Shown here piece by piece: positions 1 through 64,000 of a stretch of DNA of 64,000 nucleotides (position 1 is the first letter of the stretch; each line of letters starts with the position of its first letter). Below the pieces are notes generated by a model. It had not been told where the DNA came from. It searched no databases and saw only the letters and a program-made list of their open reading frames with translations. This DNA comes from a virus, in the IMG/VR virus record IMGVR_UViG_3300050821_003995, positions 1 to 64,000 of that record, one strand, 5' to 3'. Both the position numbers and the translations under genes were made by a program.

Positions 1-517
1 ACGTGGCTGCCGGATTTGCCGGTTGGCTTTGCGGCGGCGTAGGCATTTGTGGTGCGGCCGTTGCAAACGGCGATGGCTGAGGAGATGCCATCACAGGGGT
101 GGGGGGTGTCACCGGCCCCGGATCAAACATTATTGGCGGGGTGGGTTGCCCCGGTGGTGAAACCGGACCAGGGTCAGACATTTGCACACCCCCAACTTGT
201 GTCGGGTTTGACACAGAGGCCGGGGAAGGGGGCGGCGAGTTTAAGAATGGCAGCGGAGCATTTTGGCTTGGCGTTGGGTTGGCACCTTGTTGCAAATTGT
301 CACGCCATCCCGGCACCGCAGATTGGGGTGGTGATGCAGGTGGAACAGAAGAATTTCCTTGGAGTTGAGCGTTGCCCAATTCACCCGCTGCTGGGTCAAG
401 TGTTGGCAATGACGAAAACGGGCTGCCCGTACCACCAGCCGACGACGGTGCCGTAGCGGCCGAAGCCGCACTGGCCGCGTTAGAGCCACTGGCTTGTATA
501 GGGTTGCCCAACGACAT
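1..517 (-). CDS. Pro/Ala/Ser-rich virion-region protein (partial, runs off left edge)
   Basis: An open frame begins with ATG at 517 and stays open to base 1, giving at least 172 residues; the C-terminus lies outside the window. The visible part is low complexity, dominated by P, A, S, G and Q with repeated PPxP-type stretches, and shows no recognisable fold. Its ATG follows the TAG of the upstream gene by one base, so translation is probably coupled. Position at the end of the structural block suggests a virion-associated or tail protein, but the visible sequence alone does not show a function. Confidence 0.6.
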   Translation of the reverse strand, partial: MSLGNPIQASGSNAASAASAATAPSSAGGTGSPFSSLPTLDPAAGELGNAQLQGNSSVPPASPPQSAVPGWRDNLQQGANPTPSQNAPLPFLNSPPPSPASVSNPTQVGGVQMSDPGPVSPPGQPTPPIMFDPGPVTPPTPVMASPQPSPFATAAPQMPTPPQSQPANPAAT

Positions 518-518
518 C

Positions 519-728
519 CTATTTCTGCCCCATCAAAGCCCGGATCATCATTGCCACGTTCGGGTTCCCGGCTAACGGATTGCTGCCATTCTGTTGTGGC
601 TGACTGAGATTGACACCGCCGCCCGTTGTCCCGGCCCCAAGGCGCCCCTGCCAATTGGGCAAGCGCCCGGTAAGCTGGTTGAATTGCTGGTTCGCGGGTG
701 GGGTACCTGCGCTTGGGCTAAGGATCAT
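519..728 (-). CDS. small hypothetical protein
   Basis: A 69-residue protein rich in N, Q, G and P, overlapping the end of the upstream acetyltransferase-like gene by four bases and followed within one base by the next start. The tight spacing on both sides supports a real gene in the late operon. No motif is recognised. Confidence 0.55.
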   Translation of the reverse strand: MILSPSAGTPPANQQFNQLTGRLPNWQGRLGAGTTGGGVNLSQPQQNGSNPLAGNPNVAMMIRALMGQK

Positions 729-1168
729 GACGCCGCTCGCTGTTCAAACTGGCACAATTGCTCCACACGCTCACGGAACATAACGAACCGCACGCCCGTG
801 TTACGCCGAATATCTTTATGCCCGTAAAAGCAGCGCTGGTGTCCTTCGAGGACAAAACCAAGCTTCTGCAACGCCCGCATGAGCCTGCGGCTTCGCTGGC
901 TCACCGTCACTGTAACACGGCTCACGTTGAATGTTGAGACTAAAATTCGCGCCAAGCATTTGATGATCCCTGGCGTCAAGGTTCCTGTGCCGTAGTAGCT
1001 GAGTTCCACATTAAAACCGTTCCAGCATTGGAACAAGACACCACCGGTCAATTGGTCATCGGTCATGATCCCAATGGCTTGATCGTATTTCATGCGTGGC
1101 GTCACATGCTTCGTGAACAGGTATTCGGCCACCTGACCGTCACAATGAAGAAGCAAACCCGTTTTCAT
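725..1168 (-). CDS. GNAT-like acetyltransferase
   Basis: 147 residues. The C-terminal half has the layout of a GNAT fold: a segment around residues 88-112 (VTVSQRSRRLMRALQKLGF) resembles the acetyl-CoA binding loop and helix, followed by FVLEGHQR, the usual GNAT strand after that helix. GNAT-like proteins are common among podovirus structural genes and their substrate is unknown. It starts at the base before the stop of the stabilisation-protein gene. A structural rather than enzymatic role cannot be excluded. Confidence 0.55.
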   Translation of the reverse strand: MKTGLLLHCDGQVAEYLFTKHVTPRMKYDQAIGIMTDDQLTGGVLFQCWNGFNVELSYYGTGTLTPGIIKCLARILVSTFNVSRVTVTVSQRSRRLMRALQKLGFVLEGHQRCFYGHKDIRRNTGVRFVMFRERVEQLCQFEQRAAS

Positions 1169-2818
1169 TTAGATAGCCCCGCCTGTTTCAAGAATTGAAT
1201 TGAAAGCATTGACCTGAAGCGTAATTGCCACGCCATTTGGTGTTCCATCGAAAGTGGCCGTGTCAAATACGGCCGAATCAAACAATGACACCCCTGAGGA
1301 AGGGGACACCGGCAACGTGGTATGTATTCGTGCCGCAAAGGCATGCCCTATGGCCTCCACGGTCAGCCATTGAGTGTAGTTCGTTGTGTTTGAGGGCCAC
1401 AGGGACACATCCCAAATAGCCGAATCCCAAAGCACACCCGTGGCATTGATGGACAAAGGCTGCGTGGCAGAAGATGTGCCAAAGTCAACATCAACCTCCA
1501 GCGCTGGCGTAATGGTGCCGTTGACGGTCAGCAGTGGCTGGATCATCGTCATACGCTTGACCTTCCCCGGCTCCTCAAACCAGTTGAAGGCACATTGCAT
1601 ATCTATGGTCACACCAACGCCACTATCCGAATAACCCGAATAACCCCTGATGACGAAGCCGTTGTTGTCACCCCAGTAAAGATTATCACCAAATATCTCA
1701 AAACAGTTGGCGTTCCATCCAGTAAAATGTGACCACGCGCCGGTCAATGTGTTCATGACAAATTGATCTTGGGCTTCGTTCTCAGCAAGCGGCACGTTTA
1801 GGATCAGCAATTGCTGAAGCGGGAAGGCCATCAATTGCCACCCGAAGAACGTGTTGCCTACCTGGGCAGCCTGAGCCATGGCATTTTGGATGCGTGCAGT
1901 GATTGCCACTGAGCGGTCGGCTGAAGGATCAAACGGCAGCGCCTGCGAAATTGGAAGAACACCCTGCTGCGTAATCAATGCAATATCTGAACCAATGCTG
2001 TAGGCGCAGCGCAGCCCCATGGGCGGCGCTAGGTTGAACACGCCAATCAGTGCCCACACACTTGAGTTCGTCGGATCAGTACCGGCGTATAGGGCAATTT
2101 GTCCACGGGAACTGACGAACGCCACGTAATCCTGCGGGCCATTGCCACCGTCAATGGTCCAATCCGTGACTGCAACAAGGTACCCACCCTTATTGAACAA
2201 CGGGCCAAAATCCTGAGTACCCGCAAGAGCACCTTGAATTGCTTGCGTAGCCAAAAAGCTGACAAGAGTAGAGTTCTTCCACACCAGCCAAATGCGCTGC
2301 TTCGCCGCATAAATGTTGATGGCTTGAGCGGTGGTGGTTATGCCTGAAGGGAACCCGGTAATGACAGGAACGCTCCACGCTGAGCCGTTCCATGACCGCA
2401 TTTGATCCACGCCATTCACGCAAAGCAGCACTGTATTCGCGCCCGCTGGCGTGAAATTGGTGTATTGCCAACGGCCGGACCCCAACCCGGTCACAACTGG
2501 GGTAGATAGCCCATAAGACGATACGTCAGAAATGGTAGTGCCGGCAGCAGCAAACATGGTTTCGCCGGTTGGCTGGCGGTACACCATGATGGTTTCAACC
2601 GGCGCCGTGGTGCTGGGGCGGCTCCACGGGTAGGAACCTTGCCGCACCTCTACATAGCCGGGGCGTGCCACCCAATTGACAAGAATGGGGGCGCGCTTGG
2701 GGTCCATCTCAGCCAATGGCGAAATGGCATCCCATCCATCCGTGGGTGCGGGTATGATCTTCGTTTCCACGTCAGGAGCAAGGAACGGGACCTTCGATAT
2801 CGTTTTGGTCTTCCTCAT
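1169..2818 (-). CDS. putative head-tail stabilisation protein (P22 gp10-like)
   Basis: 549 residues, beta-rich with many W, G and N-containing repeated blades and no signal peptide or catalytic motif. Size, position just after the tail adaptor genes and the repeated-strand look fit the beta-propeller packaged-DNA stabilisation or tail-hub proteins of P22-type podoviruses. Such proteins close the portal channel after packaging. It starts with ATGA overlapping the stop of the 58-residue gene before it. The assignment rests on position and general composition rather than a diagnostic motif. Confidence 0.5.
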   Translation of the reverse strand: MRKTKTISKVPFLAPDVETKIIPAPTDGWDAISPLAEMDPKRAPILVNWVARPGYVEVRQGSYPWSRPSTTAPVETIMVYRQPTGETMFAAAGTTISDVSSYGLSTPVVTGLGSGRWQYTNFTPAGANTVLLCVNGVDQMRSWNGSAWSVPVITGFPSGITTTAQAINIYAAKQRIWLVWKNSTLVSFLATQAIQGALAGTQDFGPLFNKGGYLVAVTDWTIDGGNGPQDYVAFVSSRGQIALYAGTDPTNSSVWALIGVFNLAPPMGLRCAYSIGSDIALITQQGVLPISQALPFDPSADRSVAITARIQNAMAQAAQVGNTFFGWQLMAFPLQQLLILNVPLAENEAQDQFVMNTLTGAWSHFTGWNANCFEIFGDNLYWGDNNGFVIRGYSGYSDSGVGVTIDMQCAFNWFEEPGKVKRMTMIQPLLTVNGTITPALEVDVDFGTSSATQPLSINATGVLWDSAIWDVSLWPSNTTNYTQWLTVEAIGHAFAARIHTTLPVSPSSGVSLFDSAVFDTATFDGTPNGVAITLQVNAFNSILETGGAI

Positions 2819-2991
2819 TCGCCACCGAACAGGGCTTTCACGCCTTCGGGGGGCACACCAAGCTTCGCAGCGTGTTCGCGGCTGTGCTTGAGTGAGTGCT
2901 TCTTGTCACCAGCCTTGAGAATAGGTTCGTGAATGGCAGCGTCCTGCTTCTTGCCATTTTCCTCGTAATAGAGCTCGTTACGGTCTGACAT
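2815..2991 (-). CDS. 58-residue charged protein
   Basis: A short gene reading MSDRNELYYEENGKK to VKALFGGE, rich in K, E and H. It overlaps the end of the preceding gene by 14 bases and its TGA overlaps the next ATG, so it is embedded in the late operon with no free space. Lysine- and histidine-rich, probably helical. Function unknown; small charged proteins in this place may be minor head components. Confidence 0.6.
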   Translation of the reverse strand: MSDRNELYYEENGKKQDAAIHEPILKAGDKKHSLKHSREHAAKLGVPPEGVKALFGGE

Positions 2992-4309
2992 AAGCGTTGA
3001 ACCTGTCCATACTGGTGGGGTCCTTCAGATTCAGCTTACCATTCCATGAAGAATTCAGCAAAAGGTTCTTCCCAACCGTTTGCCCACCAGGGGCCATTGC
3101 CTTGATGTCTGAAATCGTCCACAACGCCTTTGGGTCACCACTATTGATTAGTGTTTGTACATGCTGACCTAATTCAGGATCAAGGCCACCCCTCAACATC
3201 CCACCAAGACGACCATTCATAAAGCGTTGCAGGGCCGGCATATCCCTTTCCTGAGGAAGAAAGCCATACTTGGCCCAGGCGTACCCACCCACGTCAATGT
3301 TGGCAAACAAGTCGGCCGATTTCAGCCCCAATTTGTTGTAAGTATCGATTTGATTACCAAGCAACTGTTTGGCAAGCCCGCTTCCCTGATCTGACTTCTC
3401 ATAGAATTTCAAATAGCCATGGTGCGCTTGCCCGGTATCCATGTTTATTTCACGGGCAATCTGGCCTATTTGATCGCCATTCTTATTGACTAACCCACCT
3501 TCAAATTCCAGCGAATTTGGGTCATAGAAACCTTTTCTGAATGTCATATAATCGGGGCTGTGCATCCCAGCAAAATACTGATTGGCAAATGTTTCTTCGT
3601 CCATGTGTGGGGCAATGTGTTTGTCAAATAGGGCATTGGCCGCGTTGCTGCCCCTAAGGAACCCAGCCGGGCGCGTGATAACAGATGGGGCACTTATCTC
3701 TGGTTGTGGGGCCTGCGGATTGTGCCCGGCAACGTCAAAAATGGATGCGCCTGGGTTCTGCTGCAATGCACGAATGATGTCGTCGTCATTCAACTTTGGT
3801 GGCGGGGCACCCCGCTCATTGCTCATATTCCATCTGGCAAATTCGGCATCATTCATAACCCGGCCTATCGGCCCTGGGGCCTGTGCGGGTGCTGTACGTC
3901 CAATGTTTGGCTGTGGGGCAAGCGTCGGGGGTTGACGCGCAACAACATGCGACGGATCAAGTGCTTGCCGAATGTTTTGTACGGTCATAAACGAATTAGG
4001 ATCGCCCGGTGGGTATAGATGTGGGAATAGATCACCCATTTCACGGCCGGGGCCGGGGCCGGGGCCGGGTGGGCTGGCAAGTACGTCATGGACCTGCTGC
4101 CTCACCGGGGGCAGTTGAGGCACAGGCCCCGTCGCAGGCTCAGGCGTGGCCCTGGGCGGCGTCCGTGGCAATGAAGCACCACCCCCACCCAACAGCAACG
4201 CATTGGCCGCGTCTATTTGCAGTATGGGGGGTGGCTTTGGGCCGGGGAAGCCATAGAGGTCATTACCTGCACCACTAAGTGCTTGAATAACTTCGGCAGG
4301 AGAAGGCAT
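2978..4309 (-). CDS. virion-region protein with proline-rich N-terminus and GNAT-like C-terminus
   Basis: 443 residues in two parts. Residues 1-200 are proline, glycine and glutamine rich with no fold visible. From about residue 255 the sequence becomes globular: QGSGLAKQLLGNQIDTYNKL followed by a strand and YAWAKYGFLPQ is the order expected of a GNAT acetyl-CoA site (glycine-rich loop, helix, strand, aromatic-glycine turn). With the gene at 725-1168 this makes two GNAT-like proteins in the late block. It may be a virion protein carried into the host; that is inference. Confidence 0.55.
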   Translation of the reverse strand: MPSPAEVIQALSGAGNDLYGFPGPKPPPILQIDAANALLLGGGGASLPRTPPRATPEPATGPVPQLPPVRQQVHDVLASPPGPGPGPGREMGDLFPHLYPPGDPNSFMTVQNIRQALDPSHVVARQPPTLAPQPNIGRTAPAQAPGPIGRVMNDAEFARWNMSNERGAPPPKLNDDDIIRALQQNPGASIFDVAGHNPQAPQPEISAPSVITRPAGFLRGSNAANALFDKHIAPHMDEETFANQYFAGMHSPDYMTFRKGFYDPNSLEFEGGLVNKNGDQIGQIAREINMDTGQAHHGYLKFYEKSDQGSGLAKQLLGNQIDTYNKLGLKSADLFANIDVGGYAWAKYGFLPQERDMPALQRFMNGRLGGMLRGGLDPELGQHVQTLINSGDPKALWTISDIKAMAPGGQTVGKNLLLNSSWNGKLNLKDPTSMDRFNAYVRP

Positions 4310-4324
4310 TGAAGAGCGCCCTCT

Positions 4325-5302
4325 CTAAACACCCTGATTAGGGCCTACTGGGCCAGGAAAGAAACCATCTTGCACGTTGGCGGGCGATACAAAAATTGGG
4401 TTCACCCTAGAAACAAGCGGAATGGTAGGCGCCGCACCGTCACGGGCAATCAACCGCTTCACATAATCGATCCAGCGGTTTTGCTGAGTGACGTAGCTGC
4501 CAAAACCCTTGGCCTCCCAGAACATCCATTTGATGCCCATGATGACTGCGTTTTCGTCCAGCAAACACGCATCGTCGTCATTGACAAAATACTGCGCGAA
4601 GGCGGCACCATCCGCCACGTTGCCGTGCACGGCCACTGCCGCGATGCTCAAATACTCAAACACAAGCTGCAATGGAGACACAATCTCAGAAGGAGCCGGC
4701 CATATTCTGAACGTGCTAGGGTACGGGCCAATCTTGCGGAAATGCCTACGCGGCCCGGTGGCCACAATGCCTGAGCGGTGCCATTGATCCAGTTGCGGGC
4801 TATCAGGCCCGATCAATTCCCACCGGTTGGTGCGGTCCCACATGGTCCTGTTGTTGAACCAATCAAAGTCAGGTGGCACCGGGTAGGTGTCACGCATGAA
4901 CAGGATAGTCTGCCCGGTCATCAGGGCAGTATTTGTGTTCTCCATATTCAAAGTGACTTGGGTAGCCGAATCCACTGTTTGAATTCGTGCCGCCACCGGG
5001 AGGCCCGGCCCTGACACTTGCCAATAGTTGGGTGCAAATGCAGCCGTGGACGGAATATTCTGAATGACCGCCGATTGTGACGGCAGATCGCCCGTGGTAC
5101 TGGTGGGCACTTGCACAATCAGGTCATATTCAAACTGAAGGGCCGTCCACCTGTTCATGCGCCTGAGTTCGTCAAGCACACGGTTGGCCAACGCCCCCAT
5201 CTGCGCATCGGTATTGGTGGCGGCAGCCGTATAGGCGCTGGTGCCTACAGGCAGGCCAAGTTCCAGCTCGGCCTTTTGCACCATCTGCAAAATTGACAGC
5301 AC
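4325..5302 (-). CDS. head-tail adaptor / tail tubular-like protein
   Basis: 325 residues with a helical N-terminus (residues 1-55), then a long beta-rich middle and a helical end. The order resembles P22 gp4 or T7 tail tubular A type adaptors, which dock beneath the portal. The frame opens with GTG next to the stop of the previous gene; an ATG six codons later is an alternative. It lies between portal-downstream genes and the stabilisation protein, the usual place for an adaptor. Confidence 0.55.
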   Translation of the reverse strand: MLSILQMVQKAELELGLPVGTSAYTAAATNTDAQMGALANRVLDELRRMNRWTALQFEYDLIVQVPTSTTGDLPSQSAVIQNIPSTAAFAPNYWQVSGPGLPVAARIQTVDSATQVTLNMENTNTALMTGQTILFMRDTYPVPPDFDWFNNRTMWDRTNRWELIGPDSPQLDQWHRSGIVATGPRRHFRKIGPYPSTFRIWPAPSEIVSPLQLVFEYLSIAAVAVHGNVADGAAFAQYFVNDDDACLLDENAVIMGIKWMFWEAKGFGSYVTQQNRWIDYVKRLIARDGAAPTIPLVSRVNPIFVSPANVQDGFFPGPVGPNQGV

Positions 5303-5605
5303 TTAAGGACTCACTGGGGCACTTGGCTGATTGAGGAGCTGCATAAGCCGGCTCATGTCGGGCTGCTGAGCCATACCTTGCTGCTGTTGGGCAAGCCCCT
5401 GATTTGGCATCGGCCCACCAAGTGGGCTATTCATGCCCTGACCCGGTGGGGGCTGCATTTGATTAGGGGGCGGTGGAAGCGCCCCCATACCCCCTGGGCT
5501 CTTCATCAGATTTTGGATGGTCAGCAATTGCTGAGGGTTGGGGGGAGGGGGTGGGGCACCCGCACCACCCTGCTTTAGGAGCTGTTGGAGAACCATTGGG
5601 TCCAT
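5303..5605 (-). CDS. proline/glutamine-rich small protein
   Basis: 100 residues from the ATG at 5605, which has a GAGG six bases upstream; an in-frame TTG upstream is less likely. The protein is nearly all P, Q, G, M and N with PPPPP and QQQQ runs, so it is probably disordered. Such linkers occur between podovirus tail genes. Function unknown. Confidence 0.55.
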   Translation of the reverse strand: MDPMVLQQLLKQGGAGAPPPPPNPQQLLTIQNLMKSPGGMGALPPPPNQMQPPPGQGMNSPLGGPMPNQGLAQQQQGMAQQPDMSRLMQLLNQPSAPVSP

Positions 5606-5613
5606 CGTGTGCC

Positions 5614-6420
5614 TCAATCGTTTAGACGCGCACGCTCACGCCTTGCCGGTTTGGCAGCAGCCTTTGGGGCTGCTTTCTTGGGTACCGGGCGCATGGCACG
5701 GCCGCTAGCGGCAATCTGTGCCTCTTGCGGGTCAAACTGCGCATGGGGCATGTGCGTGGGCCGCTCCATACCACCGGCCGCAGCAATATCCGCCTGCCGC
5801 AGCGTACCACCCTTGATCTGGTTCAGCAATTTGGTGACGGTGCTGTTGAGTTCGTTCACGTTGTGCTGAAGCTGAGCAATCTTCTGGTCACGTTCGTCCA
5901 GCTTCCTCTGAAACTCGGCGTGCTTGATGCCCTTCTCTGCCATCTTCAAGTATGACTGCGCCTGATTGACGTAGTTCTGGCAACCCATGCCAACATTCTC
6001 AATGGCGTTGCCGGAAAGATCGGCCAACTGCTCCACCGTGAAGATGTTACAGCCCTCAAGCAGGCCAACCACAGCCGGGTTGCCGGAAAAAAGGATGGAA
6101 ACTGGCGTACCGGAAGGCCGCTGCTCCATATTCTGCTGAAACTGCGCCCATTGCACCGGGAACCGCCGCTGATCACCCTGCGTCGCCGGCCGGTCAACCA
6201 CATTCAACCGTTCACCGGGGTTGCCAATCCGAACATACACAACATTATCGTAAATTGGGTGCCCCTGTTCCTGTGATTTTGCCGGATTGTGGCTTTTGTT
6301 CATATAAAAAATGGCATGCGTATTCTTGTCCTGGAAGTTGACGGTGCCAACCGTCTGCTCTGCGTTGTTCCAGTTGACCCCTTGCGGGCGGAAGGCCGGG
6401 CCATAATCTACATCACTCAT
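5614..6420 (-). CDS. conserved phage protein with coiled coil
   Basis: 268 residues with a good ribosome site (GAGGAG) before ATG. Residues 1-150 look globular and contain VGLLEGCNIFTVEQLADLSG, a helix-hairpin-helix-like pattern. Residues 165-210 form a heptad coiled coil, and the last 60 residues are basic and alanine rich. Proteins of this layout are frequent in podovirus structural regions without an assigned role. DNA contact through the basic tail is possible but unproven. Confidence 0.5.
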   Translation of the reverse strand: MSDVDYGPAFRPQGVNWNNAEQTVGTVNFQDKNTHAIFYMNKSHNPAKSQEQGHPIYDNVVYVRIGNPGERLNVVDRPATQGDQRRFPVQWAQFQQNMEQRPSGTPVSILFSGNPAVVGLLEGCNIFTVEQLADLSGNAIENVGMGCQNYVNQAQSYLKMAEKGIKHAEFQRKLDERDQKIAQLQHNVNELNSTVTKLLNQIKGGTLRQADIAAAGGMERPTHMPHAQFDPQEAQIAASGRAMRPVPKKAAPKAAAKPARRERARLND

Positions 6421-6432
6421 AGTGCTTCTCCT

Positions 6433-7833
6433 CTACGCAGCTACGCGCTGCCGGTGCTGATTGGCCAACGCCTGCAAGGGCATGACCATGCGTTCTACAA
6501 CTTCTTCCCAATCATACGGCTTCTTTTGAGTGAAAAGCCGCATGGTAGGATACCACGGCGTGTCGTCGCGGTCCATAAGCCAGCGCCAGCACGCATCGTA
6601 GCGGCTTAACAGCCACGTAGGCTTGCCCAAACCGCCTGCAACGTGCGCCACTGACGTATCCACACTGATCACAAGGTCAAGGCACTGGATCAAGGCTGCC
6701 GTGTCAAAGAAATCATATAGGTCACTGCCCCAATCGCCAATAGTCATGCCATCGGGGTGGAAGCGAAGCTGATCCCTGGGTGGCCCAAGCTGAAGGTTGA
6801 CCCATGAGATACCCGATATGGCCGCCAGCGGTGCAAACTGCTCCAGCCGCATTGACCGGCGCGCGTCAATGGACGTGGCTATGGGGTCCTGGTCCCTATT
6901 CATGCCGGCCCAGCAAATGCCCACCAGCAAGCCCTGGGGCAGCGCTGTGAGCCTTTCACGCCACACTGAGGCCCGGTGAGGGTCGTGAGGCAGGTAGGGT
7001 ACGTGGCCCGGCACCGTTTCAAGCGTGGTCTTCAGCACGCGGGGTACCGATAGCATGGCCGCGCACGCTTTAATTCCATAGGGGGGCTTCTCACCAAGCG
7101 TGACCACACCGTCCACGCCTTCAATTCCCTTCATCAAACGCGTCAAAGGATGCACCACCTCCAAAAATACCCTACCATGCCATTTGGCCTTGGCCAACTT
7201 GGCGTAACGGCAGAACTGAAGCACGTCACCCATGCCCTGCTCGCCGTAGATCAATAGAATATCGTCCGGGTGCTTGGCCTTTTCACCTTCCCAGTTAGGA
7301 AACGGGAAACCACGCGGCTTCATGGGCGCTTGGTTCCACCGGCACTCAAATTCTTGGAAGCCCTCCTCAAGCTGACCCAACATCAGCAACGCCATGGCTA
7401 GGCCGACGCGGGCATTATTGTAATCAGGCTTGATGCTGAGGGCCTTGCGGTAGGCTTCCAAAGCTTCCTTTGGCTTGCGCTGACGCATCAGCACATTGCC
7501 ACGGTTGTTCGGGGGTTCTGGTATCTTGTTGTTGCGGTTGGCGGCACGCTTGAAATCGTCCAGTGCCTGTTCCCATTTCTCCAGTTCCATATAGGCCGCG
7601 CCACGGTCGTTGTAGTAACCGCCATCGTCGGGCACCAGCCCTATGGCCTGATTGTAATTCAGCACCGCGTCAAACGGGTGCCCCAGCTTCAAAAGGGTGG
7701 ATGCACGGGAGGCCCACGCCGGGTGGAACTTTGGGTTTTCCAACAAAATGGCGTCAAACTGGGTCATGGCCAAAGGCAGGTTGCCTTTGATCTGGTTTTG
7801 GGTGGCTTTGGTAAAGAGATCAACAAAATCCAT
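6433..7833 (-). CDS. TPR protein with glycosyltransferase-like domain
   Basis: 466 residues from the ATG at 7833, preceded by AAGGAGCG; the longer frame to 7860 lacks a ribosome site. Residues 1-160 hold about four tetratricopeptide repeats. The rest resembles heptosyltransferase / family 9 type glycosyltransferase folds, with EQGMGDVLQFCRYA as the first Rossmann turn and ISVDTSVAHVAGGLGKPTW as the donor-binding motif. TPR plus this domain is known from bacterial sugar transferases. Its place among virion genes suggests glycosylation of capsid or tail proteins, or of host surface sugar, by inference. Confidence 0.7.
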   Translation of the reverse strand: MDFVDLFTKATQNQIKGNLPLAMTQFDAILLENPKFHPAWASRASTLLKLGHPFDAVLNYNQAIGLVPDDGGYYNDRGAAYMELEKWEQALDDFKRAANRNNKIPEPPNNRGNVLMRQRKPKEALEAYRKALSIKPDYNNARVGLAMALLMLGQLEEGFQEFECRWNQAPMKPRGFPFPNWEGEKAKHPDDILLIYGEQGMGDVLQFCRYAKLAKAKWHGRVFLEVVHPLTRLMKGIEGVDGVVTLGEKPPYGIKACAAMLSVPRVLKTTLETVPGHVPYLPHDPHRASVWRERLTALPQGLLVGICWAGMNRDQDPIATSIDARRSMRLEQFAPLAAISGISWVNLQLGPPRDQLRFHPDGMTIGDWGSDLYDFFDTAALIQCLDLVISVDTSVAHVAGGLGKPTWLLSRYDACWRWLMDRDDTPWYPTMRLFTQKKPYDWEEVVERMVMPLQALANQHRQRVAA

Positions 7834-7864
7834 TGAACGCTCCTTGCAACATGGCACCAATAAG

Positions 7865-8209
7865 CTACCCGGTCAAAGGCGTTCTAAATTTACCGCCAGT
7901 TTCGATGTTGTAATCGTACCCATGGCTTTGAACTATCTTACCATCGATACCTGCTGTCGGGTGATAAATGCACCAACGGCCTTCGGCGTCAATAACCTTA
8001 ATGGCCATCGGCATCTCGTCAGGAAATTCGCCACCATGCTCCAAAGTTTTAAAAGTTAATGTAGAGCCATCCATCCCTTCATCCTGAGGGCGCATTTCTT
8101 CTGTCATTCTCTTAAAACGATGAGAACTGACAAGAACAGGCTGCTCAGCGGCTGAGAACGCCAATCTGTTAATTGCTGCTTCAACAGGGTCACGTTGCGT
8201 TTCACTCAT
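7865..8209 (-). CDS. hypothetical protein
   Basis: 114 residues from the ATG at 8209, preceded by GAGGAGTT; upstream in-frame starts fall in the terminator and are rejected. The sequence is mixed alpha/beta with a C-terminal region rich in G, H and Y. No family recognised. It lies just after a Rho-independent terminator, so its expression may depend on read-through. Confidence 0.55.
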   Translation of the reverse strand: MSETQRDPVEAAINRLAFSAAEQPVLVSSHRFKRMTEEMRPQDEGMDGSTLTFKTLEHGGEFPDEMPMAIKVIDAEGRWCIYHPTAGIDGKIVQSHGYDYNIETGGKFRTPLTG

Positions 8210-8232
8210 GAATAACTCCTCTGGTTGCATAC

Positions 8233-8269
8233 AAAGAAAAACCCTGCCGGGGGTGTGGCCCGGCAGGGG
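8233..8269 (-). terminator. Rho-independent terminator
   Basis: On the minus strand a ten-base-pair stem (CCCTGCCGGG with CCCGGCAGGG) closes a short loop and is followed directly by TTTTTCTTT. It lies just below the decoration-like gene and would end or attenuate the capsid transcript. Confidence 0.85.
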
Positions 8270-8278
8270 TAGCATGTT

Positions 8279-8857
8279 TTAGTTGGTCAAGCCAATCGTG
8301 GGCCAATTGAGGATGGCCGTGTTGGGGCCTGCCGTGGAGCCGGTGGCCTGAGATATGACCATGCCGGTGATGTTGTACGTGGTACCGGAACCACCACCGG
8401 ACGAGGACACCTGACCGGCAACGGTCGCGCTCGAGTGGAGCTGAGCATCCTTGGTGGTTGACGCCGCGCAACTCACGTTGGCAGCGTTGCCGGCACGTTG
8501 CAGCCAGAAGTACGAAGCGGTTTGGGTGCCGGAAGGAGCCGGGATACCCAAGGTGCCGCCAGGGCCACCAACCACACCGACAAAGTCTCCGGTGGGGGCA
8601 GTGGCAATGGTAGCGCCGCCAATTGGTGCAACGGACCAGGAGCCGGGCACTTCCGACACGATGCCCACCATGCCGGCCGACAGCGTTTGGCTGGCAGTGC
8701 AGTACACCCATGAGGAACCGTCCGTGCCCCAGGCAATTTCACCAGGGTAAAACGGCGGTGCGGGGTATTCGGGGGCCGACTTCGTGTCCAACAGGAATAC
8801 GGAGTTGATGTCAACACCCGACTGCACCGTAGTTGAGTAGATCACAGGGTTGGCCAT
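8279..8857 (-). CDS. putative capsid decoration or head protein
   Basis: 192 residues, strongly beta and rich in G, S, T, A with very few charges, as in capsid decoration proteins and head fibres. A strong ribosome site (GAGGAGG) precedes ATG. It is transcribed just after the capsid region and ends at a strong terminator, which fits a highly expressed virion protein. No diagnostic domain seen. Confidence 0.5.
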   Translation of the reverse strand: MANPVIYSTTVQSGVDINSVFLLDTKSAPEYPAPPFYPGEIAWGTDGSSWVYCTASQTLSAGMVGIVSEVPGSWSVAPIGGATIATAPTGDFVGVVGGPGGTLGIPAPSGTQTASYFWLQRAGNAANVSCAASTTKDAQLHSSATVAGQVSSSGGGSGTTYNITGMVISQATGSTAGPNTAILNWPTIGLTN

Positions 8858-8944
8858 TATTGGCCTCCTCTACAAGGGTTGAAGTTCGTTGACGCTGCTT
8901 CCACTCTTCAGGCATTGGTTTGCCATGCGGTGGTTTACGCGGGT

Positions 8945-8968
8945 GGCGGGGCATTGGTTTGCCCCGCC
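8945..8968 (-). promoter_or_regulatory. hairpin in 5' leader of the decoration-like gene
   Basis: A perfect eight-base-pair inverted repeat (GGCGGGGC and GCCCCGCC) with an eight-base loop lies about 90 bases upstream of the 8857 start. No T-run follows, so it is more likely a leader structure or processing site than a terminator. Confidence 0.5.
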
Positions 8969-9030
8969 TAGAATTGGAGCCAAGCCCATTTAACGCCTAG
9001 CTGGGCATGTGTTTCGGCTAGGGCTTGGCA

Positions 9031-9078
9031 TTTTATTGGGGTTGATCTTGAGTGCCCACAAGCAATATCCCAATAAAA
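9031..9078 (-). terminator. possible terminator after small virion protein
   Basis: A ten-base perfect inverted repeat (TTTTATTGGG and CCCAATAAAA) encloses a smaller CTTG/CAAG stem. It lies just after the stop at 9087 on the minus strand and its outer arm is T-rich. The long loop makes termination uncertain. Confidence 0.4.
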
Positions 9079-9086
9079 AGATCGAG

Positions 9087-9446
9087 TTATGCCGTCAGAA
9101 TCGACATCCAGGCTTTGGCCTTGTACTGGACGAAACACGCACCCTTGTGGGTGGCAAGGCTCAGGCCAGTAGTACCAGCGACCGTATTGAGCGTATGCCC
9201 AACCGGCACGTAAACGATGCCTGTCGAACCCGACGAGTTAAAGACCCAGCACGGTGTGCCCTGATCGACATTCGGCAAAATGATGCCATCAGCACCAGTT
9301 GCCGTCATCTCGATCATCTTGGAATTGACCGTTGCTGCGTTGGCTTGGGTAGAACCAGCGGCAGCAACAAGCGACGGGGCATAGCCAAGCAGCCCGGCCA
9401 AGTTGTAGGGCATACTCGCGCCCATCAGATCAGTTTGCAAAGCCAT
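9087..9446 (-). CDS. small virion protein near the capsid gene
   Basis: 119 residues with a good GAGGAG ribosome site. The composition is A, G, T, V-rich and low in charge, with a beta-rich centre, typical of head decoration or spike proteins coded just after the capsid gene. Here it is separated from the capsid gene only by the GIY-YIG endonuclease, so that gene probably inserted between them. Function inferred from position. Confidence 0.5.
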   Translation of the reverse strand: MALQTDLMGASMPYNLAGLLGYAPSLVAAAGSTQANAATVNSKMIEMTATGADGIILPNVDQGTPCWVFNSSGSTGIVYVPVGHTLNTVAGTTGLSLATHKGACFVQYKAKAWMSILTA

Positions 9447-9538
9447 CGGTTGTTACTCCTCTCGTTCGTTCCAATCGAAGACGATGTTACTCGTAGTAGC
9501 ACCGCCGCAATTGGTTTCACGACGGGAACTGGGAGAGC

Positions 9539-10600
9539 CTAAGCTCTCAAAGCTTTTTCAATCGGCATCTTAGCCCGGTTGATCCTATTTTTCAAGGTGC
9601 TTAAGGGCAGCTTATACTCCAGCGCCCAAGCAGTCATGGATTGGGTTTTGCCAAAAGCCGTAAACAACTTATATCCAATTCGTGGGCCTGCTTTGCCTTT
9701 TTTGAGTGGCCCGGCAAACAAAGCCTTCTCAAGCGGCATGTTATACTTCAGAACACGTTGACGTATGGTTGAACGTGTGAGGCCAAGTTCTTCAGCCCAT
9801 TCTACCAATGTAAGTGATTTACCAGCAAATGTGTATTTTGGGGCTCTGGATTTCACTTTACGCCTTTTGAGAAGTTTGCCATCGCCGGCATAACGGGAAT
9901 AGCTTGGGGCAAATAGTTCGTCACCTATCATCCCGGCGTGAAAACGCCTTCTCAAAAGATCACGTGGCATTCCCTTTTCATCAGCCCAGTCAATCAAGAG
10001 CTTCTTCACTCCATTATGGGCTATGTAAAGATTATTCCTTAAGTTCCTTTGCTGCTGACCCGCCGTAGCCCACCGACAATTTGTTGGTTCATAATTACCA
10101 TGTTTGTCAGGGAACCGATCAAGGCTGGTGCCTTCGGGGCGTTCACCCATATCATCAATGAAACGCTCAAAACTATTTTTCCAACGCCTACAAACAACAA
10201 CTCCTTTACCACCATAACGGTGATAGTCGGGGGAATTCTTATTCGTACAGCGTTGCAACATGGATTCCCAAGATTTGAAGGTTCTGGTTCCAGTCATCCC
10301 ATGCTTATAATAATTGGCAATCGCGCTGGGGTGACTATTGAGAAGTTTGTCCTTAAACTTCTTTATAAACCGATCCTCAGTTTCCCACATCTTGACGTGT
10401 GTACGACAAATCCTGAAAAGCACAATGTCGAAGTTTGCTTCACCGTATTTGTCCCAGCACTGCTGCAACTTCTTATGGATGCTCTTGCCGGCACGCAAAT
10501 ATACCAAGTGACGCCGTGTTCTGTTTTCCCAGTTTATTCCCGAACCAACATAAATCTCACCCGTAACTAAACAACGAATACCATACACACCTGCTTGCAT
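9539..10600 (-). CDS. GIY-YIG homing endonuclease with HNH/AP2-like middle and repeated DNA-binding tail
   Basis: 353 residues from ATG at 10600 (AGGGG upstream; the frame opens further at a TTG). Residues 1-85 are a GIY-YIG nuclease: VYGIRCLVTGEIYVGSG, later an R and the catalytic glutamate region. Residues about 105-190 contain SWESMLQRC, YHRYGGKGV and NCRWAT, the core of phage HNH/AP2-like homing proteins. The remaining 160 residues hold three copies of a WAxExGLxxxTxRxR helix-turn-helix repeat ending in (I/L)EKAL. It sits directly after the last capsid exon, a classic free-standing homing gene next to its intron-bearing target. Confidence 0.88.
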   Translation of the reverse strand: MQAGVYGIRCLVTGEIYVGSGINWENRTRRHLVYLRAGKSIHKKLQQCWDKYGEANFDIVLFRICRTHVKMWETEDRFIKKFKDKLLNSHPSAIANYYKHGMTGTRTFKSWESMLQRCTNKNSPDYHRYGGKGVVVCRRWKNSFERFIDDMGERPEGTSLDRFPDKHGNYEPTNCRWATAGQQQRNLRNNLYIAHNGVKKLLIDWADEKGMPRDLLRRRFHAGMIGDELFAPSYSRYAGDGKLLKRRKVKSRAPKYTFAGKSLTLVEWAEELGLTRSTIRQRVLKYNMPLEKALFAGPLKKGKAGPRIGYKLFTAFGKTQSMTAWALEYKLPLSTLKNRINRAKMPIEKALRA

Positions 10601-10667
10601 TTGAAGGCCCCTGCCGGTTGATTGGGCTAAGAACTTAACCCATTTCACCGGCAGGGTCAACTTTTCA

Positions 10668-13351
10668 TTACGCTGTCAACACACCCTGGAGAACAGTTTT
10701 GTTATCGTTTTGGCTCTTTATCCAAAACTTCTGCATGTTGCCATGCAGCTCGGACTATATCATCACCATTTGCGGTGCCGGGGGCTCGTGGCTGGGTTAT
10801 TCTTTCGTCACCAGCTAGTCTCTAGACCTTCCGCAGCCCTGGGCTTCACCCTACGTCTGCGGCTTGGTACGGGATTGTCTCATTTAAGAGGTTTTCCCCG
10901 TTTCACCCGGTTTTCCTCAGTTTAGTGGTAGGTCTGAGGGCGCGTCTCATTACACGCATTGGACAGGGTCATATTTCCAGCCCAACCAATTAATCTTACC
11001 ATGGCGTCTTGATTTATCGAGAAGCGGTCTGGATCAAGAGGAACCATGTTACGCCTCGCATGGGGTCTCCAATGTAGATATTTGGTATTGAGCATGTAGC
11101 CGGTGGTCGAAGGAGCACCGCCTACTGCACTTGTTGAAGATGACACCTGGGGTGGCAGCGGATCGCTGCTGAAGCCCTGGAAGCCACCATCCAGCACAAC
11201 GTCGCTGTTCAGGTACTTGAGAACCTGAAAGCCAGCCTCAGCCATGTCACCCGGCACTGCCTCAGGGCCAATCCGCTGAATGGATTGGAGGGCCTGGAGG
11301 TAGTACCTGTACATCACGTTATCCATGATGATCAGGTCAGGGTAGTCACGGCCACGGACGAGCTGCACCCACAGCGCGTTCATTTGGCTGATGATGTTTG
11401 CCGCACCCAGCGTGACGCCGCCGTTGGTGTTGGCGGACCACGCCTGATTGCGCCAGAACGTCCACTGTGCACGGTCAATACCTCCAACTGTACCGGAGGT
11501 TGGTGTGCTGGCCACCAAGAGCTGGAGGCCACCCACCGAGTTGGTCACCGTGCCGTCTCCGTAAACTCCCTGGCTCAATCCGTTCATGAACGTATCTTCC
11601 AGATATGTTAGCGTCCCTTTGTGAGGGACGCCGGGGATTTTAACATCCCCCTGCATATTCCTATGCAGCTCGGAGCACATCTTCCCTTCCGGGGTTGGCT
11701 CATGCTCTCTACGCGCGCCCAGAGCAAACTTGCTCTTGCTTGGTTCGGGATTGTCCTTCCGCGTTCCATTGGAACCGGGCATCGGATGTTCCCCGACTTC
11801 GCCAACATTCTGACTACGGCCTTTTAACTCCGTAGCAGGCCCAGCGCTTTATGCGCAAGCGTTCATGATGCGGGATTCGAGAAGGTCAATGATGGCCTCC
11901 TCACCAGAGTTTTGTAACTCCTCAAGGCCGGAGATGGATACCGCGACAGCCGCTTGGCGGATTGGGTACTCCGCCGCAGAGAACACTTGGGAAGGCGCGA
12001 TATTAAGCGTCTGGTACCCAGAATCGATATGTTATTTGTCGACCTGTTTATGATCGGCTTCTGCATGTCACCATGCAGTCCAGACTATCTCTTCCCTTTC
12101 GGGTTGGGCGCTCGTGGACCCGTTACTGCTTTCGCTCGGGGTCTAGTCGTTACACCTTCTGCACCCCTCCTATTCCTAAAAATAGTACGTGTGCAGCTTG
12201 GCTCGGTATTTACTCCACCACCTACCAGCGGTACTGTGGAGTGGTTCACCGACTTCACCCAAATTTCACTAGGAAGCCAATGCCAGCAAACCTGAGTACA
12301 CCATCGATCCGGCCTTGGAGAAAGACTGGATTTGAGTTCCCATGCACAATCTGCGGTAAGATTGTTTACCGCAGGGCATCACAAATAGCCCGTGGTATAG
12401 TCAAAACCTGCGGTGCTCCTGAATGCAAAAGCGCTTCAATGAGCGGTGATAAGAACCCTTTTTGGGGTAAATCACACCCACCAGAAGTACGCGACCGGAT
12501 CAAGACTGGCCGCGCTCTTGCAGTAAAACACAAACGCAAATCAGGACCGCCTAAAACCAACAAAGTCAGAATAGAACGTAAGAAAGCTGTCCGACTTCGT
12601 TGGTTTTCAAACCGGGATGTGATGCTGGCCGGTCTTAAGCCATCAGAAAAGGACAAAACCCGTGAGCAAAAGCGCTACAGATATTGCTTCACTCGATGGC
12701 AACGTGAGAACTGGACCGGTGACAAGTGTGCTTGGTGTGGCACTACGGATGATCTTGTACTTGACCACATCCTTCCAGTTGTATGTGGGGGCAAAAACAA
12801 ACGTACAAACGCACAAACACTTTGCCGACCGTGCAACTTATGGAAGATGGTCTACGTTGACCGCCCGCTGTATCTTGCTGGTTTAGGCCTCGAAGGAGGC
12901 TAGGGGTTTAACCCCACCACTGATATGTCTGATTATCGGCATAATTCAATTCCTGAACTATGGTCCGACCACCAGAAAACGTCTTCAGGTTCCTATGTTA
13001 GCCGCAGTGGCTCTTTATCCACTGCCTCAATGGCTTCACTTCACCATTGTTCGGACTATCTCTTCACCTTTCGGCGCTCCGCGCTCGTGGGTAGGTAGCT
13101 TTCACCCCCACCTAGTCTCTACACCTTCCATGCCCCTGAGCCTTGTTGGGCCTACGTGCATGGCTTGGCTCGGTATTAGCATCTCAGCCTTCACCGAATT
13201 CACGGAGTTACGTGGCAACCTAGATACAACTTTTACCACGCCTTGTGAGCCTCAGCAACGCTGCGTTGTTTCGGCTCATGTTATCAGCGAGTTCCCCGGT
13301 ACGATTTCGGAGAGTCGTAGTTACGATCTCCGATAAGTTTGGGAAGGCCAT
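10668..13351 (-). CDS. major capsid protein, five exons split by four group I introns
   Basis: Exons on the minus strand are 13351-13235, 12991-12916, 12024-11858, 11614-10954 and 10705-10668. They join in frame (117+76+167+661+38 nt) to a 352-residue protein. The N-terminus reads FPNLSEIVTTTLRNR, exon 2 gives SGGRTIVQELNYA, exon 3 AVAVSISGLEELQNSG, exon 4 NQDAMVRLIGWAGN, and exon 5 ends VLQGVLTA then TAA. This matches the HK97-fold capsid family of P22-like podoviruses. Every 5' exon ends in T and every intron ends in G, as group I splicing requires. A junction such as TGG T/AT TCT restores W-Y-S-G-Y. Exon boundaries are my inference from frame, family pattern and splice rules. The start has no strong ribosome site. 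Confidence 0.88.
10706..10953 (-). ncRNA. group I intron 4 of the capsid gene (248 nt)
   Basis: The core contains CAATCCCGTACCAAGC, GGTCTAGAGACTAGCTGG and GATGATATAGTCCG (near 10751-10760), so P7 is GACTA/TAGTC. The P9 hairpin is CTGCATG-GCAA-CATGCAG. Removing it turns the reading NACNETRPQTYH-stop into NAYNKTVLQGVLTA-stop, the expected capsid C-terminus. Confidence 0.86.
11615..11857 (-). ncRNA. group I intron 3 of the capsid gene (243 nt)
   Basis: The core has CAATCCCGAACCAAGC, then CGTAGAGAGCATGAGCC (R) and GAAGATGTGCTCCG (S, near 11671-11680). P7 is GAGCA/TGCTC, a compensatory change against GACTA/TAGTC in the other three introns. That is strong evidence for a functional pairing. The P9 hairpin CTGCAT-A-GGAA-T-ATGCAG has a GGAA tetraloop. 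The intron runs open in the capsid frame, which makes a misleading start at 11782. Confidence 0.83.
12025..12915 (-). ncRNA. group I intron 2 of the capsid gene (891 nt) with antisense HNH gene
   Basis: The 3' part (12025-12280) holds AATACCGAGCCAAGC, GGTGTAACGACTAGACC and AGAGATAGTCTGG. P7 is GACTA/TAGTC, and a P9 hairpin CTGCAT-G-GTGA-C-ATGCAG carries a GNRA loop. The 5' part is occupied by an HNH gene on the other strand (12280-12903). The insertion therefore lies upstream of the core, probably within the P1-P2 region. I could not identify a convincing internal guide sequence, so the fold of the 5' side is uncertain. Confidence 0.82.
12280..12903 (+). CDS. HNH homing endonuclease, antisense inside capsid intron 2
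   Basis: 207 residues from the ATG at 12280, preceded by AGGAAG; the frame upstream is intron core. An N-terminal cysteine pair (CTICGK) is followed by a NUMOD3 motif, DKNPFWGKSHPPEVRDRI. The C-terminus is a full HNH domain: CAWCG, LDHILPV, GGKNKRTNAQTLCRPCN. The gene runs opposite to the capsid transcript and stops 12 bases before exon 2, so it must have its own plus-strand promoter. It probably mobilises intron 2 by cutting intronless capsid genes. Confidence 0.88.
   Translation: MPANLSTPSIRPWRKTGFEFPCTICGKIVYRRASQIARGIVKTCGAPECKSASMSGDKNPFWGKSHPPEVRDRIKTGRALAVKHKRKSGPPKTNKVRIERKKAVRLRWFSNRDVMLAGLKPSEKDKTREQKRYRYCFTRWQRENWTGDKCAWCGTTDDLVLDHILPVVCGGKNKRTNAQTLCRPCNLWKMVYVDRPLYLAGLGLEGG
12992..13234 (-). 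ncRNA. group I intron 1 of the capsid gene (243 nt)
   Basis: Exon end CGTGGT pairs with GCCACG about 17 bases into the intron, giving P1 with the required terminal U.G. Core elements follow in order: AATACCGAGCCAAGC (P), GAAGGTGTAGAGACTAGG (Q/R) and AGATAGTCC (S, near 13051-13060). GACTA pairs with TAGTC as P7. The intron ends in G at 12992. It contains no ORF. Confidence 0.87.
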
Positions 13352-13638
13352 TTTCTTTTACCTTTCATGGTTCCCAACCGGTTGATGTTTATGCGCGCTG
13401 CCCTACGGCGTGGTTCGCGGTGCGCCCTGTCCTTGGCCCGCTAATGACGCCTGTCTGACTCTTACGCCCGCACGGTTTGTTACGCTTGCGGCTGACTGCC
13501 CTGTGAGGCACCCCTGACCGCTATGGGGTTTGTTTGTTGAAGCTTTTAGCCCAGCTTCAAGGGCTGACCGTACCTTGTGGGGCACGGCTTGCTTTTTATC
13601 TTTTCACTTGTCAAACAGCGAACGCTTACAAAATTGAA
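13352..13638 (-). promoter_or_regulatory. capsid gene 5' leader with hairpin
   Basis: A 287-base gap between scaffold and capsid genes. It contains a perfect eight-base inverted repeat TTGAAGCT/AGCTTCAA at 13537-13560 and further GC-rich partial repeats, but no group I S element. A TTGACA occurs near the scaffold stop without a good -10 at normal spacing. It is probably a leader or processing region. Confidence 0.4.
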
Positions 13639-14925
13639 TTATACACGCCCCGCCCGCTCAGCGACTTCGCGCTGCGCATCTTCAAGGGATTCACGCACGG
13701 ACTTGCCACGCTTCTGGTTCTTGGGCGCAGCGCCATTGGGCGCACCCGGTGCGCTGATGGGGATGCTACCTGACGCCTTGCGCGCAGCTTCCAGCTTCGT
13801 TCGTTGTGCGTCCTTTTCGGCCTGTGCCGCAGCAGCCTTGGTGGCCGCTTCGGCGTCAACCATGGCCTTCTGGGCTTTGGCGCGCACGGCCGGGTCGGCA
13901 TACACCGCCATATCGTAAGCTTTGTCCAAATCAGCATTGCCATTGGGCAACGGTGGCACCACGGCCGGTTCGCCGTTTGGCCCAGGTGACAGGAACTTCG
14001 CCATGAGGCCGCGCACTTCACCGTAAAATGGCTTGTCCTTGGACCACATGCCCAGCATTTCTTCGGTCTTCTGCATCGATTGCTGCTGGACCGTGGTGGC
14101 AAGCTGGTTGATGCCTTGACCCACCGGGGCAATGATCGAATCGATGTATGCCTTGACGGCAGGATCAAGCTGACCGTTCGGTTGACCCTGCGGGGCACCC
14201 TGTTGCTGCTGTTGAGCCTGCGGGTTCTGCACCATGTGGGCCAACAGCTTGACCGGGTCGATGCCGTAGCTCTGCGCCAGCGCGGCGAACACACCCTCGG
14301 GGGCTTTGCCAGCTTTCAAGCCCGCTGCTTCGCGGGTCAGTGCATCCATCCAGCCAAAGAGCTGCTTGACGGCAGCGGCAGGGGTGATCTTGTGATGCTG
14401 GATGGCCCCCAAGTAGGGCTGGATGGCACCATCAAGTTCGGCGTAGCCCTTCTTCAACTGCTCAACACCGGCCGCCATGTCGGTTTCGCGCTTGGCAACG
14501 GCAGCCTGTACGGCCGGGGGCACCTTGGCCCACTCAGCCTTGGCCTCTTTGGGCCAACCCTCAGGGGCAGCTATTTGCTGTTGTTCCTGCGGCTTCGGCT
14601 CTTGGCCTTCCTGCTCCCCCGCTTCAGGGTCCGGCGCTAGCCCTTCCTGACGGGCGCGGCTTTGCTGCTGACCTTTCTTGGGTTCGGGCTGAGCCTTGCG
14701 AGCTTTATTGGCAGCGCCCTCAAGCTGCTTGCGAAGCTTGCTGCGTCCACTACCTGGTCCTTCCGGCTGCTGTTCCTGCGGTTCCGGCTCCGCGCCCTCA
14801 ACTTCGCCACCCGTGTCGGCTGGCGGCGGGGCAGCCCCACCCGGCTCGGCGCCGGTATCAGCGCCCGCACCGGCACCTGTCTCGGGGGCATAGCAAGGAA
14901 GGGGACCGAATGTTCGCACCAACAT
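13639..14925 (-). CDS. capsid scaffolding protein
   Basis: 428 residues from ATG at 14925 (GGAG eight bases upstream; an adjacent GTG is possible). The protein is A, Q, E, K and P-rich, with a disordered acidic N-terminus (about 1-120), a helical middle and a basic helical C-terminus. This is the typical make-up of podovirus scaffolds, which guide capsid assembly and then leave. It lies between portal and capsid genes, the standard scaffold place. Confidence 0.75.
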   Translation of the reverse strand: MLVRTFGPLPCYAPETGAGAGADTGAEPGGAAPPPADTGGEVEGAEPEPQEQQPEGPGSGRSKLRKQLEGAANKARKAQPEPKKGQQQSRARQEGLAPDPEAGEQEGQEPKPQEQQQIAAPEGWPKEAKAEWAKVPPAVQAAVAKRETDMAAGVEQLKKGYAELDGAIQPYLGAIQHHKITPAAAVKQLFGWMDALTREAAGLKAGKAPEGVFAALAQSYGIDPVKLLAHMVQNPQAQQQQQGAPQGQPNGQLDPAVKAYIDSIIAPVGQGINQLATTVQQQSMQKTEEMLGMWSKDKPFYGEVRGLMAKFLSPGPNGEPAVVPPLPNGNADLDKAYDMAVYADPAVRAKAQKAMVDAEAATKAAAAQAEKDAQRTKLEAARKASGSIPISAPGAPNGAAPKNQKRGKSVRESLEDAQREVAERAGRV

Positions 14926-14997
14926 CACCGTAACTCCGTGGTTTTAAGCTTCGCAGCCAAAGACATGTCTAATTGTCTTCTTGAACGGCGTCAATCG

Positions 14998-15297
14998 CTA
15001 TTTGTTCCTGGCTTCGTACAACGCTTGCCTGATCTGTTCGCGGCGTTGCCCACGATCCATTGGGATCATTTTACGGGGACGTGGCAGGGCCTGTGCATCG
15101 TTGCCATATTCGATACAGCCAGATGCTTTGGTGTCTTTGCGGAATTCCGATTTCGACGTGTGATAGCGCTTCGTAGCCATGTGCAGCGTTGGCTCCATAA
15201 TATCTGAGATCACGCCGGGCGCGCTCTGACTGAAATGCAAGGACTTGGCACGGCGCTTGTCAACAACTTTACCATTACGATACACATAAACCGGCAT
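14998..15297 (-). CDS. small basic protein between portal and scaffold
   Basis: 99 residues from the ATG at 15297 with GGAGCAG upstream; the longer frame to 15462 overlaps the portal and is rejected. The sequence is strongly basic. It begins with a short beta segment (MPVYVYRNGKVVDK) and ends in an arginine-rich helix. A similar small gene often sits between portal and scaffold in this phage group. Function unknown. Confidence 0.6.
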   Translation of the reverse strand: MPVYVYRNGKVVDKRRAKSLHFSQSAPGVISDIMEPTLHMATKRYHTSKSEFRKDTKASGCIEYGNDAQALPRPRKMIPMDRGQRREQIRQALYEARNK

Positions 15298-15385
15298 TGT
15301 CTGCTCCTCAACTTGTTCAAGCCATGATCTTAGCGTTGGTCTAGGGCGCTTACGCTTGCGCCCGCGCCTGATCCTCAATCTCATA

Positions 15386-18007
15386 CTAGGCTGCCGGGTT
15401 TGCAGCCGGTTTTGGCACTTCGGGGGGCTGCATGGCTTCCTTGTGGAGCTGCGCAGCCTCAAACTGCATACGCATCTGCTCCATCTGCACTTCCATTTGA
15501 CGCATCAGCACTTCAAGTTCCTTGACTTTGATGTCTGCGGCCGAATTCTGTTGTTCGGTTTGGCTTTCCATCTCTTGTTTTTGTATTTCAGCGCCTGCCT
15601 GCTGCTGCTCGGCCTGCGATTTGAGATTTGTTGATTGGATCTCCGCGTGAGCCTTGACTGTATCGGCCTGAGCGCGGATTTTGCCAACCTCAACGGCAGA
15701 TTGAGCCTTGTCGGCCGCCGCCTTGGCCTTGATCTGCTCTGGGTTGGGCTGGTTGGCCTGATTTTGCTGTATCTGCTTGGCCTTGACCACCAGTTCGTCA
15801 ACAAGTTTCTCAATCGAACCCTCAAGTGAGCGCCCGACCCGGTAGGCACGTGAGGCAAACTGCAACATCTCACCCAGAAGCGGGATGGCCTCAGGCACCT
15901 GGGCACCCAAAGCAGCCGCTTCGCCAATGTACTTGGTGACGGCCTGCACGAATTCGGTTCTATCCTGCCGATCTTGTGCCTGATCGGGGAAGATAGTGCT
16001 GTCAACTTCAATATCTACCCTGAAACCACGCAGCCGCTCGTCACGCAACAGTCCAATGGCCTTGGCGATCTTCTGCAACGCCTGCATCTTGGCCACCATT
16101 TCGGGCGGCATAGGCGGTTGCGGGGGTAAAATGGTGCCATTGAGCGCCGGGGGCGGCGGTGTTGGTGCCTGACCGGGCATGCCGGGCTGCGGCGGCCCCC
16201 TGAATGGCACTACGTTTGAGGGTGATGGGGGTGCGCCCGGCTGGCCACCGGCCATAGGCGGCTGATTTTGGCCCGGTGGCGGGGCAGGCAGACCCAAAGG
16301 TGAGGGTGGGGCACCCGGCATAGGGGGTTGACCACCTGTCGGGGGTGCCATTTGGCCCCCTCCCTGACCCCCAGGCGGTGCCAAAGCGCTGAGGGTGGGC
16401 ATATCGTCAGCCCCAAGCCCTTCGTCGTAAAGCGCGCCTGAAGCTTCAATCAATGACTGCGGCGAAAAGTGCTGGCACATGATATCGGCCATGATCCTGA
16501 CCGTGTCGCGTGCCAACCGGGCCACTTCGTTTTGGCGGTTGGTCAAGCGGGTGCCGGTAGAATTGGATTTCAGCCGCACACCACCCAATGTTTCGCGGGC
16601 ATCGCTGGTGCCACGCATGATGTCGTTGATGCCGGTCAGCCGATCCATGTCCTCAAGCAGCTTGGCTTTGACCATCACAAGTTCGTTGATCAATCCAATG
16701 ATATCCTTGAGTGGCAGGAAGCTGATATTTCCGGCAACGCCGCCTTCTTCGGCAAACGCCGCCCAATCGTCCACCGGTATGAGTTCGTTCTCTACTGATT
16801 CCTGGAACATCCGCTGGATGTCCTTGGCGGCGGCATTGTACACACCCGTGATCTTGGCAGCCTTCACCAGCATGGCAATGCGCTGGGTCAGGTCATCAAT
16901 TTGAATTGCCTGATCCTCATACTGAATATAATCCGGTACCGGGATCAGCGTATTGGTGGTGGGGTTGGCAAAAATGGGCCGTGGCGTGGGGAAGAACTTC
17001 TCAAGGTTCAGCGGGTCGTCCTTGCGGTCACACAGATAGTTATAACCCATGGCCACCCAGTACACCGTTTGGTCGTCACGGTTCCAAATTTCAAAGATTT
17101 CACCCTTGTCCTGATCGGCCGCCTGCAACGTGGTGTTCTGCGTCTTGTCGCCACGGTGATCCTTTTGCAGTGCAATGGCCTTGCCAATTTTCTTGCCAAA
17201 ACGGCGGATCATTTGATCACGTGACAGGTACACACGCTTGCCTACTGCCGTCACTTCCTTCCAAATGCGGGCACGCACCGGGAACGTGAAGAAGTCATTC
17301 CATGGCACATAGTCAACCGGGGTGGATTCCCGCACCACCCGATCGTCGGTTTCCTCAAGCTTGGTGGTTTCGGGGTCCTGATCTTCACCCTCGTCGGGTT
17401 CCTCATTGCCTTCGGCCAAATGGGTGCGCTTGCGCCCCTTGGGGGTGAGGCTGTCATTGCTGCCGTCGTCCTCAGGGTAATCGCGGTCTGATTTGTCAGG
17501 CAGATGACCCTGAGAGTCACGCATGTCGGTCTGAGTTTCGACCGGCAGTGAAACGCCTTCGGCAATCTGCGGCTCATAGCGCACCCACACCACGCCCTGA
17601 CCGGGCAGCAGGTAGTCATCAACCGCTTGGCCCAAGGATTCATAGTAACCACAAATTTCGACTTCGTTGCGCAAGGCGCGCTCAAGAATAGTTGCGGCAC
17701 CGCGCGCCACCGGGTCCTTGTCGTTGAAACGCCTATCAGCAATGGGCAACGGCTCACGGCCCAGGAGGGCAGGCTTCAAAATTTGCACGTTTGACCACAA
17801 CGAACCGTAGCGCCGTGATCCATCCTCACCTGTCATGCGGATGCGGTCATCACGGTAGCGCTTTTGGATGGCTTCGCCACGCTTCAGATGGCGTTTGACT
17901 TCGGTGTTATCCAACACCGTTTGAATTTGATCCAGCCAGTATTTGGCTAGACGGCGGCTTTCATCACCACCATCGGGACCTGCCAGTTCGTCGAGTTCAA
18001 TGGCCAT
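15386..18007 (-). CDS. portal protein (P22 gp1-like)
   Basis: 873 residues. Residues 1-540 carry the portal core: an N-terminal helical region with RYRDDRIRM and LWSNVQILKPALLGREP, then QAVDDYLLPGQGVVWVRYEP, and a central stretch with PVDYVPWNDFFTFPVR. These are hallmarks of P22-type portals. Residues 550-640 are a long P/G linker. Residues 690-873 form a Q/A/K-rich coiled coil, like the barrel of P22 portal. It forms the dodecameric DNA channel at one capsid vertex. Its start overlaps the exonuclease stop by 11 bases. Confidence 0.87.
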   Translation of the reverse strand: MAIELDELAGPDGGDESRRLAKYWLDQIQTVLDNTEVKRHLKRGEAIQKRYRDDRIRMTGEDGSRRYGSLWSNVQILKPALLGREPLPIADRRFNDKDPVARGAATILERALRNEVEICGYYESLGQAVDDYLLPGQGVVWVRYEPQIAEGVSLPVETQTDMRDSQGHLPDKSDRDYPEDDGSNDSLTPKGRKRTHLAEGNEEPDEGEDQDPETTKLEETDDRVVRESTPVDYVPWNDFFTFPVRARIWKEVTAVGKRVYLSRDQMIRRFGKKIGKAIALQKDHRGDKTQNTTLQAADQDKGEIFEIWNRDDQTVYWVAMGYNYLCDRKDDPLNLEKFFPTPRPIFANPTTNTLIPVPDYIQYEDQAIQIDDLTQRIAMLVKAAKITGVYNAAAKDIQRMFQESVENELIPVDDWAAFAEEGGVAGNISFLPLKDIIGLINELVMVKAKLLEDMDRLTGINDIMRGTSDARETLGGVRLKSNSTGTRLTNRQNEVARLARDTVRIMADIMCQHFSPQSLIEASGALYDEGLGADDMPTLSALAPPGGQGGGQMAPPTGGQPPMPGAPPSPLGLPAPPPGQNQPPMAGGQPGAPPSPSNVVPFRGPPQPGMPGQAPTPPPPALNGTILPPQPPMPPEMVAKMQALQKIAKAIGLLRDERLRGFRVDIEVDSTIFPDQAQDRQDRTEFVQAVTKYIGEAAALGAQVPEAIPLLGEMLQFASRAYRVGRSLEGSIEKLVDELVVKAKQIQQNQANQPNPEQIKAKAAADKAQSAVEVGKIRAQADTVKAHAEIQSTNLKSQAEQQQAGAEIQKQEMESQTEQQNSAADIKVKELEVLMRQMEVQMEQMRMQFEAAQLHKEAMQPPEVPKPAANPAA

Positions 18008-18419
18008 TGAGATACCAATCCTTCAATGCCCTTGCGTCAGACAGTGCATTGTGTGGAGTTACTGGCACTGGGGCACCTTTAGGTGTCTTCAGGACACGCA
18101 TCGTGCAAGCAAAATCAAGGCTTGATCCATAATCGCGTCCAGCAAGCAAACTAAAAAAGTGTTCTGCGTCAGCGTGCCAATCACAATAGATCTCTGGATC
18201 GGTAAATTGTGTGATGAAGATGTGAAACATCATCCTAAAAACATCCGGGTTTAAGGGCACCCTATCAAGAACTGGAAGCACGTGTTCCTTAACCCACGGG
18301 TGTGGGTTGGCCGGCAGGTCACACACTTCATACCAAAAATCTCCCGTCTCAGGCACAACTGCCATGGAAATCAATTCACCACCAAATCCATTAAATTCAG
18401 TATCCAAAAACAGACGCAT
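17997..18419 (-). CDS. DEDD-type 3'-5' exonuclease-like protein
   Basis: 140 residues. The N-terminal RLFLDTEFNGFGGELISMA supplies the first D and E, and the C-terminal HNALSDARALKDWY gives the HxxxxD motif of DEDDh exonucleases. The overall size fits the small Rv2179c-like 3' exoribonuclease group. It sits between large terminase and portal, an unusual place, with eight bases to the terminase stop. It may act on RNA or DNA ends during packaging or late transcription; substrate not visible. Confidence 0.72.
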   Translation of the reverse strand: MRLFLDTEFNGFGGELISMAVVPETGDFWYEVCDLPANPHPWVKEHVLPVLDRVPLNPDVFRMMFHIFITQFTDPEIYCDWHADAEHFFSLLAGRDYGSSLDFACTMRVLKTPKGAPVPVTPHNALSDARALKDWYLNGH

Positions 18420-18426
18420 CTTACCC

Positions 18427-20097
18427 TCAATGAAGTCGTATGATGCCCACCGGGCGCTTGCGTTCGTTTGCTTCGAACATGTCCGTCAGCGTCACCGTAC
18501 AATCAGCCGGGTTGGTTGAGAACACCTTGGGCTTCTCAGCCTCAGGATCAACCACACGGCCAGCAACCATTCTGTCCAACACCTGACCAATGAGGCCCAA
18601 GGCGTCAACCATATCATCGTTTTTGCCCGCTGGGAAGGTCATCAATTCCCGCTTGAACTCTGAGAACCACTTCTCATGAAACGGGCAATAAAGCCCATCC
18701 ATGGCCATCCTGCCCCGAATTGACTGCGCACGAATAGACTTATCCCCCTTGGTCGGAAACTGCTTACGAGCAATATAAAGACGGCGCTCACGCAGGCGTT
18801 TAACAAGAAACGGCCCCACGCCACTTTTGATTTGCCCTGCTTCTTCAGCCCAGCCAAGTGGTTTCCACTTTTGAATAAGGTCACACAGCGCTTCCACCCA
18901 TTTATCAGAAGCCGCCTGCTGGCGCCAGAGGTCTAGCAGGAATACCCTGCTAGCATGATCCACCCCCACCACAATATGCACGGTGTAATCGTTCTTGCCC
19001 TCACTGACCGCATAATCGCTTGCCCCATAGATGTGCAAGCTTTCGCGTGACGGCATTTTGCCGCCCGGCCACGGCTTCAGCCAATCACCTTGGAAGAAAT
19101 CACCGGTATCCGGGGCCGGGCGCTGCTGATACAAGGCGGACCAGGTACGGGGCTGGCGCTTGAAGGTCTCAAAATGATCCTCAGGAAAGTGCTCGGGCCA
19201 AAGGCGCTCACCAATTTGGCGCCCTAGAGGGTCGTCGGCCTTTTCGGCCTCAGCCGGCAAGCACACCACATACCAATCGTTGCCATCACGGCACTTTATC
19301 CAACCTGATTCCTGATTGTAATCTTCAGGAAGGATACGACCCACAGGATCGTCCTCATTCCAGTGGGTCATAATACCAACTTCGAACGCATTGGGCTTTT
19401 TACGAGTCAGGAGGTCATCAGTATAGGCATCCCAAATCTTACCCCTGACCAATTCTGAATCCGCCTGTTCACGTCCCTTGATCAAATCGTCCCAAACAAT
19501 GCCATCGGCACGGTTACCGGTGATGCCGGTCAAAATACCGGCAGCCATCCACTCACTTCCGTTAGTAAGCATCCATTCGTCAACCGCTGATGATTCTTCA
19601 GACAACGAACAATCAAAAATTCGCCTGTAATTTGGCTGTTGCACAATAGTACGAGCGCGGCGACCAAATTTCTTGGGCAAATCGCTGCCATAACTAGCCA
19701 GAATAACAGACCGTTTTGGGAATCGACCCAGAAAATGAGTGGGAAACACCACACTCGAGTACGTGCTTTTTGCTGACCCAGGTGGCCAGAGGCCAAGAAG
19801 CCGTTTTATCTGCCCATCTTCAACCTTTTGCAGGCAGTCAATCCAAAGCAGGTGGTGGGCACCAAATTTTTGTACTAATGGAACGAACTTCTCACGTTCA
19901 TTGTCATCATCAATGGACTGGTTCGTCGGGACTGTGGGGATTTCGATCGAGCTTGCGTAAGTTAGCAGGCTGTTTCTTGCCCTTAAGCGCTTGCTGCTCT
20001 CGTCCTGCAATACTTTCAACTCGTTTGAGAGCCTCCGCAATTCGCTGATTGAGTTCGGCCCCACTGACTTCGCTGATTTTGCCATTGGCATCAACAT
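18427..20097 (-). CDS. terminase large subunit
   Basis: 556 residues. The ATPase has Walker A LLGLWPPGSAKST (about residue 105) and Walker B ADGIVWDDL (about 195), then a coupling TxW-like MTHWNED. The nuclease begins at YGASDYAVSEGKNDYT (about 360) and ends near GKNDDMVDALGL, the typical metal-binding acidic residues. It cuts and translocates DNA into the prohead with the small subunit. The frame starts 188 bases inside the small subunit gene. Residues 40-60 (RNSLLTYASSIEIP) look family-like, so the overlap is probably real. Confidence 0.9.
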   Translation of the reverse strand: MLMPMAKSAKSVGPNSISELRRLSNELKVLQDESSKRLRARNSLLTYASSIEIPTVPTNQSIDDDNEREKFVPLVQKFGAHHLLWIDCLQKVEDGQIKRLLGLWPPGSAKSTYSSVVFPTHFLGRFPKRSVILASYGSDLPKKFGRRARTIVQQPNYRRIFDCSLSEESSAVDEWMLTNGSEWMAAGILTGITGNRADGIVWDDLIKGREQADSELVRGKIWDAYTDDLLTRKKPNAFEVGIMTHWNEDDPVGRILPEDYNQESGWIKCRDGNDWYVVCLPAEAEKADDPLGRQIGERLWPEHFPEDHFETFKRQPRTWSALYQQRPAPDTGDFFQGDWLKPWPGGKMPSRESLHIYGASDYAVSEGKNDYTVHIVVGVDHASRVFLLDLWRQQAASDKWVEALCDLIQKWKPLGWAEEAGQIKSGVGPFLVKRLRERRLYIARKQFPTKGDKSIRAQSIRGRMAMDGLYCPFHEKWFSEFKRELMTFPAGKNDDMVDALGLIGQVLDRMVAGRVVDPEAEKPKVFSTNPADCTVTLTDMFEANERKRPVGIIRLH

Positions 20098-20557
20098 TCA
20101 GGTTGGTGTTCGTCTGATTGGGCTTGCCATAGGCACGGTTGAGGATCAAATCCGCCGCCTGCAACACCGCTGTGTCGGCCGCCGTAGGGTCATTGATGAC
20201 GTTGAAGGCCCGCTGCATGGCGGCGCTGGCGAACCGCCGCGCCATATCCTGAATTTCACGGGCTTCGCGTGCCACCGTCTCACGCAGCACAACCCTGGGA
20301 TGACGCGGGGGCTTGACTTTCATGTAACGTGACCTTCGTTTGGAGTAGATTGATATACCGTCCAACTCACCCTTAGCCGCTTTTTTGTTATGAATAGCCC
20401 AAGTCTTGCGTAATCCTTCCAACCGACGCGCATTGGCCTCAGGCGAGTAGTTTTCCGCTAGGCCAAATTGGCTGCCTTTCAATCTCTCTGACATGGCTTG
20501 ATGCTGCGGATAAGCCGTCAGTGTGGTTCGCCTGTCAAGTCTGTTCGGGGCGGTCAA
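19910..20557 (-). CDS. terminase small subunit
   Basis: 215 residues, basic. The central part has ARRFASAAMQRAFNVINDPT and AADLILNRAYGKPNQT, the conserved helical pattern of DUF5681-type and related small terminases. Residues 50-95 are strongly basic and likely contact DNA. It is directly upstream of the large subunit and overlaps it out of frame. It recognises the packaging site and recruits the large subunit. Confidence 0.75.
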   Translation of the reverse strand: MTAPNRLDRRTTLTAYPQHQAMSERLKGSQFGLAENYSPEANARRLEGLRKTWAIHNKKAAKGELDGISIYSKRRSRYMKVKPPRHPRVVLRETVAREAREIQDMARRFASAAMQRAFNVINDPTAADTAVLQAADLILNRAYGKPNQTNTNLNVDANGKISEVSGAELNQRIAEALKRVESIAGREQQALKGKKQPANLRKLDRNPHSPDEPVH

Positions 20558-21066
20558 TGCATCGCCTTCTTCATGCGCGCCAACAGCCTAGGATCATCGA
20601 CGTAAGGCGTCAAGTCGAGGTCTTTTGGCACCTTGATCAGTTTTTCGTGTTCGTCGGCCTTGATGTAGGGCCGGTAGGCTTCCTGATAGGGTTTCCAAAT
20701 AAGTCCAGCCTTCATGACCGCACGGCGCTCGTAGCCAGTGGCAGCCGCATGGGCATGGGCATACTTCCAGCCCAGGGCATCAATCACGGCCTTCTCAAAC
20801 GATTCGTGATCAATCAAGAACTGACGAACGTTGTATTCTTTGGTTTTGCCATCGTGGTGGTACGAAAACATTTCAGGAAGGTGCCGGTCAATGTAAATGA
20901 CCTTCCCGTCCTCGGAATAGCCAGCCAAATATGGCAGGTCGAAGTCGTCACAGAGCCGCTCATACCTGTGCAGCCGGCTCCTGATCTCAGGGTCCTTCTC
21001 AAGGCGCGTAACCAGCAACGTGCTCTGGCTGCCGGCCGCTTCCACATGTCTATGGCCTGTTGACAC
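20554..21066 (-). CDS. conserved phage protein, possible zincin-like fold
   Basis: 170 residues, GTG start, overlapping the terminase small subunit by four bases. The segment FLIDHESFEKAVIDALGWKYAHAHAAATGYERRAV has histidines and glutamates spaced somewhat like a metallopeptidase helix pair. A standard HExxH is absent, so this is weak. Position before terminase is typical of uncharacterised head proteins. Confidence 0.5.
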   Translation of the reverse strand: MSTGHRHVEAAGSQSTLLVTRLEKDPEIRSRLHRYERLCDDFDLPYLAGYSEDGKVIYIDRHLPEMFSYHHDGKTKEYNVRQFLIDHESFEKAVIDALGWKYAHAHAAATGYERRAVMKAGLIWKPYQEAYRPYIKADEHEKLIKVPKDLDLTPYVDDPRLLARMKKAMH

Positions 21067-21346
21067 TAGGGGCCTTCATTCTGCTACCCACCCGGTGAGC
21101 GTTCGGTACGCCTGATAACCTGTAGTGACCCTTACGGGCGTGCGGTGGATGTCCGTATCCGTGGGCACCCTTAACGTGACCATGCTGAAAAGGCTTGGGC
21201 AACGTGCCTACACCGTGCATGACACCGGGCGTCTCAGGCACTGAGGGCGCCGCGTAATTGCCAACCCCAGGCCCAGGGATAGGATTTGTGCCGGCGATTT
21301 GGTTCGCCGGAACCGCTGGGGTCTGACTATAAAACCTCTTGGGCAC
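21050..21346 (-). CDS. Gly/His/Pro-rich small protein
   Basis: 98 residues, basic, with many H, G and P in the second half (for example HGHVKGAHGYGHPPHARKG). It is similar in flavour to the C-terminus of the next gene upstream, so the two may have arisen from one low-complexity protein. No function known. Confidence 0.5.
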   Translation of the reverse strand: MPKRFYSQTPAVPANQIAGTNPIPGPGVGNYAAPSVPETPGVMHGVGTLPKPFQHGHVKGAHGYGHPPHARKGHYRLSGVPNAHRVGSRMKAPSVNRP

Positions 21347-22084
21347 TTATCTCTTTCCCAGCATGTGCGCCCCGGAATGTCCCGAGACGCGGTGAGCGCC
21401 CCGCCTGTGTGTACCGGTGAAACCGTGCGCACCGCTGGTGGCCGGCATTTTGAAGCTGTGTGCTGGCCCCATGCCGTGACCGATATGGTGTTCAGCAATG
21501 TCCTTGCTGCCCGCACCAATGGGTTTGCCGTGGGGCTGCTTCTCATGCCCCTCACCATCCTCATGTACCAAATGACTGCCACGCTTCTCACTTCCCACAT
21601 TAGCTACGGGTTTCATTGAGTGTCCTTCCTTGCCATGGGCTTCACTGCCCCAATGCTCACGCTGCTCGCCAGCAAAGCTCTGGCCTGAATGCCCCTGTGG
21701 GCCGTCATGAATGCCGATTGACTTGCCGCCCGGCTGCTTGGCCTGCTTGCCGCCGTCGTATTTGCCATACGGGGGCTTGCCCTCACGCTTGAAACCTGGG
21801 TTCCCCGGAAAGTGCCCACTACGGTCGTAGTTCTTTTCCTTCTTGGGTTTTGACTGACCACTTTCGGACAGCGCAATAGCCTGCGCTTGTTTGGGGTTGG
21901 TCACCACTGGGCCTTTGGGCGATCCTGAATGAAGTTCCCCTTGTCCAAACTTGTGCATCTCAGTTTTGACAACCTTGCGCTTCTGCGCCTTGGTGCGCGT
22001 GGGGCCTACGGGCATCGCCTTGCTCCTGTTCCGCAACGTAGTTGTTGCTATTTCGCTTAAATTCGGGTTTGGTGAGTTGACCAT
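21347..22084 (-). CDS. DUF6496-type protein with capsid-like N-terminus
   Basis: 245 residues. Residues 7-20 read PNLSEIATTTLRNR, almost identical to the capsid N-terminus (PNLSEIVTTTLRNR), although the DNA differs at many third positions. Residues 40-75 hold MHKFGQGELHSGSPKGP and VTNPKQAQAIALSE, the DUF6496 signature. The last 150 residues are G/H/K-rich and probably disordered. A plausible reading is a minor or internal head protein that shares an assembly signal with the capsid; this is inference. Confidence 0.68.
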   Translation of the reverse strand: MVNSPNPNLSEIATTTLRNRSKAMPVGPTRTKAQKRKVVKTEMHKFGQGELHSGSPKGPVVTNPKQAQAIALSESGQSKPKKEKNYDRSGHFPGNPGFKREGKPPYGKYDGGKQAKQPGGKSIGIHDGPQGHSGQSFAGEQREHWGSEAHGKEGHSMKPVANVGSEKRGSHLVHEDGEGHEKQPHGKPIGAGSKDIAEHHIGHGMGPAHSFKMPATSGAHGFTGTHRRGAHRVSGHSGAHMLGKR

Positions 22085-22085
22085 T

Positions 22086-22922
22086 TCAATATCTCACAAG
22101 AACAAAGCCCTGCGTACCCGCACCGCCCGAGCCGGTGCCATCAACATTGCTCGGGCCACCGCCACCGCCACCGCCGCCGTAGCCAATAGTTGGTGCGGCG
22201 CCAGATGTAGGGGTTGAGTTGCCGCCCGCCCCTCCATTGCCCCAATAAGATGTGGCACCACCACCGCCGCCCGATGTACCTGTCCCGCCAGCGCCGGCAG
22301 CAAAACCACCAAGTGCAGCACCATTACCACCACTTGATGCCGCGCTGCCACCACCGCCACCGCCGCCGCCTGCACGAGCATAAAATCCTGGTGTAGTTGC
22401 ACCGGCAGCACCGCCATTACCGGCCACAGCACCGCCAACACCACCTGCTGAGCCTCCACCGGCACCCCCAACTCCTCCAGTGGTACCCGTAGTCCCAACC
22501 CCAGGGAGACCACCCGTTAACGACGGAAATGAACTATTTGCCCCAGTAATTGTTGTGGCCCCACCCTGCACACCTGTCACGTTGTGTGCACCACCAGTAC
22601 CCGCAATGCCAACCGTGATAGTAAGCGTGGCCCCAGCCGTGACGTTTAGCGGATAGCCGCCAGTGCATTGTGCTGAGCCACCGCCACCACCACCGGCATT
22701 CGCGCCGGTCGCGCCGCCACCACCGCCACCGCCACCGCCGCCACAACCATCAACGTAGATAACAGTCACACCACCCGGAACCACCCATGAGTTCGCACCG
22801 GTCGTGGTGAAAAGTTTGGAGGTTTGTGCGTAGGCAGGGAACCCGACTTCGGCGTAGGCAAAATTTGTCAGCAAAATCGAAGTGAGCAACAGCCCCGCAA
22901 GGAATGTGCTTATCTTTTTCAT
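22086..22922 (-). CDS. exported glycine-rich protein
   Basis: 278 residues from the ATG at 22922 (AGGATTTGG upstream); earlier in-frame starts read through the previous gene. A Sec signal peptide is clear: MKKISTFLAGLLLTSILLT, then cleavage near AYA. The mature part is glycine rich with repeated GGGGG blocks, like glycine-rich adhesin or tail-fibre tips. A signal peptide is unusual on a phage structural protein. It may be displayed on the host surface or be a secreted component rather than a virion protein. Confidence 0.7.
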   Translation of the reverse strand: MKKISTFLAGLLLTSILLTNFAYAEVGFPAYAQTSKLFTTTGANSWVVPGGVTVIYVDGCGGGGGGGGGGATGANAGGGGGGSAQCTGGYPLNVTAGATLTITVGIAGTGGAHNVTGVQGGATTITGANSSFPSLTGGLPGVGTTGTTGGVGGAGGGSAGGVGGAVAGNGGAAGATTPGFYARAGGGGGGGGSAASSGGNGAALGGFAAGAGGTGTSGGGGGATSYWGNGGAGGNSTPTSGAAPTIGYGGGGGGGGPSNVDGTGSGGAGTQGFVLVRY

Positions 22923-22923
22923 G

Positions 22924-23814
22924 TTACCAAATCCTGTACGCGAGCTTGTGCCCTGTTGTCGCACACATGACGTGCGGGATGCCGGGCTTATAAGCATCGG
23001 GGGATTTTACCCATCCACCATTGGCTGCAAGAACATCACCCGTGCTACTTGACGCCGCCGTACCCTCTGACACGTTGCACGACTCGGACGGGTCGGGATT
23101 TGAAATCTGGAAACCATTCGTCGGCGTCGCCAGTGTCTGATCGACACCGCCGGTCGCAATGGTGATCTGCGAATAGGTTCCGGCCTGACCAATGTTTACT
23201 GCTTGAGAAGTCGGGAAGCTATCACTCGACACCGTGACGCGCGGGATACCGGCACCACCTGTACCCGTTCCGGTCACAACATTCGCACCACCAAATTGGG
23301 TTACGTTGTCAACCCAAGGGGACGTGCCCTGATTGGCTGTGACAGTGCCACCACCACCGTTGGTGCTGGCACCACCACCAATTGTCGTGGCCGCAATGGT
23401 GACCGTAGCCGCCGCCGTGGCAACCGTGTTGCCGCGTGCTCTTGCGGCACAAAAGCCAACTGCCGAACCTTGGAATACACCGTTAGCCGTGATGGTTGAC
23501 TGCCCGGTGGTTGAGTTAAGCGGATACACCTGAAGGGTGGACCACGTACCAGCACTGTCACAACTTTGCACTTCAGGAACGATGGTGCCCGACCAACTAC
23601 CCGTTACCGTAAAGGTGAAAGTGCCATAAGCACCAAACAGGCTCAGCGGATCGGTAACCTTCGCACCAACCGATACTGTGCCGGTGCCGGGTGACGTGGG
23701 GATGGTACCAAAATTGACCTGTGAGCCAAGTGTAACTTGATTGCCCTGCGCAAACGCCCCACAAAGCGAAGCAAACAAGAAGAAGCCGGTAAGAAATGCC
23801 CTCAGCTTGCCCAT
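22924..23814 (-). CDS. exported beta-rich protein
   Basis: 296 residues with a Sec signal peptide (MGKLRAFLTGFFLFASLCG, cleavage near AFA). The mature sequence is T, S, G, V-rich and strongly beta, resembling phage BppU-like or fibre-domain repeats, with two cysteines near the end. Its stop lies two bases before the next ATG, so it is co-translated with the glycine-rich exported protein. Function not recognised. Confidence 0.65.
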   Translation of the reverse strand: MGKLRAFLTGFFLFASLCGAFAQGNQVTLGSQVNFGTIPTSPGTGTVSVGAKVTDPLSLFGAYGTFTFTVTGSWSGTIVPEVQSCDSAGTWSTLQVYPLNSTTGQSTITANGVFQGSAVGFCAARARGNTVATAAATVTIAATTIGGGASTNGGGGTVTANQGTSPWVDNVTQFGGANVVTGTGTGGAGIPRVTVSSDSFPTSQAVNIGQAGTYSQITIATGGVDQTLATPTNGFQISNPDPSESCNVSEGTAASSSTGDVLAANGGWVKSPDAYKPGIPHVMCATTGHKLAYRIW

Positions 23815-23825
23815 TGCCCTGCTTC

Positions 23826-24164
23826 CTATTTTAGGAGTTCAACGCTCACCGGGCCTAGCCCGGCCAAATGCAACATATTGGCAACCGCCAATGTTACATC
23901 GAGAATTCTATGTTTCTTATATGGCCCCCTGTCGTTTATCCTTGCCACCACGTGATACCTGCCGTGTTTGACCAGCACCTTGGAGCCTAACGGCCACGTG
24001 CGGTGTGCCACCGTCAAGGCGCGATCATTCATGCGCTCACCTGAAGCCGTCCATTTGTTGTGGCGTTCATGGGACGTGTACACGCTGGCAATACCATTTT
24101 GCGCCCCAGCCGTGCCCGTGAGTGCTATCAACAGTGCAAGCGCGGCGGGGGTAGCGCGTCCCAT
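23826..24164 (-). CDS. RlpA-like double-psi beta-barrel protein
   Basis: 112 residues. A signal peptide (MGRATPAALALLIALTGTA) precedes a compact RlpA barrel: ASVYTSHERHNKWTASGERM, ALTVAHRTWPLGSKVLV, ARINDRGPYKKHRILDVT, AVANML. RlpA proteins are periplasmic lytic transglycosylases or peptidoglycan binders. It lies with two other exported proteins and may help lysis or wall remodelling in the periplasm. No lipobox cysteine is seen, so it is soluble. It has no SPOR domain, unlike bacterial RlpA. Confidence 0.82.
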   Translation of the reverse strand: MGRATPAALALLIALTGTAGAQNGIASVYTSHERHNKWTASGERMNDRALTVAHRTWPLGSKVLVKHGRYHVVARINDRGPYKKHRILDVTLAVANMLHLAGLGPVSVELLK

Positions 24165-24454
24165 CAGGGTGCCTTGTTGGCCGTTATTTTGATGTCTGTG
24201 GCGTATAGGCCCTTGGGGCCGGTTACTGCCGTGAAACTCACCTGGGCACCGTCATTGAGGGCCACAATGCCTGACTTACGAAGTTCCTTGACGTGGATGA
24301 AGACATCCTTCTCGGCTCCAACGTCAATGAAACCGTAGCCTTTCTCAGGGTCAAAAAACTTTATCTTGCCTGAGGACGGAAGCACAACAGCCCCGTTCGC
24401 CGGGGCAGTTCCAGTTTCGCTTGTCATCACAGAACCCACTTTGACGCCTGCCAT
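24164..24454 (-). CDS. cold-shock domain protein
   Basis: 96 residues with a 20-25 residue N-terminal extension. The domain carries GKIKFFDPEKGYGFIDVG (RNP1-like) and DVFIHVKELRKSG (RNP2-like). It probably binds single-stranded RNA or DNA as a chaperone. Start at 24454 or the ATG at 24427. It overlaps the RlpA-like gene by one base. Confidence 0.85.
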   Translation of the reverse strand: MAGVKVGSVMTSETGTAPANGAVVLPSSGKIKFFDPEKGYGFIDVGAEKDVFIHVKELRKSGIVALNDGAQVSFTAVTGPKGLYATDIKITANKAP

Positions 24455-24498
24455 TGAGAATGGACAAGCGCGATGACTAATTTATTGAATGGGTTCTG

Positions 24499-25230
24499 TC
24501 AAGGCTGAGGAGCCAGCCGATCAAGTATTGACGCCCTGCGGCCAGCTTCCAGCTCCTTGAGCTTCTGGCCTTTTTGAATATAGGGGTTGGCTTTCATCAG
24601 CCTGACCCGTTCGTCCAGCCGGTCACCGCTCAATACGACCGGGAAGTTGAAGCTGTCATGAAACATAAAATGTTTGGAATCAACGGAAGGACGTGTACAC
24701 TCGAAAGCGAACTTCGACGCAAGCTGTTCGGGTGCCCATTTGAAACCGTGTTGCTCCAAGGTGGGACGGTAAACCCGGCACAGAAGTTCGTCCTCTTTGC
24801 CTTTGACCGGAAATACATCACGGTGCTTGACCAAAAAATCCATCAAGCGCTTTGATCGCAAGCCTGTACCGTTGCCTACGTTGTGGCCGTCATTGTACCA
24901 CCAAGGTGCCCCAACATAATCGTATTCCAAATATTCTGGGTCCCACATTTCCGGGTTGGTTACCCAACCATCCCATTGGATGGTGAGCATGTGTTTTGAC
25001 GGAATATATTCTGGCAATTTATACCAAAGAAATTCACAATAACCCTGCACTGTGTTCCATGGCTCAATATCAACTTGACGGCCACCATGCGGTCCCAAAT
25101 ACTTATCGGAAATAACAAGCAAGTCTTCCGGTTCAACTAATTCTAAAGTATCCCGCAAAGCCAGCTTGGCCAGTTCGGGGCAGGTGGCATCCATCATTAC
25201 CAAAGTAACGCCCGGCAAATGCAACGCCAT
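24499..25230 (-). CDS. DUF5672 glycosyltransferase-like protein
   Basis: 243 residues. Key segments are HMLTIQWDGWVTNPEMWD, YLEYDYVGAPWWYNDG and VGNGTGLRSKRLMDFL, followed by EDELLCRVYRP. This is the pattern of DUF5672, a predicted GT-A-like sugar transferase found in cell-surface glycan loci. With the TPR glycosyltransferase at 6433-7833 it makes two sugar-transfer proteins in the late region. Targets may be virion proteins or host surface polymer. Confidence 0.75.
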   Translation of the reverse strand: MALHLPGVTLVMMDATCPELAKLALRDTLELVEPEDLLVISDKYLGPHGGRQVDIEPWNTVQGYCEFLWYKLPEYIPSKHMLTIQWDGWVTNPEMWDPEYLEYDYVGAPWWYNDGHNVGNGTGLRSKRLMDFLVKHRDVFPVKGKEDELLCRVYRPTLEQHGFKWAPEQLASKFAFECTRPSVDSKHFMFHDSFNFPVVLSGDRLDERVRLMKANPYIQKGQKLKELEAGRRASILDRLAPQP

Positions 25231-25416
25231 TTAGGTGCGGTGTTCCCCACACCACTCAGCGGGGCCTTTGTAAACCACGGTAGGGTAACGCCGACAAGCC
25301 CGATTGGTTGTGTTCAACCCCCGACCTGGGACCTCAAAATCGTGAGGGTCCTTGGTCTTCAAATCATAGTGCTTGCAGGTGAGACAGGTGGGTGAGTCTT
25401 CGGTTCGCTCGGCCAT
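25231..25416 (-). CDS. small cysteine-containing protein
   Basis: 61 residues from ATG at 25416 with GGAGGG upstream. CLTCKHYD, then a later CRRYP and WCGEH, make a likely single zinc site. Ends at the base before the next start. Function unknown. Confidence 0.55.
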   Translation of the reverse strand: MAERTEDSPTCLTCKHYDLKTKDPHDFEVPGRGLNTTNRACRRYPTVVYKGPAEWCGEHRT

Positions 25417-25494
25417 GGGTCCCTCCAAACTGTTCACAATGTATCACGATGCTGCCTACAGGCAACAGTAACCGGTTAATCGGCGGTTAGCGGT

Positions 25495-25566
25495 TCACGC
25501 GCAGTAGGTGGCTATGAACCACCAGAAAACTATGAAACCCAGAAACACGAATATGATTGTCGTCAT
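25495..25566 (-). CDS. tiny membrane peptide (candidate)
   Basis: A 23-residue frame starting MTTIIFVFLGFIVFWW and ending TYCA, one predicted transmembrane helix. It begins seven bases after the Dam stop within the TAACCGCCGATG linker. No ribosome site is visible, so expression would rely on coupling. Confidence 0.4.
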   Translation of the reverse strand: MTTIIFVFLGFIVFWWFIATYCA

Positions 25567-25572
25567 CGGCGG

Positions 25573-26052
25573 TTAACGCCCGTTTGTTGGTTCAAGGATA
25601 AAACAGGCGATATGCCGGCCGGTCCCTTTGCCTTGGGATCCATCCTCGGTCGCCAGCCACCGCACGCCGCCGAGATTCCGAATCTCCGCACCTGCCTTGA
25701 CCAACATCAGCACCCATTTATTGACCGGATAGACCAGCACGACGCGCTTGCCCTTAGCCTGCTCAGCTAGAGCCTTTCTGACCCATGCCGTGGGGCCTTT
25801 CTTGCGGCCCTGGTGCATGATGGATCCGAAGGGTGGATTGACATAGTTGGATTGGCCCCACTCACAGGTGAGGCCGTCAAAGCCGTCTGGCAGGGGATAG
25901 GGCGCTGGGTCGAAGTCAAAATCAAATTCGAGTTGGAGCTGCGCCATCAGCTCGGGTGGCGTGATCCAGTAATGCTTGCCGTCGTCGCCGTTGCCTACAT
26001 GGAATTTGTTGTCGGCAGGCGCGAGTAAAGATTGGTGCGGTGCGCCAGACAT
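25573..26052 (-). CDS. phage DNA N6-adenine methyltransferase (Dam family)
   Basis: 159 residues. WITPPELMAQLQLEFDFDFD with PAPYP and the catalytic SNYVNPPFGS (NPPF motif) match the phage Dam family (PF05869 type). It methylates adenine in DNA, most likely to protect the phage genome or alter regulation. Neighbouring linkers and codon style (many GCG, TCG, CGC) differ from flanking genes and match the 55-57.7 kb block, suggesting it came in with a second piece of the same foreign DNA. Confidence 0.82.
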   Translation of the reverse strand: MSGAPHQSLLAPADNKFHVGNGDDGKHYWITPPELMAQLQLEFDFDFDPAPYPLPDGFDGLTCEWGQSNYVNPPFGSIMHQGRKKGPTAWVRKALAEQAKGKRVVLVYPVNKWVLMLVKAGAEIRNLGGVRWLATEDGSQGKGTGRHIACFILEPTNGR

Positions 26053-26091
26053 TCGGGTGTTGTCGTCCTGCTTTAGCGTTCGTGTCGGCGG

Positions 26092-26262
26092 TTAGTCGTC
26101 GCGAAACGTCGTTTGAGAGCGGTCCATCACGTCGGCAATACGCTCAACTGCGGTCACAAAGCGGTCTAGCATGTCGATCATTTCCGCGTCCTTTTCCGCG
26201 AAGTCGAGCTTGCGTTTTACTCTCGCCGCCTTGCGGGCCTCGTATTGCTCTTTCGGCGTCAT
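26092..26262 (-). CDS. 56-residue helical protein
   Basis: ATG at 26262 opens MTPKEQYEARKAARVKRKLD and the frame ends FRDD-TAA. Highly charged and helical, probably a coiled coil. The stop is embedded in the shared TAACCGCCGACA linker. No function recognised. Confidence 0.55.
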   Translation of the reverse strand: MTPKEQYEARKAARVKRKLDFAEKDAEMIDMLDRFVTAVERIADVMDRSQTTFRDD

Positions 26263-26286
26263 GGCGACATACGTCCTGTTAACCGG

Positions 26287-26649
26287 CTACAGCCGGCTTC
26301 TCACGTTGCTGTCAAAGCCCTTGACGGCGTTGAATTGATCCGTGTTGACCGTAATGGAGCAAGGCTCACCTTTCATAGCCTCAAGCACCGCCCAATCGTC
26401 CACCCGCTGCAACGGCGGCATGTCGGGGTCACCGCCGCCTTCCTCAGCCCGGTAGCGGTCAAAGAAATCAGCCGTATCCTCAACGCTTTTAACGTAAATA
26501 GGGTCCATGCCCAGTTCATTGGCGGCCTTGGCATAAGCCCTCAGCGCAGTCGGTGCAGCGGGGTCACGTGCCCCCAACACAAACTTCGGCCATTTGGGTA
26601 TGGTGCCGTCACGGCGAACCACTAGGTACTTGTCGGTAAGCTGAGCCAT
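26287..26649 (-). CDS. hypothetical protein
   Basis: 120 residues with AAGGAAAC upstream of ATG. Mixed alpha/beta, acidic, contains KWPKFVLGARDPAAPTALRA. Small proteins with this start are frequent in alphaproteobacterial phages but carry no assigned role. Just below it on the transcript lies the foreign-looking Dam block. Confidence 0.6.
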   Translation of the reverse strand: MAQLTDKYLVVRRDGTIPKWPKFVLGARDPAAPTALRAYAKAANELGMDPIYVKSVEDTADFFDRYRAEEGGGDPDMPPLQRVDDWAVLEAMKGEPCSITVNTDQFNAVKGFDSNVRSRL

Positions 26650-26660
26650 TTTGTTTCCTT

Positions 26661-26852
26661 TTATAAACGCCCCATTCCGTCCTTACGCCGCTGGTCTTCG
26701 AGTGCTACAGCGTCGTTGTACCATTTCTCGAACCGTTGGAGGCGTTCAATCTCGACTATCGCGTCAGCGATATCAATTGCCGTTTGCTTGTCACTGGCAA
26801 TGGTACGATCCGGGGGGTTATAGCCACGCAGCCTTTCCAAAATATCACTCAT
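26661..26852 (-). CDS. 63-residue helical protein
   Basis: Starts MSDILERLRGYNPPDRTIAS, with ATGA overlap to the XRE stop and a GGG-AG ribosome site. Helical and charged; a DIADAIVEIERLQRFEKWYN helix is typical of small phage ORFs. Function unknown. Confidence 0.6.
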   Translation of the reverse strand: MSDILERLRGYNPPDRTIASDKQTAIDIADAIVEIERLQRFEKWYNDAVALEDQRRKDGMGRL

Positions 26853-27058
26853 GAATGCTCTACCCTTTCAAGCTTCATCACATAGCCCAAAGCGTTGGCC
26901 CAATCAACGAAGGCGTTCAGGCTTGGTGACTGCACGCCACGCTCCCAGCGTCGTATGGTGTCAGGGTGATAGCCAAGCCGCTGACCCAAACGGCCAGTGT
27001 CAAGCCGTTTTGACCTGCGGGTGCCACGTAAAAGGTCAAGTGACTCGCGTACAATCAC
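26849..27058 (-). CDS. XRE-family helix-turn-helix protein
   Basis: 69 residues from a GTG at 27058 that overlaps the TGA of the YkgJ-type gene (GTGA). The HTH core is LGQRLGYHPDTIRRWERGVQ then SPSLNAFVDWANALGY. Probably a small DNA-binding regulator of late or host genes. Longer in-frame starts run into the upstream gene and are rejected. Confidence 0.75.
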   Translation of the reverse strand: MIVRESLDLLRGTRRSKRLDTGRLGQRLGYHPDTIRRWERGVQSPSLNAFVDWANALGYVMKLERVEHS

Positions 27059-27393
27059 GGCCACTCCATGCGGGCTATCGCGGCTTCGGCACATGCCCGA
27101 TCCAGTGATGATTTTATCACGTGTGCTTGCTCGGTGATAGTGAAAGCTGAGAACCACTTGCGGCAGTCAAACTCACGGCACGCCTTGGGCGCGCGGTCGT
27201 GAATTGAACAGCCCTCACCTTCCAAATACCAGCAATCACCATTTGGCTTGTGTGCCAACATGAATTCGGTGGGGCCATCGTTGCCCTTGCGGGTAGGCTC
27301 AACCACATAGGCTTGACGGTCTTCTGTCGGGTCAAGGATAATACGCTGGCTCTTGCAGCAAGCGACACATCCGTTGCAAGGAACATAAGTCAT
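27055..27393 (-). CDS. YkgJ-family cysteine-cluster protein
   Basis: 112 residues. An N-terminal CNGCVACC, a middle CWYLEGEGCSIHDRAPKAC and FDCRKW give the eight-cysteine iron/zinc-chelating pattern of the YkgJ family (PF03692 type). The biochemical role is unknown. ATG at 27393 overlaps the stop of the small membrane gene. Confidence 0.8.
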   Translation of the reverse strand: MTYVPCNGCVACCKSQRIILDPTEDRQAYVVEPTRKGNDGPTEFMLAHKPNGDCWYLEGEGCSIHDRAPKACREFDCRKWFSAFTITEQAHVIKSSLDRACAEAAIARMEWP

Positions 27394-27530
27394 CAAATGC
27401 CCTTACCAGTAAGCTTGTCAAGGTTTCGAATTTGCACCGCCAGTATTGTTTCTATTTTCCCCAAAGTTCGGCTTATTGACCACAAAATACCAATCAAGAT
27501 TACCCCTATGACAACCAGAATATATTCCAT
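27393..27530 (-). CDS. 45-residue single-pass membrane protein
   Basis: ATG at 27530 opens MEYILVVIGVILIGILW, a clear N-terminal transmembrane helix, followed by a charged tail ending TGKGI. Its TGA overlaps the next ATG by one base. Small and hydrophobic; a holin-like role is possible but there is no supporting partner next to it. Confidence 0.6.
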   Translation of the reverse strand: MEYILVVIGVILIGILWSISRTLGKIETILAVQIRNLDKLTGKGI

Positions 27531-27532
27531 GT

Positions 27533-27820
27533 TCAGTGTGCCCTGTTGCCCAAACTATACGTCCCGTCGCCGTGCTGCTCCACCCACCTGAGCCAGCGCC
27601 AGTAGCCGTTGCGGCACTGCACCGGCCACCAAGCTATCTTGTACCAGCCAAACGGGTCGGTAACATGGCGAAGCTCAGCATCGTAACTCTGGCACTGGAT
27701 AAAACCATCCTTCATTTTGTGGTAGGCGTAGTAGGGCACGAAGACCTTTCTGATCCTGGGCTGCATGCCCAACGCGCAGCAAGCACACCGGGTTTCCACA
27801 GAAATACCAAATAGAGTCAT
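27533..27820 (-). CDS. hypothetical protein
   Basis: 95 residues, aromatic-rich (many W and Y) with a CACCALG cluster at the N-terminus. Overlaps the previous gene by four bases. No family recognised. Confidence 0.55.
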   Translation of the reverse strand: MTLFGISVETRCACCALGMQPRIRKVFVPYYAYHKMKDGFIQCQSYDAELRHVTDPFGWYKIAWWPVQCRNGYWRWLRWVEQHGDGTYSLGNRAH

Positions 27821-28167
27821 TTGTGGGCCTTCAGCTTCCAGTACAAATTAACCATATCGGTTTGGGTCATATGAATAGCCCTGTAGAGAGCCTTACGATC
27901 AATCCACGAAAGCAAAACTTCGCGCCCAGTGCCACTATTGGTGCTGTTATCAGAATTTATCTTAGCTTCGGTCAAAAGTTTTATTCCATAGTCCTCATTG
28001 GCGGTCCAAATGCCCAGTGAAGAGCCCCTATGAACCATGACGTGAGAACCTACCACCCAGTTATTGCGGTTCTCAAGCAATCGAAGTACTTCCTGACAAG
28101 TAGGCGAAGGCTGCCGGTTGAGCCATCGCAGCCATATCCTTTCCCAAATGCACCGCCACCAGTTCAT
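27817..28167 (-). CDS. hypothetical protein
   Basis: 116 residues with a W-rich N-terminus (MNWWRCIWERIWLRWLN), amphipathic rather than transmembrane. ATGA overlaps with both neighbours mark it as part of the operon. Function unknown. Confidence 0.55.
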   Translation of the reverse strand: MNWWRCIWERIWLRWLNRQPSPTCQEVLRLLENRNNWVVGSHVMVHRGSSLGIWTANEDYGIKLLTEAKINSDNSTNSGTGREVLLSWIDRKALYRAIHMTQTDMVNLYWKLKAHK

Positions 28168-28643
28168 ACGGACACCACAACAACACCCCCAATGGCGCTG
28201 AACGCCAAGCAGCAGCCAACCGGGGTTATCTTGTTGGCAGGGACATAAAGACGTGGCAAGATATGCACAAACTCAGCGGCAGCAGGCAACAGTTCGGAAC
28301 AGATCCAGCGTTCGGGGTTGCGCCAATCGCGCCCGGTCACAAACCCCCAAATTGCAGAACTATCGTAAGGCTTGCCCACCTGATTGCGCAGGTAGCCATA
28401 GAAGCCCTGTTCCTGTTCGTCAGAGCAAGGAACTTCCATGACCACCCGGCGCACAAAGGTAGAATAATCAGCGGGCCGGATTTGCACCCCACCTTCAGTG
28501 CCACCAATAGGCCGATGCCGCGCCCCCAATAGCCGCCCGTCGGGGAATACAGCGTCCACGTGGCTGAACTCGCCGGCCCCAAACCAAGCAATCAAGCCTG
28601 AGGCCATGTGAGCTTCGCGCACGAACTGAAGGGTGATGGGCAT
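28164..28643 (-). CDS. papain-like NlpC/YiiX-type hydrolase
   Basis: 159 residues. FSHVDAVFPDGRLLGAR gives a catalytic histidine context, and RWICSELLPAA gives the cysteine in a C-S-E motif. GKPYDSSAIWGF lies between them as in phage YiiX/YebB-type permuted papain folds. Such enzymes cleave amide bonds in peptidoglycan or lipids. It may act in lysis together with the exported RlpA-like protein. Confidence 0.7.
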   Translation of the reverse strand: MPITLQFVREAHMASGLIAWFGAGEFSHVDAVFPDGRLLGARHRPIGGTEGGVQIRPADYSTFVRRVVMEVPCSDEQEQGFYGYLRNQVGKPYDSSAIWGFVTGRDWRNPERWICSELLPAAAEFVHILPRLYVPANKITPVGCCLAFSAIGGVVVVSV

Positions 28644-28663
28644 ACCCTAACTATACGTCGCTT

Positions 28664-28891
28664 TCAGGCAGCCAAGCGCTCAAAAGTGATCTTGACCCTA
28701 TCACCGGGTGAAAGTGAAGGCTTTTCGTCGCCCAAGTACAGAGCCTCGTGGCTATGTTCAAAATTGACATACCAGCCGCAGGACTTTCTGGCGAAGCTGG
28801 CCTTGCCGCCTTCAAAGCCAACGCCTATGACTTCCGTGCCCTCGTGCACGGCTTTGACAACGGCAAAGACCACGTAATTGATCTTGGGCAT
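28664..28891 (-). CDS. hypothetical protein
   Basis: 75 residues from ATG at 28891 (MPKINYVVFAVVKAVHE); the longer frame to 28924 has no ribosome site. Beta-rich small domain. Being the first minus-strand gene of the late block, it faces a plus-strand gene at 28966. Confidence 0.55.
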   Translation of the reverse strand: MPKINYVVFAVVKAVHEGTEVIGVGFEGGKASFARKSCGWYVNFEHSHEALYLGDEKPSLSPGDRVKITFERLAA

Positions 28892-28965
28892 GGGCGTATC
28901 CCTTAGTTCGTAACCCCAATACAAGAACCCAAGAGCAATGTCCAGTCGAATTCAGGAACCTCAAA
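28892..28965. promoter_or_regulatory. divergent intergenic region
   Basis: 74 bases separate the outermost minus-strand gene from a plus-strand gene. The region probably holds start sites for one or both. I see no good sigma-70 boxes. Confidence 0.3.
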
Positions 28966-29250
28966 ATGAAACCGGCTACCACCAAGGATTTCAAAGCCAG
29001 ATTGCAGTGGCTGTACCCAGGACAGGAACTAAGCCACTGGTACTTGCTGTGCGATCCACAAACCGTGAGCCTGCCCACCTATATCAAGGGTAGGGCCAAA
29101 CGCACGCTGTTGAGGAACAGCCATCACGGTTGCTGGCGTCAGGTGATTACACTGGGTGACAAGAACTTGGACGGCGCGAATACCCAATGGGCATTTGTGG
29201 ACAACCCCGGCGTGCCAATCACGCTGGATGATTGTGAAGCCAAACGATAG
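28966..29250 (+). CDS. family 1 small protein (copy A)
   Basis: 94 residues with CAGGAA upstream of ATG. It carries the family 1 core VSLPTYIKGRAKRTLLRN at residues 34-51, preceded by SHWYLLCDPQ. At least six other small genes at 32.2-35.1 kb carry the same core. Function unknown. This copy is on the plus strand while most are on the minus strand. Confidence 0.6.
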   Translation: MKPATTKDFKARLQWLYPGQELSHWYLLCDPQTVSLPTYIKGRAKRTLLRNSHHGCWRQVITLGDKNLDGANTQWAFVDNPGVPITLDDCEAKR

Positions 29251-29464
29251 CATTTTCAGAATCTATATTGGCTACTCAGACGTGATCCTGAGAAGTATGT
29301 TATCTAAAGATATGAAGGTCAAATTCGTGGTGCGCAATTCGTGGGGAGGAGGCACCGCATACAGGCAGGGGGAGGACCTCTTTCATCTCATCGGGCCGTG
29401 CTTCCTGGGCGGTGGTGTCGTGCCAGTGGGGTGTGTCTGGAGCCATGCGGGGCTCTGGAGGAGC

Positions 29465-29486
29465 GCGGGAGCTTCTCAGCTCCCGC
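29465..29486. terminator. hairpin, probable minus-strand terminator
   Basis: Perfect eight-base stem GCGGGAGC/GCTCCCGC with a six-base loop. It lies between the plus gene ending at 29250 and the minus gene ending at 29522, so it may serve either. No long T-run follows on either side. Confidence 0.4.
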
Positions 29487-29509
29487 TTCCTGCTCCTCAG
29501 TGGGTTAGC

Positions 29510-29521
29510 GGGGGGGGGGGG
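29510..29521. repeat. poly-G tract (12 G)
   Basis: An uninterrupted run of 12 G just beyond the TAG of the 29522 gene. It could be variable in length or an assembly-sensitive homopolymer. Confidence 0.7.
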
Positions 29522-29713
29522 CTAGAGCTGCGCCAGAACGCCATCGCAGATCTTCTTACGGAGCTGGTGCGCGTCTATTGCGCGTTGACGCCACAACTCC
29601 ATTTGGGATGATCCGGTTGTCCACAAGCTGTTCTCACAGCGGCGGTACTCAGACTCAGCAACGGCCAATGCTTGATTAAGTGTCGCCATTTCCTCGGGGG
29701 TTAGCCTTGTCAT
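29522..29713 (-). CDS. 63-residue helical protein
   Basis: Starts MTRLTPEEMATLNQALA with AAGGAGC upstream. Two helices rich in charges, one C. Isolated between plus-strand genes. Function unknown. Confidence 0.55.
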   Translation of the reverse strand: MTRLTPEEMATLNQALAVAESEYRRCENSLWTTGSSQMELWRQRAIDAHQLRKKICDGVLAQL

Positions 29714-30026
29714 GATCCTGCTCCTTGTTCGTGCCCCTGCTGTGGGGCATTGCTTATTTCGATATCACGTTGCAGGCATAATCACAATGCACCTAGCTAT
29801 GAAAGATAGCATGGCGGTATGCAAACAAACATGCCTTTTCTCGTTTCAACCCCATTGTGTTTTGCCTTCAAATAAATTACTATTGTTTTGTTGGTTGGGC
29901 ACGGGCATATAGCCCTAAAGGCTCAAAATACTACCGCACTAGCCGCACTGAGCGGTTTGCAGGGTAGCCCAACGGGCCGCGCGGTGCGCCCACACAAAGT
30001 CACCGCACAAGCAAGGGTAAACTACA
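29714..30026 (+). promoter_or_regulatory. AT-rich upstream region of the 30027 gene
   Basis: 313 bases without a gene. The right part is AT-rich; TTGTTT, 17 bases, then CATATA at about 29884-29912 is a possible weak sigma-70-like promoter for the 30027 gene. Nothing else is recognised. Confidence 0.3.
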
Positions 30027-30521
30027 ATGGCACAAGTGAAGCATATCAGCTACTACACCAACGTCACCGCGTCATGGTCAAAAGCTGACCTGGGCAAAAT
30101 GCCCAGTGAGGCCAACCTGTCACTGGCGCACGTTTTTGGGCGGCCCGGCAAGCAAAGCATGGCCGTTGCAATGGCGTTGCGTGACGGCGGCGTGACCGGC
30201 AAGCAAATCAAGCTTGCCAGTGCGCTGTTTGACGGCAAGGCTACCCCGCAACTCAATCACATGCGTGACTTGATTGCGGCCAAGCTGTTCACCCGTGAGG
30301 CCGTCAGCGGCGCCTATGTGATAACCCTGGCACCCAAGGGTCAACAGTTTGTTGATCTGCACGGCGCCAAGGCGGCCGCCAAGGTGACCGGTGACAAACC
30401 GGCCGCCAAGGCCGCCAAGCCGCGCAAAGCCAAAAAGGTGAGCGTGGCGCCGGTCACTGAAACGCCTGTCAGTGAAGCCCCTACGGTCAGTGAAGGCCAA
30501 CCGGCTGAATTGACCGCCTAG
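30027..30521 (+). CDS. winged-helix-like protein with histone-like tail
   Basis: 164 residues. Residues 1-110 look like a winged helix (MRDLIAAKLFTREAVSGAYV as recognition helix and wing). Residues 112-164 are A/K/P/V-rich and disordered. Three other genes (43155, 43629, 59272) share the theme of a small DNA-binding domain with or without a low-complexity tail. It may be a nucleoid-associated or transcription protein. A plus-strand terminator follows. Confidence 0.55.
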   Translation: MAQVKHISYYTNVTASWSKADLGKMPSEANLSLAHVFGRPGKQSMAVAMALRDGGVTGKQIKLASALFDGKATPQLNHMRDLIAAKLFTREAVSGAYVITLAPKGQQFVDLHGAKAAAKVTGDKPAAKAAKPRKAKKVSVAPVTETPVSEAPTVSEGQPAELTA

Positions 30522-30583
30522 CCACCCTGCCCGGTTGCTGGCGCGCAAATGCGCCAGTGGCTGGGCATTTCACTTTTGAACGG

Positions 30584-30611
30584 GGCCGTCTTCGCGGCGG
30601 CCTCTTTTTCT
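30584..30611 (+). terminator. Rho-independent terminator
   Basis: Stem GGCCG/CGGCC with a short loop followed by TCTTTTTCTT. A second hairpin, CTGGCGC/GCGCCAG, lies just upstream. Both follow the stop at 30521. Confidence 0.7.
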
Positions 30612-30698
30612 TGTCCTTTTCCTTCTTCCTTCCCGCCCCAGCGCTTCTTCCAGAGCGCGACCGGAGGCTCGTCGACTCTAGACTGCGACCGGCTCATC

Positions 30699-31232
30699 TC
30701 AATCGTTCGCCCATCCGTGTCTTTTTGTCTTCTGGACAAATGTGTTCTTTGGTTGAAGCCTTCGAATCATCTCATCCAAGCGTTGTCGCTTAGGCTCATC
30801 GAGCTCATCCACGTGATCAGTCATCTTGGAGTAATAGTGTTTCTGCTTAATGCACTGAATCCTGTGCTTCGTGATCTTGTAGTCACCTGCAATTTCAGCG
30901 TAGTTCCGTTTGTCTAGATAGACTGCAAGCACAACAGCCATAGGAAGTTCTTTGTACACCCATCCTCGCGTAGACTTCCTATTGACGTTGTACTCAATGT
31001 GATTGTCTTGGCTCAGGATGCATTTGGTGTTGTCCCACGTGTATGGGCCTTTGTCTTCGTGACGTGCCATCACATATTGATCGCGACAACACCCACGTTT
31101 ATTCATCCAGTCATCGCCAAGATGGTGCTTCCACCAAACAACCCATTCATCGTAGGTGAAATCAAATTTAATGCCACGCCGTAGCGCCGTGCTCTTCTGC
31201 TGTCTGAACGCGGTACGAAGCTTGGAACGCAT
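30699..31232 (-). CDS. HNH-like homing protein (family copy 1)
   Basis: 177 residues. The core RGIKFDFTYDEWVVWWKHHL, DQYVMARHEDKGPYTWDN and KCILSQDNHIE is shared with the minus-strand genes at 36036 and 38590. The block resembles HNH/AP2-like phage homing endonucleases, in which the N-x-x-C-I element precedes a final N. A helix-turn-helix follows (YAEIAGDYKITKHRIQCIKQ). It is antisense to its surroundings, as an inserted mobile gene would be. Confidence 0.68.
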   Translation of the reverse strand: MRSKLRTAFRQQKSTALRRGIKFDFTYDEWVVWWKHHLGDDWMNKRGCCRDQYVMARHEDKGPYTWDNTKCILSQDNHIEYNVNRKSTRGWVYKELPMAVVLAVYLDKRNYAEIAGDYKITKHRIQCIKQKHYYSKMTDHVDELDEPKRQRLDEMIRRLQPKNTFVQKTKRHGWAND

Positions 31233-31910
31233 CTAGAACCCCTACACTACATTAGGCTCATCCTCTACACCTCTAGACACCAACTGTCTAGGTTACCCTA
31301 CGAGCGCAGCAATTACCCTCGCATTTAATCATGGTTTATTCGCTCAGCCTGTGGCATGGTGGTTTTGTTGTTAGCGGCACCTTGCCCCTGAAACCTGACA
31401 CCCTACCTAGCAGGTGCTTCAGGCTCACAGGTACCGGCCACAACACCGCCCCGGCTCAGGTTTGTTGCGTGCCGGGGCGGTTACTACCCAAAGGTTTTGA
31501 CCTGCCCCCGCAAGGCGCTAATGCGGCCGGGTGGTGACCGCCCTAGCAAAGGCTTTGCCTGGGATACGCCACCAAGCTCCCCGGCCTAGCCTAAAGGTGG
31601 TGACGCGGTTTGCCCCGTTAAGTACCCGCCCTAGTACCCCACAGGCAAATGTGGAGCAGGAAGACCGGTACTAGGTTAGGCGGGGGCCGATCAAAGCCTT
31701 ATGGTGTGTATTATGGAACGGTAACGTACTGCTGACCGAAGCCAATGACCCTGCCAACCTGTTGAATTGGGGAAGCGGGAAGTACAGGCAAGAATACCCG
31801 TTCTTCTGGATTGAGAGGAGCTCACCTGCGTCGCATTCGCTTGCGGCGACGAGCGCCTTACGCAGGCGTACCAACAAAATCGTCCAGAGTCAAGTCGGAG
31901 TCCAGAAGAT
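31233..31910. other. structured non-coding stretch with a possible decayed frame
   Basis: No good gene. Stem-loops lie at 31386-31423 (CCTGAA/TTCAGG plus ACCTG/CAGGT), 31446-31480 (perfect ten-base stem CCGCCCCGGC/GCCGGGGCGG) and 31626-31683 (CCGCC/GGCGG and CCTAGTACC/GGTACTAGG enclosing CCACA/TGTGG). A plus-strand frame from about 31679 to 31913 reads like protein (NGNVLLTEANDPANLLNWG) but has no usable start, so it may be a gene remnant. Confidence 0.5.
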
Positions 31911-31988
31911 TTAATAGCTGAAGATCACCCACAGAAGCAGGAACAGGACGATCAGCAATGTTAGCATTACACGGCTAGTCGAGTTCAT
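31911..31988 (-). CDS. 25-residue membrane peptide
   Basis: ATG at 31988 follows the previous TAG with no gap. It reads MNSTSRVMLTLLIVLFLLLW then VIFSY, a single transmembrane helix. Coupling to the upstream stop supports a real gene. Function unknown. Confidence 0.5.
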   Translation of the reverse strand: MNSTSRVMLTLLIVLFLLLWVIFSY

Positions 31989-32222
31989 CTATGTTATTAC
32001 TCTTGTCACACGTCTTAGATCACTGCCAATGCTAAGAACCTCAATGTGCTGCGCTCTGGACGCATTTATAAATAGGTTCGTCCACTCACGCTGGCATACC
32101 GGGCAATACGCTTTCCCATTCAGGATCGGTGCTCTGCTCCTAGGAGCCCAAACAAAGCCATCCGCATGCCACCGCCTAATCAACATTGTTTGACTATGTA
32201 TATTGCAAAACCAGCTTCTCAT
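31989..32222 (-). CDS. small protein with CxxC
   Basis: 77 residues with YCPVCQREW, a possible half zinc knuckle, and basic ends. Downstream of the family 1 operon and upstream of a tiny membrane peptide. Function unknown. Confidence 0.45.
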   Translation of the reverse strand: MRSWFCNIHSQTMLIRRWHADGFVWAPRSRAPILNGKAYCPVCQREWTNLFINASRAQHIEVLSIGSDLRRVTRVIT

Positions 32223-32231
32223 CCTGTATTC

Positions 32232-32498
32232 CTAAGATCGCCGAATACCTAGAATACTCTTTTTCAACTGTTGAAAGATTGACGCTTTAGGCTTGTCTAT
32301 ATCAAAAGGTGCCTGCTTTGGCTTCTCATACCCCACAAACTGATCGTGCCTGATAAATACCTTCCCGTCACGCATCTTCATAATACCCCGTGCCTTGCCT
32401 TCTATCACCTGAAACAGTGTGAATTGGGCGTCCGTTCTGTACCAGTACCCATCGTCATCCTGCCAACCTTTCAGTTCAGTTTTTGTGTCCTCACTCAC
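32232..32498 (-). CDS. family 1 small protein (copy B)
   Basis: 88 residues, GTG start overlapping the upstream stop (GTGA). The core is LFQVIEGKARGIMKMRDGKV at residues 28-47, preceded by GYWYRTDAQ. It has lost the usual P before the aromatic residue. Last family member in the minus-strand operon. Function unknown. Confidence 0.6.
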   Translation of the reverse strand: MSEDTKTELKGWQDDDGYWYRTDAQFTLFQVIEGKARGIMKMRDGKVFIRHDQFVGYEKPKQAPFDIDKPKASIFQQLKKSILGIRRS

Positions 32499-32770
32499 GG
32501 TATTTCATCCCTCCAAAGCATCCACGCCTGCCAGCCCACCAGTACTTGGATCGTTACGCCCATTGCTTCCAGCTTCTTGAGTGTCAACTTCTCATTATTG
32601 ATTGCTCTTTCAGCTTCATCTACCCAGCTTGGTGTGTAATGATCTTTATCCAGCCTTTGAGTGATCCTGTCTAATGCGCCCGGCATGAATACGTGTTGGG
32701 CTTCCAGTTGCCTGAGCGTGGTTGCAATGATGTCCCTGGTTGAGATCATCTGGGTGTGCTCCGTGCCCAT
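32495..32770 (-). CDS. helical hypothetical protein in family 1 operon
   Basis: 91 residues, mostly helical (IIATTLRQLEAQHVF, EAERAINNEKLTLKKLEAMG), without the family 1 core. ATGA-type overlaps to both neighbours. Function unknown. Confidence 0.55.
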   Translation of the reverse strand: MGTEHTQMISTRDIIATTLRQLEAQHVFMPGALDRITQRLDKDHYTPSWVDEAERAINNEKLTLKKLEAMGVTIQVLVGWQAWMLWRDEIP

Positions 32771-32955
32771 TCATCCTGTGAATCCTTGATCTTAACATAA
32801 ATTTCCCCATTGACCCGCTTCATCGTACCCTTGGCATTCCCCTCAATCCATTGTGGCACCGTGACACCTGCCGGGTGTACCCTGATCCACCTGATCCAGT
32901 TGCCCTTGCCATCATCCTCCAGCATGGTGCCGTTGTAAAATTCCCTGACGGTCAT
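32746..32955 (-). CDS. family 1 small protein (copy C)
   Basis: 69 residues. Core VTVPQWIEGNAKGTMKRVNG at residues 30-49 after NWIRWIRVHPAG. It overlaps the upstream and downstream genes by four and 25 bases. Function unknown. Confidence 0.65.
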   Translation of the reverse strand: MTVREFYNGTMLEDDGKGNWIRWIRVHPAGVTVPQWIEGNAKGTMKRVNGEIYVKIKDSQDEWARSTPR

Positions 32956-33215
32956 CTTGTTGATGTCCTTGGTGCGCCCATGACCAAATAGCTTGGCAGC
33001 GAGAAAATTGTCTGATTGCTCTTGATAATCTCAATAGGTGCCAGCAGGAACACCCTGTTGCAATCACACGTCCTGAAATGAATCTTTTCATGCACAAGTT
33101 TAACATCATAGCCAAGCTCCATGGTTCCCCTGGCCCTGCCTTCAATCCACCTAGGAATACTGATCTTGTCCCTGTTGATTACAAACCACCAAAACTGCGG
33201 TAGAATATTAGTCAT
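32952..33215 (-). CDS. family 1 small protein (copy D)
   Basis: 87 residues. Core ISIPRWIEGRARGTMELG at residues 17-34, after WWFVINRDK. A C-terminal extension follows with two cysteines (FRTCDCNR). ATGA overlaps on both sides. Function unknown. Confidence 0.65.
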   Translation of the reverse strand: MTNILPQFWWFVINRDKISIPRWIEGRARGTMELGYDVKLVHEKIHFRTCDCNRVFLLAPIEIIKSNQTIFSLPSYLVMGAPRTSTR

Positions 33216-33406
33216 GATCGTGGGATTGTCCTCAGGATGTATAGGGCGCCGTACATTTTCTTGATCGTCCCCCTTGCGGTTCTCTCAATATACTCGGGAA
33301 GAGTCAGGCTTTTGAGTTCTACCGGTTCCCAATAACTTTGGGTGTTGTCTTCGTTCATCGGTTCCCACACCCTGGTGGGCTTGGTCCAGTGCGGTGGCCA
33401 GTTCAT
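33212..33406 (-). CDS. family 1 small protein (copy E)
   Basis: 64 residues. Core LTLPEYIERTARGTIKKMYG at residues 34-53, preceded by SYWEPVELK. Start directly follows the TAG of the next gene upstream (TAGATG). Function unknown. Confidence 0.65.
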   Translation of the reverse strand: MNWPPHWTKPTRVWEPMNEDNTQSYWEPVELKSLTLPEYIERTARGTIKKMYGALYILRTIPRS

Positions 33407-33703
33407 CTAGTCGTTCTCGTACAAGTAGTTGCCCCTTCTCACGGCTAGCGTTTTGCCCTCATGTTCGTATGAGGCTTCTTCAAACGCATGGCCGGTTGAC
33501 ATCCCTGCTAGGGTTTCGGTTTGCAGCGAGCCATCATCCAGCAGTTGCAGGCATTCGTATTCCCATACCTTGCTGCCGTCAGCGTCATCCGCACCCGCAT
33601 CGTGCACCGGGCAACCTGCGCTGCCGCCCGCATTACACGTACAGGTCTTCCAGCCTAAGCCTAGGTGCTTGACCACCCATTTTTCGTCGGCGGTTTGTGA
33701 CAT
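33407..33703 (-). CDS. acidic cysteine-containing protein
   Basis: 98 residues from ATG at 33703, with AAGGAGG nine bases upstream. A TCTCNAGGSAGCPVH stretch has four cysteines with a histidine, a likely zinc site. The rest is acidic. No family recognised. Confidence 0.6.
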   Translation of the reverse strand: MSQTADEKWVVKHLGLGWKTCTCNAGGSAGCPVHDAGADDADGSKVWEYECLQLLDDGSLQTETLAGMSTGHAFEEASYEHEGKTLAVRRGNYLYEND

Positions 33704-33705
33704 CT

Positions 33706-34083
33706 TCATCCTCCTTTCTTTTTGTTGCTCAGCCACACCCAAAATTCCCGCGTCAGGTGTTGCTGGTAGTTTTGCCAATAGGAATGCTTTTGCCGTGCCC
33801 GCAGCAAATCTTTGGTGATGGGGAATTTCATCACATTGGCAAACCTGTACTGATTGCTGTCGGAATCAGGTGAGGCTGCCTGGGCAATGTGCCAAGCCCA
33901 TGCGGCCGCCCGTTGCTGCGGCGTGCGTCGGTCAACAGCGCAAGCCTCAACCATTTTACGGCCGCCCATGCCGCTTGCCTTGCGGGCTTGCGCTGCCGCT
34001 GCCGTGGGGTTGGCCGCGTAGGCAAAATGCCATTCATGCCATGCCCCGTTTGTGAGATTCACCTTGTACCATTCTTTGGCCAT
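33706..34083 (-). CDS. hypothetical protein
   Basis: 125 residues. The N-terminus (MAKEWYKVNLTNGAWHEWHF) suggests a beta hairpin; the middle is alanine rich, the end basic (KKKGG). Its stop sits inside the ribosome site of the next gene. Function unknown. Confidence 0.55.
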   Translation of the reverse strand: MAKEWYKVNLTNGAWHEWHFAYAANPTAAAAQARKASGMGGRKMVEACAVDRRTPQQRAAAWAWHIAQAASPDSDSNQYRFANVMKFPITKDLLRARQKHSYWQNYQQHLTREFWVWLSNKKKGG

Positions 34084-34189
34084 GATGCTTCACCTTGGTT
34101 TGGGTTTAACAGCGCAGCATAGCAAACCTGGGGCGAAGTTTCACCTGGGATTATGGAGATCTTGCGACTGAGCGTTTCACCGGCACGTT

Positions 34190-34468
34190 TCACGTTCCAT
34201 GTTTGTCTCCATACAGCATCTTGATCAGGTCCTGATCCATTTGATCATACATCCCGTCCAGTGCTGCCTTGCGTTCTTCCTCAACCTGAGCGTTGTATTC
34301 GTCCCACGTCATCGGTATGAGTTCCCGAATGACGCCGTTTTCACGCTTCATCGTGCCGCGTGCGCGCTTCTCAATGAACTCTGGAAGTGGGACACGGCGG
34401 GTGACAGTCTTCCAGAATGCCGCCAGGGCATTCGGCTTGAGGGTGTCGCTCTCAAACTCTGGTTCCAT
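34190..34468 (-). CDS. family 1 small protein (copy F)
   Basis: 92 residues. Core VPLPEFIEKRARGTMKRENG at residues 27-46 after AFWKTVTRR, then a helical tail. Overlaps copy G by 17 bases. Function unknown. Confidence 0.65.
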   Translation of the reverse strand: MEPEFESDTLKPNALAAFWKTVTRRVPLPEFIEKRARGTMKRENGVIRELIPMTWDEYNAQVEEERKAALDGMYDQMDQDLIKMLYGDKHGT

Positions 34469-35084
34469 GCTTCATCTCATTGCGCTTGCGGTCCAGCAGT
34501 TTCTTGATCTCATCTTTGGGCATGGTGCCAAGCTTTGCCAACAGTTCGCGCACCTTGGGATCACGTGGCCGTGACCGTTCGGGTATCTTGCGACCAAGCA
34601 TGGCGCAGCTATTGGCACGCTTGCGCTTGTGATCCTTGCCCGTCCACGTGATATAACCCAATAGTATTCCCAACGCGGCGGCACGTCCATATTCGTGGCT
34701 TGAGTAGGTAATGTGTTCTTCCCATGTTTGACCCTCGTGCTGCCTCATGGTGCCCTTGGCGCGTCCTTCAATAAACTCAGGCAGCGGGGTCGTCCCTTTG
34801 GGCAAGATCAGCCATTCACGATGCTTGTGCTGCATGATCTTGAACGGCATGTTGGCCATCGCATCGCGCCACTTCTCAAACCAATAGCCTTTGTCGCGCG
34901 TGTCCCATTCGTGCTTGAGGGGAACCGCTTTGATCGCGGTGGCATTCTTTTGGTAACGGGTAAATGTTTCCAGAGCATCATCATCAGACGATGCTGGTGT
35001 CTTACACCAATCCTTATAGGGCTCTTGCTCATAGCCCAGGTTATCCAATGGCTGGTATTGCCAGTACCTTACGTCATACCACAT
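34452..35084 (-). CDS. family 1 large member (copy G)
   Basis: 210 residues, the longest of the family. Residues 1-90 are a W/Y-rich segment, then REWLILPKGTTPLPEFIEGR and AKGTMRQHEG form the core at about residues 91-118. A basic lysine-rich C-terminus follows (RPRDPKVRELLAKLG, KKLLDRKRNEMKH). It is first in the minus-strand operon, below a terminator that separates it from other minus-strand transcription. Function unknown. Confidence 0.65.
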   Translation of the reverse strand: MWYDVRYWQYQPLDNLGYEQEPYKDWCKTPASSDDDALETFTRYQKNATAIKAVPLKHEWDTRDKGYWFEKWRDAMANMPFKIMQHKHREWLILPKGTTPLPEFIEGRAKGTMRQHEGQTWEEHITYSSHEYGRAAALGILLGYITWTGKDHKRKRANSCAMLGRKIPERSRPRDPKVRELLAKLGTMPKDEIKKLLDRKRNEMKHGTRV

Positions 35085-35130
35085 ACCAGCACCCTAGCAT
35101 ATTGATAACGAGTTTGCAGCGAAAATTAAA

Positions 35131-35161
35131 GAGCCAGCGCCTTTCTATCGGCCGCTGGCTC
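35131..35161 (-). terminator. Rho-independent terminator on the minus strand
   Basis: Perfect nine-base stem GAGCCAGCG/CGCTGGCTC. Reading the minus strand it is followed by TTTAATTTT. It would stop transcription coming from the 36 kb HNH-like gene before the family 1 operon. Confidence 0.7.
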
Positions 35162-35541
35162 CAGTTCCAAAAAGGTCCAATTTGGGGGGGTTACTTCATG
35201 CTCATCCTCCTAAGTCATTGCTGGTGCCACCCCACAATCACTTTGGCGTGCCCACACAGTAATTCACCTAACCGGCGAACTTGCAACAGAATTTTTGGAC
35301 CGCATCGCATCAACTCGTAATTAGGCGTAGTTTATTCGTTTGAAATTTGCTGTAGTGGTTAAGTGTGCCCTGTAGTCGTCACCTTGGCGGCTTTGACCGG
35401 GCACGTTTTGATAGGGGCACCTAACCCCTAGCTGCGCTGCCCCAGTGTACCGGGCAGCCTATGATAACAACGGGCAAACCTCAACCGTTGCCAAGCAAGC
35501 CGGTCAAACCGGCACGCTGCACTTGATGGGATAAACTGATA
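35162..35541. other. non-coding stretch with stem-loops
   Basis: No gene. Stem-loops occur at 35365-35404 (GTGCCC/GGGCAC), 35412-35430 (TAGGGG/CCCCTA), 35436-35458 (GCTGCCC/GGGCAGC) and 35499-35513 (GCCGGT/ACCGGC). The run lies just upstream of the small basic gene at 35542 and could be its leader RNA. Confidence 0.45.
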
Positions 35542-35727
35542 ATGCGTATGCCCCAATACGGTCAAAGCAAAAAGCGCCTTGTGGCGCCAATGCTGCCGCG
35601 CGAAAATGCGCTGCTTGGCCGTGTTCACTATCATGCAAAGCGTGACCGTAAAAAGTCACGCAACGATCACCGGGTGTACCATTGGGATATTGGCTTCAAT
35701 AAAGTCGATAACGGCCCAAGGTTTTGA
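35542..35727 (+). CDS. small basic protein
   Basis: 61 residues, very rich in R, K and H (KRDRKKSRNDHR). No clear ribosome site. Could bind nucleic acid. Weakly supported. Confidence 0.4.
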   Translation: MRMPQYGQSKKRLVAPMLPRENALLGRVHYHAKRDRKKSRNDHRVYHWDIGFNKVDNGPRF

Positions 35728-36035
35728 ACGTCACTAAGCGGCAGGCAATTGGAAGGCAGCAGGGCAATTGATCCCGTAGGGTGGCCGTATCAGCCGTCCT
35801 ATCCCGTCCCCCGGTTGCGTGGCACTTGATTGGGCCACGTCGGGCGTCAGCGGCGAAGCTATGCCCACAAGCCACTTGCAGATAATTGGCAAAAGGGCTG
35901 ATCCACGTCAGCATCGTTCATTTCAAATTAGATGACCCACCAAGTAAAATTCCAAGGTGAAAACCCTTGGCCGGGCGCTCCCCGCGCGAACATGGGCATT
36001 TGGTTTGAAGACCTGAGTGATGTTGCCCCTGTCAG
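35728..36035. other. gap without gene
   Basis: About 300 bases with no convincing gene or strong hairpin in either direction. It may be remnant sequence beside the inserted HNH-like gene. Confidence 0.4.
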
Positions 36036-36515
36036 CTAACCTTTGATGCCAATAGAAGCGCGTGTTTTTCTTGAGGGTAAGTTCTGTGTTACGTGTTTCC
36101 AATACTTGCCCCGGCATATGTCCTGAACATAACCACGGTTTAGGCCATATTGCCGGGCAAGCTTCTTGTACCCCAATGGTGATGTGTAAAGAGCAATGAC
36201 TTGTTCTTTAGTCAATTTAGCATTGTGGTGGTTCTCACCACATCTTGCTAGATGATTGCAATTATACTTACCAGCCGCAGTGTTCTCAGTTGCTAAAATG
36301 CACTGAACATTGTTTGGATGATAAGGGCCAACATCATTGTTCCGTGCCATTACATATTGACCATGATGCAACCCCCGCTTCTCAAACCAGCGGTAACCTA
36401 GGTGGTCTTCCCACCACTCAACCCATTCATCGAATGTAAATTGAAACTTGATGCCCCGGTTCCTGGCGGCAGAACGCTGCCAACTAAAAGCATCACGTAT
36501 TCTATCTTTTGACAT
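36036..36515 (-). CDS. HNH-like homing protein (family copy 2)
   Basis: 159 residues from ATG at 36515 (AAGGGGCAC upstream). It shares RGIKFQFTFDEWVEWWEDHL, GQYVMARNNDVGPYHPNN and VQCILATEN with the 30699 and 38590 genes. A following helix-turn-helix (KLTKEQVIALYTSPLGYKKL) is typical of HNH homing proteins. It lies antisense between plus-strand genes. Confidence 0.68.
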   Translation of the reverse strand: MSKDRIRDAFSWQRSAARNRGIKFQFTFDEWVEWWEDHLGYRWFEKRGLHHGQYVMARNNDVGPYHPNNVQCILATENTAAGKYNCNHLARCGENHHNAKLTKEQVIALYTSPLGYKKLARQYGLNRGYVQDICRGKYWKHVTQNLPSRKTRASIGIKG

Positions 36516-36587
36516 AAGTGCCCCTTGATTGAATTGTATATAACAACACATAACCCGACCCCACAACCTCAAACTAAGGAGACTGCA

Positions 36588-36755
36588 ATGAAATACAATG
36601 TGATCTTTAGCCGCGAAGTGTTTTACTCAGTTCAAGTGGATGCTGCCAATGCTGAAGATGCTCAGCACATGGCAGAAGAAATCTTGGACCCGCCAAGCCA
36701 CTACTTCGCTGAGAGCAAAATTGAGTTCTCAAGCGTCGAACCGGATGGAAACTAG
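36588..36755 (+). CDS. 55-residue protein
   Basis: ATG at 36588 after AAGGAGACTGCA. A beta-helix small fold (MKYNVIFSREVFYSVQVDA then a helix with EDAQHMAEEIL). First gene of a tight plus-strand group. Function unknown. Confidence 0.6.
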   Translation: MKYNVIFSREVFYSVQVDAANAEDAQHMAEEILDPPSHYFAESKIEFSSVEPDGN

Positions 36756-36757
36756 CC

Positions 36758-36976
36758 ATGACGCAGAACCCGAACTGTGACGGCGACAAGTGCCAGTACG
36801 GCACAGGTGAAGTCCGCGTCTACCCGTTGGGTGGCGGCGGCAATCTCATCTTGTGCCGTGCGTGCTGGATACACGAAAACAATTACCGCCATTCCCGTGG
36901 CGTTGAAACGGGAGCACCTGAGAATTGGCCCCAGGTCATGTGGGCCTCATCCAAAGTCTACAACACAGGAGCTTAG
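36758..36976 (+). CDS. small zinc-finger-like protein
   Basis: 72 residues. CDGDKC at residues 7-12 and CRACW later give a four-cysteine site. Two bases from the previous stop. Function unknown. Confidence 0.6.
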   Translation: MTQNPNCDGDKCQYGTGEVRVYPLGGGGNLILCRACWIHENNYRHSRGVETGAPENWPQVMWASSKVYNTGA

Positions 36977-36979
36977 ATC

Positions 36980-37429
36980 ATGTCGACACGTGCCTTATAC
37001 TCGTTCATCGGTGACGATGGTAGCTACAACATCTACAAACACCACGATGGATATCCAAGTGGGGCTGCAAAAGCAATAAAATGCACCATCGACTGGTTTG
37101 CGTGGCAATTACCACGCTACGAAAGCGATGAATTTGCAGCGGCGTTCTGTGCTGCCGGGAAAACTCATAGCTTTGAGAACGTTGACGAACTTGTTCTTTA
37201 TGCCACAAACTATGGCCCGAAGGGTCAGTACCACACTTCCAAAGGTGGTGGCGTGCGTCTCATGCCACAAGGCAACCCCGGTGAGGTGGCTTGCAAGAAT
37301 TGCAGCGACATTGCGTACCGCTATGAGATCAAAATGGGCACGCCACTTCCCGAATATATTGAAAAACGCGCCCGTAAGATTGCACAAACCCCAACCCTTC
37401 TTGTCAAAGCATTTGAAGGCAATTGGTAG
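36980..37429 (+). CDS. phage protein with family 1-like motif, interrupted by an amber codon
   Basis: 149 residues to a TAG at 37427-37429. The N-terminus (ALYSFIGDDGSYNIYKHHDG) looks like a conserved phage domain. Near the end GTPLPEYIEKRARK matches the family 1 core. The same frame stays open after the TAG for 28 more codons to TAA at 37516 and reads like protein (KETEIFSGTFDKFYTWVM). Either the TAG is a mutation or it is read through. TAG is used as a normal stop elsewhere here, so recoding is not general. Confidence 0.6.
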   Translation: MSTRALYSFIGDDGSYNIYKHHDGYPSGAAKAIKCTIDWFAWQLPRYESDEFAAAFCAAGKTHSFENVDELVLYATNYGPKGQYHTSKGGGVRLMPQGNPGEVACKNCSDIAYRYEIKMGTPLPEYIEKRARKIAQTPTLLVKAFEGNW

Positions 37430-37516
37430 GATGGCGTGGCAAAAGAAACTGAAATCTTCAGCGGCACCTTTGACAAGTTCTATACCTGGGTCATGAAGAA
37501 GGAAAAAGCTGCCTAA
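37430..37516 (+). pseudogene. in-frame continuation after the amber codon
   Basis: 28 sense codons in the same frame as the preceding gene, starting DGVAKETEIF and ending KKEKAA-TAA. A GTG four codons... no ribosome site precedes it, so it would be made only by read-through or is the cut-off end of a broken gene. Confidence 0.5.
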
Positions 37517-37526
37517 GTGTTACTAG

Positions 37527-37550
37527 AGCCCACTGCTAAGCCGGTGGGCT
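37527..37550 (+). terminator. hairpin after the amber-split gene
   Basis: Stem AGCCCAC/GTGGGCT with a ten-base loop eleven bases after the final TAA. No T-run. It may be a weak terminator or a processing site. Confidence 0.4.
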
Positions 37551-37578
37551 TCAGGGAACCCTTGCAGAGGAGTGGATT

Positions 37579-37773
37579 ATGAAAGTTGTTGTGGGATGTA
37601 ATGCCAGAGACTACTGGCTTACTGAATATACTGCATGGCATGAAGAACACAAAGTGCCATTCGTTGACATAGCCGATGAGGACTGGCGTGATTACTGTCA
37701 GCATCTTAACGAATGCCAAGAGTGGACCGACTTCATCGTCGGGCTGGAAGCCGAGCAGAAAGCCAAATCATGA
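37579..37773 (+). CDS. 64-residue acidic protein
   Basis: GAGGAG ribosome site. Reads MKVVVGCNARDYWLTEYTAW; acidic and helical. Overlaps the next ATG by four bases. Function unknown. Confidence 0.6.
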   Translation: MKVVVGCNARDYWLTEYTAWHEEHKVPFVDIADEDWRDYCQHLNECQEWTDFIVGLEAEQKAKS

Positions 37774-38243
37774 AGAACAAAGAACCCACGATGGCCAAAT
37801 ATCTGGACCGGCTAACGCACCGGGAACAGCAGATCATCTGCCATCAAGTGAGAACCCACAACAGCGAGCAAAGGTATGCTCATCTGCATCCTTGGCTGTT
37901 GCCGTTCATCCCACTTCATCTAGTTCTGTTTTGTCTGGGCAATAGCAAAACAGTTCGCCCAATAGCCGTTATCATAGCCAAGCTCCCTGGGGCCGAATAC
38001 TGGGACCTGCCTGATAAGATTGTTCTGCGGGACAAGAAGGTTCACAGAATGTTTGGCCCACACCCTGAAAAGGGAAAAGCCATCACATGGCTTCCCAAAC
38101 GAACAGCAGGCAGGACGGTGGTCAGCCCCATTGTGACACTGGTCCGTAAGCATCGCGGCACCGGCTACGGTTCATGGGAAGTTGGCGTAGCCCCAGAGTA
38201 CAAGATGGCCGTGCTGAATTGGCTTAGCGACACCTGCGGCTGA
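37770..38243 (+). CDS. hypothetical protein
   Basis: 157 residues from the ATGA overlap at 37770; an ATG at 37791 is also possible. A hydrophobic stretch (PWLLPFIPLHLVLFCLG) near residue 45 may be a membrane segment. The rest is basic. No family recognised. Confidence 0.55.
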   Translation: MKNKEPTMAKYLDRLTHREQQIICHQVRTHNSEQRYAHLHPWLLPFIPLHLVLFCLGNSKTVRPIAVIIAKLPGAEYWDLPDKIVLRDKKVHRMFGPHPEKGKAITWLPKRTAGRTVVSPIVTLVRKHRGTGYGSWEVGVAPEYKMAVLNWLSDTCG

Positions 38244-38272
38244 GCAAGCCCCTAGGCGTGCCATTACCGGCC

Positions 38273-38290
38273 GCGCTATACCCCTAGCGC
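38273..38290. repeat. intergenic stem-loop
   Basis: GCGCTA/TAGCGC stem with six-base loop in the 100-base gap between genes. Confidence 0.4.
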
Positions 38291-38343
38291 CTTACCTTAA
38301 ACCCCTATTCAGCGCCGCTTAAAACGGCAGCAAAGGCCACCCT

Positions 38344-38589
38344 ATGAACCGTCAACCGCGTGCCACGTTGATTGAGCAAGAACCAAGTACCGCCTACATG
38401 GTCAAAACCGGCAAGCGTGAGCATGAGAAGGTCTTGCTCACCGCCGATGGGGTTTCGTGCATGGTCAATGAGGACGGGTCCATTCGCATTGAACTATATA
38501 CCGATGACAAGCGCATTGGTATTCACCTATCACCTGACGACGCCAAGAGTCAGGTGCATGTATTCCGTAGGTGGCAAGAGTTTCGATGA
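38344..38589 (+). CDS. 81-residue protein
   Basis: Small beta-rich protein (KVLLTADGVSCMVNEDGSIR, IRIELYTDDKRIGIHLS). It ends exactly where the convergent HNH-like gene ends. Function unknown. Confidence 0.55.
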   Translation: MNRQPRATLIEQEPSTAYMVKTGKREHEKVLLTADGVSCMVNEDGSIRIELYTDDKRIGIHLSPDDAKSQVHVFRRWQEFR

Positions 38590-39015
38590 TTAGATGTGTT
38601 TCCAAGTTTTTCTAGCTCTAATCAACCAAATGTTATTATGGACTACCTTGTATCTTTTAGCTAATAGGGAGAGTGGCTCTTTTGATGCCCTGATTTCCAA
38701 AACTTGTTTTTCAGTCAACTTAGAACACGCACATGCAGACCCAATAGCTTCTTCACGCTCAGCCGTATTGGTTCGATTGGTTATACATTTTATGTTTCCC
38801 CTTTCGTAAGGCCCCTTATCGCCTTTGCGGGCCATGCAGTATTTGCCCGCACCACGTCCACGCAATTCAAACCAATTTGAGCCTAGTTGCTCGACCCACC
38901 ACACAATCCAGTCTTGCACTGTAAACTTAAACCCAATGCGCCGGCAACGAGCCATGCGACGTTGGTTCCAATAGGCTGTTCGATGAGCATAAGGGATAGG
39001 ACTACGGTGTGACAC
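38590..39015 (-). CDS. HNH-like homing protein (family copy 3)
   Basis: 141 residues, GTG start with AGGAG upstream. Shares RIGFKFTVQDWIVWWVEQLG, GKYCMARKGDKGPYERGN and IKCITNRTNTAE with the other two copies. The C-terminal HTH reads KLTEKQVLEIRASKEPLSLL. It is tail to tail with the plus-strand gene with no spacing. Confidence 0.68.
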   Translation of the reverse strand: MSHRSPIPYAHRTAYWNQRRMARCRRIGFKFTVQDWIVWWVEQLGSNWFELRGRGAGKYCMARKGDKGPYERGNIKCITNRTNTAEREEAIGSACACSKLTEKQVLEIRASKEPLSLLAKRYKVVHNNIWLIRARKTWKHI

Positions 39016-39103
39016 TGAAAGCTCCTAAAATGTACTAGTAATTTATACATACATCAGTCTAAACTACCACTCAACCACAATCCACGATGAAGGAGTCCTA
39101 ACT

Positions 39104-39973
39104 ATGAAACTACAAGAGCGTGCACTTCTAACTTCCTTACATCTTGGTTCCTGGGGCGGTCAAGCAGTTGATCGCCAAGTAACTGAAGAAGTGGGCGAGT
39201 CCCACGGCGCTGATCCAAAAGATTCAGGGAAGTATAATAAACAGCTAATCTCACGCAAAGCTTTGCGTGAAGTTCTTGGCAAAGTGAATGTGTGCCGCCA
39301 AACCCACAAAATACTCTCATTGCCTTGGGATGACAGTGCGCGTATTCTCAGCGCCCAAGGGTACAATCACTACACGCAACAGATGCGACTTCATCGGTTG
39401 GCGGTTGAGGCGGCAGCCAAGAAGCTAAGTGAAACGTTCCCTGAGCATGTCAAGGAAGCCAAAGTGCGTCTTGGAACCATGTTTAATAGCGGTGACTACC
39501 CGGACGCGGCTGAGATGATCAAGCGTTACTACGTTGACGTTGAGATCAAACCAATCCCCGAAGCAGCCGATTTCAGAACGAAGTTGGCTGATGGCACAAT
39601 CAAAGCCCTTGCGAAAGACATTGAGCGGCGCACCAACGACCGTATCAAGGCCGCTGTGGAAGACGTATTCAAACGTGTGGCCGACGTGACCGGCAAGATG
39701 GCCGAGCGGCTGAGCAACTACGAGCCCAAGGGTGAGGAAGGGGCCAGCAATACGTTCCGTGACTCGCTAGTCTATAATTGTGTGGAGCTTGCTGACCTAC
39801 TTCCTAGCCTCAACATTACCGATGACCCACGTTTGGCCGATCTTGCCAAGCGTCTGAAGACCGACCTTGGGGCACACAGCCCTGAAGTGTTGCGCACCGA
39901 CGCCAAGCTGCGCAAGACTACAGCCCTGGCCGCTGAAAAACTCGCAAAAAGGGTTGGCCAGTACCTCGCCTGA
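39104..39973 (+). CDS. DUF3150-like protein
   Basis: 289 residues with AAGGAGT upstream. SLHLGSWGGQAVDRQVTEEV at the N-terminus, a LPWDDSARILSAQGYNHY segment and PIPEAADFRTKLADGT fit DUF3150 proteins of phages and plasmids. These typically stand before MoxR and VWA genes, as here. It is mostly helical. Role within the module unknown. Confidence 0.7.
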   Translation: MKLQERALLTSLHLGSWGGQAVDRQVTEEVGESHGADPKDSGKYNKQLISRKALREVLGKVNVCRQTHKILSLPWDDSARILSAQGYNHYTQQMRLHRLAVEAAAKKLSETFPEHVKEAKVRLGTMFNSGDYPDAAEMIKRYYVDVEIKPIPEAADFRTKLADGTIKALAKDIERRTNDRIKAAVEDVFKRVADVTGKMAERLSNYEPKGEEGASNTFRDSLVYNCVELADLLPSLNITDDPRLADLAKRLKTDLGAHSPEVLRTDAKLRKTTALAAEKLAKRVGQYLA

Positions 39974-40006
39974 AATGCTAGACTACTCAAACCAAAGGAG
40001 AGACCC

Positions 40007-40324
40007 GTGAAAGTCAAATGGAAAAAGCTGTGGATCAAGGCGCTGCTCAGTGGCAAATACAAGCAGACACATCAAAACTTGCATGACACCGATGGTTACT
40101 GCTGCCTTGGTGTGCTGTGTCGTGTTGTCAGCCCTAACACCAAATGGGAAGATGATATCCAAAACGACGGAAATTACACCTTCAAAGGTGAAGGCTTGAT
40201 GCCCCCACGTGACCTGTTGAAGGACATAGGATTGTCCTACCAATCGGCCAAGGCACTAGCGCGCATGAACGACAACGGCAAGTCGTTTGAGCAGATTGCC
40301 AAGCGCATCAAAGCCAAATACTGA
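40007..40324 (+). CDS. conserved small phage protein
   Basis: 105 residues. KLWIKALLSGKYKQTHQNL and YCCLGVLCRVV match a common uncharacterised phage protein. AAAGGAG ribosome site. No known function. Confidence 0.6.
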   Translation: MKVKWKKLWIKALLSGKYKQTHQNLHDTDGYCCLGVLCRVVSPNTKWEDDIQNDGNYTFKGEGLMPPRDLLKDIGLSYQSAKALARMNDNGKSFEQIAKRIKAKY

Positions 40325-40352
40325 AACCCCACACACTAAGGAGTGAGCCATC

Positions 40353-41372
40353 ATGGCTAAGGACCTAGCTGACAACAGTGAAAGCATTCGTGGGGCAAAA
40401 GAACTTGCTCTGTACTACCGCAGCAAGAACATACCGGCCTACTTCCATGGTGGGCCGGGCTTGGGTAAGTCAGCCGTCGCCAAGCAAATGGCCAAGGAGC
40501 TGAAAATCGGCTTCAAGGACATCCGCCTGGGCAGCAAAATTCCGGAAGACCTCAGCGGTATCCCGGTGCCTGATCTTGAGAAGCGCATGGCGGTGTGGCT
40601 GAAGGCCGAGTTCTGGCCCAACAAAGAGCGTGACGGCGACAAGGGCATCATCATCTTTGACGAACTGAGTGACGCCCCAAAATCGTTGCAGTCATGCGCC
40701 TATCAGGTGATCCTTGATCGCAAGATCAATGATTTTGAATTGGGTGCGGGCTGGTGGCCGATGGCTGCCGGGAACCGGCGTGAGGATCGCGCCGCTGCCG
40801 GTACGTTGTCCACCGCGTTGGCAAACAGGTTTGCCCACATTCACATTCACGCCGACCCCGAAGCCTTCATTGAGTGGGCCAACAACAACGACATTGACCC
40901 GCTGGTGCCGGGCTTCATCCGCTTCAGGCCCAACCTGCTGTACAGCATGGAGGGCGCGGATCTGCTCAGCTTCCCCACGCCGCGTGCATGGGAGCAGGTG
41001 GCCAAGTGCGTGGATGCGGACCCCAGCATCCGCTTCCGCTTGGTGCGCGGGCTGGTGGGTGATGGCGCGGCCGGTGAGTTCGAGGTCTACATGAAGGGCC
41101 TCAACCTGCCGACCATTGAGGAGATCGTTGCCAACCCCAAGAAGTGCCCCATACCACGCGAACCTTCAAGCAAGTATGCGTTGAGCAGCATGCTGGCTCG
41201 CTATGCCAAGCGTGACAACTTCGCCGCCATTGTGGCCTACGTCCAGCGCAGTGAGTTCGGCCGTGACTTTGAAACCGTCACCGCACTGGATGCCACCAAG
41301 CGTGACTCGTCACTGTGCGACACCAAGGCTTGGATCGAGTGGGCCAACAAGAACTCCGACATTCACCTGTGA
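40353..41372 (+). CDS. MoxR-like AAA+ ATPase
   Basis: 339 residues. Walker A YFHGGPGLGKSAVAKQ (about residue 31), Walker B GIIIFDELSDAPKSLQ (about 98), sensor AAGNRREDRAAA and a following arginine (LANRFAH). It is a MoxR-type ATPase that works with VWA proteins to remodel a target. The partner is most likely the 41893 product. Confidence 0.87.
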   Translation: MAKDLADNSESIRGAKELALYYRSKNIPAYFHGGPGLGKSAVAKQMAKELKIGFKDIRLGSKIPEDLSGIPVPDLEKRMAVWLKAEFWPNKERDGDKGIIIFDELSDAPKSLQSCAYQVILDRKINDFELGAGWWPMAAGNRREDRAAAGTLSTALANRFAHIHIHADPEAFIEWANNNDIDPLVPGFIRFRPNLLYSMEGADLLSFPTPRAWEQVAKCVDADPSIRFRLVRGLVGDGAAGEFEVYMKGLNLPTIEEIVANPKKCPIPREPSSKYALSSMLARYAKRDNFAAIVAYVQRSEFGRDFETVTALDATKRDSSLCDTKAWIEWANKNSDIHL

Positions 41373-41379
41373 GGGCAAG

Positions 41380-41538
41380 ATGCTGAAACTCACCAAAGAG
41401 GAATGGATTGTATTGCAAAACGTGCTGCTCGATCCAACATTCCAAGCACTCATAGGCGCTGAGGAATGGGCATTGACTGAAGATGCCGAAGAAACCTTAT
41501 GGGGTATCATCCACAAAGCTGAAAAGGCACAATTATGA
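41380..41538 (+). CDS. 52-residue protein
   Basis: ATG at 41380, eight bases after the ATPase stop, with GAGGG just upstream. Helical (LTKEEWIVLQNVLLDPTFQA). Overlaps the next ATG. Function unknown. Confidence 0.55.
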   Translation: MLKLTKEEWIVLQNVLLDPTFQALIGAEEWALTEDAEETLWGIIHKAEKAQL

Positions 41539-41879
41539 AAACGATCACCAAAACCGATCTTGAAGACCTTGCCCTCATCCTGGAGGACATGGTCAAGCGC
41601 CTTCCCGACATGAAGCGCGAGGAACGGATTGACGTGTGTGCACGCATCCGTGCCGTGATCAAACAGGCCACGCTGATTGAGACCACAGTCAAGGAGGAGA
41701 TCAAGGCCAGCCGCAAGGGCAAGGAAGGCTATGTCAATGGTGAGACATGGCGGGCCAAGCTCTCACTGGTGCCCACCGTGCGCCTGGATCAAAAGGCGCT
41801 GAAGGAGGGCAACCCCAAGGTTTACGATCAGTACACCAAGGACGGTGAGGATCAGAGAATAACATTCGAACCGCGTTAG
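41535..41879 (+). CDS. conserved hypothetical protein
   Basis: 114 residues. Helical N-terminus (DLEDLALILEDMVKRLPDMK) and YVNGETWRAKLSLVPTVRLD near the end. Lies inside the MoxR/VWA group. No function assigned. Confidence 0.6.
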   Translation: MKTITKTDLEDLALILEDMVKRLPDMKREERIDVCARIRAVIKQATLIETTVKEEIKASRKGKEGYVNGETWRAKLSLVPTVRLDQKALKEGNPKVYDQYTKDGEDQRITFEPR

Positions 41880-41892
41880 AAGGATAGTTACA

Positions 41893-43143
41893 ATGCCCGA
41901 CAAGAAAGCACGCGACAGTATAATAAGAGCGAGAACGCAACTTATCGTGCGTGAACCTTTTTTCGGCACTCTATGCCTGCAACTCAACTTAGTTGAGAGC
42001 CCAGTGGGCACCATGGCCGTGGACGGGATCAACCTTTACTACGACCCCAAATTTGTTCACGAATGCAATGAGGAGGAGTTGGTTGGTGTTATTGCTCATG
42101 AAACCTTGCATTGCTGCTACAGTCACTTTTCGCGTAGGGGCCATCGTGACCCTACCAAATTCAATATAGCCGGAGATTTTAGGATCAACGATGACCTAAA
42201 ACACGTACCATTCACACTCCCCTACAAACCGGCCACGTTGAAAGAGTTAATGTCCATGCCGCCTGGGCAGCACTTTCATCTGTACGACCCGCAGTTTGCC
42301 AGCATGAATACCGAGGAGATCTATGAAAAGATACCCGATCCGCCCAAGCAGCCGAGTGGTGGCGGGGGTGCCGGGAAGGTCATTGACGTGGGCGGGTGCG
42401 GTGCCGTGCTGGATGCGGGCAGCGGCCCCGGTGACCCTGACGGTGACCCGCAGGGCAATGGCGGGCAGGGCAAGCTTAGCCCCGCTCAGGTGGCGCATGA
42501 GTGGCAAGCCAATGTACGCATGGCGGTAAGCGTTGCACGTGCCAACAATGCCGGGCAAACCCCCGGCTACCTGTCGCGCCTTGAAGTGCAACTGAAGAAG
42601 CCCAAGGTGTCATGGCGTGATCTAACCGCCCAATTCATAGATCAATCCATGACGGTGGATTACAGCTACCGGCGCCCGAACCGCCGCTATGCGGGGTTGG
42701 GGATGATCATGCCGGGGGTGATCCCCGACGCCCTGCACAAGCTGGTGGCGTTTGTGGACGATTCAGGCAGCATTAGTCATGAGATGATGAACGCCTTCCT
42801 CAGTGAAGTTGCGGGGGCGCTGGATCAAGGTACCTGTGACAACCTGATTGTGGCCTACGCGGACACCCAGGTGCATCACGTGGATGAGTACGTGCAAGGC
42901 GACGTGATCAAGTGCAATGCACGCGATGGGGGTGTCACCGACTTTGATAACAGCTTCGAATGGCTGGCCAAAGAGCACCCCGACGCCGCCTGTGTGGTTT
43001 ATCTAACCGACATGTGTACCAACAGCTTTGGCAAGGACCCCGGTTGTCCAGTTCTTTGGGGTGCCTTCACAACGGAGGATATGCTGCGTCAGTATGTTCC
43101 GTCGTTTGGTCAAGTACTGCACATTGAAAGCCCACACTACTAA
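41893..43143 (+). CDS. VWA-like metallopeptidase-like protein (DUF2201 type)
   Basis: 416 residues. The N-terminal domain has EELVGVIAHETLHCCYSHFS with an HExxH-like helix (about residues 62-76). A glycine-rich linker follows (about 150-200). The C-terminal domain has FVDDSGSISHEMMNAFL (about 290), the DxSxS metal site of VWA-like domains, then IVAYADTQVH and CVVYLTDMCTNSFG. This is the DUF2201 two-domain pattern that pairs with MoxR ATPases. Confidence 0.8.
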   Translation: MPDKKARDSIIRARTQLIVREPFFGTLCLQLNLVESPVGTMAVDGINLYYDPKFVHECNEEELVGVIAHETLHCCYSHFSRRGHRDPTKFNIAGDFRINDDLKHVPFTLPYKPATLKELMSMPPGQHFHLYDPQFASMNTEEIYEKIPDPPKQPSGGGGAGKVIDVGGCGAVLDAGSGPGDPDGDPQGNGGQGKLSPAQVAHEWQANVRMAVSVARANNAGQTPGYLSRLEVQLKKPKVSWRDLTAQFIDQSMTVDYSYRRPNRRYAGLGMIMPGVIPDALHKLVAFVDDSGSISHEMMNAFLSEVAGALDQGTCDNLIVAYADTQVHHVDEYVQGDVIKCNARDGGVTDFDNSFEWLAKEHPDAACVVYLTDMCTNSFGKDPGCPVLWGAFTTEDMLRQYVPSFGQVLHIESPHY

Positions 43144-43154
43144 GGAGAAAGATT

Positions 43155-43538
43155 ATGGCTACCGTGTATCTTGTTACCCTGCACGTCAACGACAAAGACT
43201 TGCCGGTTGTACTTGGTGCAATATCTGGAAGTGCCAAGCTGGTGAGTGTCACACCCACCGAAGAAGCCAAGGCTGAGAAGCCAAGGAACCAGCACTACGT
43301 AGATAACAGGCGTAACAAGGGCATCAGAGGTGAAGACCTCATCCTAAATACCTTGCAAAAGGAAGCACGGGCTTTTACCGTCAAAGAAATTGAAAGCCGG
43401 TTTGTTGAGAACCGATTCTCAGTCAACAGCGTATCTCCAGCTCTCAACCGGCTGGTTACTGCCGACAAGATCAGGAAGGTGGGCACCGGGTCCTACTGCC
43501 TGAAGGGCACTGTTCTGAAGTTTGGTGCCGGCTCCTAA
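43155..43538 (+). CDS. winged-helix-like protein
   Basis: 127 residues with AAGGAG upstream. The N-terminal 30 residues are a small beta unit. The C-terminal 70 residues form a wHTH (GEDLILNTLQKEARAFTVKE, NSVSPALNRLVTADKIRKVG). Likely DNA-binding regulator. Confidence 0.6.
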   Translation: MATVYLVTLHVNDKDLPVVLGAISGSAKLVSVTPTEEAKAEKPRNQHYVDNRRNKGIRGEDLILNTLQKEARAFTVKEIESRFVENRFSVNSVSPALNRLVTADKIRKVGTGSYCLKGTVLKFGAGS

Positions 43539-43628
43539 ACTGTAGAAAATACCTCCTTGACAGCCCTTTCCACTCCACTTATATCAAAACGAGTGGTGCT
43601 GATAGGGGCCAACCCCAGGTGATGTTCC

Positions 43629-44222
43629 ATGATGCACCCCAGTGACGACCTGCCGCTTGACCCATCCCCGGATGAAGGGATACCTGATTTCTTGCGGCGT
43701 AAAGAGGAAGTGAAACCAGAAGTACCTGTAACCCCTAGCAAGAAAGTTGAGGTAACCCCCATGCGTACCGATGATGAAGCGGCCGACGCCACTGAAACTG
43801 AGGCCCCGGCCAAGCCCGCAAAGGCCCCCAAGGCCAGCAAGCCCCGCAAACCGGCTGCAAAGGCTGCTGGTAAGGGCAACGGCAAAGCCCCGGTGAAGGC
43901 CAAGGGTAAGGCCCTGGCCAAGGCAGCGGCCCCTGCAAAGCCCGCAAAGGCCAAGGCCAAAACCGCCAAGGCTGAGCGGGTACGTGACCCGGCTAAGCTG
44001 GACGCCTTTGGCTTCCGCAAGGAAAGCATCAAGTCCAAGGCTGCGGCCATGTACGCCAAGGGCAAAGGTGCGACGCTGGCTGAGGTCAAGGAGGAACTGG
44101 GCTCCGTCCAGTTCAACCTGCTCACGGAGCTTCAGGGCAAAGGCCACAAGGTGGACAAGTCCGAAGTCAAGTCCGCCAGCGGCCGGATGATCACCCGCTA
44201 CAAGCTCCACGGCAAGGACTAA
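43629..44222 (+). CDS. histone H1-like protein with C-terminal DNA-binding-like domain
   Basis: 197 residues. An acidic N-terminus, then an A/K/P-rich stretch (about 55-118) like histone H1 tails. The last 80 residues (AFGFRKESIKSKAAAMYAKG, ATLAEVKEELGSVQFNLLTE) match the C-terminus of the 59272 gene. Likely nucleic-acid binding. A terminator follows. Confidence 0.6.
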   Translation: MMHPSDDLPLDPSPDEGIPDFLRRKEEVKPEVPVTPSKKVEVTPMRTDDEAADATETEAPAKPAKAPKASKPRKPAAKAAGKGNGKAPVKAKGKALAKAAAPAKPAKAKAKTAKAERVRDPAKLDAFGFRKESIKSKAAAMYAKGKGATLAEVKEELGSVQFNLLTELQGKGHKVDKSEVKSASGRMITRYKLHGKD

Positions 44223-44250
44223 GCTTTGTGGCGTTGCGTTGCGTAATGGG

Positions 44251-44279
44251 GGTCGGGGCCTAGCTCCCCGGCCCCTTTT
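44251..44279 (+). terminator. Rho-independent terminator
   Basis: Stem GGTCGGGG/CCCCGGCC (one G.U pair) with seven-base loop, followed by CCTTTTC. Ends the transcript of the MoxR/VWA group. Confidence 0.78.
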
Positions 44280-44300
44280 CATATCTCAATGGAGGACTGC

Positions 44301-44939
44301 ATGTTACGAAACCGTGGCAACGAACTGCACAAAGTCAATCTGGAGCGTGGTGACCACAACAAAAACCCTTACCCCAAGGGGTTTGAGAAGGTCACCGTGC
44401 CGGCCGGCAAGAGTGGTGAGTGGGAAGTTACGAAACTTGACTTGACCGACAAAGACCTTGGGCTATTCAATCTGCGTCTCATCCGTGACGGCTTTTGGCA
44501 CCGTGTTGTCCCGCCCGGCTCCTACACCCGATTAACCTGTGGGCACACCGTGGTCATGACCGACACACCGGCTGAGGCTCACGAACACAGGAGGCTGATT
44601 GACATGGCTGAGGGTAGGGTCCTACTGAATGGCCTGGGCCTGGGCTTCGCGCTGCACAACATCCTGCGCAAGAAGGAAGTCGAACACGTCACGGTGATTG
44701 AGAAATCACCCGATGTCCTCAAGCTAGTTGCTCGTTACTTTCGAGGGCCACGTGTTGAGATCATTCATGCCGATGCCCTTGAGTGGCGGCCAAAGAAAGG
44801 CCAAGGCTTCAACGTCGTTTGGCATGATATTTGGAACGACATCAGTGAAGACAACAAGGAGCAGATGACCAAGCTGAAGCGTGCCTATGCCCGTCGTTGC
44901 GGCTGGCAAGCCTGCTGGTCGGCTGAGTACATGCCATGA
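44301..44939 (+). CDS. SAM-dependent methyltransferase-like (spermidine synthase fold)
   Basis: 212 residues from ATG at 44301 with GGAGG upstream. GRVLLNGLGLGFALHNILRK is the SAM-binding loop; VTVIEKSPDVLKLVARYF the acidic second strand; VEIIHADALEW the third. This is the spermidine-synthase-like class I fold. Target unknown. Overlaps the next gene ATGA. Confidence 0.7.
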   Translation: MLRNRGNELHKVNLERGDHNKNPYPKGFEKVTVPAGKSGEWEVTKLDLTDKDLGLFNLRLIRDGFWHRVVPPGSYTRLTCGHTVVMTDTPAEAHEHRRLIDMAEGRVLLNGLGLGFALHNILRKKEVEHVTVIEKSPDVLKLVARYFRGPRVEIIHADALEWRPKKGQGFNVVWHDIWNDISEDNKEQMTKLKRAYARRCGWQACWSAEYMP

Positions 44940-45178
44940 CCGAACGCCCACTCAACTTCGCCACCGCCCAAGAACGGCAAGACTGGATCATCCAAAACGC
45001 CGATCATTTCGTCACCTGCCGACGAATAGGCGGTCATCTACTCAGGCAGGAACACAAAACTCTGGAGCTAGCCCGTGACTTCGCCAAGGGGCTGCTCATC
45101 CAAAACGCCAGCAAACCCGTCCTCATCTACGCGGTGAAGGATACTTCCGACACCTACGTTGAAATGGTGAAGCCATGA
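44936..45178 (+). CDS. 80-residue protein
   Basis: MTERPLNFATAQERQDWIIQ start, small mixed fold. ATGA overlaps at both ends. Function unknown. Confidence 0.55.
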   Translation: MTERPLNFATAQERQDWIIQNADHFVTCRRIGGHLLRQEHKTLELARDFAKGLLIQNASKPVLIYAVKDTSDTYVEMVKP

Positions 45179-45447
45179 AGAAAATTCTGATAATTAGCTT
45201 AGTGCTGGTGACTGGCTTGGACCTGTTCCTAGTCACCCAAGTTCGGATAGCACACACGGCGGTTGCCAGTGCCCTGGTGACAATTAAACGTCAGAATGAG
45301 GCGCTAGCCAACTCAAACGCTGCAATGAAAGATCTAATGGAGGCGGATGACAAACTCAAGCACGCTGACCAAGAGCTACAAACAGCCTGCAAAAATACCC
45401 TAAGCCTGTTGAACACGTGTGTATCTTCACGCACGAAGAAACAGTAA
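45175..45447 (+). CDS. membrane-anchored coiled-coil protein
   Basis: 90 residues. N-terminal signal anchor (KKILIISLVLVTGLDLFLVT) followed by a coiled coil to about residue 70. This layout resembles inner-membrane spanins (Rz-like), but there is no outer partner nearby and it lies among early genes, so the role is open. Confidence 0.6.
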   Translation: MKKILIISLVLVTGLDLFLVTQVRIAHTAVASALVTIKRQNEALANSNAAMKDLMEADDKLKHADQELQTACKNTLSLLNTCVSSRTKKQ

Positions 45448-45456
45448 GGAGCGACC

Positions 45457-45675
45457 ATGAAAGCCGACGACAAAGTAATCACGAAACTGCAACTGCAAAG
45501 CCGCAAGCATGAGGGTGAGCCGTGGGGCACCCTCAACACGGTTCTCATCCAGCACATGCCCGGCGACACTGAAGCCAGGGCCATGAAGAAGGCTCATGCG
45601 GAAGTTGACAGCATGCGAAGCCGGTGGATCGAAAACTACGACCGCACGCTTCAGTTCCGCGTGGTTGAGTTGTAA
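45457..45675 (+). CDS. 72-residue protein
   Basis: AAGGAGC upstream of ATG. Mixed helix/strand (KLQLQSRKHEGEPWGTLNTV). Function unknown. Confidence 0.55.
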   Translation: MKADDKVITKLQLQSRKHEGEPWGTLNTVLIQHMPGDTEARAMKKAHAEVDSMRSRWIENYDRTLQFRVVEL

Positions 45676-45907
45676 ATTCCTGTAGCCTCATCTGCCAACC
45701 TGTATTATGTTGCCGGGTTGAAGGAGGGTACACTCCTGCCCCAGCCGCAGAGACAACGGGGGAGCGTGCGCAACCAGAGCTACTTGGCCCTTTTGATCGC
45801 TTTCCGGCCACCATGATCGCTCTGGCCAATAGCAAGCCGCGACAAGGCGCTGTTCTGGTCCTCCTTCAATTAGTAGTGCATTGCCAGTGAAGCGGCGCAA
45901 GTCTCAG

Positions 45908-45936
45908 CCCGGTGGGGGCCTTAAACCCTCACCGGG
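45908..45936 (+). promoter_or_regulatory. leader hairpin before DUF4262 gene
   Basis: CCCGGTG/CACCGGG stem with a 15-base loop, 22 bases before the 45958 start, at the end of a 282-base gap. No T-run. Possible leader control. Confidence 0.45.
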
Positions 45937-45957
45937 CACCAACATAAAGGAAAGCTG

Positions 45958-46452
45958 ATGGTCAAACATACCGATCCTTTCTATATTGCAATTGCCCGCA
46001 CCATTGAAAGGTACGACCGGCAGGTGCTTGCCATTGCACCTGAGAAAAAAGCTTTGGGCTTCTACTATACCATTGGCAACTCGCTGAAAGACTTGCCTGA
46101 ATTACTCTTGATCGGCAACTTTGAGCCAAAAGCCGCCACATCGGTTCTCAACAAACTGTCCGACAAAATGGTGGAAGCCGGCAGGCGCTTCCTCAACGGT
46201 GAACGGGTGCCCATGGGTGGTGAGTATGATCCTCAAGTGTGGGATACCACCGCCATTGCCCAAACCATGTTCACCTTGCAGGTAACTGAGTTCTTTCAGT
46301 CAAAAGAATACACGGTGCAGCAGGTGGTGTTGCCTGACCCAAAGGGCCGGTACCCCACTGACAAGCGCTGCCACAAGCGCTACCGGGTGCCGGTGCTGCG
46401 CCCCACCGTTGACCTGATGGCTGAGGCCATGCAATCAACACAGGTTCACTAG
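45958..46452 (+). CDS. DUF4262 protein
   Basis: 164 residues. GFYYTIGNSLKDLPELLLIG and GRRFLNGERVPMGGEYD fit DUF4262, a family of unknown function found in bacteria and phages. AAAGGAAAG ribosome site. Stands alone between two gaps. A GGCCCC/GGGGCC hairpin follows at 46452-46468. Confidence 0.72.
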   Translation: MVKHTDPFYIAIARTIERYDRQVLAIAPEKKALGFYYTIGNSLKDLPELLLIGNFEPKAATSVLNKLSDKMVEAGRRFLNGERVPMGGEYDPQVWDTTAIAQTMFTLQVTEFFQSKEYTVQQVVLPDPKGRYPTDKRCHKRYRVPVLRPTVDLMAEAMQSTQVH

Positions 46453-46554
46453 GCCCCCGCGTGGGGCCAAGCCGCAAGGCCAAACCCCCTGAGCGCAACC
46501 CCTTCCCCCCGCTCTCAGGCGACTTCTTGTGGCTTATTTTCTTTCAGGTGCAAC

Positions 46555-46902
46555 ATGCGACGCAAGTACGCCCTTGACCAGTTGCGCTCCATGCTGGTGG
46601 GGAAACGCTGGTGTGATTTCAAAAAGCCGAAGGCTTACAAATCACATCGGTTCCTTTCGGTGAAAAATGTCTATTTCACCCTGGTGCTAACCAAATTTAT
46701 GCTGCGCCCCGCGCTGAGGATTAAGGCTGATGGGCAATTTGTGGTGCTTCAATTTATACCCAAATCTTTGCTTGAAGAATACAAAACTGATTTTAACCTT
46801 ACGGAAAGATGGAATATGTACACCGGATATGTGTTAACTGATGACACTTGGAACAAGATGGAAGCCAATGAGCCAGTGGAAGCAGCACAAAACGTCGCTT
46901 GA
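46555..46902 (+). CDS. family 2 protein (copy i)
   Basis: 115 residues. Family 2 motif ALDQLRSMLVGKRWCDF at residues 6-22, then strands ending VVLQFIPKS. Four further copies follow. Not recognised as any known family. First of the tandem group. Confidence 0.65.
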   Translation: MRRKYALDQLRSMLVGKRWCDFKKPKAYKSHRFLSVKNVYFTLVLTKFMLRPALRIKADGQFVVLQFIPKSLLEEYKTDFNLTERWNMYTGYVLTDDTWNKMEANEPVEAAQNVA

Positions 46903-47326
46903 GGAATACCAAGCGCGGCAGCTTGACCGGTGGATCAACAAGGTCAGCCCCAGGAACTACCCACCCACCTTTGAGGAGCTACGTGATATGCTCAAAGGCT
47001 TGCGATGGAACTTTTTCAACAATAACCAGACCGTCAGCATAGGGCGCTTCAAGTTCCGTGGTGGTATTGGTATTCACCTGGGTAGGGCAACAGCAGCGGT
47101 TGCTTCTCATGCACGTTTTCTGGCCCTCAAGCCGGTGCCCCCCCCCGGTGTTGTGCAACAAATAGACGCAGCGAAGGCAGGCGGCTTGGCTATGCTAATT
47201 GTTGGTATCTATGGTAATATAAGGATATTAACCCCCACCAACGTCCACAAAAGTGGGATTGCCCTAACAGCCCTGCGCGGCAGTGAAATGTGGAACGAAC
47301 TGATCATACCAGATAGCGGTATTTGA
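46868..47326 (+). CDS. family 2 protein (copy ii)
   Basis: 152 residues from ATG at 46868 (GGAAG upstream); 46841 is possible. Motif TFEELRDMLKGLRWNFF at about residue 34, then VSIGRFKFRGGIGIHLGRAT. Overlaps copy i by 35 bases. Confidence 0.62.
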   Translation: MSQWKQHKTSLEEYQARQLDRWINKVSPRNYPPTFEELRDMLKGLRWNFFNNNQTVSIGRFKFRGGIGIHLGRATAAVASHARFLALKPVPPPGVVQQIDAAKAGGLAMLIVGIYGNIRILTPTNVHKSGIALTALRGSEMWNELIIPDSGI

Positions 47327-47918
47327 CAGGCCCCAAACCACAGGCTTATAAAAAGGTGCCCCGGTCTGGTGCGACCCAGCCGGGGCTGATCCTGATGGTG
47401 ATCCTTGGCGGGAAATCAGGACCGGTAGCAGTGAGACGCCCTATATAGGCAAAACTCACCCTGCCGTCAATAGTTCCGCCAGCCCGGCTTTTAGCCGACT
47501 GAGCCGATCACCCACCCCCAAGATCGCGTGTAAGGATGCGCCGGGCATTCCCTAATAACCCGGAACCAAAGCGGGCTACCGTGACCCATAGGACCCGCGA
47601 CCATACGGTGCCGGGCAATACCCGGAACGGCCGGGGGCCGTGTTCTTGCGTCAATCAAGGTGGCACCTTGACCCGCAAGCGCGGTGAGAGCGCCGAAAAA
47701 AGCTCTCAGGTAACAGCGTGAGGACAACACGCTGTGCCGGGGTTCTTACCCTGGCAAAGGGAACCTAGTATTCGGACCTGGAATTGGTATGTTCTAGGTC
47801 TCTGTCTAGCCAACAGCTCCAGTAAGGGCAAGCCAAACGGGCGCGGCCCATACCGGAGGGAGAAAGGGTAGAACTTTGCCTGTATGCCTGGATTAGACCC
47901 TAGAACTGGACCTAGATC
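47327..47918 (+). ncRNA. candidate large structured non-coding RNA
   Basis: 592 bases without a gene. Stem-loops: 47358-47386, 47541-47563, 47571-47598, 47611-47625, 47627-47641, 47645-47679 (two-tier CTTGCG/CGCAAG and CAAGGT/ACCTTG), 47686-47707, 47713-47735 (ACAGCGTG/CACGCTGT) and 47736-47755. Eight lie end to end within 215 bases. No T-run terminator is seen. The density suggests a folded RNA of the size of known phage ornate RNAs (GOLLD or ROOL type), but I cannot assign a class. Orientation is assumed from the neighbouring genes. Confidence 0.5.
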
Positions 47919-48395
47919 ATGGATCAAGAACCAGATCAAGAAATTTCCAAGGACAATTCTAGTGCGCGAACTGCCTCAAAAGCCAAGTCAAGATCAATTG
48001 AGGCACTTCGTGCCCTGCTTCGTGGTGTCCATTGGGGTCAGTTCGTCAGCAAGGATCAATCTACCCGCAAGCGGGTTCGCCGTGGTGGGGTTTTGTTCAG
48101 CGCACGCTACGGCTATTTCATGAAGATGACCGGCGTTGGGGTGATGGCAGATGACATAATGATCCGCTTCATCCCCTGCTACTGTCCGATGCGCGGGTTG
48201 GATGATCCAACGGACAATAAAGTGCTCCTGTCAGGTGGTGGTTATTACTTGGTGAAAGCCGATATGACTTTTGTGTCCAAGAAGGGCCGGCGCCGTGATC
48301 GGCAGTTCTACCGCTGCATGATATGCTTGTCCAAGGACACGGTTGGGGAACCGGCGCTGTATGCCGAGCGCAACGTGATGGGGCCAATAGCATGA
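47919..48395 (+). CDS. family 2 protein (copy iii)
   Basis: 158 residues. Motif SIEALRALLRGVHWGQF at about residue 26, then GGVLFSARYGYFMKMTGVGV and IMIRFIPCYCPM. A basic extension follows. ATG overlaps nothing upstream; the structured RNA region precedes it. Function unknown. Confidence 0.68.
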   Translation: MDQEPDQEISKDNSSARTASKAKSRSIEALRALLRGVHWGQFVSKDQSTRKRVRRGGVLFSARYGYFMKMTGVGVMADDIMIRFIPCYCPMRGLDDPTDNKVLLSGGGYYLVKADMTFVSKKGRRRDRQFYRCMICLSKDTVGEPALYAERNVMGPIA

Positions 48396-48814
48396 AACTT
48401 CGCAGCAAGAAGCATACAGTTGAGGAATTAAAGCAAATGCTTGTTGGGATTACTTGGCAGCAATTTCTCACCGTTTACAACCCCAGAGTACGTCAACGCC
48501 CCACTATCACCCTTGATGGCGTCACATTTGCAGCTCGCTACGGCATTTTCCTTAACATCACTGGGGTGGGTATCGTAGCAAATGGGGATCTCCTCAGATT
48601 TATTCCATGTTGGTGCCCGGTACGAGATAGTTTGAAGAATGCAATTATCATGGGTGATTATAACCCTGAATGGAATTCATTTCACAGGCTTGACCTTGTT
48701 TGGTCTGCTAGCCAAAACCAAGATCAAAGGCTGGCCCTTCAATCGTTCAAAAATAGTGGGGTTTACCCGCTTAGAGCAGATGACCCAGTTCTAGGATGGC
48801 AAGATGCAAGCTGA
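48392..48814 (+). CDS. family 2 protein (copy iv)
   Basis: 140 residues from ATG overlapping the previous TGA. TVEELKQMLVGITWQQF, GVTFAARYGIFLNITGVGIV, LLRFIPCWCPV: closest to copy iii. Function unknown. Confidence 0.68.
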   Translation: MKLRSKKHTVEELKQMLVGITWQQFLTVYNPRVRQRPTITLDGVTFAARYGIFLNITGVGIVANGDLLRFIPCWCPVRDSLKNAIIMGDYNPEWNSFHRLDLVWSASQNQDQRLALQSFKNSGVYPLRADDPVLGWQDAS

Positions 48815-49208
48815 CATCTACCGCTACAAGCACAAATTCTACGATCAGGAACGGCTTGATGCCATCCAGCAGAACTACACGCTGGATGATCTCAGGCTGA
48901 TGCTGAAAGGCAAAACCTGGGAAGACGTAGTGAAAATGTCTATCGCTACCTTCGGTGTTGACGGCGTGCATTTCACCGCCCGAATGGGTTGCTTCCTTGC
49001 ACGCCCCGCCATAGCTGTGTGCGCGCTGAACAAGCTGGTGGTGCTGCGCTATATCACGCCTGGGAATACGGTCAGGCCAAACTGGACTTTTGATTCGGTG
49101 CTGGACGGCACCACCCACTGTGGCTTCGTAATTTTGGAGGGTGATTTCACCAATGGCCGCATTGGTGATATAAAGATCACCGATCTGGTAATAGGAGAAG
49201 ATCAATGA
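48804..49208 (+). CDS. family 2 protein (copy v)
   Basis: 134 residues. TLDDLRLMLKGKTWEDV at about residue 26, GVHFTARMGCFLARPAIAV, VVLRYITPG. Overlaps copy iv by 11 bases. Function unknown. Confidence 0.68.
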   Translation: MQADIYRYKHKFYDQERLDAIQQNYTLDDLRLMLKGKTWEDVVKMSIATFGVDGVHFTARMGCFLARPAIAVCALNKLVVLRYITPGNTVRPNWTFDSVLDGTTHCGFVILEGDFTNGRIGDIKITDLVIGEDQ

Positions 49209-49402
49209 GCAAGAAAAAGCTCCCAAGAGCACGAAAAGGTGACCTACCACTAATGCCCGGCGACCCAACACGAGATCCTTACGCTGAAGGGGCCGATGCA
49301 GCACTTGCTGGTGCCAGTGACACAACAAATCCATATCCAATAGCTAGTGATGAAGAAGCTAGCTGGAATGATGGCTACCTTTCAATCGCTGATTATGACT
49401 AA
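49205..49402 (+). CDS. 65-residue acidic protein
   Basis: MSKKKLPRARKGDLPLMPGD then an acidic D/E/A-rich region. Overlaps neighbours by four and eight bases. Function unknown. Confidence 0.55.
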   Translation: MSKKKLPRARKGDLPLMPGDPTRDPYAEGADAALAGASDTTNPYPIASDEEASWNDGYLSIADYD

Positions 49403-49868
49403 CACCAGCAAAATACTGGCCTGCCTGCCAACCCTGAGCAAGCCTGACCTTGCCCAAATCAGGGCCGCCGCTGACAGCCTGCTAGGGCCTGGGGCTGCGC
49501 CAAATGATAGCCCCGCTACCCCCCTATTTGACGCCATAACGCGCGCCCTGGGCTTGCGCCTGGGCTGGGCTGAGTTTCAGGCCGGCACGACGTATAAACC
49601 CTATAAGCGCGGTGAGCGGGCTATTGCTGAATTTTTGGGGTCAACCTTCCCCAGCGCAGCAGACCGCGTGCAGTTCAACGCCATGCTGACTTTCATGATC
49701 GAATGTCTAGTAGACGATTTGAAAGAACGAAAGGTGCCGTTGTCCCTGGGCGCGCTGTGTGTAAATCTGGAGCGCTGCCCTGAGGTCTTCAAGGCAGCCT
49801 TCCCCGGCTACATTGAGGGAGGGGCTGCTCATCTAATCCTGCAACGCATGAAAAGAGGGAAAACATGA
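49395..49868 (+). CDS. hypothetical protein near helicase
   Basis: 157 residues from ATG at 49395. Helical: ILACLPTLSKPDLAQIRAAA near the start is common in phage replication-region proteins. Overlaps the next gene ATGA. No function assigned. Confidence 0.58.
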   Translation: MTNTSKILACLPTLSKPDLAQIRAAADSLLGPGAAPNDSPATPLFDAITRALGLRLGWAEFQAGTTYKPYKRGERAIAEFLGSTFPSAADRVQFNAMLTFMIECLVDDLKERKVPLSLGALCVNLERCPEVFKAAFPGYIEGGAAHLILQRMKRGKT

Positions 49869-50053
49869 TAAAGCTTCTGAGCCGGTGGCCACTCATGCTG
49901 AAAAGCACGCACGAAGCAACGCGTCGTGAAAATTGGGAACTGCGTGGGGCTTTGACGGCGGCAAACGCCGAACTGCGGAAGCACCGGCTATTGATTGGTG
50001 GGCTGCGTAGCGGCGCCATCGACCTTACCGATAAAATTAAACAAAAGGTGTGA
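49865..50053 (+). CDS. 62-residue helical protein
   Basis: MIKLLSRWPLMLKSTHEATR start, then a coiled coil (NWELRGALTAANAELRKHRL). Function unknown. Confidence 0.55.
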   Translation: MIKLLSRWPLMLKSTHEATRRENWELRGALTAANAELRKHRLLIGGLRSGAIDLTDKIKQKV

Positions 50054-50505
50054 CGATGACCGACCAACCTGCCATAGACCCAACCAGAGCATTTCGTGAC
50101 TACGCCACGCGCATCTCATTCAACATGAGTCTCAGCCGCAATCAGGTAGGCCATCTTGCCGGCGTGGTTATGGAGATTGAGAATGAAGAACTGCTCAATC
50201 AGCTTGATTTTGACACGCGGGTTAAGAGGAAAGATCAAGAGGTTGATAACAATGGTGGGCGTTCCAATTTGTTTGTGACCGGCCGCAGGTCACTTCTCAA
50301 CATGGGCCTTGTAGTGCACGACCCACGCTGGTTGGCTGCTTCTAAGGCTTGTGAATTGGACAAACGCCTCTTTTGGAAATACACCGGCCCCTCCTACCAA
50401 CTCACACCAGCGGGGCAGCACGTCGTTGAACTGTTGCGTATTGCCGGGCTGATCCCCAAAGCCGCTGCCAACAGCAATAAGAAGCACAAGCGCAAGGCAG
50501 CATAA
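50050..50505 (+). CDS. winged-helix-like protein upstream of helicase
   Basis: 151 residues from GTG 50050 (GTGA overlap) or ATG 50056. NLFVTGRRSLLNMGLVVHD, then YQLTPAGQHVVELLRIAGL is a wing-like end of a wHTH domain. Its C-terminus is lysine rich. It ends one base into the helicase start. Possible replication or transcription factor. Confidence 0.55.
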   Translation: MTMTDQPAIDPTRAFRDYATRISFNMSLSRNQVGHLAGVVMEIENEELLNQLDFDTRVKRKDQEVDNNGGRSNLFVTGRRSLLNMGLVVHDPRWLAASKACELDKRLFWKYTGPSYQLTPAGQHVVELLRIAGLIPKAAANSNKKHKRKAA

Positions 50506-51911
50506 TGCTCCTTGGTGCTTTACAAGAGAATCTCATAACTCTTTTGAGTTGGGACGATAAGCGCGCACCCATAATCCGTGGGGTGGTGGCGCCTGAGCTA
50601 TTCGGTGGTCATTACCGCACCATTGTCGCCCGTGTGTACGACTACATCGATAAATACAAGAAAGCCCCCAAAGACCACCTGCCCGACTTGCTCATGGACA
50701 AGCTTGAGGCACCGGGGCGTGAGGCAGACCTGTACATTGAAACCGTTGACTCCATCTCATCTGCCCGTGACGGCATTAACGCCACCTACGTCATGTCGCA
50801 GTTGGAGCTTTTTGTAAAGCGGCAATCATTCAGATCATTGGGCATTGAGTTTGTCAACGCCATCAAGAAGGACACTGAGGAATCACTAGCCGAAGCCGAA
50901 GCCATCATGGCCAAGGCTAACACCCAAGCCCTGAGCGTGTTTGACCCAGGGATCAGGCTCAGCGACAAGCGCGCCATGAGCTTCCTTGATATTCAGGAGC
51001 ACAGCTTCCCCACTGGCATACCTGAATTGGATAAACGCAGCTTTGGCCCTACCCGCAAGGAGCTTTGGCTGTTTATTGGCAACACCAAGGCCGGCAAGTC
51101 ATGGGCGCTCATCCAATTGGCCAAGATGGCGGCGCTGCACCGTTTCAAGGTGTGTCACATATCATTGGAAATGTCGCGCGAACGCTGTGCGCAGCGCTAC
51201 TACCAAAGCCTGTTTGCTATCTCAAAACGCAAAGAGACATTCAGGAACACCAAGTTTCAGAAGGACAAGCTTAACCGTATCACCGGCTATGACGATGTGA
51301 GGGTGCAGCCATCATTGACCTATGATGACCCCGACATCCGCAGGAAGCTGGGTCGGCGTATTGACCGCTATGCTGACCGGCTGCTTGACAATATCGTTAT
51401 CCGTGACTTCCCCATGGGCACGATGACCATTCAGCACATGAAGGCATATTTGGATAACCTTGAGCAAACCCAGAACTTCGTACCCGATCTGCTGATCATA
51501 GATTATCCCGATTTAATGCGGTTGGACAAGGACAACTACCGGCTCAGCATTGATGAAGCCTATAAGGATATCCGTGGCATAGCGGGCACCCGTAACATAG
51601 CCTGCGCGGTGGTGAGCCAATCACACCGGGCCGGTGCCAAGGCCAAGCAGGTTGGGGCTGAAAACGTGGCTGAAGCCTACTCAAAAATTGCCCACGCCGA
51701 CACCATTGTGACCTATAGCCAAACCCCCCAAGAGCGTAAGCTGGGCCTAGCACGGCTGTTCGTAGCCGGTGGCCGCAATGACGAGGACAAGATGACTGTG
51801 GTAATCAGCCAACAATATGGCATGGGGTCTTTCGTTGTGGATAGTACCCTGATGCTTGGTCAGTATTTTGAATCTATTCCTCAAGACGGGCGTGAAGATG
51901 ACGATGCGTAA
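50505..51911 (+). CDS. DnaB-like replicative helicase
   Basis: 468 residues. A helical N-terminal domain (about 1-155) then a RecA-like core: Walker A LFIGNTKAGKSWALIQL (about residue 188), HISLEMSRERCAQRYY (DnaB-type H1a), Walker B DLLIIDYPDLMRLDK (about 328), and VVSQSHRAG. It unwinds the phage fork with the primase at 57711. The active-site lysine is present. Confidence 0.85.
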   Translation: MLLGALQENLITLLSWDDKRAPIIRGVVAPELFGGHYRTIVARVYDYIDKYKKAPKDHLPDLLMDKLEAPGREADLYIETVDSISSARDGINATYVMSQLELFVKRQSFRSLGIEFVNAIKKDTEESLAEAEAIMAKANTQALSVFDPGIRLSDKRAMSFLDIQEHSFPTGIPELDKRSFGPTRKELWLFIGNTKAGKSWALIQLAKMAALHRFKVCHISLEMSRERCAQRYYQSLFAISKRKETFRNTKFQKDKLNRITGYDDVRVQPSLTYDDPDIRRKLGRRIDRYADRLLDNIVIRDFPMGTMTIQHMKAYLDNLEQTQNFVPDLLIIDYPDLMRLDKDNYRLSIDEAYKDIRGIAGTRNIACAVVSQSHRAGAKAKQVGAENVAEAYSKIAHADTIVTYSQTPQERKLGLARLFVAGGRNDEDKMTVVISQQYGMGSFVVDSTLMLGQYFESIPQDGREDDDA

Positions 51912-51918
51912 GTCTACA

Positions 51919-52173
51919 ATGATGACGAAGGAGACGAAGCCTGAGGGTGCCCTCTCAATAGAGGAAGCACACAAAGCTCGGTACACTGTTTATAGCGCAA
52001 TATACAAGCATAGGGAAATAACTAAACGCAATGTCGCGCCGGGGGCCTTTTGGTTCCATTCGAAACCTGGGGACTTTGTCCAAATTGGTTGGGCGTTTGA
52101 AAACTACTTCCACGCCTACGCCTACAGCCTCAAATGCAAAGAGCAAGCCCGTGAGCAACCTATGGACCCCTGA
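51919..52173 (+). CDS. family 3 protein (copy i)
   Basis: 84 residues from ATG at 51919; ATGs at 51898 or 51922 are possible. It ends with IGWAFENYFHAYAYSLKCKE, the family 3 signature. It begins ALSIEEAHKARYTVYSAIYK. Not a recognised family. Confidence 0.58.
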   Translation: MMTKETKPEGALSIEEAHKARYTVYSAIYKHREITKRNVAPGAFWFHSKPGDFVQIGWAFENYFHAYAYSLKCKEQAREQPMDP

Positions 52174-52525
52174 AGACACTCAAGGCACCATTACGCAGGT
52201 CATCAAAGAGTTGCCTATGGGTGCCGTGCAAACCTGGGAAGGCGTTGCGCTGCTGGTGAGCGGGTCACAAAAGCCAATCTACCTGTTTGTGATTGAGAAC
52301 CAGGGCAAGAACCCACTTTTGCAATTTGCCAATCCCAAAGACAGCTTGACCTTGCGGGGTGACGTAATCCAATACACCACAGGTGAAACCGTGTGTCACA
52401 AGAAGTTCTTCAACCGCAACTTCGTGCCAACCTTCTTCATCTTTGACAACTACCTGCACGCCTATGCGTTTCAGCGGAAGCTGGCTGCGGTTGGGCATGT
52501 GGTTAGAGTGGAGAAGTACAAATGA
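52151..52525 (+). CDS. family 3 protein (copy ii)
   Basis: 124 residues from a GTG at 52151, overlapping copy i. Beta-rich: VQTWEGVALLVSGSQKPIYL then the signature FFIFDNYLHAYAFQRKL near the end. Function unknown. Confidence 0.58.
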   Translation: MSNLWTPEDTQGTITQVIKELPMGAVQTWEGVALLVSGSQKPIYLFVIENQGKNPLLQFANPKDSLTLRGDVIQYTTGETVCHKKFFNRNFVPTFFIFDNYLHAYAFQRKLAAVGHVVRVEKYK

Positions 52526-52830
52526 GGACCAGCACACCAGAAGGTGCACTCAATCAAATTGAAGCTATTGCAATCGCAAAACAAAAAGGAATTATCTACA
52601 AGGTGTACTCAAACGGCTTTAGCACAATTAAAAACGATAGAGGAAAGCTGATTGCAGCCCGTACCACCAAATACAATATGAGTATAAACAAAATTGATAC
52701 AGTAGGGCATAAGTCAGATATTGTGTTGGGGGCTTGGTTCAGAAGTGAAGTCCAGTTGGGCTATCTATTTGATAATTATTTCCATGCTTATGCCTATAGC
52801 CTGAAGCGAAAGGGCGTCACTTGTGATTAA
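52522..52830 (+). CDS. family 3 protein (copy iii)
   Basis: 102 residues. TPEGALNQIEAIAIAKQKG near the start resembles copy i, and LGYLFDNYFHAYAYSLKRKG closes it. Overlaps the SF2 helicase start by eight bases. Function unknown. Confidence 0.58.
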   Translation: MRTSTPEGALNQIEAIAIAKQKGIIYKVYSNGFSTIKNDRGKLIAARTTKYNMSINKIDTVGHKSDIVLGAWFRSEVQLGYLFDNYFHAYAYSLKRKGVTCD

Positions 52831-54382
52831 CAAGCGTGCCATCCGCAAGTTTCTTGAGCGCAAGCTTACCAATTTTGATTGGATAAAGAAGTACAAGAAA
52901 TTGGAACTGCTCAATGAATTGTCCTACCTGAAACCTGCCCCGCAGTTTGGCAAGATCAAGCCATGGCTGCACCAAATGGCATGCTTTCTCATCTGCTTGG
53001 AACTAAAGCGCTTCATGTTTAACATTGACATGGGTGGGGGCAAATCGCTGCTGACCATCATGCTGTTGATGTACCGCAAACAGCGCGGTGAAAAGCCCAG
53101 GACCATTGTGTTTGTGCCTTATATCACCAGTGTGCTGACGTGGATAGAACAAGTTGAGGAGCACCACACCGGCCTTCACATCGTGCCCCTATTGGGTACG
53201 GGTGAGGAAAACCTAGCGGCGCTGCAAGGCCCCGGTGACCTGTTCGTGATCTGCTACCAAAGCGCAGTAGCCATGGTCACTGAAACGGTCTTCAACAAAA
53301 AGAAACAAAAGAACCAGTGGCAATTGACCGCCGCGCAGGTGCGCAAGTATTTCGCCGGTTTTGATATGATTGTATGTGACGAAATACACAAGTGTTCGTT
53401 ACCTAGCAGCCTCACCTACCGCATGTGCCGGGCTATATCAGGTCAGTGTGAATGGGCTTTTGGCCTTACCGGTACCCCCTTTGGCAAAGATCCCATTGGC
53501 TTGCAGCCGCAGTTCTATCTGATTGATTTTGGTGAAACGCTAGGCACCACGGTTGAGTTCTTCAGGGCAGTCTTTTACACGGAGGGCAAGAACTATTGGG
53601 GTGGCTACGAATTCACCTTCAAGAAAAAGCTGGAACCTGACCTTCATAGGATGGTCAAAAATTGCTCTATTTATTATGGCATTGATGATCTGCACGACAT
53701 GCCCCCCAAGGTTTATATCTCAAAAAGCCTGCCACCACCGCCCGACTCGGAGGGCTATTGCAAAGCAGCTCTCAAGCAGATCAACGACGCGGTCAAAGGC
53801 AAGGAAAAAGGTGCCTACCGGGTTGTTGAAAGCAATTACCTGAAGCTGCGACAATTGTCATCCGGCTTCATGACCCTGCGGGGTGAGGACAACGACAAGA
53901 TACAGATTAAGTTTGAGGACAACCCCAAGCTTGAAGCTTTGGTGGATTTGGTCGAAAGTATGCCCTCCACTTCTAAAATGGTTGTATTCCATCATTTTGT
54001 GTACACCAACCAGCTTATCAGTGACCGGCTCAAGGAACTGAAGATCAAGCATGCCCGCGTATGGGGTAAAGCGCGTGATCCCATAGGGCAGTTGCAGAAG
54101 TTCAAATCAGACCCTAACGTGCGCGTGCTGGTCATCAATGTGCGATCTGGCTCAAGTTCTCTCAACTTACAGTTCGCCAACTATTTGGTGTTTTTTGAGC
54201 AACCCGACAACCCCATCGACCGTCAGCAAGCAGAGCGCCGGTTATGGCGCCCCGGTCAGGCCAAGCGCGTCCTCATCTACGACCTGCTCACTCGAGCGAC
54301 AAAAGACCATGCCCTTCACGCTAGCAACAAAGCTGGTGAAGATCTCATGCAATCAATTATCGCTGGGCGTACCAAACTCTAA
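52823..54382 (+). CDS. SNF2/SF2-type helicase
   Basis: 519 residues, GTG start. Motif I MFNIDMGGGKSLLTIML (about residue 72), motif II IVCDEIHKCSLPSS, motif III FGLTGTPFGKDP, motif V VLVINVRSGSSSLNLQFANY, motif VI DRQQAERRLWRPGQAK. This is a DEAD/SNF2-like translocase with DEIH. Phages use such enzymes in replication or recombination. The GGG of motif I is slightly unusual. Confidence 0.87.
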   Translation: MINKRAIRKFLERKLTNFDWIKKYKKLELLNELSYLKPAPQFGKIKPWLHQMACFLICLELKRFMFNIDMGGGKSLLTIMLLMYRKQRGEKPRTIVFVPYITSVLTWIEQVEEHHTGLHIVPLLGTGEENLAALQGPGDLFVICYQSAVAMVTETVFNKKKQKNQWQLTAAQVRKYFAGFDMIVCDEIHKCSLPSSLTYRMCRAISGQCEWAFGLTGTPFGKDPIGLQPQFYLIDFGETLGTTVEFFRAVFYTEGKNYWGGYEFTFKKKLEPDLHRMVKNCSIYYGIDDLHDMPPKVYISKSLPPPPDSEGYCKAALKQINDAVKGKEKGAYRVVESNYLKLRQLSSGFMTLRGEDNDKIQIKFEDNPKLEALVDLVESMPSTSKMVVFHHFVYTNQLISDRLKELKIKHARVWGKARDPIGQLQKFKSDPNVRVLVINVRSGSSSLNLQFANYLVFFEQPDNPIDRQQAERRLWRPGQAKRVLIYDLLTRATKDHALHASNKAGEDLMQSIIAGRTKL

Positions 54383-54393
54383 GGAGAAGCCCC

Positions 54394-54936
54394 ATGACGT
54401 TGCTAGGAGCAGACGTGTCACATCGCAATCAACACAACACCGCATGGACATTCGACAAGAAAGAGAAATTAAAGGAGCTGTTCTTAGCCGGCCTTTCAGG
54501 GGGTGCCATAGGTCATGCACTGGGGGTAACCCGCAATTCAGTCATAGGTACCATACATCGCATGGGCCTAAAGCGCAGCAAGTGTGACAGCAGCAGCCCC
54601 ACCACTGCCCACAACACCAAAGCTTTCAAGCCCCGCAGGGCACGCCTACAAGCAAACAGCGGCCCCCTCACCCATTTCACCCAACGCAAGCGACTCAGGG
54701 TAGCCTTGGTGGAAGCACCCGACACGTCCCCAGCCGAACTCACTTTCATTAAAATGTCGGCTTTTGATGCAGCTATACCAATAAAACAACGCCTTACTCT
54801 TTTTCAACTAAACGGTCACACATGCAAGTGGTCTATAGGGAACCCAGGAGAACCAGATTTTTTCTTTTGTGGCGGTGCCCCGGTAAGCGGCTTCCCATAT
54901 TGTCCGCAGCATGCGATACGGGCGTACCGCGCATGA
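54394..54936 (+). CDS. gcrA: GcrA family cell-cycle regulator
   Basis: 180 residues, AAGGAG upstream. The N-terminal HTH has KKEKLKELFLAGLSGGAIGH and GVTRNSVIGTIHRMGL, the GcrA DNA-binding domain. The C-terminus has LTLFQLNGHTCKWSIGNPG and FFCGGAPVSGFPYCPQH, the sigma-contacting GcrA domain. A basic linker is between. GcrA directs RNA polymerase to CcrM-methylated promoters in alphaproteobacteria. A phage copy could rewire host cell-cycle transcription; this is inference. Confidence 0.88.
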   Translation: MTLLGADVSHRNQHNTAWTFDKKEKLKELFLAGLSGGAIGHALGVTRNSVIGTIHRMGLKRSKCDSSSPTTAHNTKAFKPRRARLQANSGPLTHFTQRKRLRVALVEAPDTSPAELTFIKMSAFDAAIPIKQRLTLFQLNGHTCKWSIGNPGEPDFFFCGGAPVSGFPYCPQHAIRAYRA

Positions 54937-55103
54937 CCGGGAAACGCCATGGTCACACCAAAGGCAGCCGCAAGCCCAACGGCAAATGGAAAGTGGTCAA
55001 ATCACTGACCTATTGCTCTTGGGAGTCAATGAACAGCCGCTGCTACCAAACATCCCATAAATGGTACCATTTATATGGTGGCCGTGGTCATGAACCTCGC
55101 TGA
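54933..55103 (+). pseudogene. 3'-truncated HNH/AP2-like homing gene
   Basis: Starts with ATGA overlapping the GcrA stop. It reads LTYCSWESMNSRCYQTSH then YHLYGGRG and breaks off. The intact 62597 and 9539 genes continue past YGGRG with a W..F..F..DMG region and NC(R/K)WAT. Sequence from about 55090 belongs to a different, foreign-looking block, so the end was lost by recombination. Confidence 0.75.
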
Positions 55104-55314
55104 AATCAAAACCGCCCGCTCTGGCTTCCTAGCCAAAGCCAAGGCAACCGATGATCCCGGCGAGAAGCATTGGTGCAAGGTCTTTATCGCCAATCTCGAC
55201 TTGATGGCATCGGACGACGAGGAAGAACGCGAGCGCGGCAAGCGGACGTTTGAACAGAACGTCGATTGGTACACGCGGCTGTTTCTGCCGACGCGGCAGA
55301 AAGCGGCCGATTAG
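55090..55314 (+). CDS. helical acidic protein, first of foreign-looking block
   Basis: 74 residues from ATG at 55090 (MNLAEIKTARSGFLAKAKAT). Acidic DDEEERERG middle. Its start lies at the recombination joint. Base use differs from the flanks (GCG, CGC, TCG frequent). Function unknown. Confidence 0.6.
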   Translation: MNLAEIKTARSGFLAKAKATDDPGEKHWCKVFIANLDLMASDDEEERERGKRTFEQNVDWYTRLFLPTRQKAAD

Positions 55315-55347
55315 TGCGTCGTTACTCGACAACTTCATTGGGATAAA

Positions 55348-55794
55348 ATGGGCTGCGATATTCACCTAGTTCTGGAACAACGCGATGGCGACAAGTGGGT
55401 TGGCGTCGATACCTTCGTCTCGCACAATCGGGCCTATGCGAAAGACGAAATGGATGCCTACTCGTCCCCGATAGCTCGCCAGCGCAATTACAATCGCTTT
55501 GCTGCCCTTGCGGGCGTTAGGGGGAAGGGGCCGGCGGCACGCGGTATCCCCGACAATGCTTCCGACACTGCGCGCTTCCTGGTCAAGAGCTGGGCCAGCG
55601 ACGGACATTCTCACTCGTGGCTACCGATGAAGGAGGCAGCACAAATCTGGCTCAACACCGGATACCACGATCTGAAAGACGCGGCAGACTTCATCAAAAA
55701 ATATCCAGAGTGCCACTACTTCAATGTCGATTGCTCGGAAGGCTCCGGGAAAAGTGCAGACGACTTTCGCGTCGTCTTTTGGTTCGACAACTAA
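55348..55794 (+). CDS. MGCDIH-type conserved protein
   Basis: 148 residues. Starts MGCDIHLVLEQRDGDKWVGV, then RNYNRFAALAGVRGKGPAAR, a widespread phage and bacterial protein of unknown role. It lies in the foreign block. No active site assignable. Confidence 0.68.
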   Translation: MGCDIHLVLEQRDGDKWVGVDTFVSHNRAYAKDEMDAYSSPIARQRNYNRFAALAGVRGKGPAARGIPDNASDTARFLVKSWASDGHSHSWLPMKEAAQIWLNTGYHDLKDAADFIKKYPECHYFNVDCSEGSGKSADDFRVVFWFDN

Positions 55795-55828
55795 CGACAT
55801 ACAGGACGTTAACAGGGAGAGAACAACG

Positions 55829-56053
55829 ATGGCTTACGGGGACCGGATCAACGCGATTAAGCAAGACTGGATCGATGACATTTTGGAGATTTTGCAGCGC
55901 TGGGACGGCCATGGAAAGTTGGAGTTAAAATCTCTCAGCCAAATGTCGTCCGCCGACTTGAGCCGGCTACAGACGATCCTCGATTCAAAGGACCGCCATA
56001 TGCAGACGCAAGCGGTCATACCGAGCATTGCTCTACCCGACAACGGGCACTAA
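55829..56053 (+). CDS. 74-residue hypothetical protein
   Basis: GGGAGAG ribosome site. Helical, acidic (DWIDDILEILQRWDGHGKLE). Stop embedded in TAACCGCCGACA. Function unknown. Confidence 0.58.
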   Translation: MAYGDRINAIKQDWIDDILEILQRWDGHGKLELKSLSQMSSADLSRLQTILDSKDRHMQTQAVIPSIALPDNGH

Positions 56054-56077
56054 CCGCCGACAAGCATGGAGATTGAA

Positions 56078-56293
56078 ATGCCGAAGAAAGACCCGACGCC
56101 GCTTCAAATCACCATGCAAGAGCTTGGTGAAAAGCTGGCTTCAATGAAGGTGGCTTGCGGCCACGTCGGCGCTCCCTGCGTTGAAATCCCGATGGACGAG
56201 ATCAGCGTGTTCACGGATAAGGAAGGCGTGATGCACGCGATCATGACCATGCAAAATCTGATCTACATGGTTGACCGCGTTCTGAGACAGTAG
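56078..56293 (+). CDS. 71-residue hypothetical protein
   Basis: Start chosen at 56078 (MPKKDPTPLQITMQELGEKL) with GGAG upstream. Small mixed fold with one C-H pair. Function unknown. Confidence 0.58.
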   Translation: MPKKDPTPLQITMQELGEKLASMKVACGHVGAPCVEIPMDEISVFTDKEGVMHAIMTMQNLIYMVDRVLRQ

Positions 56294-56327
56294 CCGACAT
56301 ACCCGTCCAATGCAGGGAGATTGAAAC

Positions 56328-56591
56328 GTGGCACCATTGAAAGAAAAATATCTCCGAGATCGGTTGCTGCGCATCGTGCTTGATTCACTCTCGATGAAAG
56401 AGGTAACGCGCGAGGAAGCTCTAGCCGCGTGCATGGGCGCCGCTGCCACCGTTCTCGGCACTTACTCCGCACACGATCGGGAAGCGGTCGCCGCGGCCTT
56501 GGATGGTGTCCTGCTCAAACATGCCAATGCGCGTGCCCGAGAGCTTCGCTCTGGCGATGTCGATGCCGACATGGCCCGCAGTAATCAGTAG
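56328..56591 (+). CDS. 87-residue helical protein
   Basis: GTG start after GGGAG. Helical, alanine rich; ends DADMARSNQ. Function unknown. Confidence 0.58.
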   Translation: MAPLKEKYLRDRLLRIVLDSLSMKEVTREEALAACMGAAATVLGTYSAHDREAVAAALDGVLLKHANARARELRSGDVDADMARSNQ

Positions 56592-56608
56592 AATGTAGGA
56601 GGATGACG

Positions 56609-56860
56609 ATGCGCTGCTGCAAGATCAAATGCGACAAGCCGGCCGAATATGAAATCTGGCATGGGCCACATCACGATGACTATACACATTCTTGTTTGGC
56701 TCACATCCCAGACCTGATGACTGATGCGAAAGAGCATCGGATCGTAACGCTACAGCAGATCATCCCGAGTGTTGGCTGTGTTTTTTGCGATCTTAATCTT
56801 ATTCCTAGCGATGGTACACATTCGTTGCCGGGTGGGCGTCAGGCGCTATGCTCGCGCTAA
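56609..56860 (+). CDS. small zinc-binding-like protein
   Basis: 83 residues from ATG at 56609 (TAGGAGG upstream). CCKIKCDKP at the start with HxxHHDDYTHSC and CVFCDLN suggests zinc. Function unknown. Confidence 0.6.
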   Translation: MRCCKIKCDKPAEYEIWHGPHHDDYTHSCLAHIPDLMTDAKEHRIVTLQQIIPSVGCVFCDLNLIPSDGTHSLPGGRQALCSR

Positions 56861-56921
56861 CATCACAACAACCGGGACCGCGACGAACGAAACGACTGAT
56901 CCCTGAACAGCAGGCAGAATC

Positions 56922-57338
56922 ATGAGCATTGAAAGCCTCCGCGCCATTGCCACCGATCCCGACGTAATCGATCGCGACTATGCACCGGAAATTGAGGCAG
57001 CGATTACCAAGATCGAAACCGACGTGAAGGTAATCGCGGAGAAGGACGCCGAGATCGCGCACCTCAACAGCGCCTTCGACGATTGTGTCGAGAACGCCAA
57101 CTCATCCCAAGCCGAAGTCGAACGCCAAGCGAAGGTGATCGTGGCGTTAAGGGAAGCGCTTAAGCCGTTCGCCAAACTCGCAAAGGACGACGACTTGAAG
57201 GGCATGCCACCGAGCACAAAATATCTATCGTGGGCCGAGCTAACGATTGCGGATGTACAGCGCGCCGGCCGGGTTTATGAGCAGTCAACACCACTGAGCA
57301 AAGCCGACCGCGACGCCGAAATTGCCGACAGGCTATAG
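56922..57338 (+). CDS. coiled-coil protein
   Basis: 138 residues. Long coiled coil from about residue 25 to 80, then LREALKPFAKLAKDDDLKG, common in alphaproteobacterial phage proteins. Function unknown. Confidence 0.6.
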   Translation: MSIESLRAIATDPDVIDRDYAPEIEAAITKIETDVKVIAEKDAEIAHLNSAFDDCVENANSSQAEVERQAKVIVALREALKPFAKLAKDDDLKGMPPSTKYLSWAELTIADVQRAGRVYEQSTPLSKADRDAEIADRL

Positions 57339-57347
57339 TTAAGCGAT

Positions 57348-57554
57348 ATGTCGGGAAACTCAATGTGGGCTGTTTGGGTTGAAGGCGAGAATACCGAACT
57401 TGACCGCGTTGTTAAACGGCGTGGCGGTCCTGGCTTCGATTACCCTTGCGCCAGTAAAACGATGGTCCAATGCGCGCTGTGGGAGTGTCAAAGCCAAGGG
57501 CGCTGCCGCTTAGGCGGCATCCTTGATCTACCGGAGCGCCGCAATGGCCATTGA
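57348..57554 (+). CDS. 68-residue protein
   Basis: MSGNSMWAVWVEGENTELDR start; three cysteines in CALWECQSQGRC. Overlaps the next gene by 11 bases. Function unknown. Confidence 0.55.
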   Translation: MSGNSMWAVWVEGENTELDRVVKRRGGPGFDYPCASKTMVQCALWECQSQGRCRLGGILDLPERRNGH

Positions 57555-57723
57555 TCGAAACAAGCCGCCGAAGAATCGCCCCGGCTTTCGTTGGGAATGG
57601 CGAGACGGATGCGACTGCGAGAACTGTCCGTGGCGCGGAAGCTGTAGAGGCCAGACATGGCCTCACTGGATCGAAGTGCCGACATATGGCCAATTAACAG
57701 GTAATTATAAATGGACTGGATAA
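57544..57723 (+). CDS. cysteine-rich protein at the right edge of the foreign block
   Basis: 59 residues from ATG at 57544. CDCENCPWRGSCRGQ gives four cysteines. The last few residues run across the junction into the primase start and may not be original. Function unknown. Confidence 0.52.
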   Translation: MAIDRNKPPKNRPGFRWEWRDGCDCENCPWRGSCRGQTWPHWIEVPTYGQLTGNYKWTG

Positions 57724-58670
57724 CATTCTTGGACAATAGTCATATAGATTATGTGACAAGTGGCCCCAACGTACGTCGGGGGCAAATTGCCCTAAAGTGC
57801 CCCTGGTGCGGGGATGATGATCCCTCTGAACACCTCTCCATTTCACTGACCAAGGACGCTTTTGGGTGCTGGCGCAATGCCAAACACGCCGGGCGCAAGC
57901 CTTATAGTTTGGTGGCTGCGCTGTTGGGCTGCTCATATAGCCAAGCGCGAGTCATTGTGGGGCAGCACAGTGCCCCGGACCCCTCAAACCTTGATGAAGC
58001 CCTGACGGCCCTGGGGGCCACACACGCGCCCGTACAGGGTGCCAAAGCACCCCCTGAGGGGCTACCCCCTGATTTCAAGCCAATCAAGCCCACGGGCCTC
58101 ACAGGCCGTTTTTGGCGGTACCTTAAGAACCGGGGTTTTGATGATGTTGGGGCACTGATCAAAGAATATGGTTTACTCTGTTGTCAGCATGGACGATGGA
58201 AGGATCGAGTAGTGCTTCCACTTTACCACAAAAAGCAATTGGTGGGCTGGACCGCCCGTGCCATTCAGCCCACCGTCAGTGCACCACGCTATCTAAGCTC
58301 TTCAGCCGCGATCAAGACCATTGTGTTTAATGAGGATACCTTGATGAAAGGTGGCAAGCTGTTGTACATAACCGAGGGGCCATTTGATGCTATCAAAATG
58401 GATTTCTATGGTGAGCCTCACGGACTACGGGCAACGTGCCTCTTTGGTGTCAACCCTACACCATCGCAGATAGCAGCACTACAAACTCTAACCCACAAAT
58501 TTGATCGGGTTAGAATATTATTTGACGAAGGGGCTTTTGATGCTGCCCTACAACTTCGTGATTGGCTACCGGGCCGCAACGTGCGAATTGAAACCCTACC
58601 GGTAGGGGTTAGTGATCCTGGGTCACTCAACCGCAAGCAAATCAAAAAGCTTATTCCCATTGTATCCTGA
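57711..58670 (+). CDS. DnaG-like primase with TOPRIM domain
   Basis: 319 residues. Zinc domain CPWCGDDDPSEHLSISL with GCWRNAKHAGRKPY (about 30-66). TOPRIM from about residue 215: LLYITEGPFDAIKMDF has the E motif and RILFDEGAFDAALQLRDW the DxD-like motif. It makes primers for the DnaB-like helicase. Start overlaps the foreign block by 13 bases. Confidence 0.85.
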   Translation: MDWITFLDNSHIDYVTSGPNVRRGQIALKCPWCGDDDPSEHLSISLTKDAFGCWRNAKHAGRKPYSLVAALLGCSYSQARVIVGQHSAPDPSNLDEALTALGATHAPVQGAKAPPEGLPPDFKPIKPTGLTGRFWRYLKNRGFDDVGALIKEYGLLCCQHGRWKDRVVLPLYHKKQLVGWTARAIQPTVSAPRYLSSSAAIKTIVFNEDTLMKGGKLLYITEGPFDAIKMDFYGEPHGLRATCLFGVNPTPSQIAALQTLTHKFDRVRILFDEGAFDAALQLRDWLPGRNVRIETLPVGVSDPGSLNRKQIKKLIPIVS

Positions 58671-58729
58671 TTTTGACCCGTAGTAGGCTTGAGCCTCAAC
58701 GGGGATCTTCAACATTTTGAGGGCAGGCC

Positions 58730-59260
58730 ATGGCACGCAAACAAATGCGCGTTCAAACGGCGTGGGAACCTACCTGGGATGGGCCGATCAAAGAATGGAC
58801 ATTAAAATTCATATGGAACCAAAAGTGGCGCTGCGATCAAGCCACCAACGAAGTAGATGATTTGCTCCAAGACGGTCATATTGTTTTTATGAGAATATCC
58901 ACCCGGTACCCACGAGTCATGCAGCCAAACCAGTTTATGGCTTTGTACAAAACCGCCTACGCGAACCTCATCCACGACAAGTCATGCCACAAGCGTCGCA
59001 GGCACCATAAGCGCGTGACCAAAGACATATCAGAATTGCATGGCCTTGTGGGTGAAACAACGAATACGGGGTATATCAAAGCCCTGCTCGAGGAAGCCCC
59101 CGACGAACTAAAACTGGCCATGGCGCTGGTAACCAGCGGCACCGTGGCTTTGAGGGGTGACGAACCATTGAAAACATTGAACGCCAAGCTTAGACGTATT
59201 CTAGGGCTTGAGAGCACTTTTGACCTGAAACAGGCCATTCACGAACTGCTGTTCAACTAA
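58730..59260 (+). CDS. sigma-factor-like protein
   Basis: 176 residues. EVDDLLQDGHIVFMRISTRY and FMALYKTAYANLIHDKSCHK with a following RRRHHKR resemble sigma-70 region 2. A weaker region-4-like helix pair lies in ALLEEAPDELKLAMALVTSG. It may direct host RNA polymerase to phage promoters. ECF-like but divergent. Confidence 0.6.
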   Translation: MARKQMRVQTAWEPTWDGPIKEWTLKFIWNQKWRCDQATNEVDDLLQDGHIVFMRISTRYPRVMQPNQFMALYKTAYANLIHDKSCHKRRRHHKRVTKDISELHGLVGETTNTGYIKALLEEAPDELKLAMALVTSGTVALRGDEPLKTLNAKLRRILGLESTFDLKQAIHELLFN

Positions 59261-59271
59261 AGGAGCACCCT

Positions 59272-60015
59272 GTGACCAGCAAGCTTGAAAATGAACTGAT
59301 CAAGAAGACCAAATTTGAAGCCCCAAAGGGGGGCTATGATGATCGGCAAGATCATCTTGCGGCTTTGGCCCGCACCGGCAACAAGCTGACCGACGCGCAG
59401 TTCGACAAACTTACCGATGATGCCGCGAACTGGGTCACCGACGCGATCAAGGCCCTCAACGGCAAACGTGAAATTGAGGAGTTCAGTGACTATAAGGATG
59501 ACGAAGCAGGTGAAAGCGCTGACGAAGCTGGCGATGACGAAGCTTCTGCAAGTGGCGACGATGAAGCCACCGAGGCCGATGACAGTGACGGCGCTGAAGC
59601 TGATAGTGGGGATGATGCGGACGCCGAGAGTGAAAACGAAGCGGCGGAAGCAGCGGCGGATGCCAAGTCCGCTAAGCGCAAGACAGCTAAAAAGGCTGGG
59701 GCTACCGATAAAAAACCCGAAAAGCCGTTACGGGAAAACTCGCCGAACAAAAGGCCAAAGCTGAGGGACTACAGCGGCGTTGACGCTGCCAAGAAGGACC
59801 GCTTTGGGGTGGTGATTGGCACCAAGACCCATGATGCCATCAAGATGTACGAAGTCGGTTGTACCTCCACTGAAATCAAGAAGGAGCTAGATGGGCGGTT
59901 TTACAACATCCTCAAAGTCATGGAGGACAAGGGCCACCGGGTGGAGCGGTTCCCTGGCGGCAAATTCAAGCTAACGCATCGTGAAGATTTGCCCAAAGCC
60001 AAAGGCAAGAAGTAA
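59272..60015 (+). CDS. acidic protein with DNA-binding-like C-terminus
   Basis: 247 residues. Middle (about 75-125) is D/E/A-rich. The C-terminal 65 residues (FGVVIGTKTHDAIKMYEVGC, STEIKKELDGRFYNILKVME) match the C-terminus of the 43629 gene. AGGAGCACC upstream of the GTG start. Likely nucleic-acid binding or DNA-mimic. Confidence 0.58.
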   Translation: MTSKLENELIKKTKFEAPKGGYDDRQDHLAALARTGNKLTDAQFDKLTDDAANWVTDAIKALNGKREIEEFSDYKDDEAGESADEAGDDEASASGDDEATEADDSDGAEADSGDDADAESENEAAEAAADAKSAKRKTAKKAGATDKKPEKPLRENSPNKRPKLRDYSGVDAAKKDRFGVVIGTKTHDAIKMYEVGCTSTEIKKELDGRFYNILKVMEDKGHRVERFPGGKFKLTHREDLPKAKGKK

Positions 60016-60016
60016 C

Positions 60017-60295
60017 ATGGGCAAAGCCGACGAAATGGTGGCACGCAAGCGCCACAACAAAGCCGTCATGGACCTGCCGGCCACGTTCTGCAATACGGTA
60101 GAGTTCAACTTAAGCGAATTGGGGCTACGCTTCACCTTTGGGGAGCTGCCACTAATTGACGGTGAGGAAGCAACCTATCGAGTTGCTATATTCATACCTG
60201 CTTCAATGGTAGCCGGCATGAGCCAAACCCTGGTCAAAATTCAACAGGATCAAGCAGCCAAGCAGCAAAAGGCCAAAGATGCTCTACAAAACTAA
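60017..60295 (+). CDS. small beta-rich protein
   Basis: 92 residues from ATG at 60017. NTVEFNLSELGLRFTFGELP then VAIFIPASMVAGMSQTLVKI, loosely like DUF3467. Overlaps the methyltransferase start. Function unknown. Confidence 0.5.
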   Translation: MGKADEMVARKRHNKAVMDLPATFCNTVEFNLSELGLRFTFGELPLIDGEEATYRVAIFIPASMVAGMSQTLVKIQQDQAAKQQKAKDALQN

Positions 60296-62318
60296 AGCGG
60301 GCGGCAGGACCCTATATAAAAGCCGCCCGCTGCTGCTCAGCCCCCAGCAAGCCTATACGCGCCCCAGCCCCGGCAAAGCGTGGTTCATGACCACAACTAG
60401 CGTCTGGCGCGTGGACGAAATTATCAAGCGCAGAGTACGTGATTGGCGACGCCTGACTGGTGAAACAGGGCATGACGGCGAACGATCAGAAACCATGAGG
60501 GCAGATCATGACTCGGTTTACACCGGAACGCATAGCGTATTCCCGGCACCTTTGGTGGAGTGGATTCTTCTGCGGTATGGCGGCGCTTCTGGTGGCCGAA
60601 TTCTTGATGCTTTTGCTGGTGGTCCTCCGCGTGGTCTAGTAGCCACAATCATGGGATATTCCTATGTAGGTTTTGAAATTCGACAGGAGCAGATCGATGA
60701 GAATTGTAAGACCCTCAAAGAGCTTCAACTCGAAGGCGCACGGTATATCTGTGGCGATGGGCGCTATTTACAGCCGCAGGAAGACCTTGGTACCTTTGAT
60801 GCGGCTATCACGTGTCACCCGGCAGACACAAAAATTACGACCGCATCAGGCATCAAACCAATTGATGCTGTCACTACCGACGACTGGGTCTTCACTCACA
60901 CAGGAAGCTTCAAACCAGTCACCGAAAAACTGATTAGGCACTATGACGGTAAGCTTTACTCATTCTATCGTGACTACAAAGATTTACCTTTACGTGCCAC
61001 AGCAGAACATCCCCTTTTGATAAGCAGACGTGGTTTTGTCAGTTGGACACGTGCCGATGAAGTACAGGTAGGGGATTGTCTCCTGGAACCAGTCAAACAC
61101 GAGCCTAGAATAAAAATTGACGGTGGCCTTATATGGAAACATACCTACCCAGTCGGACGCAGCGGCCGGAAATTACGTGGGCGTGACAAAGTCTACGCAA
61201 CCAAAGATGTGCTTCGTCTAATAGGTTACTTCCTTGCCGAAGGAAACACAAACAATAGAACAGTGCATTTTGCATTTAATGCAATAGAAAATAAATATAA
61301 AGCAGAAGTTGTGCGTTCATTTCGACGGACATTTTTTAGCAACACCTCTCTAAAAATTGCACGTAAGACCACTCACAGTATAGAAGGTCATAGTTCGGCA
61401 GCAGCACAATTCTTTGACGCCAATTGTGGGCGCGGGGCATCTAACAAGCACTTTCCTGGGTGGGTATGGGGCTGCTCTGATAAGTACCTTACAGAACTGC
61501 TTAAAGCTCTTTGGAATGGTGATGGATGGATGGAACGAAATAGCCCATCACAATTGGGGCACACGCGGTTCGGTTATGCCACCGTATCAGAACAATTGGC
61601 AGAGGATATTCGTCATCTGTTAATACGGTTAGGTGTAGTCCCCTCAGTAAGGGTCAGACCGCCACGGGCCAAAGGTCTTTTCACAGATGGAAAATATCAC
61701 GTTTTCAAATCAGTACTTCCCCAATACAATCTAACAGTGAGGGGAATATATGCAGATAAACTTGCTCAGATATTGGGGGTTAGAATACAAAAATCAAAAA
61801 CGAAACGAAGGCCATCCCGTAGCCCACAACTCACAAAAGATTATGTGCTATACCCAATTCGTTTAATAACCAAACGAAGGGTTAGTAATCTCCAAGTGTT
61901 TAACTTAGAGGTTGCCCACCACCATTCCTACGTTGCTGATGGGGTATGTTCTCATAATTGCCCGCCATATTTCGATCTCGAAAAGTACAGTGACCGGGCC
62001 GACGACCTCAGCAACCTCGCCACCTACGAACAATTCAACTACGGAATGTTTGCTACCGCTTTGGCCCACAAAGCCCTGATGAAGCCCGGTGCCTTTGTGT
62101 GCATTGTGGTGGGTAATTTCAGGGACAAAGAAGGCGAACTCATAGATTTTAGGGCACATACGGTTGAGAACTTCCGAGAGGTTGGTTTTGTGTTTTGGCA
62201 GGACATCATTCTGAGCAAGAACTTCGGCAGCGCTGCGCAACGCAGCACCAACTCCTGGAAAGGGCACAAGCTCGTGCCCATTCACGAACACCTACTCATT
62301 TTTCGTCAACCGGAGTAG
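60279..62318 (+). CDS. DNA methyltransferase with in-frame intein
   Basis: 679 residues as translated; extein 297. N-extein: RILDAFAGGPPRGLVATIMG is the SAM motif, YVGFEIRQEQIDEN the next. The catalytic motif AIT-CPPYFDLEKYS is split before C by an intein (residues 179-560). After splicing it reads T-C-P-P-Y-F, a (S/N/T)xPPY-type amino-methyltransferase motif. Target base is not certain (N4-cytosine or N6-adenine). Start 60279 or ATG 60387. Confidence 0.85.
   Translation: MLYKTKAGGRTLYKSRPLLLSPQQAYTRPSPGKAWFMTTTSVWRVDEIIKRRVRDWRRLTGETGHDGERSETMRADHDSVYTGTHSVFPAPLVEWILLRYGGASGGRILDAFAGGPPRGLVATIMGYSYVGFEIRQEQIDENCKTLKELQLEGARYICGDGRYLQPQEDLGTFDAAITCHPADTKITTASGIKPIDAVTTDDWVFTHTGSFKPVTEKLIRHYDGKLYSFYRDYKDLPLRATAEHPLLISRRGFVSWTRADEVQVGDCLLEPVKHEPRIKIDGGLIWKHTYPVGRSGRKLRGRDKVYATKDVLRLIGYFLAEGNTNNRTVHFAFNAIENKYKAEVVRSFRRTFFSNTSLKIARKTTHSIEGHSSAAAQFFDANCGRGASNKHFPGWVWGCSDKYLTELLKALWNGDGWMERNSPSQLGHTRFGYATVSEQLAEDIRHLLIRLGVVPSVRVRPPRAKGLFTDGKYHVFKSVLPQYNLTVRGIYADKLAQILGVRIQKSKTKRRPSRSPQLTKDYVLYPIRLITKRRVSNLQVFNLEVAHHHSYVADGVCSHNCPPYFDLEKYSDRADDLSNLATYEQFNYGMFATALAHKALMKPGAFVCIVVGNFRDKEGELIDFRAHTVENFREVGFVFWQDIILSKNFGSAAQRSTNSWKGHKLVPIHEHLLIFRQPE
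60813..61958 (+). mobile_element. intein with LAGLIDADG homing endonuclease
   Basis: 382 residues. Block A begins CHPADTKITTASG; block B is LPLRATAEHPLLI; the end is NLEVAHHHSYVADG then CSHN, with C as the +1 extein residue. Two LAGLIDADG motifs are seen: VLRLIGYFLAEGN and LLKALWNGDGW. All splicing residues (C1, TxxH, HN, C+1) are present, so it should splice and home. Confidence 0.9.
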
Positions 62319-62321
62319 CCT

Positions 62322-62600
62322 ATGTCTGACACCTTCAAATGTCCCGCATGCGGCTTTGGCAGCATGATGGTAATGGACAGCCGGCCCTCCAAAGTTGGTG
62401 AGGAACCGGCCGTGCGCAGGCGGCGCAAGTGCAAGAACTGCGATACCCGAATAACCACCTATGAAATTGCCGGTGCACAGGATATTGAAGACCTGAGATT
62501 TTCATTGGGACGTATCATAGGGTTGGCCCGCAATGCCCAAAGTGCTTTGACCATTCTGCTGGATCAATATGAACCCCTGAGAGCAAGGCTTGACCGATGA
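62322..62600 (+). CDS. NrdR-like zinc ribbon protein
   Basis: 92 residues. FKCPACGFGSMMVMDSRPSK and RRRRKCKNCDTRITTYEI match the NrdR zinc ribbon. The ATP-cone that follows in NrdR is absent; instead there is a short helical tail. It may regulate transcription or only bind DNA. Overlaps the next gene. Confidence 0.72.
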   Translation: MSDTFKCPACGFGSMMVMDSRPSKVGEEPAVRRRRKCKNCDTRITTYEIAGAQDIEDLRFSLGRIIGLARNAQSALTILLDQYEPLRARLDR

Positions 62601-63082
62601 GATTAATTGACCTAACCGGGCAAAAATTTGGTTTGTTAACTGTCCTCAAGCGTGGGCCAAATGCTACCGGTCACCATACTAGATGGTGGTGTCGTTGTGA
62701 ATGTGGAAGTAAAAGCCTGATACAGGCTGTTTCACTACGAAGCGGTGATTCTACTGCTTGTGATGCCAACATACATCGGAAAGGGAATAATAAAACCCAT
62801 GGGTACAGTAAGACAAAAACCTATTATGTCTGGTGGTTTATGATCCAACGTTGTCACAATGAGAATGTGCCATGTTTTGAGCGCTATGGTGGACGAGGAA
62901 TTTACGTTAGCCAAAGATGGATTAAATTTGAGAATTTCCTTGCTGATATGGGACCAAAGCCGGAAGGCTTAACATTGGAACGGATTGACAACGACGGCCC
63001 TTACAGTCGTAAAAATTGCAAATGGGCCACCAATGCAGAACAACAACTAAATAAACGTCCTAAAAGAAAGAAAATAACATGA
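62597..63082 (+). CDS. HNH/AP2-like homing endonuclease
   Basis: 161 residues. TGQKFGLLTVLKRGPNATGH and WWCRCECGS, then TYYVWWFMIQRCHNE, FERYGGRGIYVSQRWIKFEN, LADMGPKPEGLTLERIDNDG and NCKWATNAEQQLN. The typical phage HNH/AP2-like layout. It lies between the zinc-ribbon gene and the clamp with ATGA overlaps on both sides, so it is well fitted into the operon. Confidence 0.8.
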   Translation: MRLIDLTGQKFGLLTVLKRGPNATGHHTRWWCRCECGSKSLIQAVSLRSGDSTACDANIHRKGNNKTHGYSKTKTYYVWWFMIQRCHNENVPCFERYGGRGIYVSQRWIKFENFLADMGPKPEGLTLERIDNDGPYSRKNCKWATNAEQQLNKRPKRKKIT

Positions 63083-64000
63083 ATAGAACTGAGTTGGTGG
63101 CAAAATTAGAACTTGTGAGCTACGCCCTTGCACAAAATAATCTTGTCCCGGTATTTGAATGTTTCTGTTTCAACACAAAGACAGTAAGTTGTTATAACGA
63201 TGCACTTGCCATTATTGCGCCGTGCAAAACCAAGGATGCCTTTGCGGTCAATGGCAGCACGCTGTTGGGGCTGCTGAAAAACAGTCATGCGGACGAAGTT
63301 GAATTCTCAATTGAGAACAAAGAGGACGTCAGCATCAAAACCGGTAAGAGCCGCTTCAAGCTGCCCTATTTCACCAAGAATGAGTTCTTGTTTGAACCGG
63401 TAGATGATACTTGGGACAACAGCCTGCCAATTGACGAAGCTTTTCTGAAAGGGCTTGAAGCGTGCCTGTTGACCTCCTCACGTGACTTGGCCCAACCCGC
63501 ATGGCTAGGCGTGAGCCTTCAGCCCAAGGGCAAGCGCATGGCACTGTATTCCTGTGACGGTGATGGTGTCACCCGGCACGTAACCGGCACCAAGGCCACG
63601 GACGTGACCGCCATGCTGCCAAACGCCTTTTGTGAGGCTGTGCTCCGTACCTGCAAAGAGACCGACTGCAAAACCGGCACCTTGAGTATCAACGCTGATT
63701 GGGCCAAGGCTGACCTGGGGGCCTATATCATCCTGGGGCGCTTGATTGAAATATCTACCCCAGTTGATTTTGAACATGAGATTGAGAACACCTTGAAGGG
63801 TGAGCCTGCGTTCATACCGCTGCCCAAGGGGCTGGATCACGCGCTATCACGTGCGCGGGTCATTGCCGATCCTGAAAGTGCCAAAACGTCGCTAGAAGTA
63901 GGTGAGGGTAAGCTTTACCTTTATACAGAAACACAAATGGGTTTGGTCAAGGACGTATTGCCGTGCCCCAAACACGCAGAGGTGACTGCCGACGTATTTG
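63079..64000 (+). CDS. sliding-clamp-like protein (partial, runs off right edge)
   Basis: At least 307 residues from the ATG at 63079, which overlaps the previous TGA. The pattern ELVAKLELVSYALAQ, then YNDALAIIAPCK, FAVNGSTLLGLLKN and FKLPYF resembles beta-clamp-like phage proteins (DnaN fold), which hold polymerase on DNA. The C-terminus is beyond the window. No polymerase gene lies inside the window, and it is probably to the right. Confidence 0.6.
   Translation, partial: MNRTELVAKLELVSYALAQNNLVPVFECFCFNTKTVSCYNDALAIIAPCKTKDAFAVNGSTLLGLLKNSHADEVEFSIENKEDVSIKTGKSRFKLPYFTKNEFLFEPVDDTWDNSLPIDEAFLKGLEACLLTSSRDLAQPAWLGVSLQPKGKRMALYSCDGDGVTRHVTGTKATDVTAMLPNAFCEAVLRTCKETDCKTGTLSINADWAKADLGAYIILGRLIEISTPVDFEHEIENTLKGEPAFIPLPKGLDHALSRARVIADPESAKTSLEVGEGKLYLYTETQMGLVKDVLPCPKHAEVTADVF

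Follow-up and report, generated by a model that had tools for sequence, protein, structure and literature searches.

Does the repeated motif scattered among small genes of one phage mark a single protein family, and if so, what could such a family do? The locus lies in an IMG/VR virus record of 95,021 bases, within its first 64 kb, and this 64,000-nucleotide stretch is referred to here as the window. It belongs to a tailed phage, in which genes for an amidase, the portal and the terminase large subunit occupy the minus strand between 1 and 20 kb, while helicases, a primase and a methyltransferase-like gene occupy the plus strand from 50 kb. No DNA-level match to the region was found among GenBank phages, and the best identity of the window terminase is 52%, to a Microcystis phage terminase.

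The shared core defines one family

All eight open reading frames singled out in an earlier note on this DNA are present where it placed them (Table 1). Their common core of approximately 38 residues runs from a Trp strand through (L/V/I)PxxIExxA(R/K)G(T)M to a hairpin. A profile built from the eight cores recovered exactly those eight from the six-frame translation of the 95-kb record, and no ninth copy was found there. For a jackknife, each member was left out in turn and the profile of the others was run on the 2,190 open frames that six-frame translation of the complete record yields. The left-out members scored E values of 1.1e-12 to 3.1e-4 (17-44 bits) and the best non-member frame 0.085-0.41, so that each left-out member outranked all non-family frames; the top score among 8,000 shuffled copies was 11 bits. 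The core matches are thus far better than chance, and the proposal of one family stands.

Full cores, with the Trp strand, PxxIExxA(R/K) and the hairpin, number seven in the window and four and three in two related phage contigs, L018 and L019, in agreement with the repeated duplication that had been proposed; g36980 carries the helix part only. The strong divergence reported outside the core was also found, as the termini differ widely from member to member around a conserved core, and the proteins have little else in common. The core had been described as following a W-rich strand. A predicted strand with one invariant Trp does precede the motif in 14 of 14 full cores from the three phages, but there is no long W-rich stretch. 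In-frame codon usage beats every other frame for most members, the exception being g32955, whose core is nevertheless clear. A look-alike in contig L005 (WIEDKASGTI; PVWIEDKASGTI) belongs to a different, terminase large-subunit-like protein in a different context. It was matched only by a pattern in which Ile replaces Met, unlike the family core, and its profile E value of 0.6 is that expected by chance.

Table 1. Genes of the family and core-less genes within the cluster.
Gene	Position	Strand	Length (aa)	Core	Remarks
g28966	28966-29250	+	94	29032-29151	most divergent core, LPTYIKGRAKRTL
g32235	32232-32498	-	88	32337-32456	GTG start; core with LFQVIEGKARGIM; likely orthologue L018:11409-11642
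g32498	32495-32770	-	91	absent	same place in L018, 59% identity
g32749	32746-32955	-	69	32779-32898
g32955	32952-33215	-	87	33078-33197
g33215	33212-33406	-	64	33221-33340	likely orthologue L018:10642-10818
g33410	33407-33778	-	≤123	absent	start uncertain; non-family, inside cluster
g33709	33706-34083	-	125	absent	non-family, inside cluster
g34193	34190-34468	-	92	34307-34426	likely orthologue L018:10808-11137
g34455	34452-35084	-	210	34704-34823	first cluster gene
g36980	36980-37429	+	149	37334-37381 (helix piece only)	GTPLPEYIEKRARKIA

Organization of the gene cluster

Six members (g34455, g34193, g33215, g32955, g32749 and g32235) form a minus-strand cluster extending from 35084 to 32232. 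The earlier note had counted five or more in one operon; the packed arrangement is correct, with the number corrected to six and with three core-less genes (g33709, g33410 and g32498) lying among them. Gene ends mostly overlap or touch in ATGA/GTGA-type junctions (ATGA-type for g33215/g32955 and g32955/g32749), with one 17-base overlap, between g34193 and the end of g34455, and one 25-base overlap; the exception to this packing is a gap of approximately 106 bases before g33709. The members differ in what surrounds the core. In g34455, an N-terminal strand-strand-helix-strand and a long helix precede the core domain, and basic C-terminal helices follow it. g34193 has an acidic C-terminal tail ending in LYGDKHGT, and g33215 is the closest to a minimal domain. 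g28966 is isolated on the plus strand, far from the cluster, and no counterpart was found in L018 or L019.

A scan for promoters and terminators revealed nothing clearly above chance. In the minus-strand leader before the first cluster gene (35090-35240), a ribosome-binding site resembling AGGAGG precedes what may be a very short frame (ATG AGC ATG AAG TAA); next comes an inverted repeat, GAGCCAGCG...CGCTGGCTC, which has a T-rich tail. This leader may encode a leader peptide or act as an attenuator.

Several other features were observed in the surroundings. Related HNH-like proteins of the homing-endonuclease type are scattered around the cluster (30699-31232, 36036-36572 and 38590-39015, all on the minus strand), the first two with matches to PHROG 16521 or weak HNH matches; their relative in L019 (2597-3448) is at a different location, beside the homologue of the 41893 gene. 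A strong terminator-like hairpin of 18 pairs (30528-30567, plus strand) directly follows the 30027 gene, and the relatives have this gene at 72-85% identity. The minus-strand gene at 28164-28643 encodes a 159-aa protein that matches PHROG 1128 (E 2e-10), a group filed under moron / host takeover.

Distribution of the family

We took a match above the curated cut-off or with E<1e-3 as membership of a described family, and none was obtained in Pfam, PHROGs, NCBIfam or PADLOC. The best Pfam match (PapB, E 0.0031) was below its cut-off and outside the core; the best E values were 0.11 for a core and 0.0085 for a whole member in PHROGs, 0.056 in NCBIfam and 0.016 among the PADLOC defence-system models. 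Sequence searches of the PDB with core, extended-core and N-terminal profiles returned nothing. Searching GenBank phages and plasmids by tblastn with the members and consensus cores yielded chance matches only, and the match in Burkholderia phage FLC6 is to an unrelated protein. A pattern scan of 84,980 GTDB genomes, which like that of IMG/VR registers near-intact motifs only, yielded three chance matches. No description of such a family was found in literature searches. That the family had not been recognised from sequence agrees with the lack of a homologue in Pfam, PHROGs, NCBIfam, the PDB, GenBank phages, plasmids and GTDB genomes, and the profile of the eight cores matched no known domain of known role.

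Among the IMG/VR contigs scanned, L018 and L019 (76,451 and 78,457 bases) are the only other carriers. Around the cluster, which is tight in all three phages, both align collinearly with the window. In L018 the full core genes and a counterpart of g32498 form a single run, and in L019 the cluster is reduced relative to the window. The core is absent from the TerL-related contigs L006, L007, L010, L013 and L014, several of which end short of the region. Within the databases and collections searched, the family thus appears to be confined to one rare phage lineage. Small orphan families of such restricted range are common in phage genomes; this family is itself new, but its kind is ordinary.

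The duplications are old and the signal lies in the protein

At least four paralogues have their own best match in L018 (g34455 with L018:10001, g34193 with L018:10808, g33215 with L018:10642 and g32235 with L018:11409), and g34455 is also paired with L019:10001. The duplications therefore predate the split between the window phage and L018. g34455 shares 63% identity with its orthologue in L018 and 54% with that in L019. For the g34455 and g34193 orthologue pairs dN/dS is 0.23-0.25, inside the span of 0.08-0.32 shown by the other genes that were compared; the g33215 and g32235 pairs are saturated at synonymous sites and hence uninformative. The measurable orthologues appear to be under purifying selection at an ordinary rate, and the faster protein evolution expected from an arms race is not apparent. 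An arms race with host factors had been suggested to explain the duplications, but their age, these rates and the lack of a PADLOC match do not support that interpretation. A tree of the cores did not resolve, as 40 residues are too few.

A short motif repeated across genes, and present or absent within one gene, would also be expected of a DNA or RNA element, a site or signal inside the genes of which the peptide is a by-product. However, third codon positions vary freely in the motif, and when two copies share a residue within the 13-residue motif, they encode it with the same codon 35% of the time, compared with 34% expected from the codon usage of the phage. As same-codon use equals chance, the conserved signal resides at the protein level, among copies that are old; the probability left to a nucleic acid element is negligible.

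Predicted structure of the core

An AlphaFold2 model of g32749 was obtained from a 16-row alignment. It has strands at residues 3-7, 10-14 and 20-26 (the Trp strand), a helix at 33-42 (PxxIExxA(R/K)), strands at 45-48 and 51-56, and a helix at 60-66, with block pLDDT values of 88-93 over residues 21-50. The core is thus confidently predicted to be a small α/β domain of about 40-55 residues. The model of g34455, built from three sequences only and with an overall pLDDT of 76, contains the same strand-helix-strand-strand after its N-terminal region. With a threshold of E<1e-3, Foldseek returned no match for either model. For the 69-aa model the best E value was 0.5 in the PDB and 0.21 in BFVD, and for the 210-aa model it was 0.069 in the PDB. 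Structure prediction, one of the checks suggested in the earlier note, therefore gives a confident domain for which no known fold was found in the PDB; the viral models, compared with the small model, likewise gave none. The N-terminal region of the 210-aa member (34908-35084, minus strand) is the probable source of its weak YkzG and LX/eL20-type Foldseek matches; a profile of this region found nothing in the PDB.

All 14 full cores have a basic residue at model position 42, where the helix ends, and 12 of them have Glu at position 38. Trp, Ile and Ala, which are invariant, seem to pack the hydrophobic core, and by helical-wheel reasoning Glu38 and the basic residue 42 should point away from the face that these form. 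The pair, being four residues apart, could also be a helix-stabilising salt bridge.

A helix piece in g36980

The eighth gene, originally listed as probable, was found with E 7.9e-6 by a profile that included related-phage homologues and excluded g36980, but the match covers core positions 10-25 only, a helix piece of approximately 16 residues. The piece, GTPLPEYIEKRARKIA, lies between ...YRYEI and LLVKAF... in a β-hairpin, and over 13 residues it is identical to g34193 at 10 positions and to g34455 at nine. The L019 orthologue of g36980 has GTPLPKAIEGIARK at the equivalent place; this sequence is too weak for an independent profile and counts only through orthology. In the L018 orthologue the helix piece is absent, and YRYEV passes to LHVKAF via a short turn. 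These three sequences are consistent with either an insertion before the window/L019 split or a loss in L018. As the piece occurs alone in the hairpin of the g36980 protein and its L019 orthologue and is absent from that of L018, the helix seems portable to other proteins, although a piece of this length could be partly convergent. This graft is the most unusual element of the family. g36980 also shows a weak match to PHROG 1987 (unknown function; E 0.0085), which involves residues 1-34 at the N-terminus and is distinct from the helix piece, a separate insert near the C-terminus.

Possible roles of the domain

Our tentative preference is for a docking or assembly domain that all members share and to which variable parts are attached. 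An ancestor of the phage lineage would have duplicated a small folded domain and added differing N- and C-terminal parts. In this domain the hydrophobic core would be built from the invariant Trp, Ile and Ala. The helix face bearing Glu and Arg/Lys would contact a single partner common to all members, which may be a host or phage protein or the other paralogues themselves, and what each protein does at that partner would depend on its variable parts. The Glu and basic residue are kept across otherwise differing paralogues, which a common partner explains better than different targets would; that this face binds such a partner, and what the partner is, we infer only. In a bolder version, which we think improbable, the domain is a phage invention whose recognition helix is movable and was grafted into the β-hairpin turn of an unrelated protein, and the proteins are adaptors that all bind one partner. 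Alternatively, the paralogues might use the core to join one another in one phage complex, as Sm-like proteins do. Co-linear overlapping genes, the retention of at least four members as distinct orthologues in two phages and the common conserved helix face are consistent with such a complex, but the number of copies in the cluster varies from six in the window to four in L018 and three in L019, and one member is distant and on the opposite strand, which makes this arrangement rather unlikely.

Early host-takeover proteins of lytic phages are small and encoded in accessory regions, and many are of unknown function. T4 MotB is one example (PMC6070864). The present proteins could be a set of this type, in which the domain is a stable scaffold and each paralogue acts early in infection to block or divert a host target of its own; this version of the idea in the earlier note does without rapid evolution. 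We regard this as doubtful, yet nearly as likely as a docking domain. The proteins are small, numerous and lineage-restricted, no structural or enzymatic domain was recognised in them, and the packed cluster has the late-gene side (portal and terminase, minus strand) on one flank and the replication side (helicases and primase, plus strand) on the other. On gene size and position, a host-factor role is possible. However, a pure scaffold needs no conserved exposed-looking helix residues, the orthologues evolve under purifying selection at an ordinary rate, and the defence-system models gave no match. No sequence relation to host-takeover proteins such as MotB was seen, and the present set contains 6-8 repeats of one domain.

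It is very unlikely that the family is a distant relative of a known domain, with the 210-aa member related to RF-1/ArfB-type ribosome rescue factors or containing an RNA-polymerase epsilon-like or ribosomal LX-like region. With the 210-aa orthologues, hmmsearch matched residues 98-170 to ArfB/YaeJ at E 0.1, and SLPEYYKER ... GVIVIK ... in the RF-1 domain of ArfB/YaeJ (PDB 7jt1, 4v95, 2rtx) resembles the core and following residues of that member. Weak Foldseek matches to YkzG, an RNA polymerase subunit, and to ribosomal eL20/LX-type proteins have small-target TM scores of 0.44-0.58 and E values of 0.5-1.2. None of these matches is significant, the N-terminal profile alone finds nothing, and the small members match none of these domains. 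The ArfB/YaeJ likeness was not seen for other members or by Foldseek, and we rejected this assignment: the core proteins that were read have no GGQ catalytic motif, and no release-factor structure is among the Foldseek matches listed.

Significance of the family

The original observation is confirmed and slightly extended, by two more phages, a predicted fold and an insertion or loss in g36980. The locus is a clean example of a phage lineage building a set of small accessory proteins out of one orphan domain. If the docking domain does have a shared partner, that partner would be a host or phage machine in which this lineage invests many genes. The presence and absence of the helix piece in the g36980 protein would then capture a stage, seldom seen, in how a binding element spreads from one protein to another.
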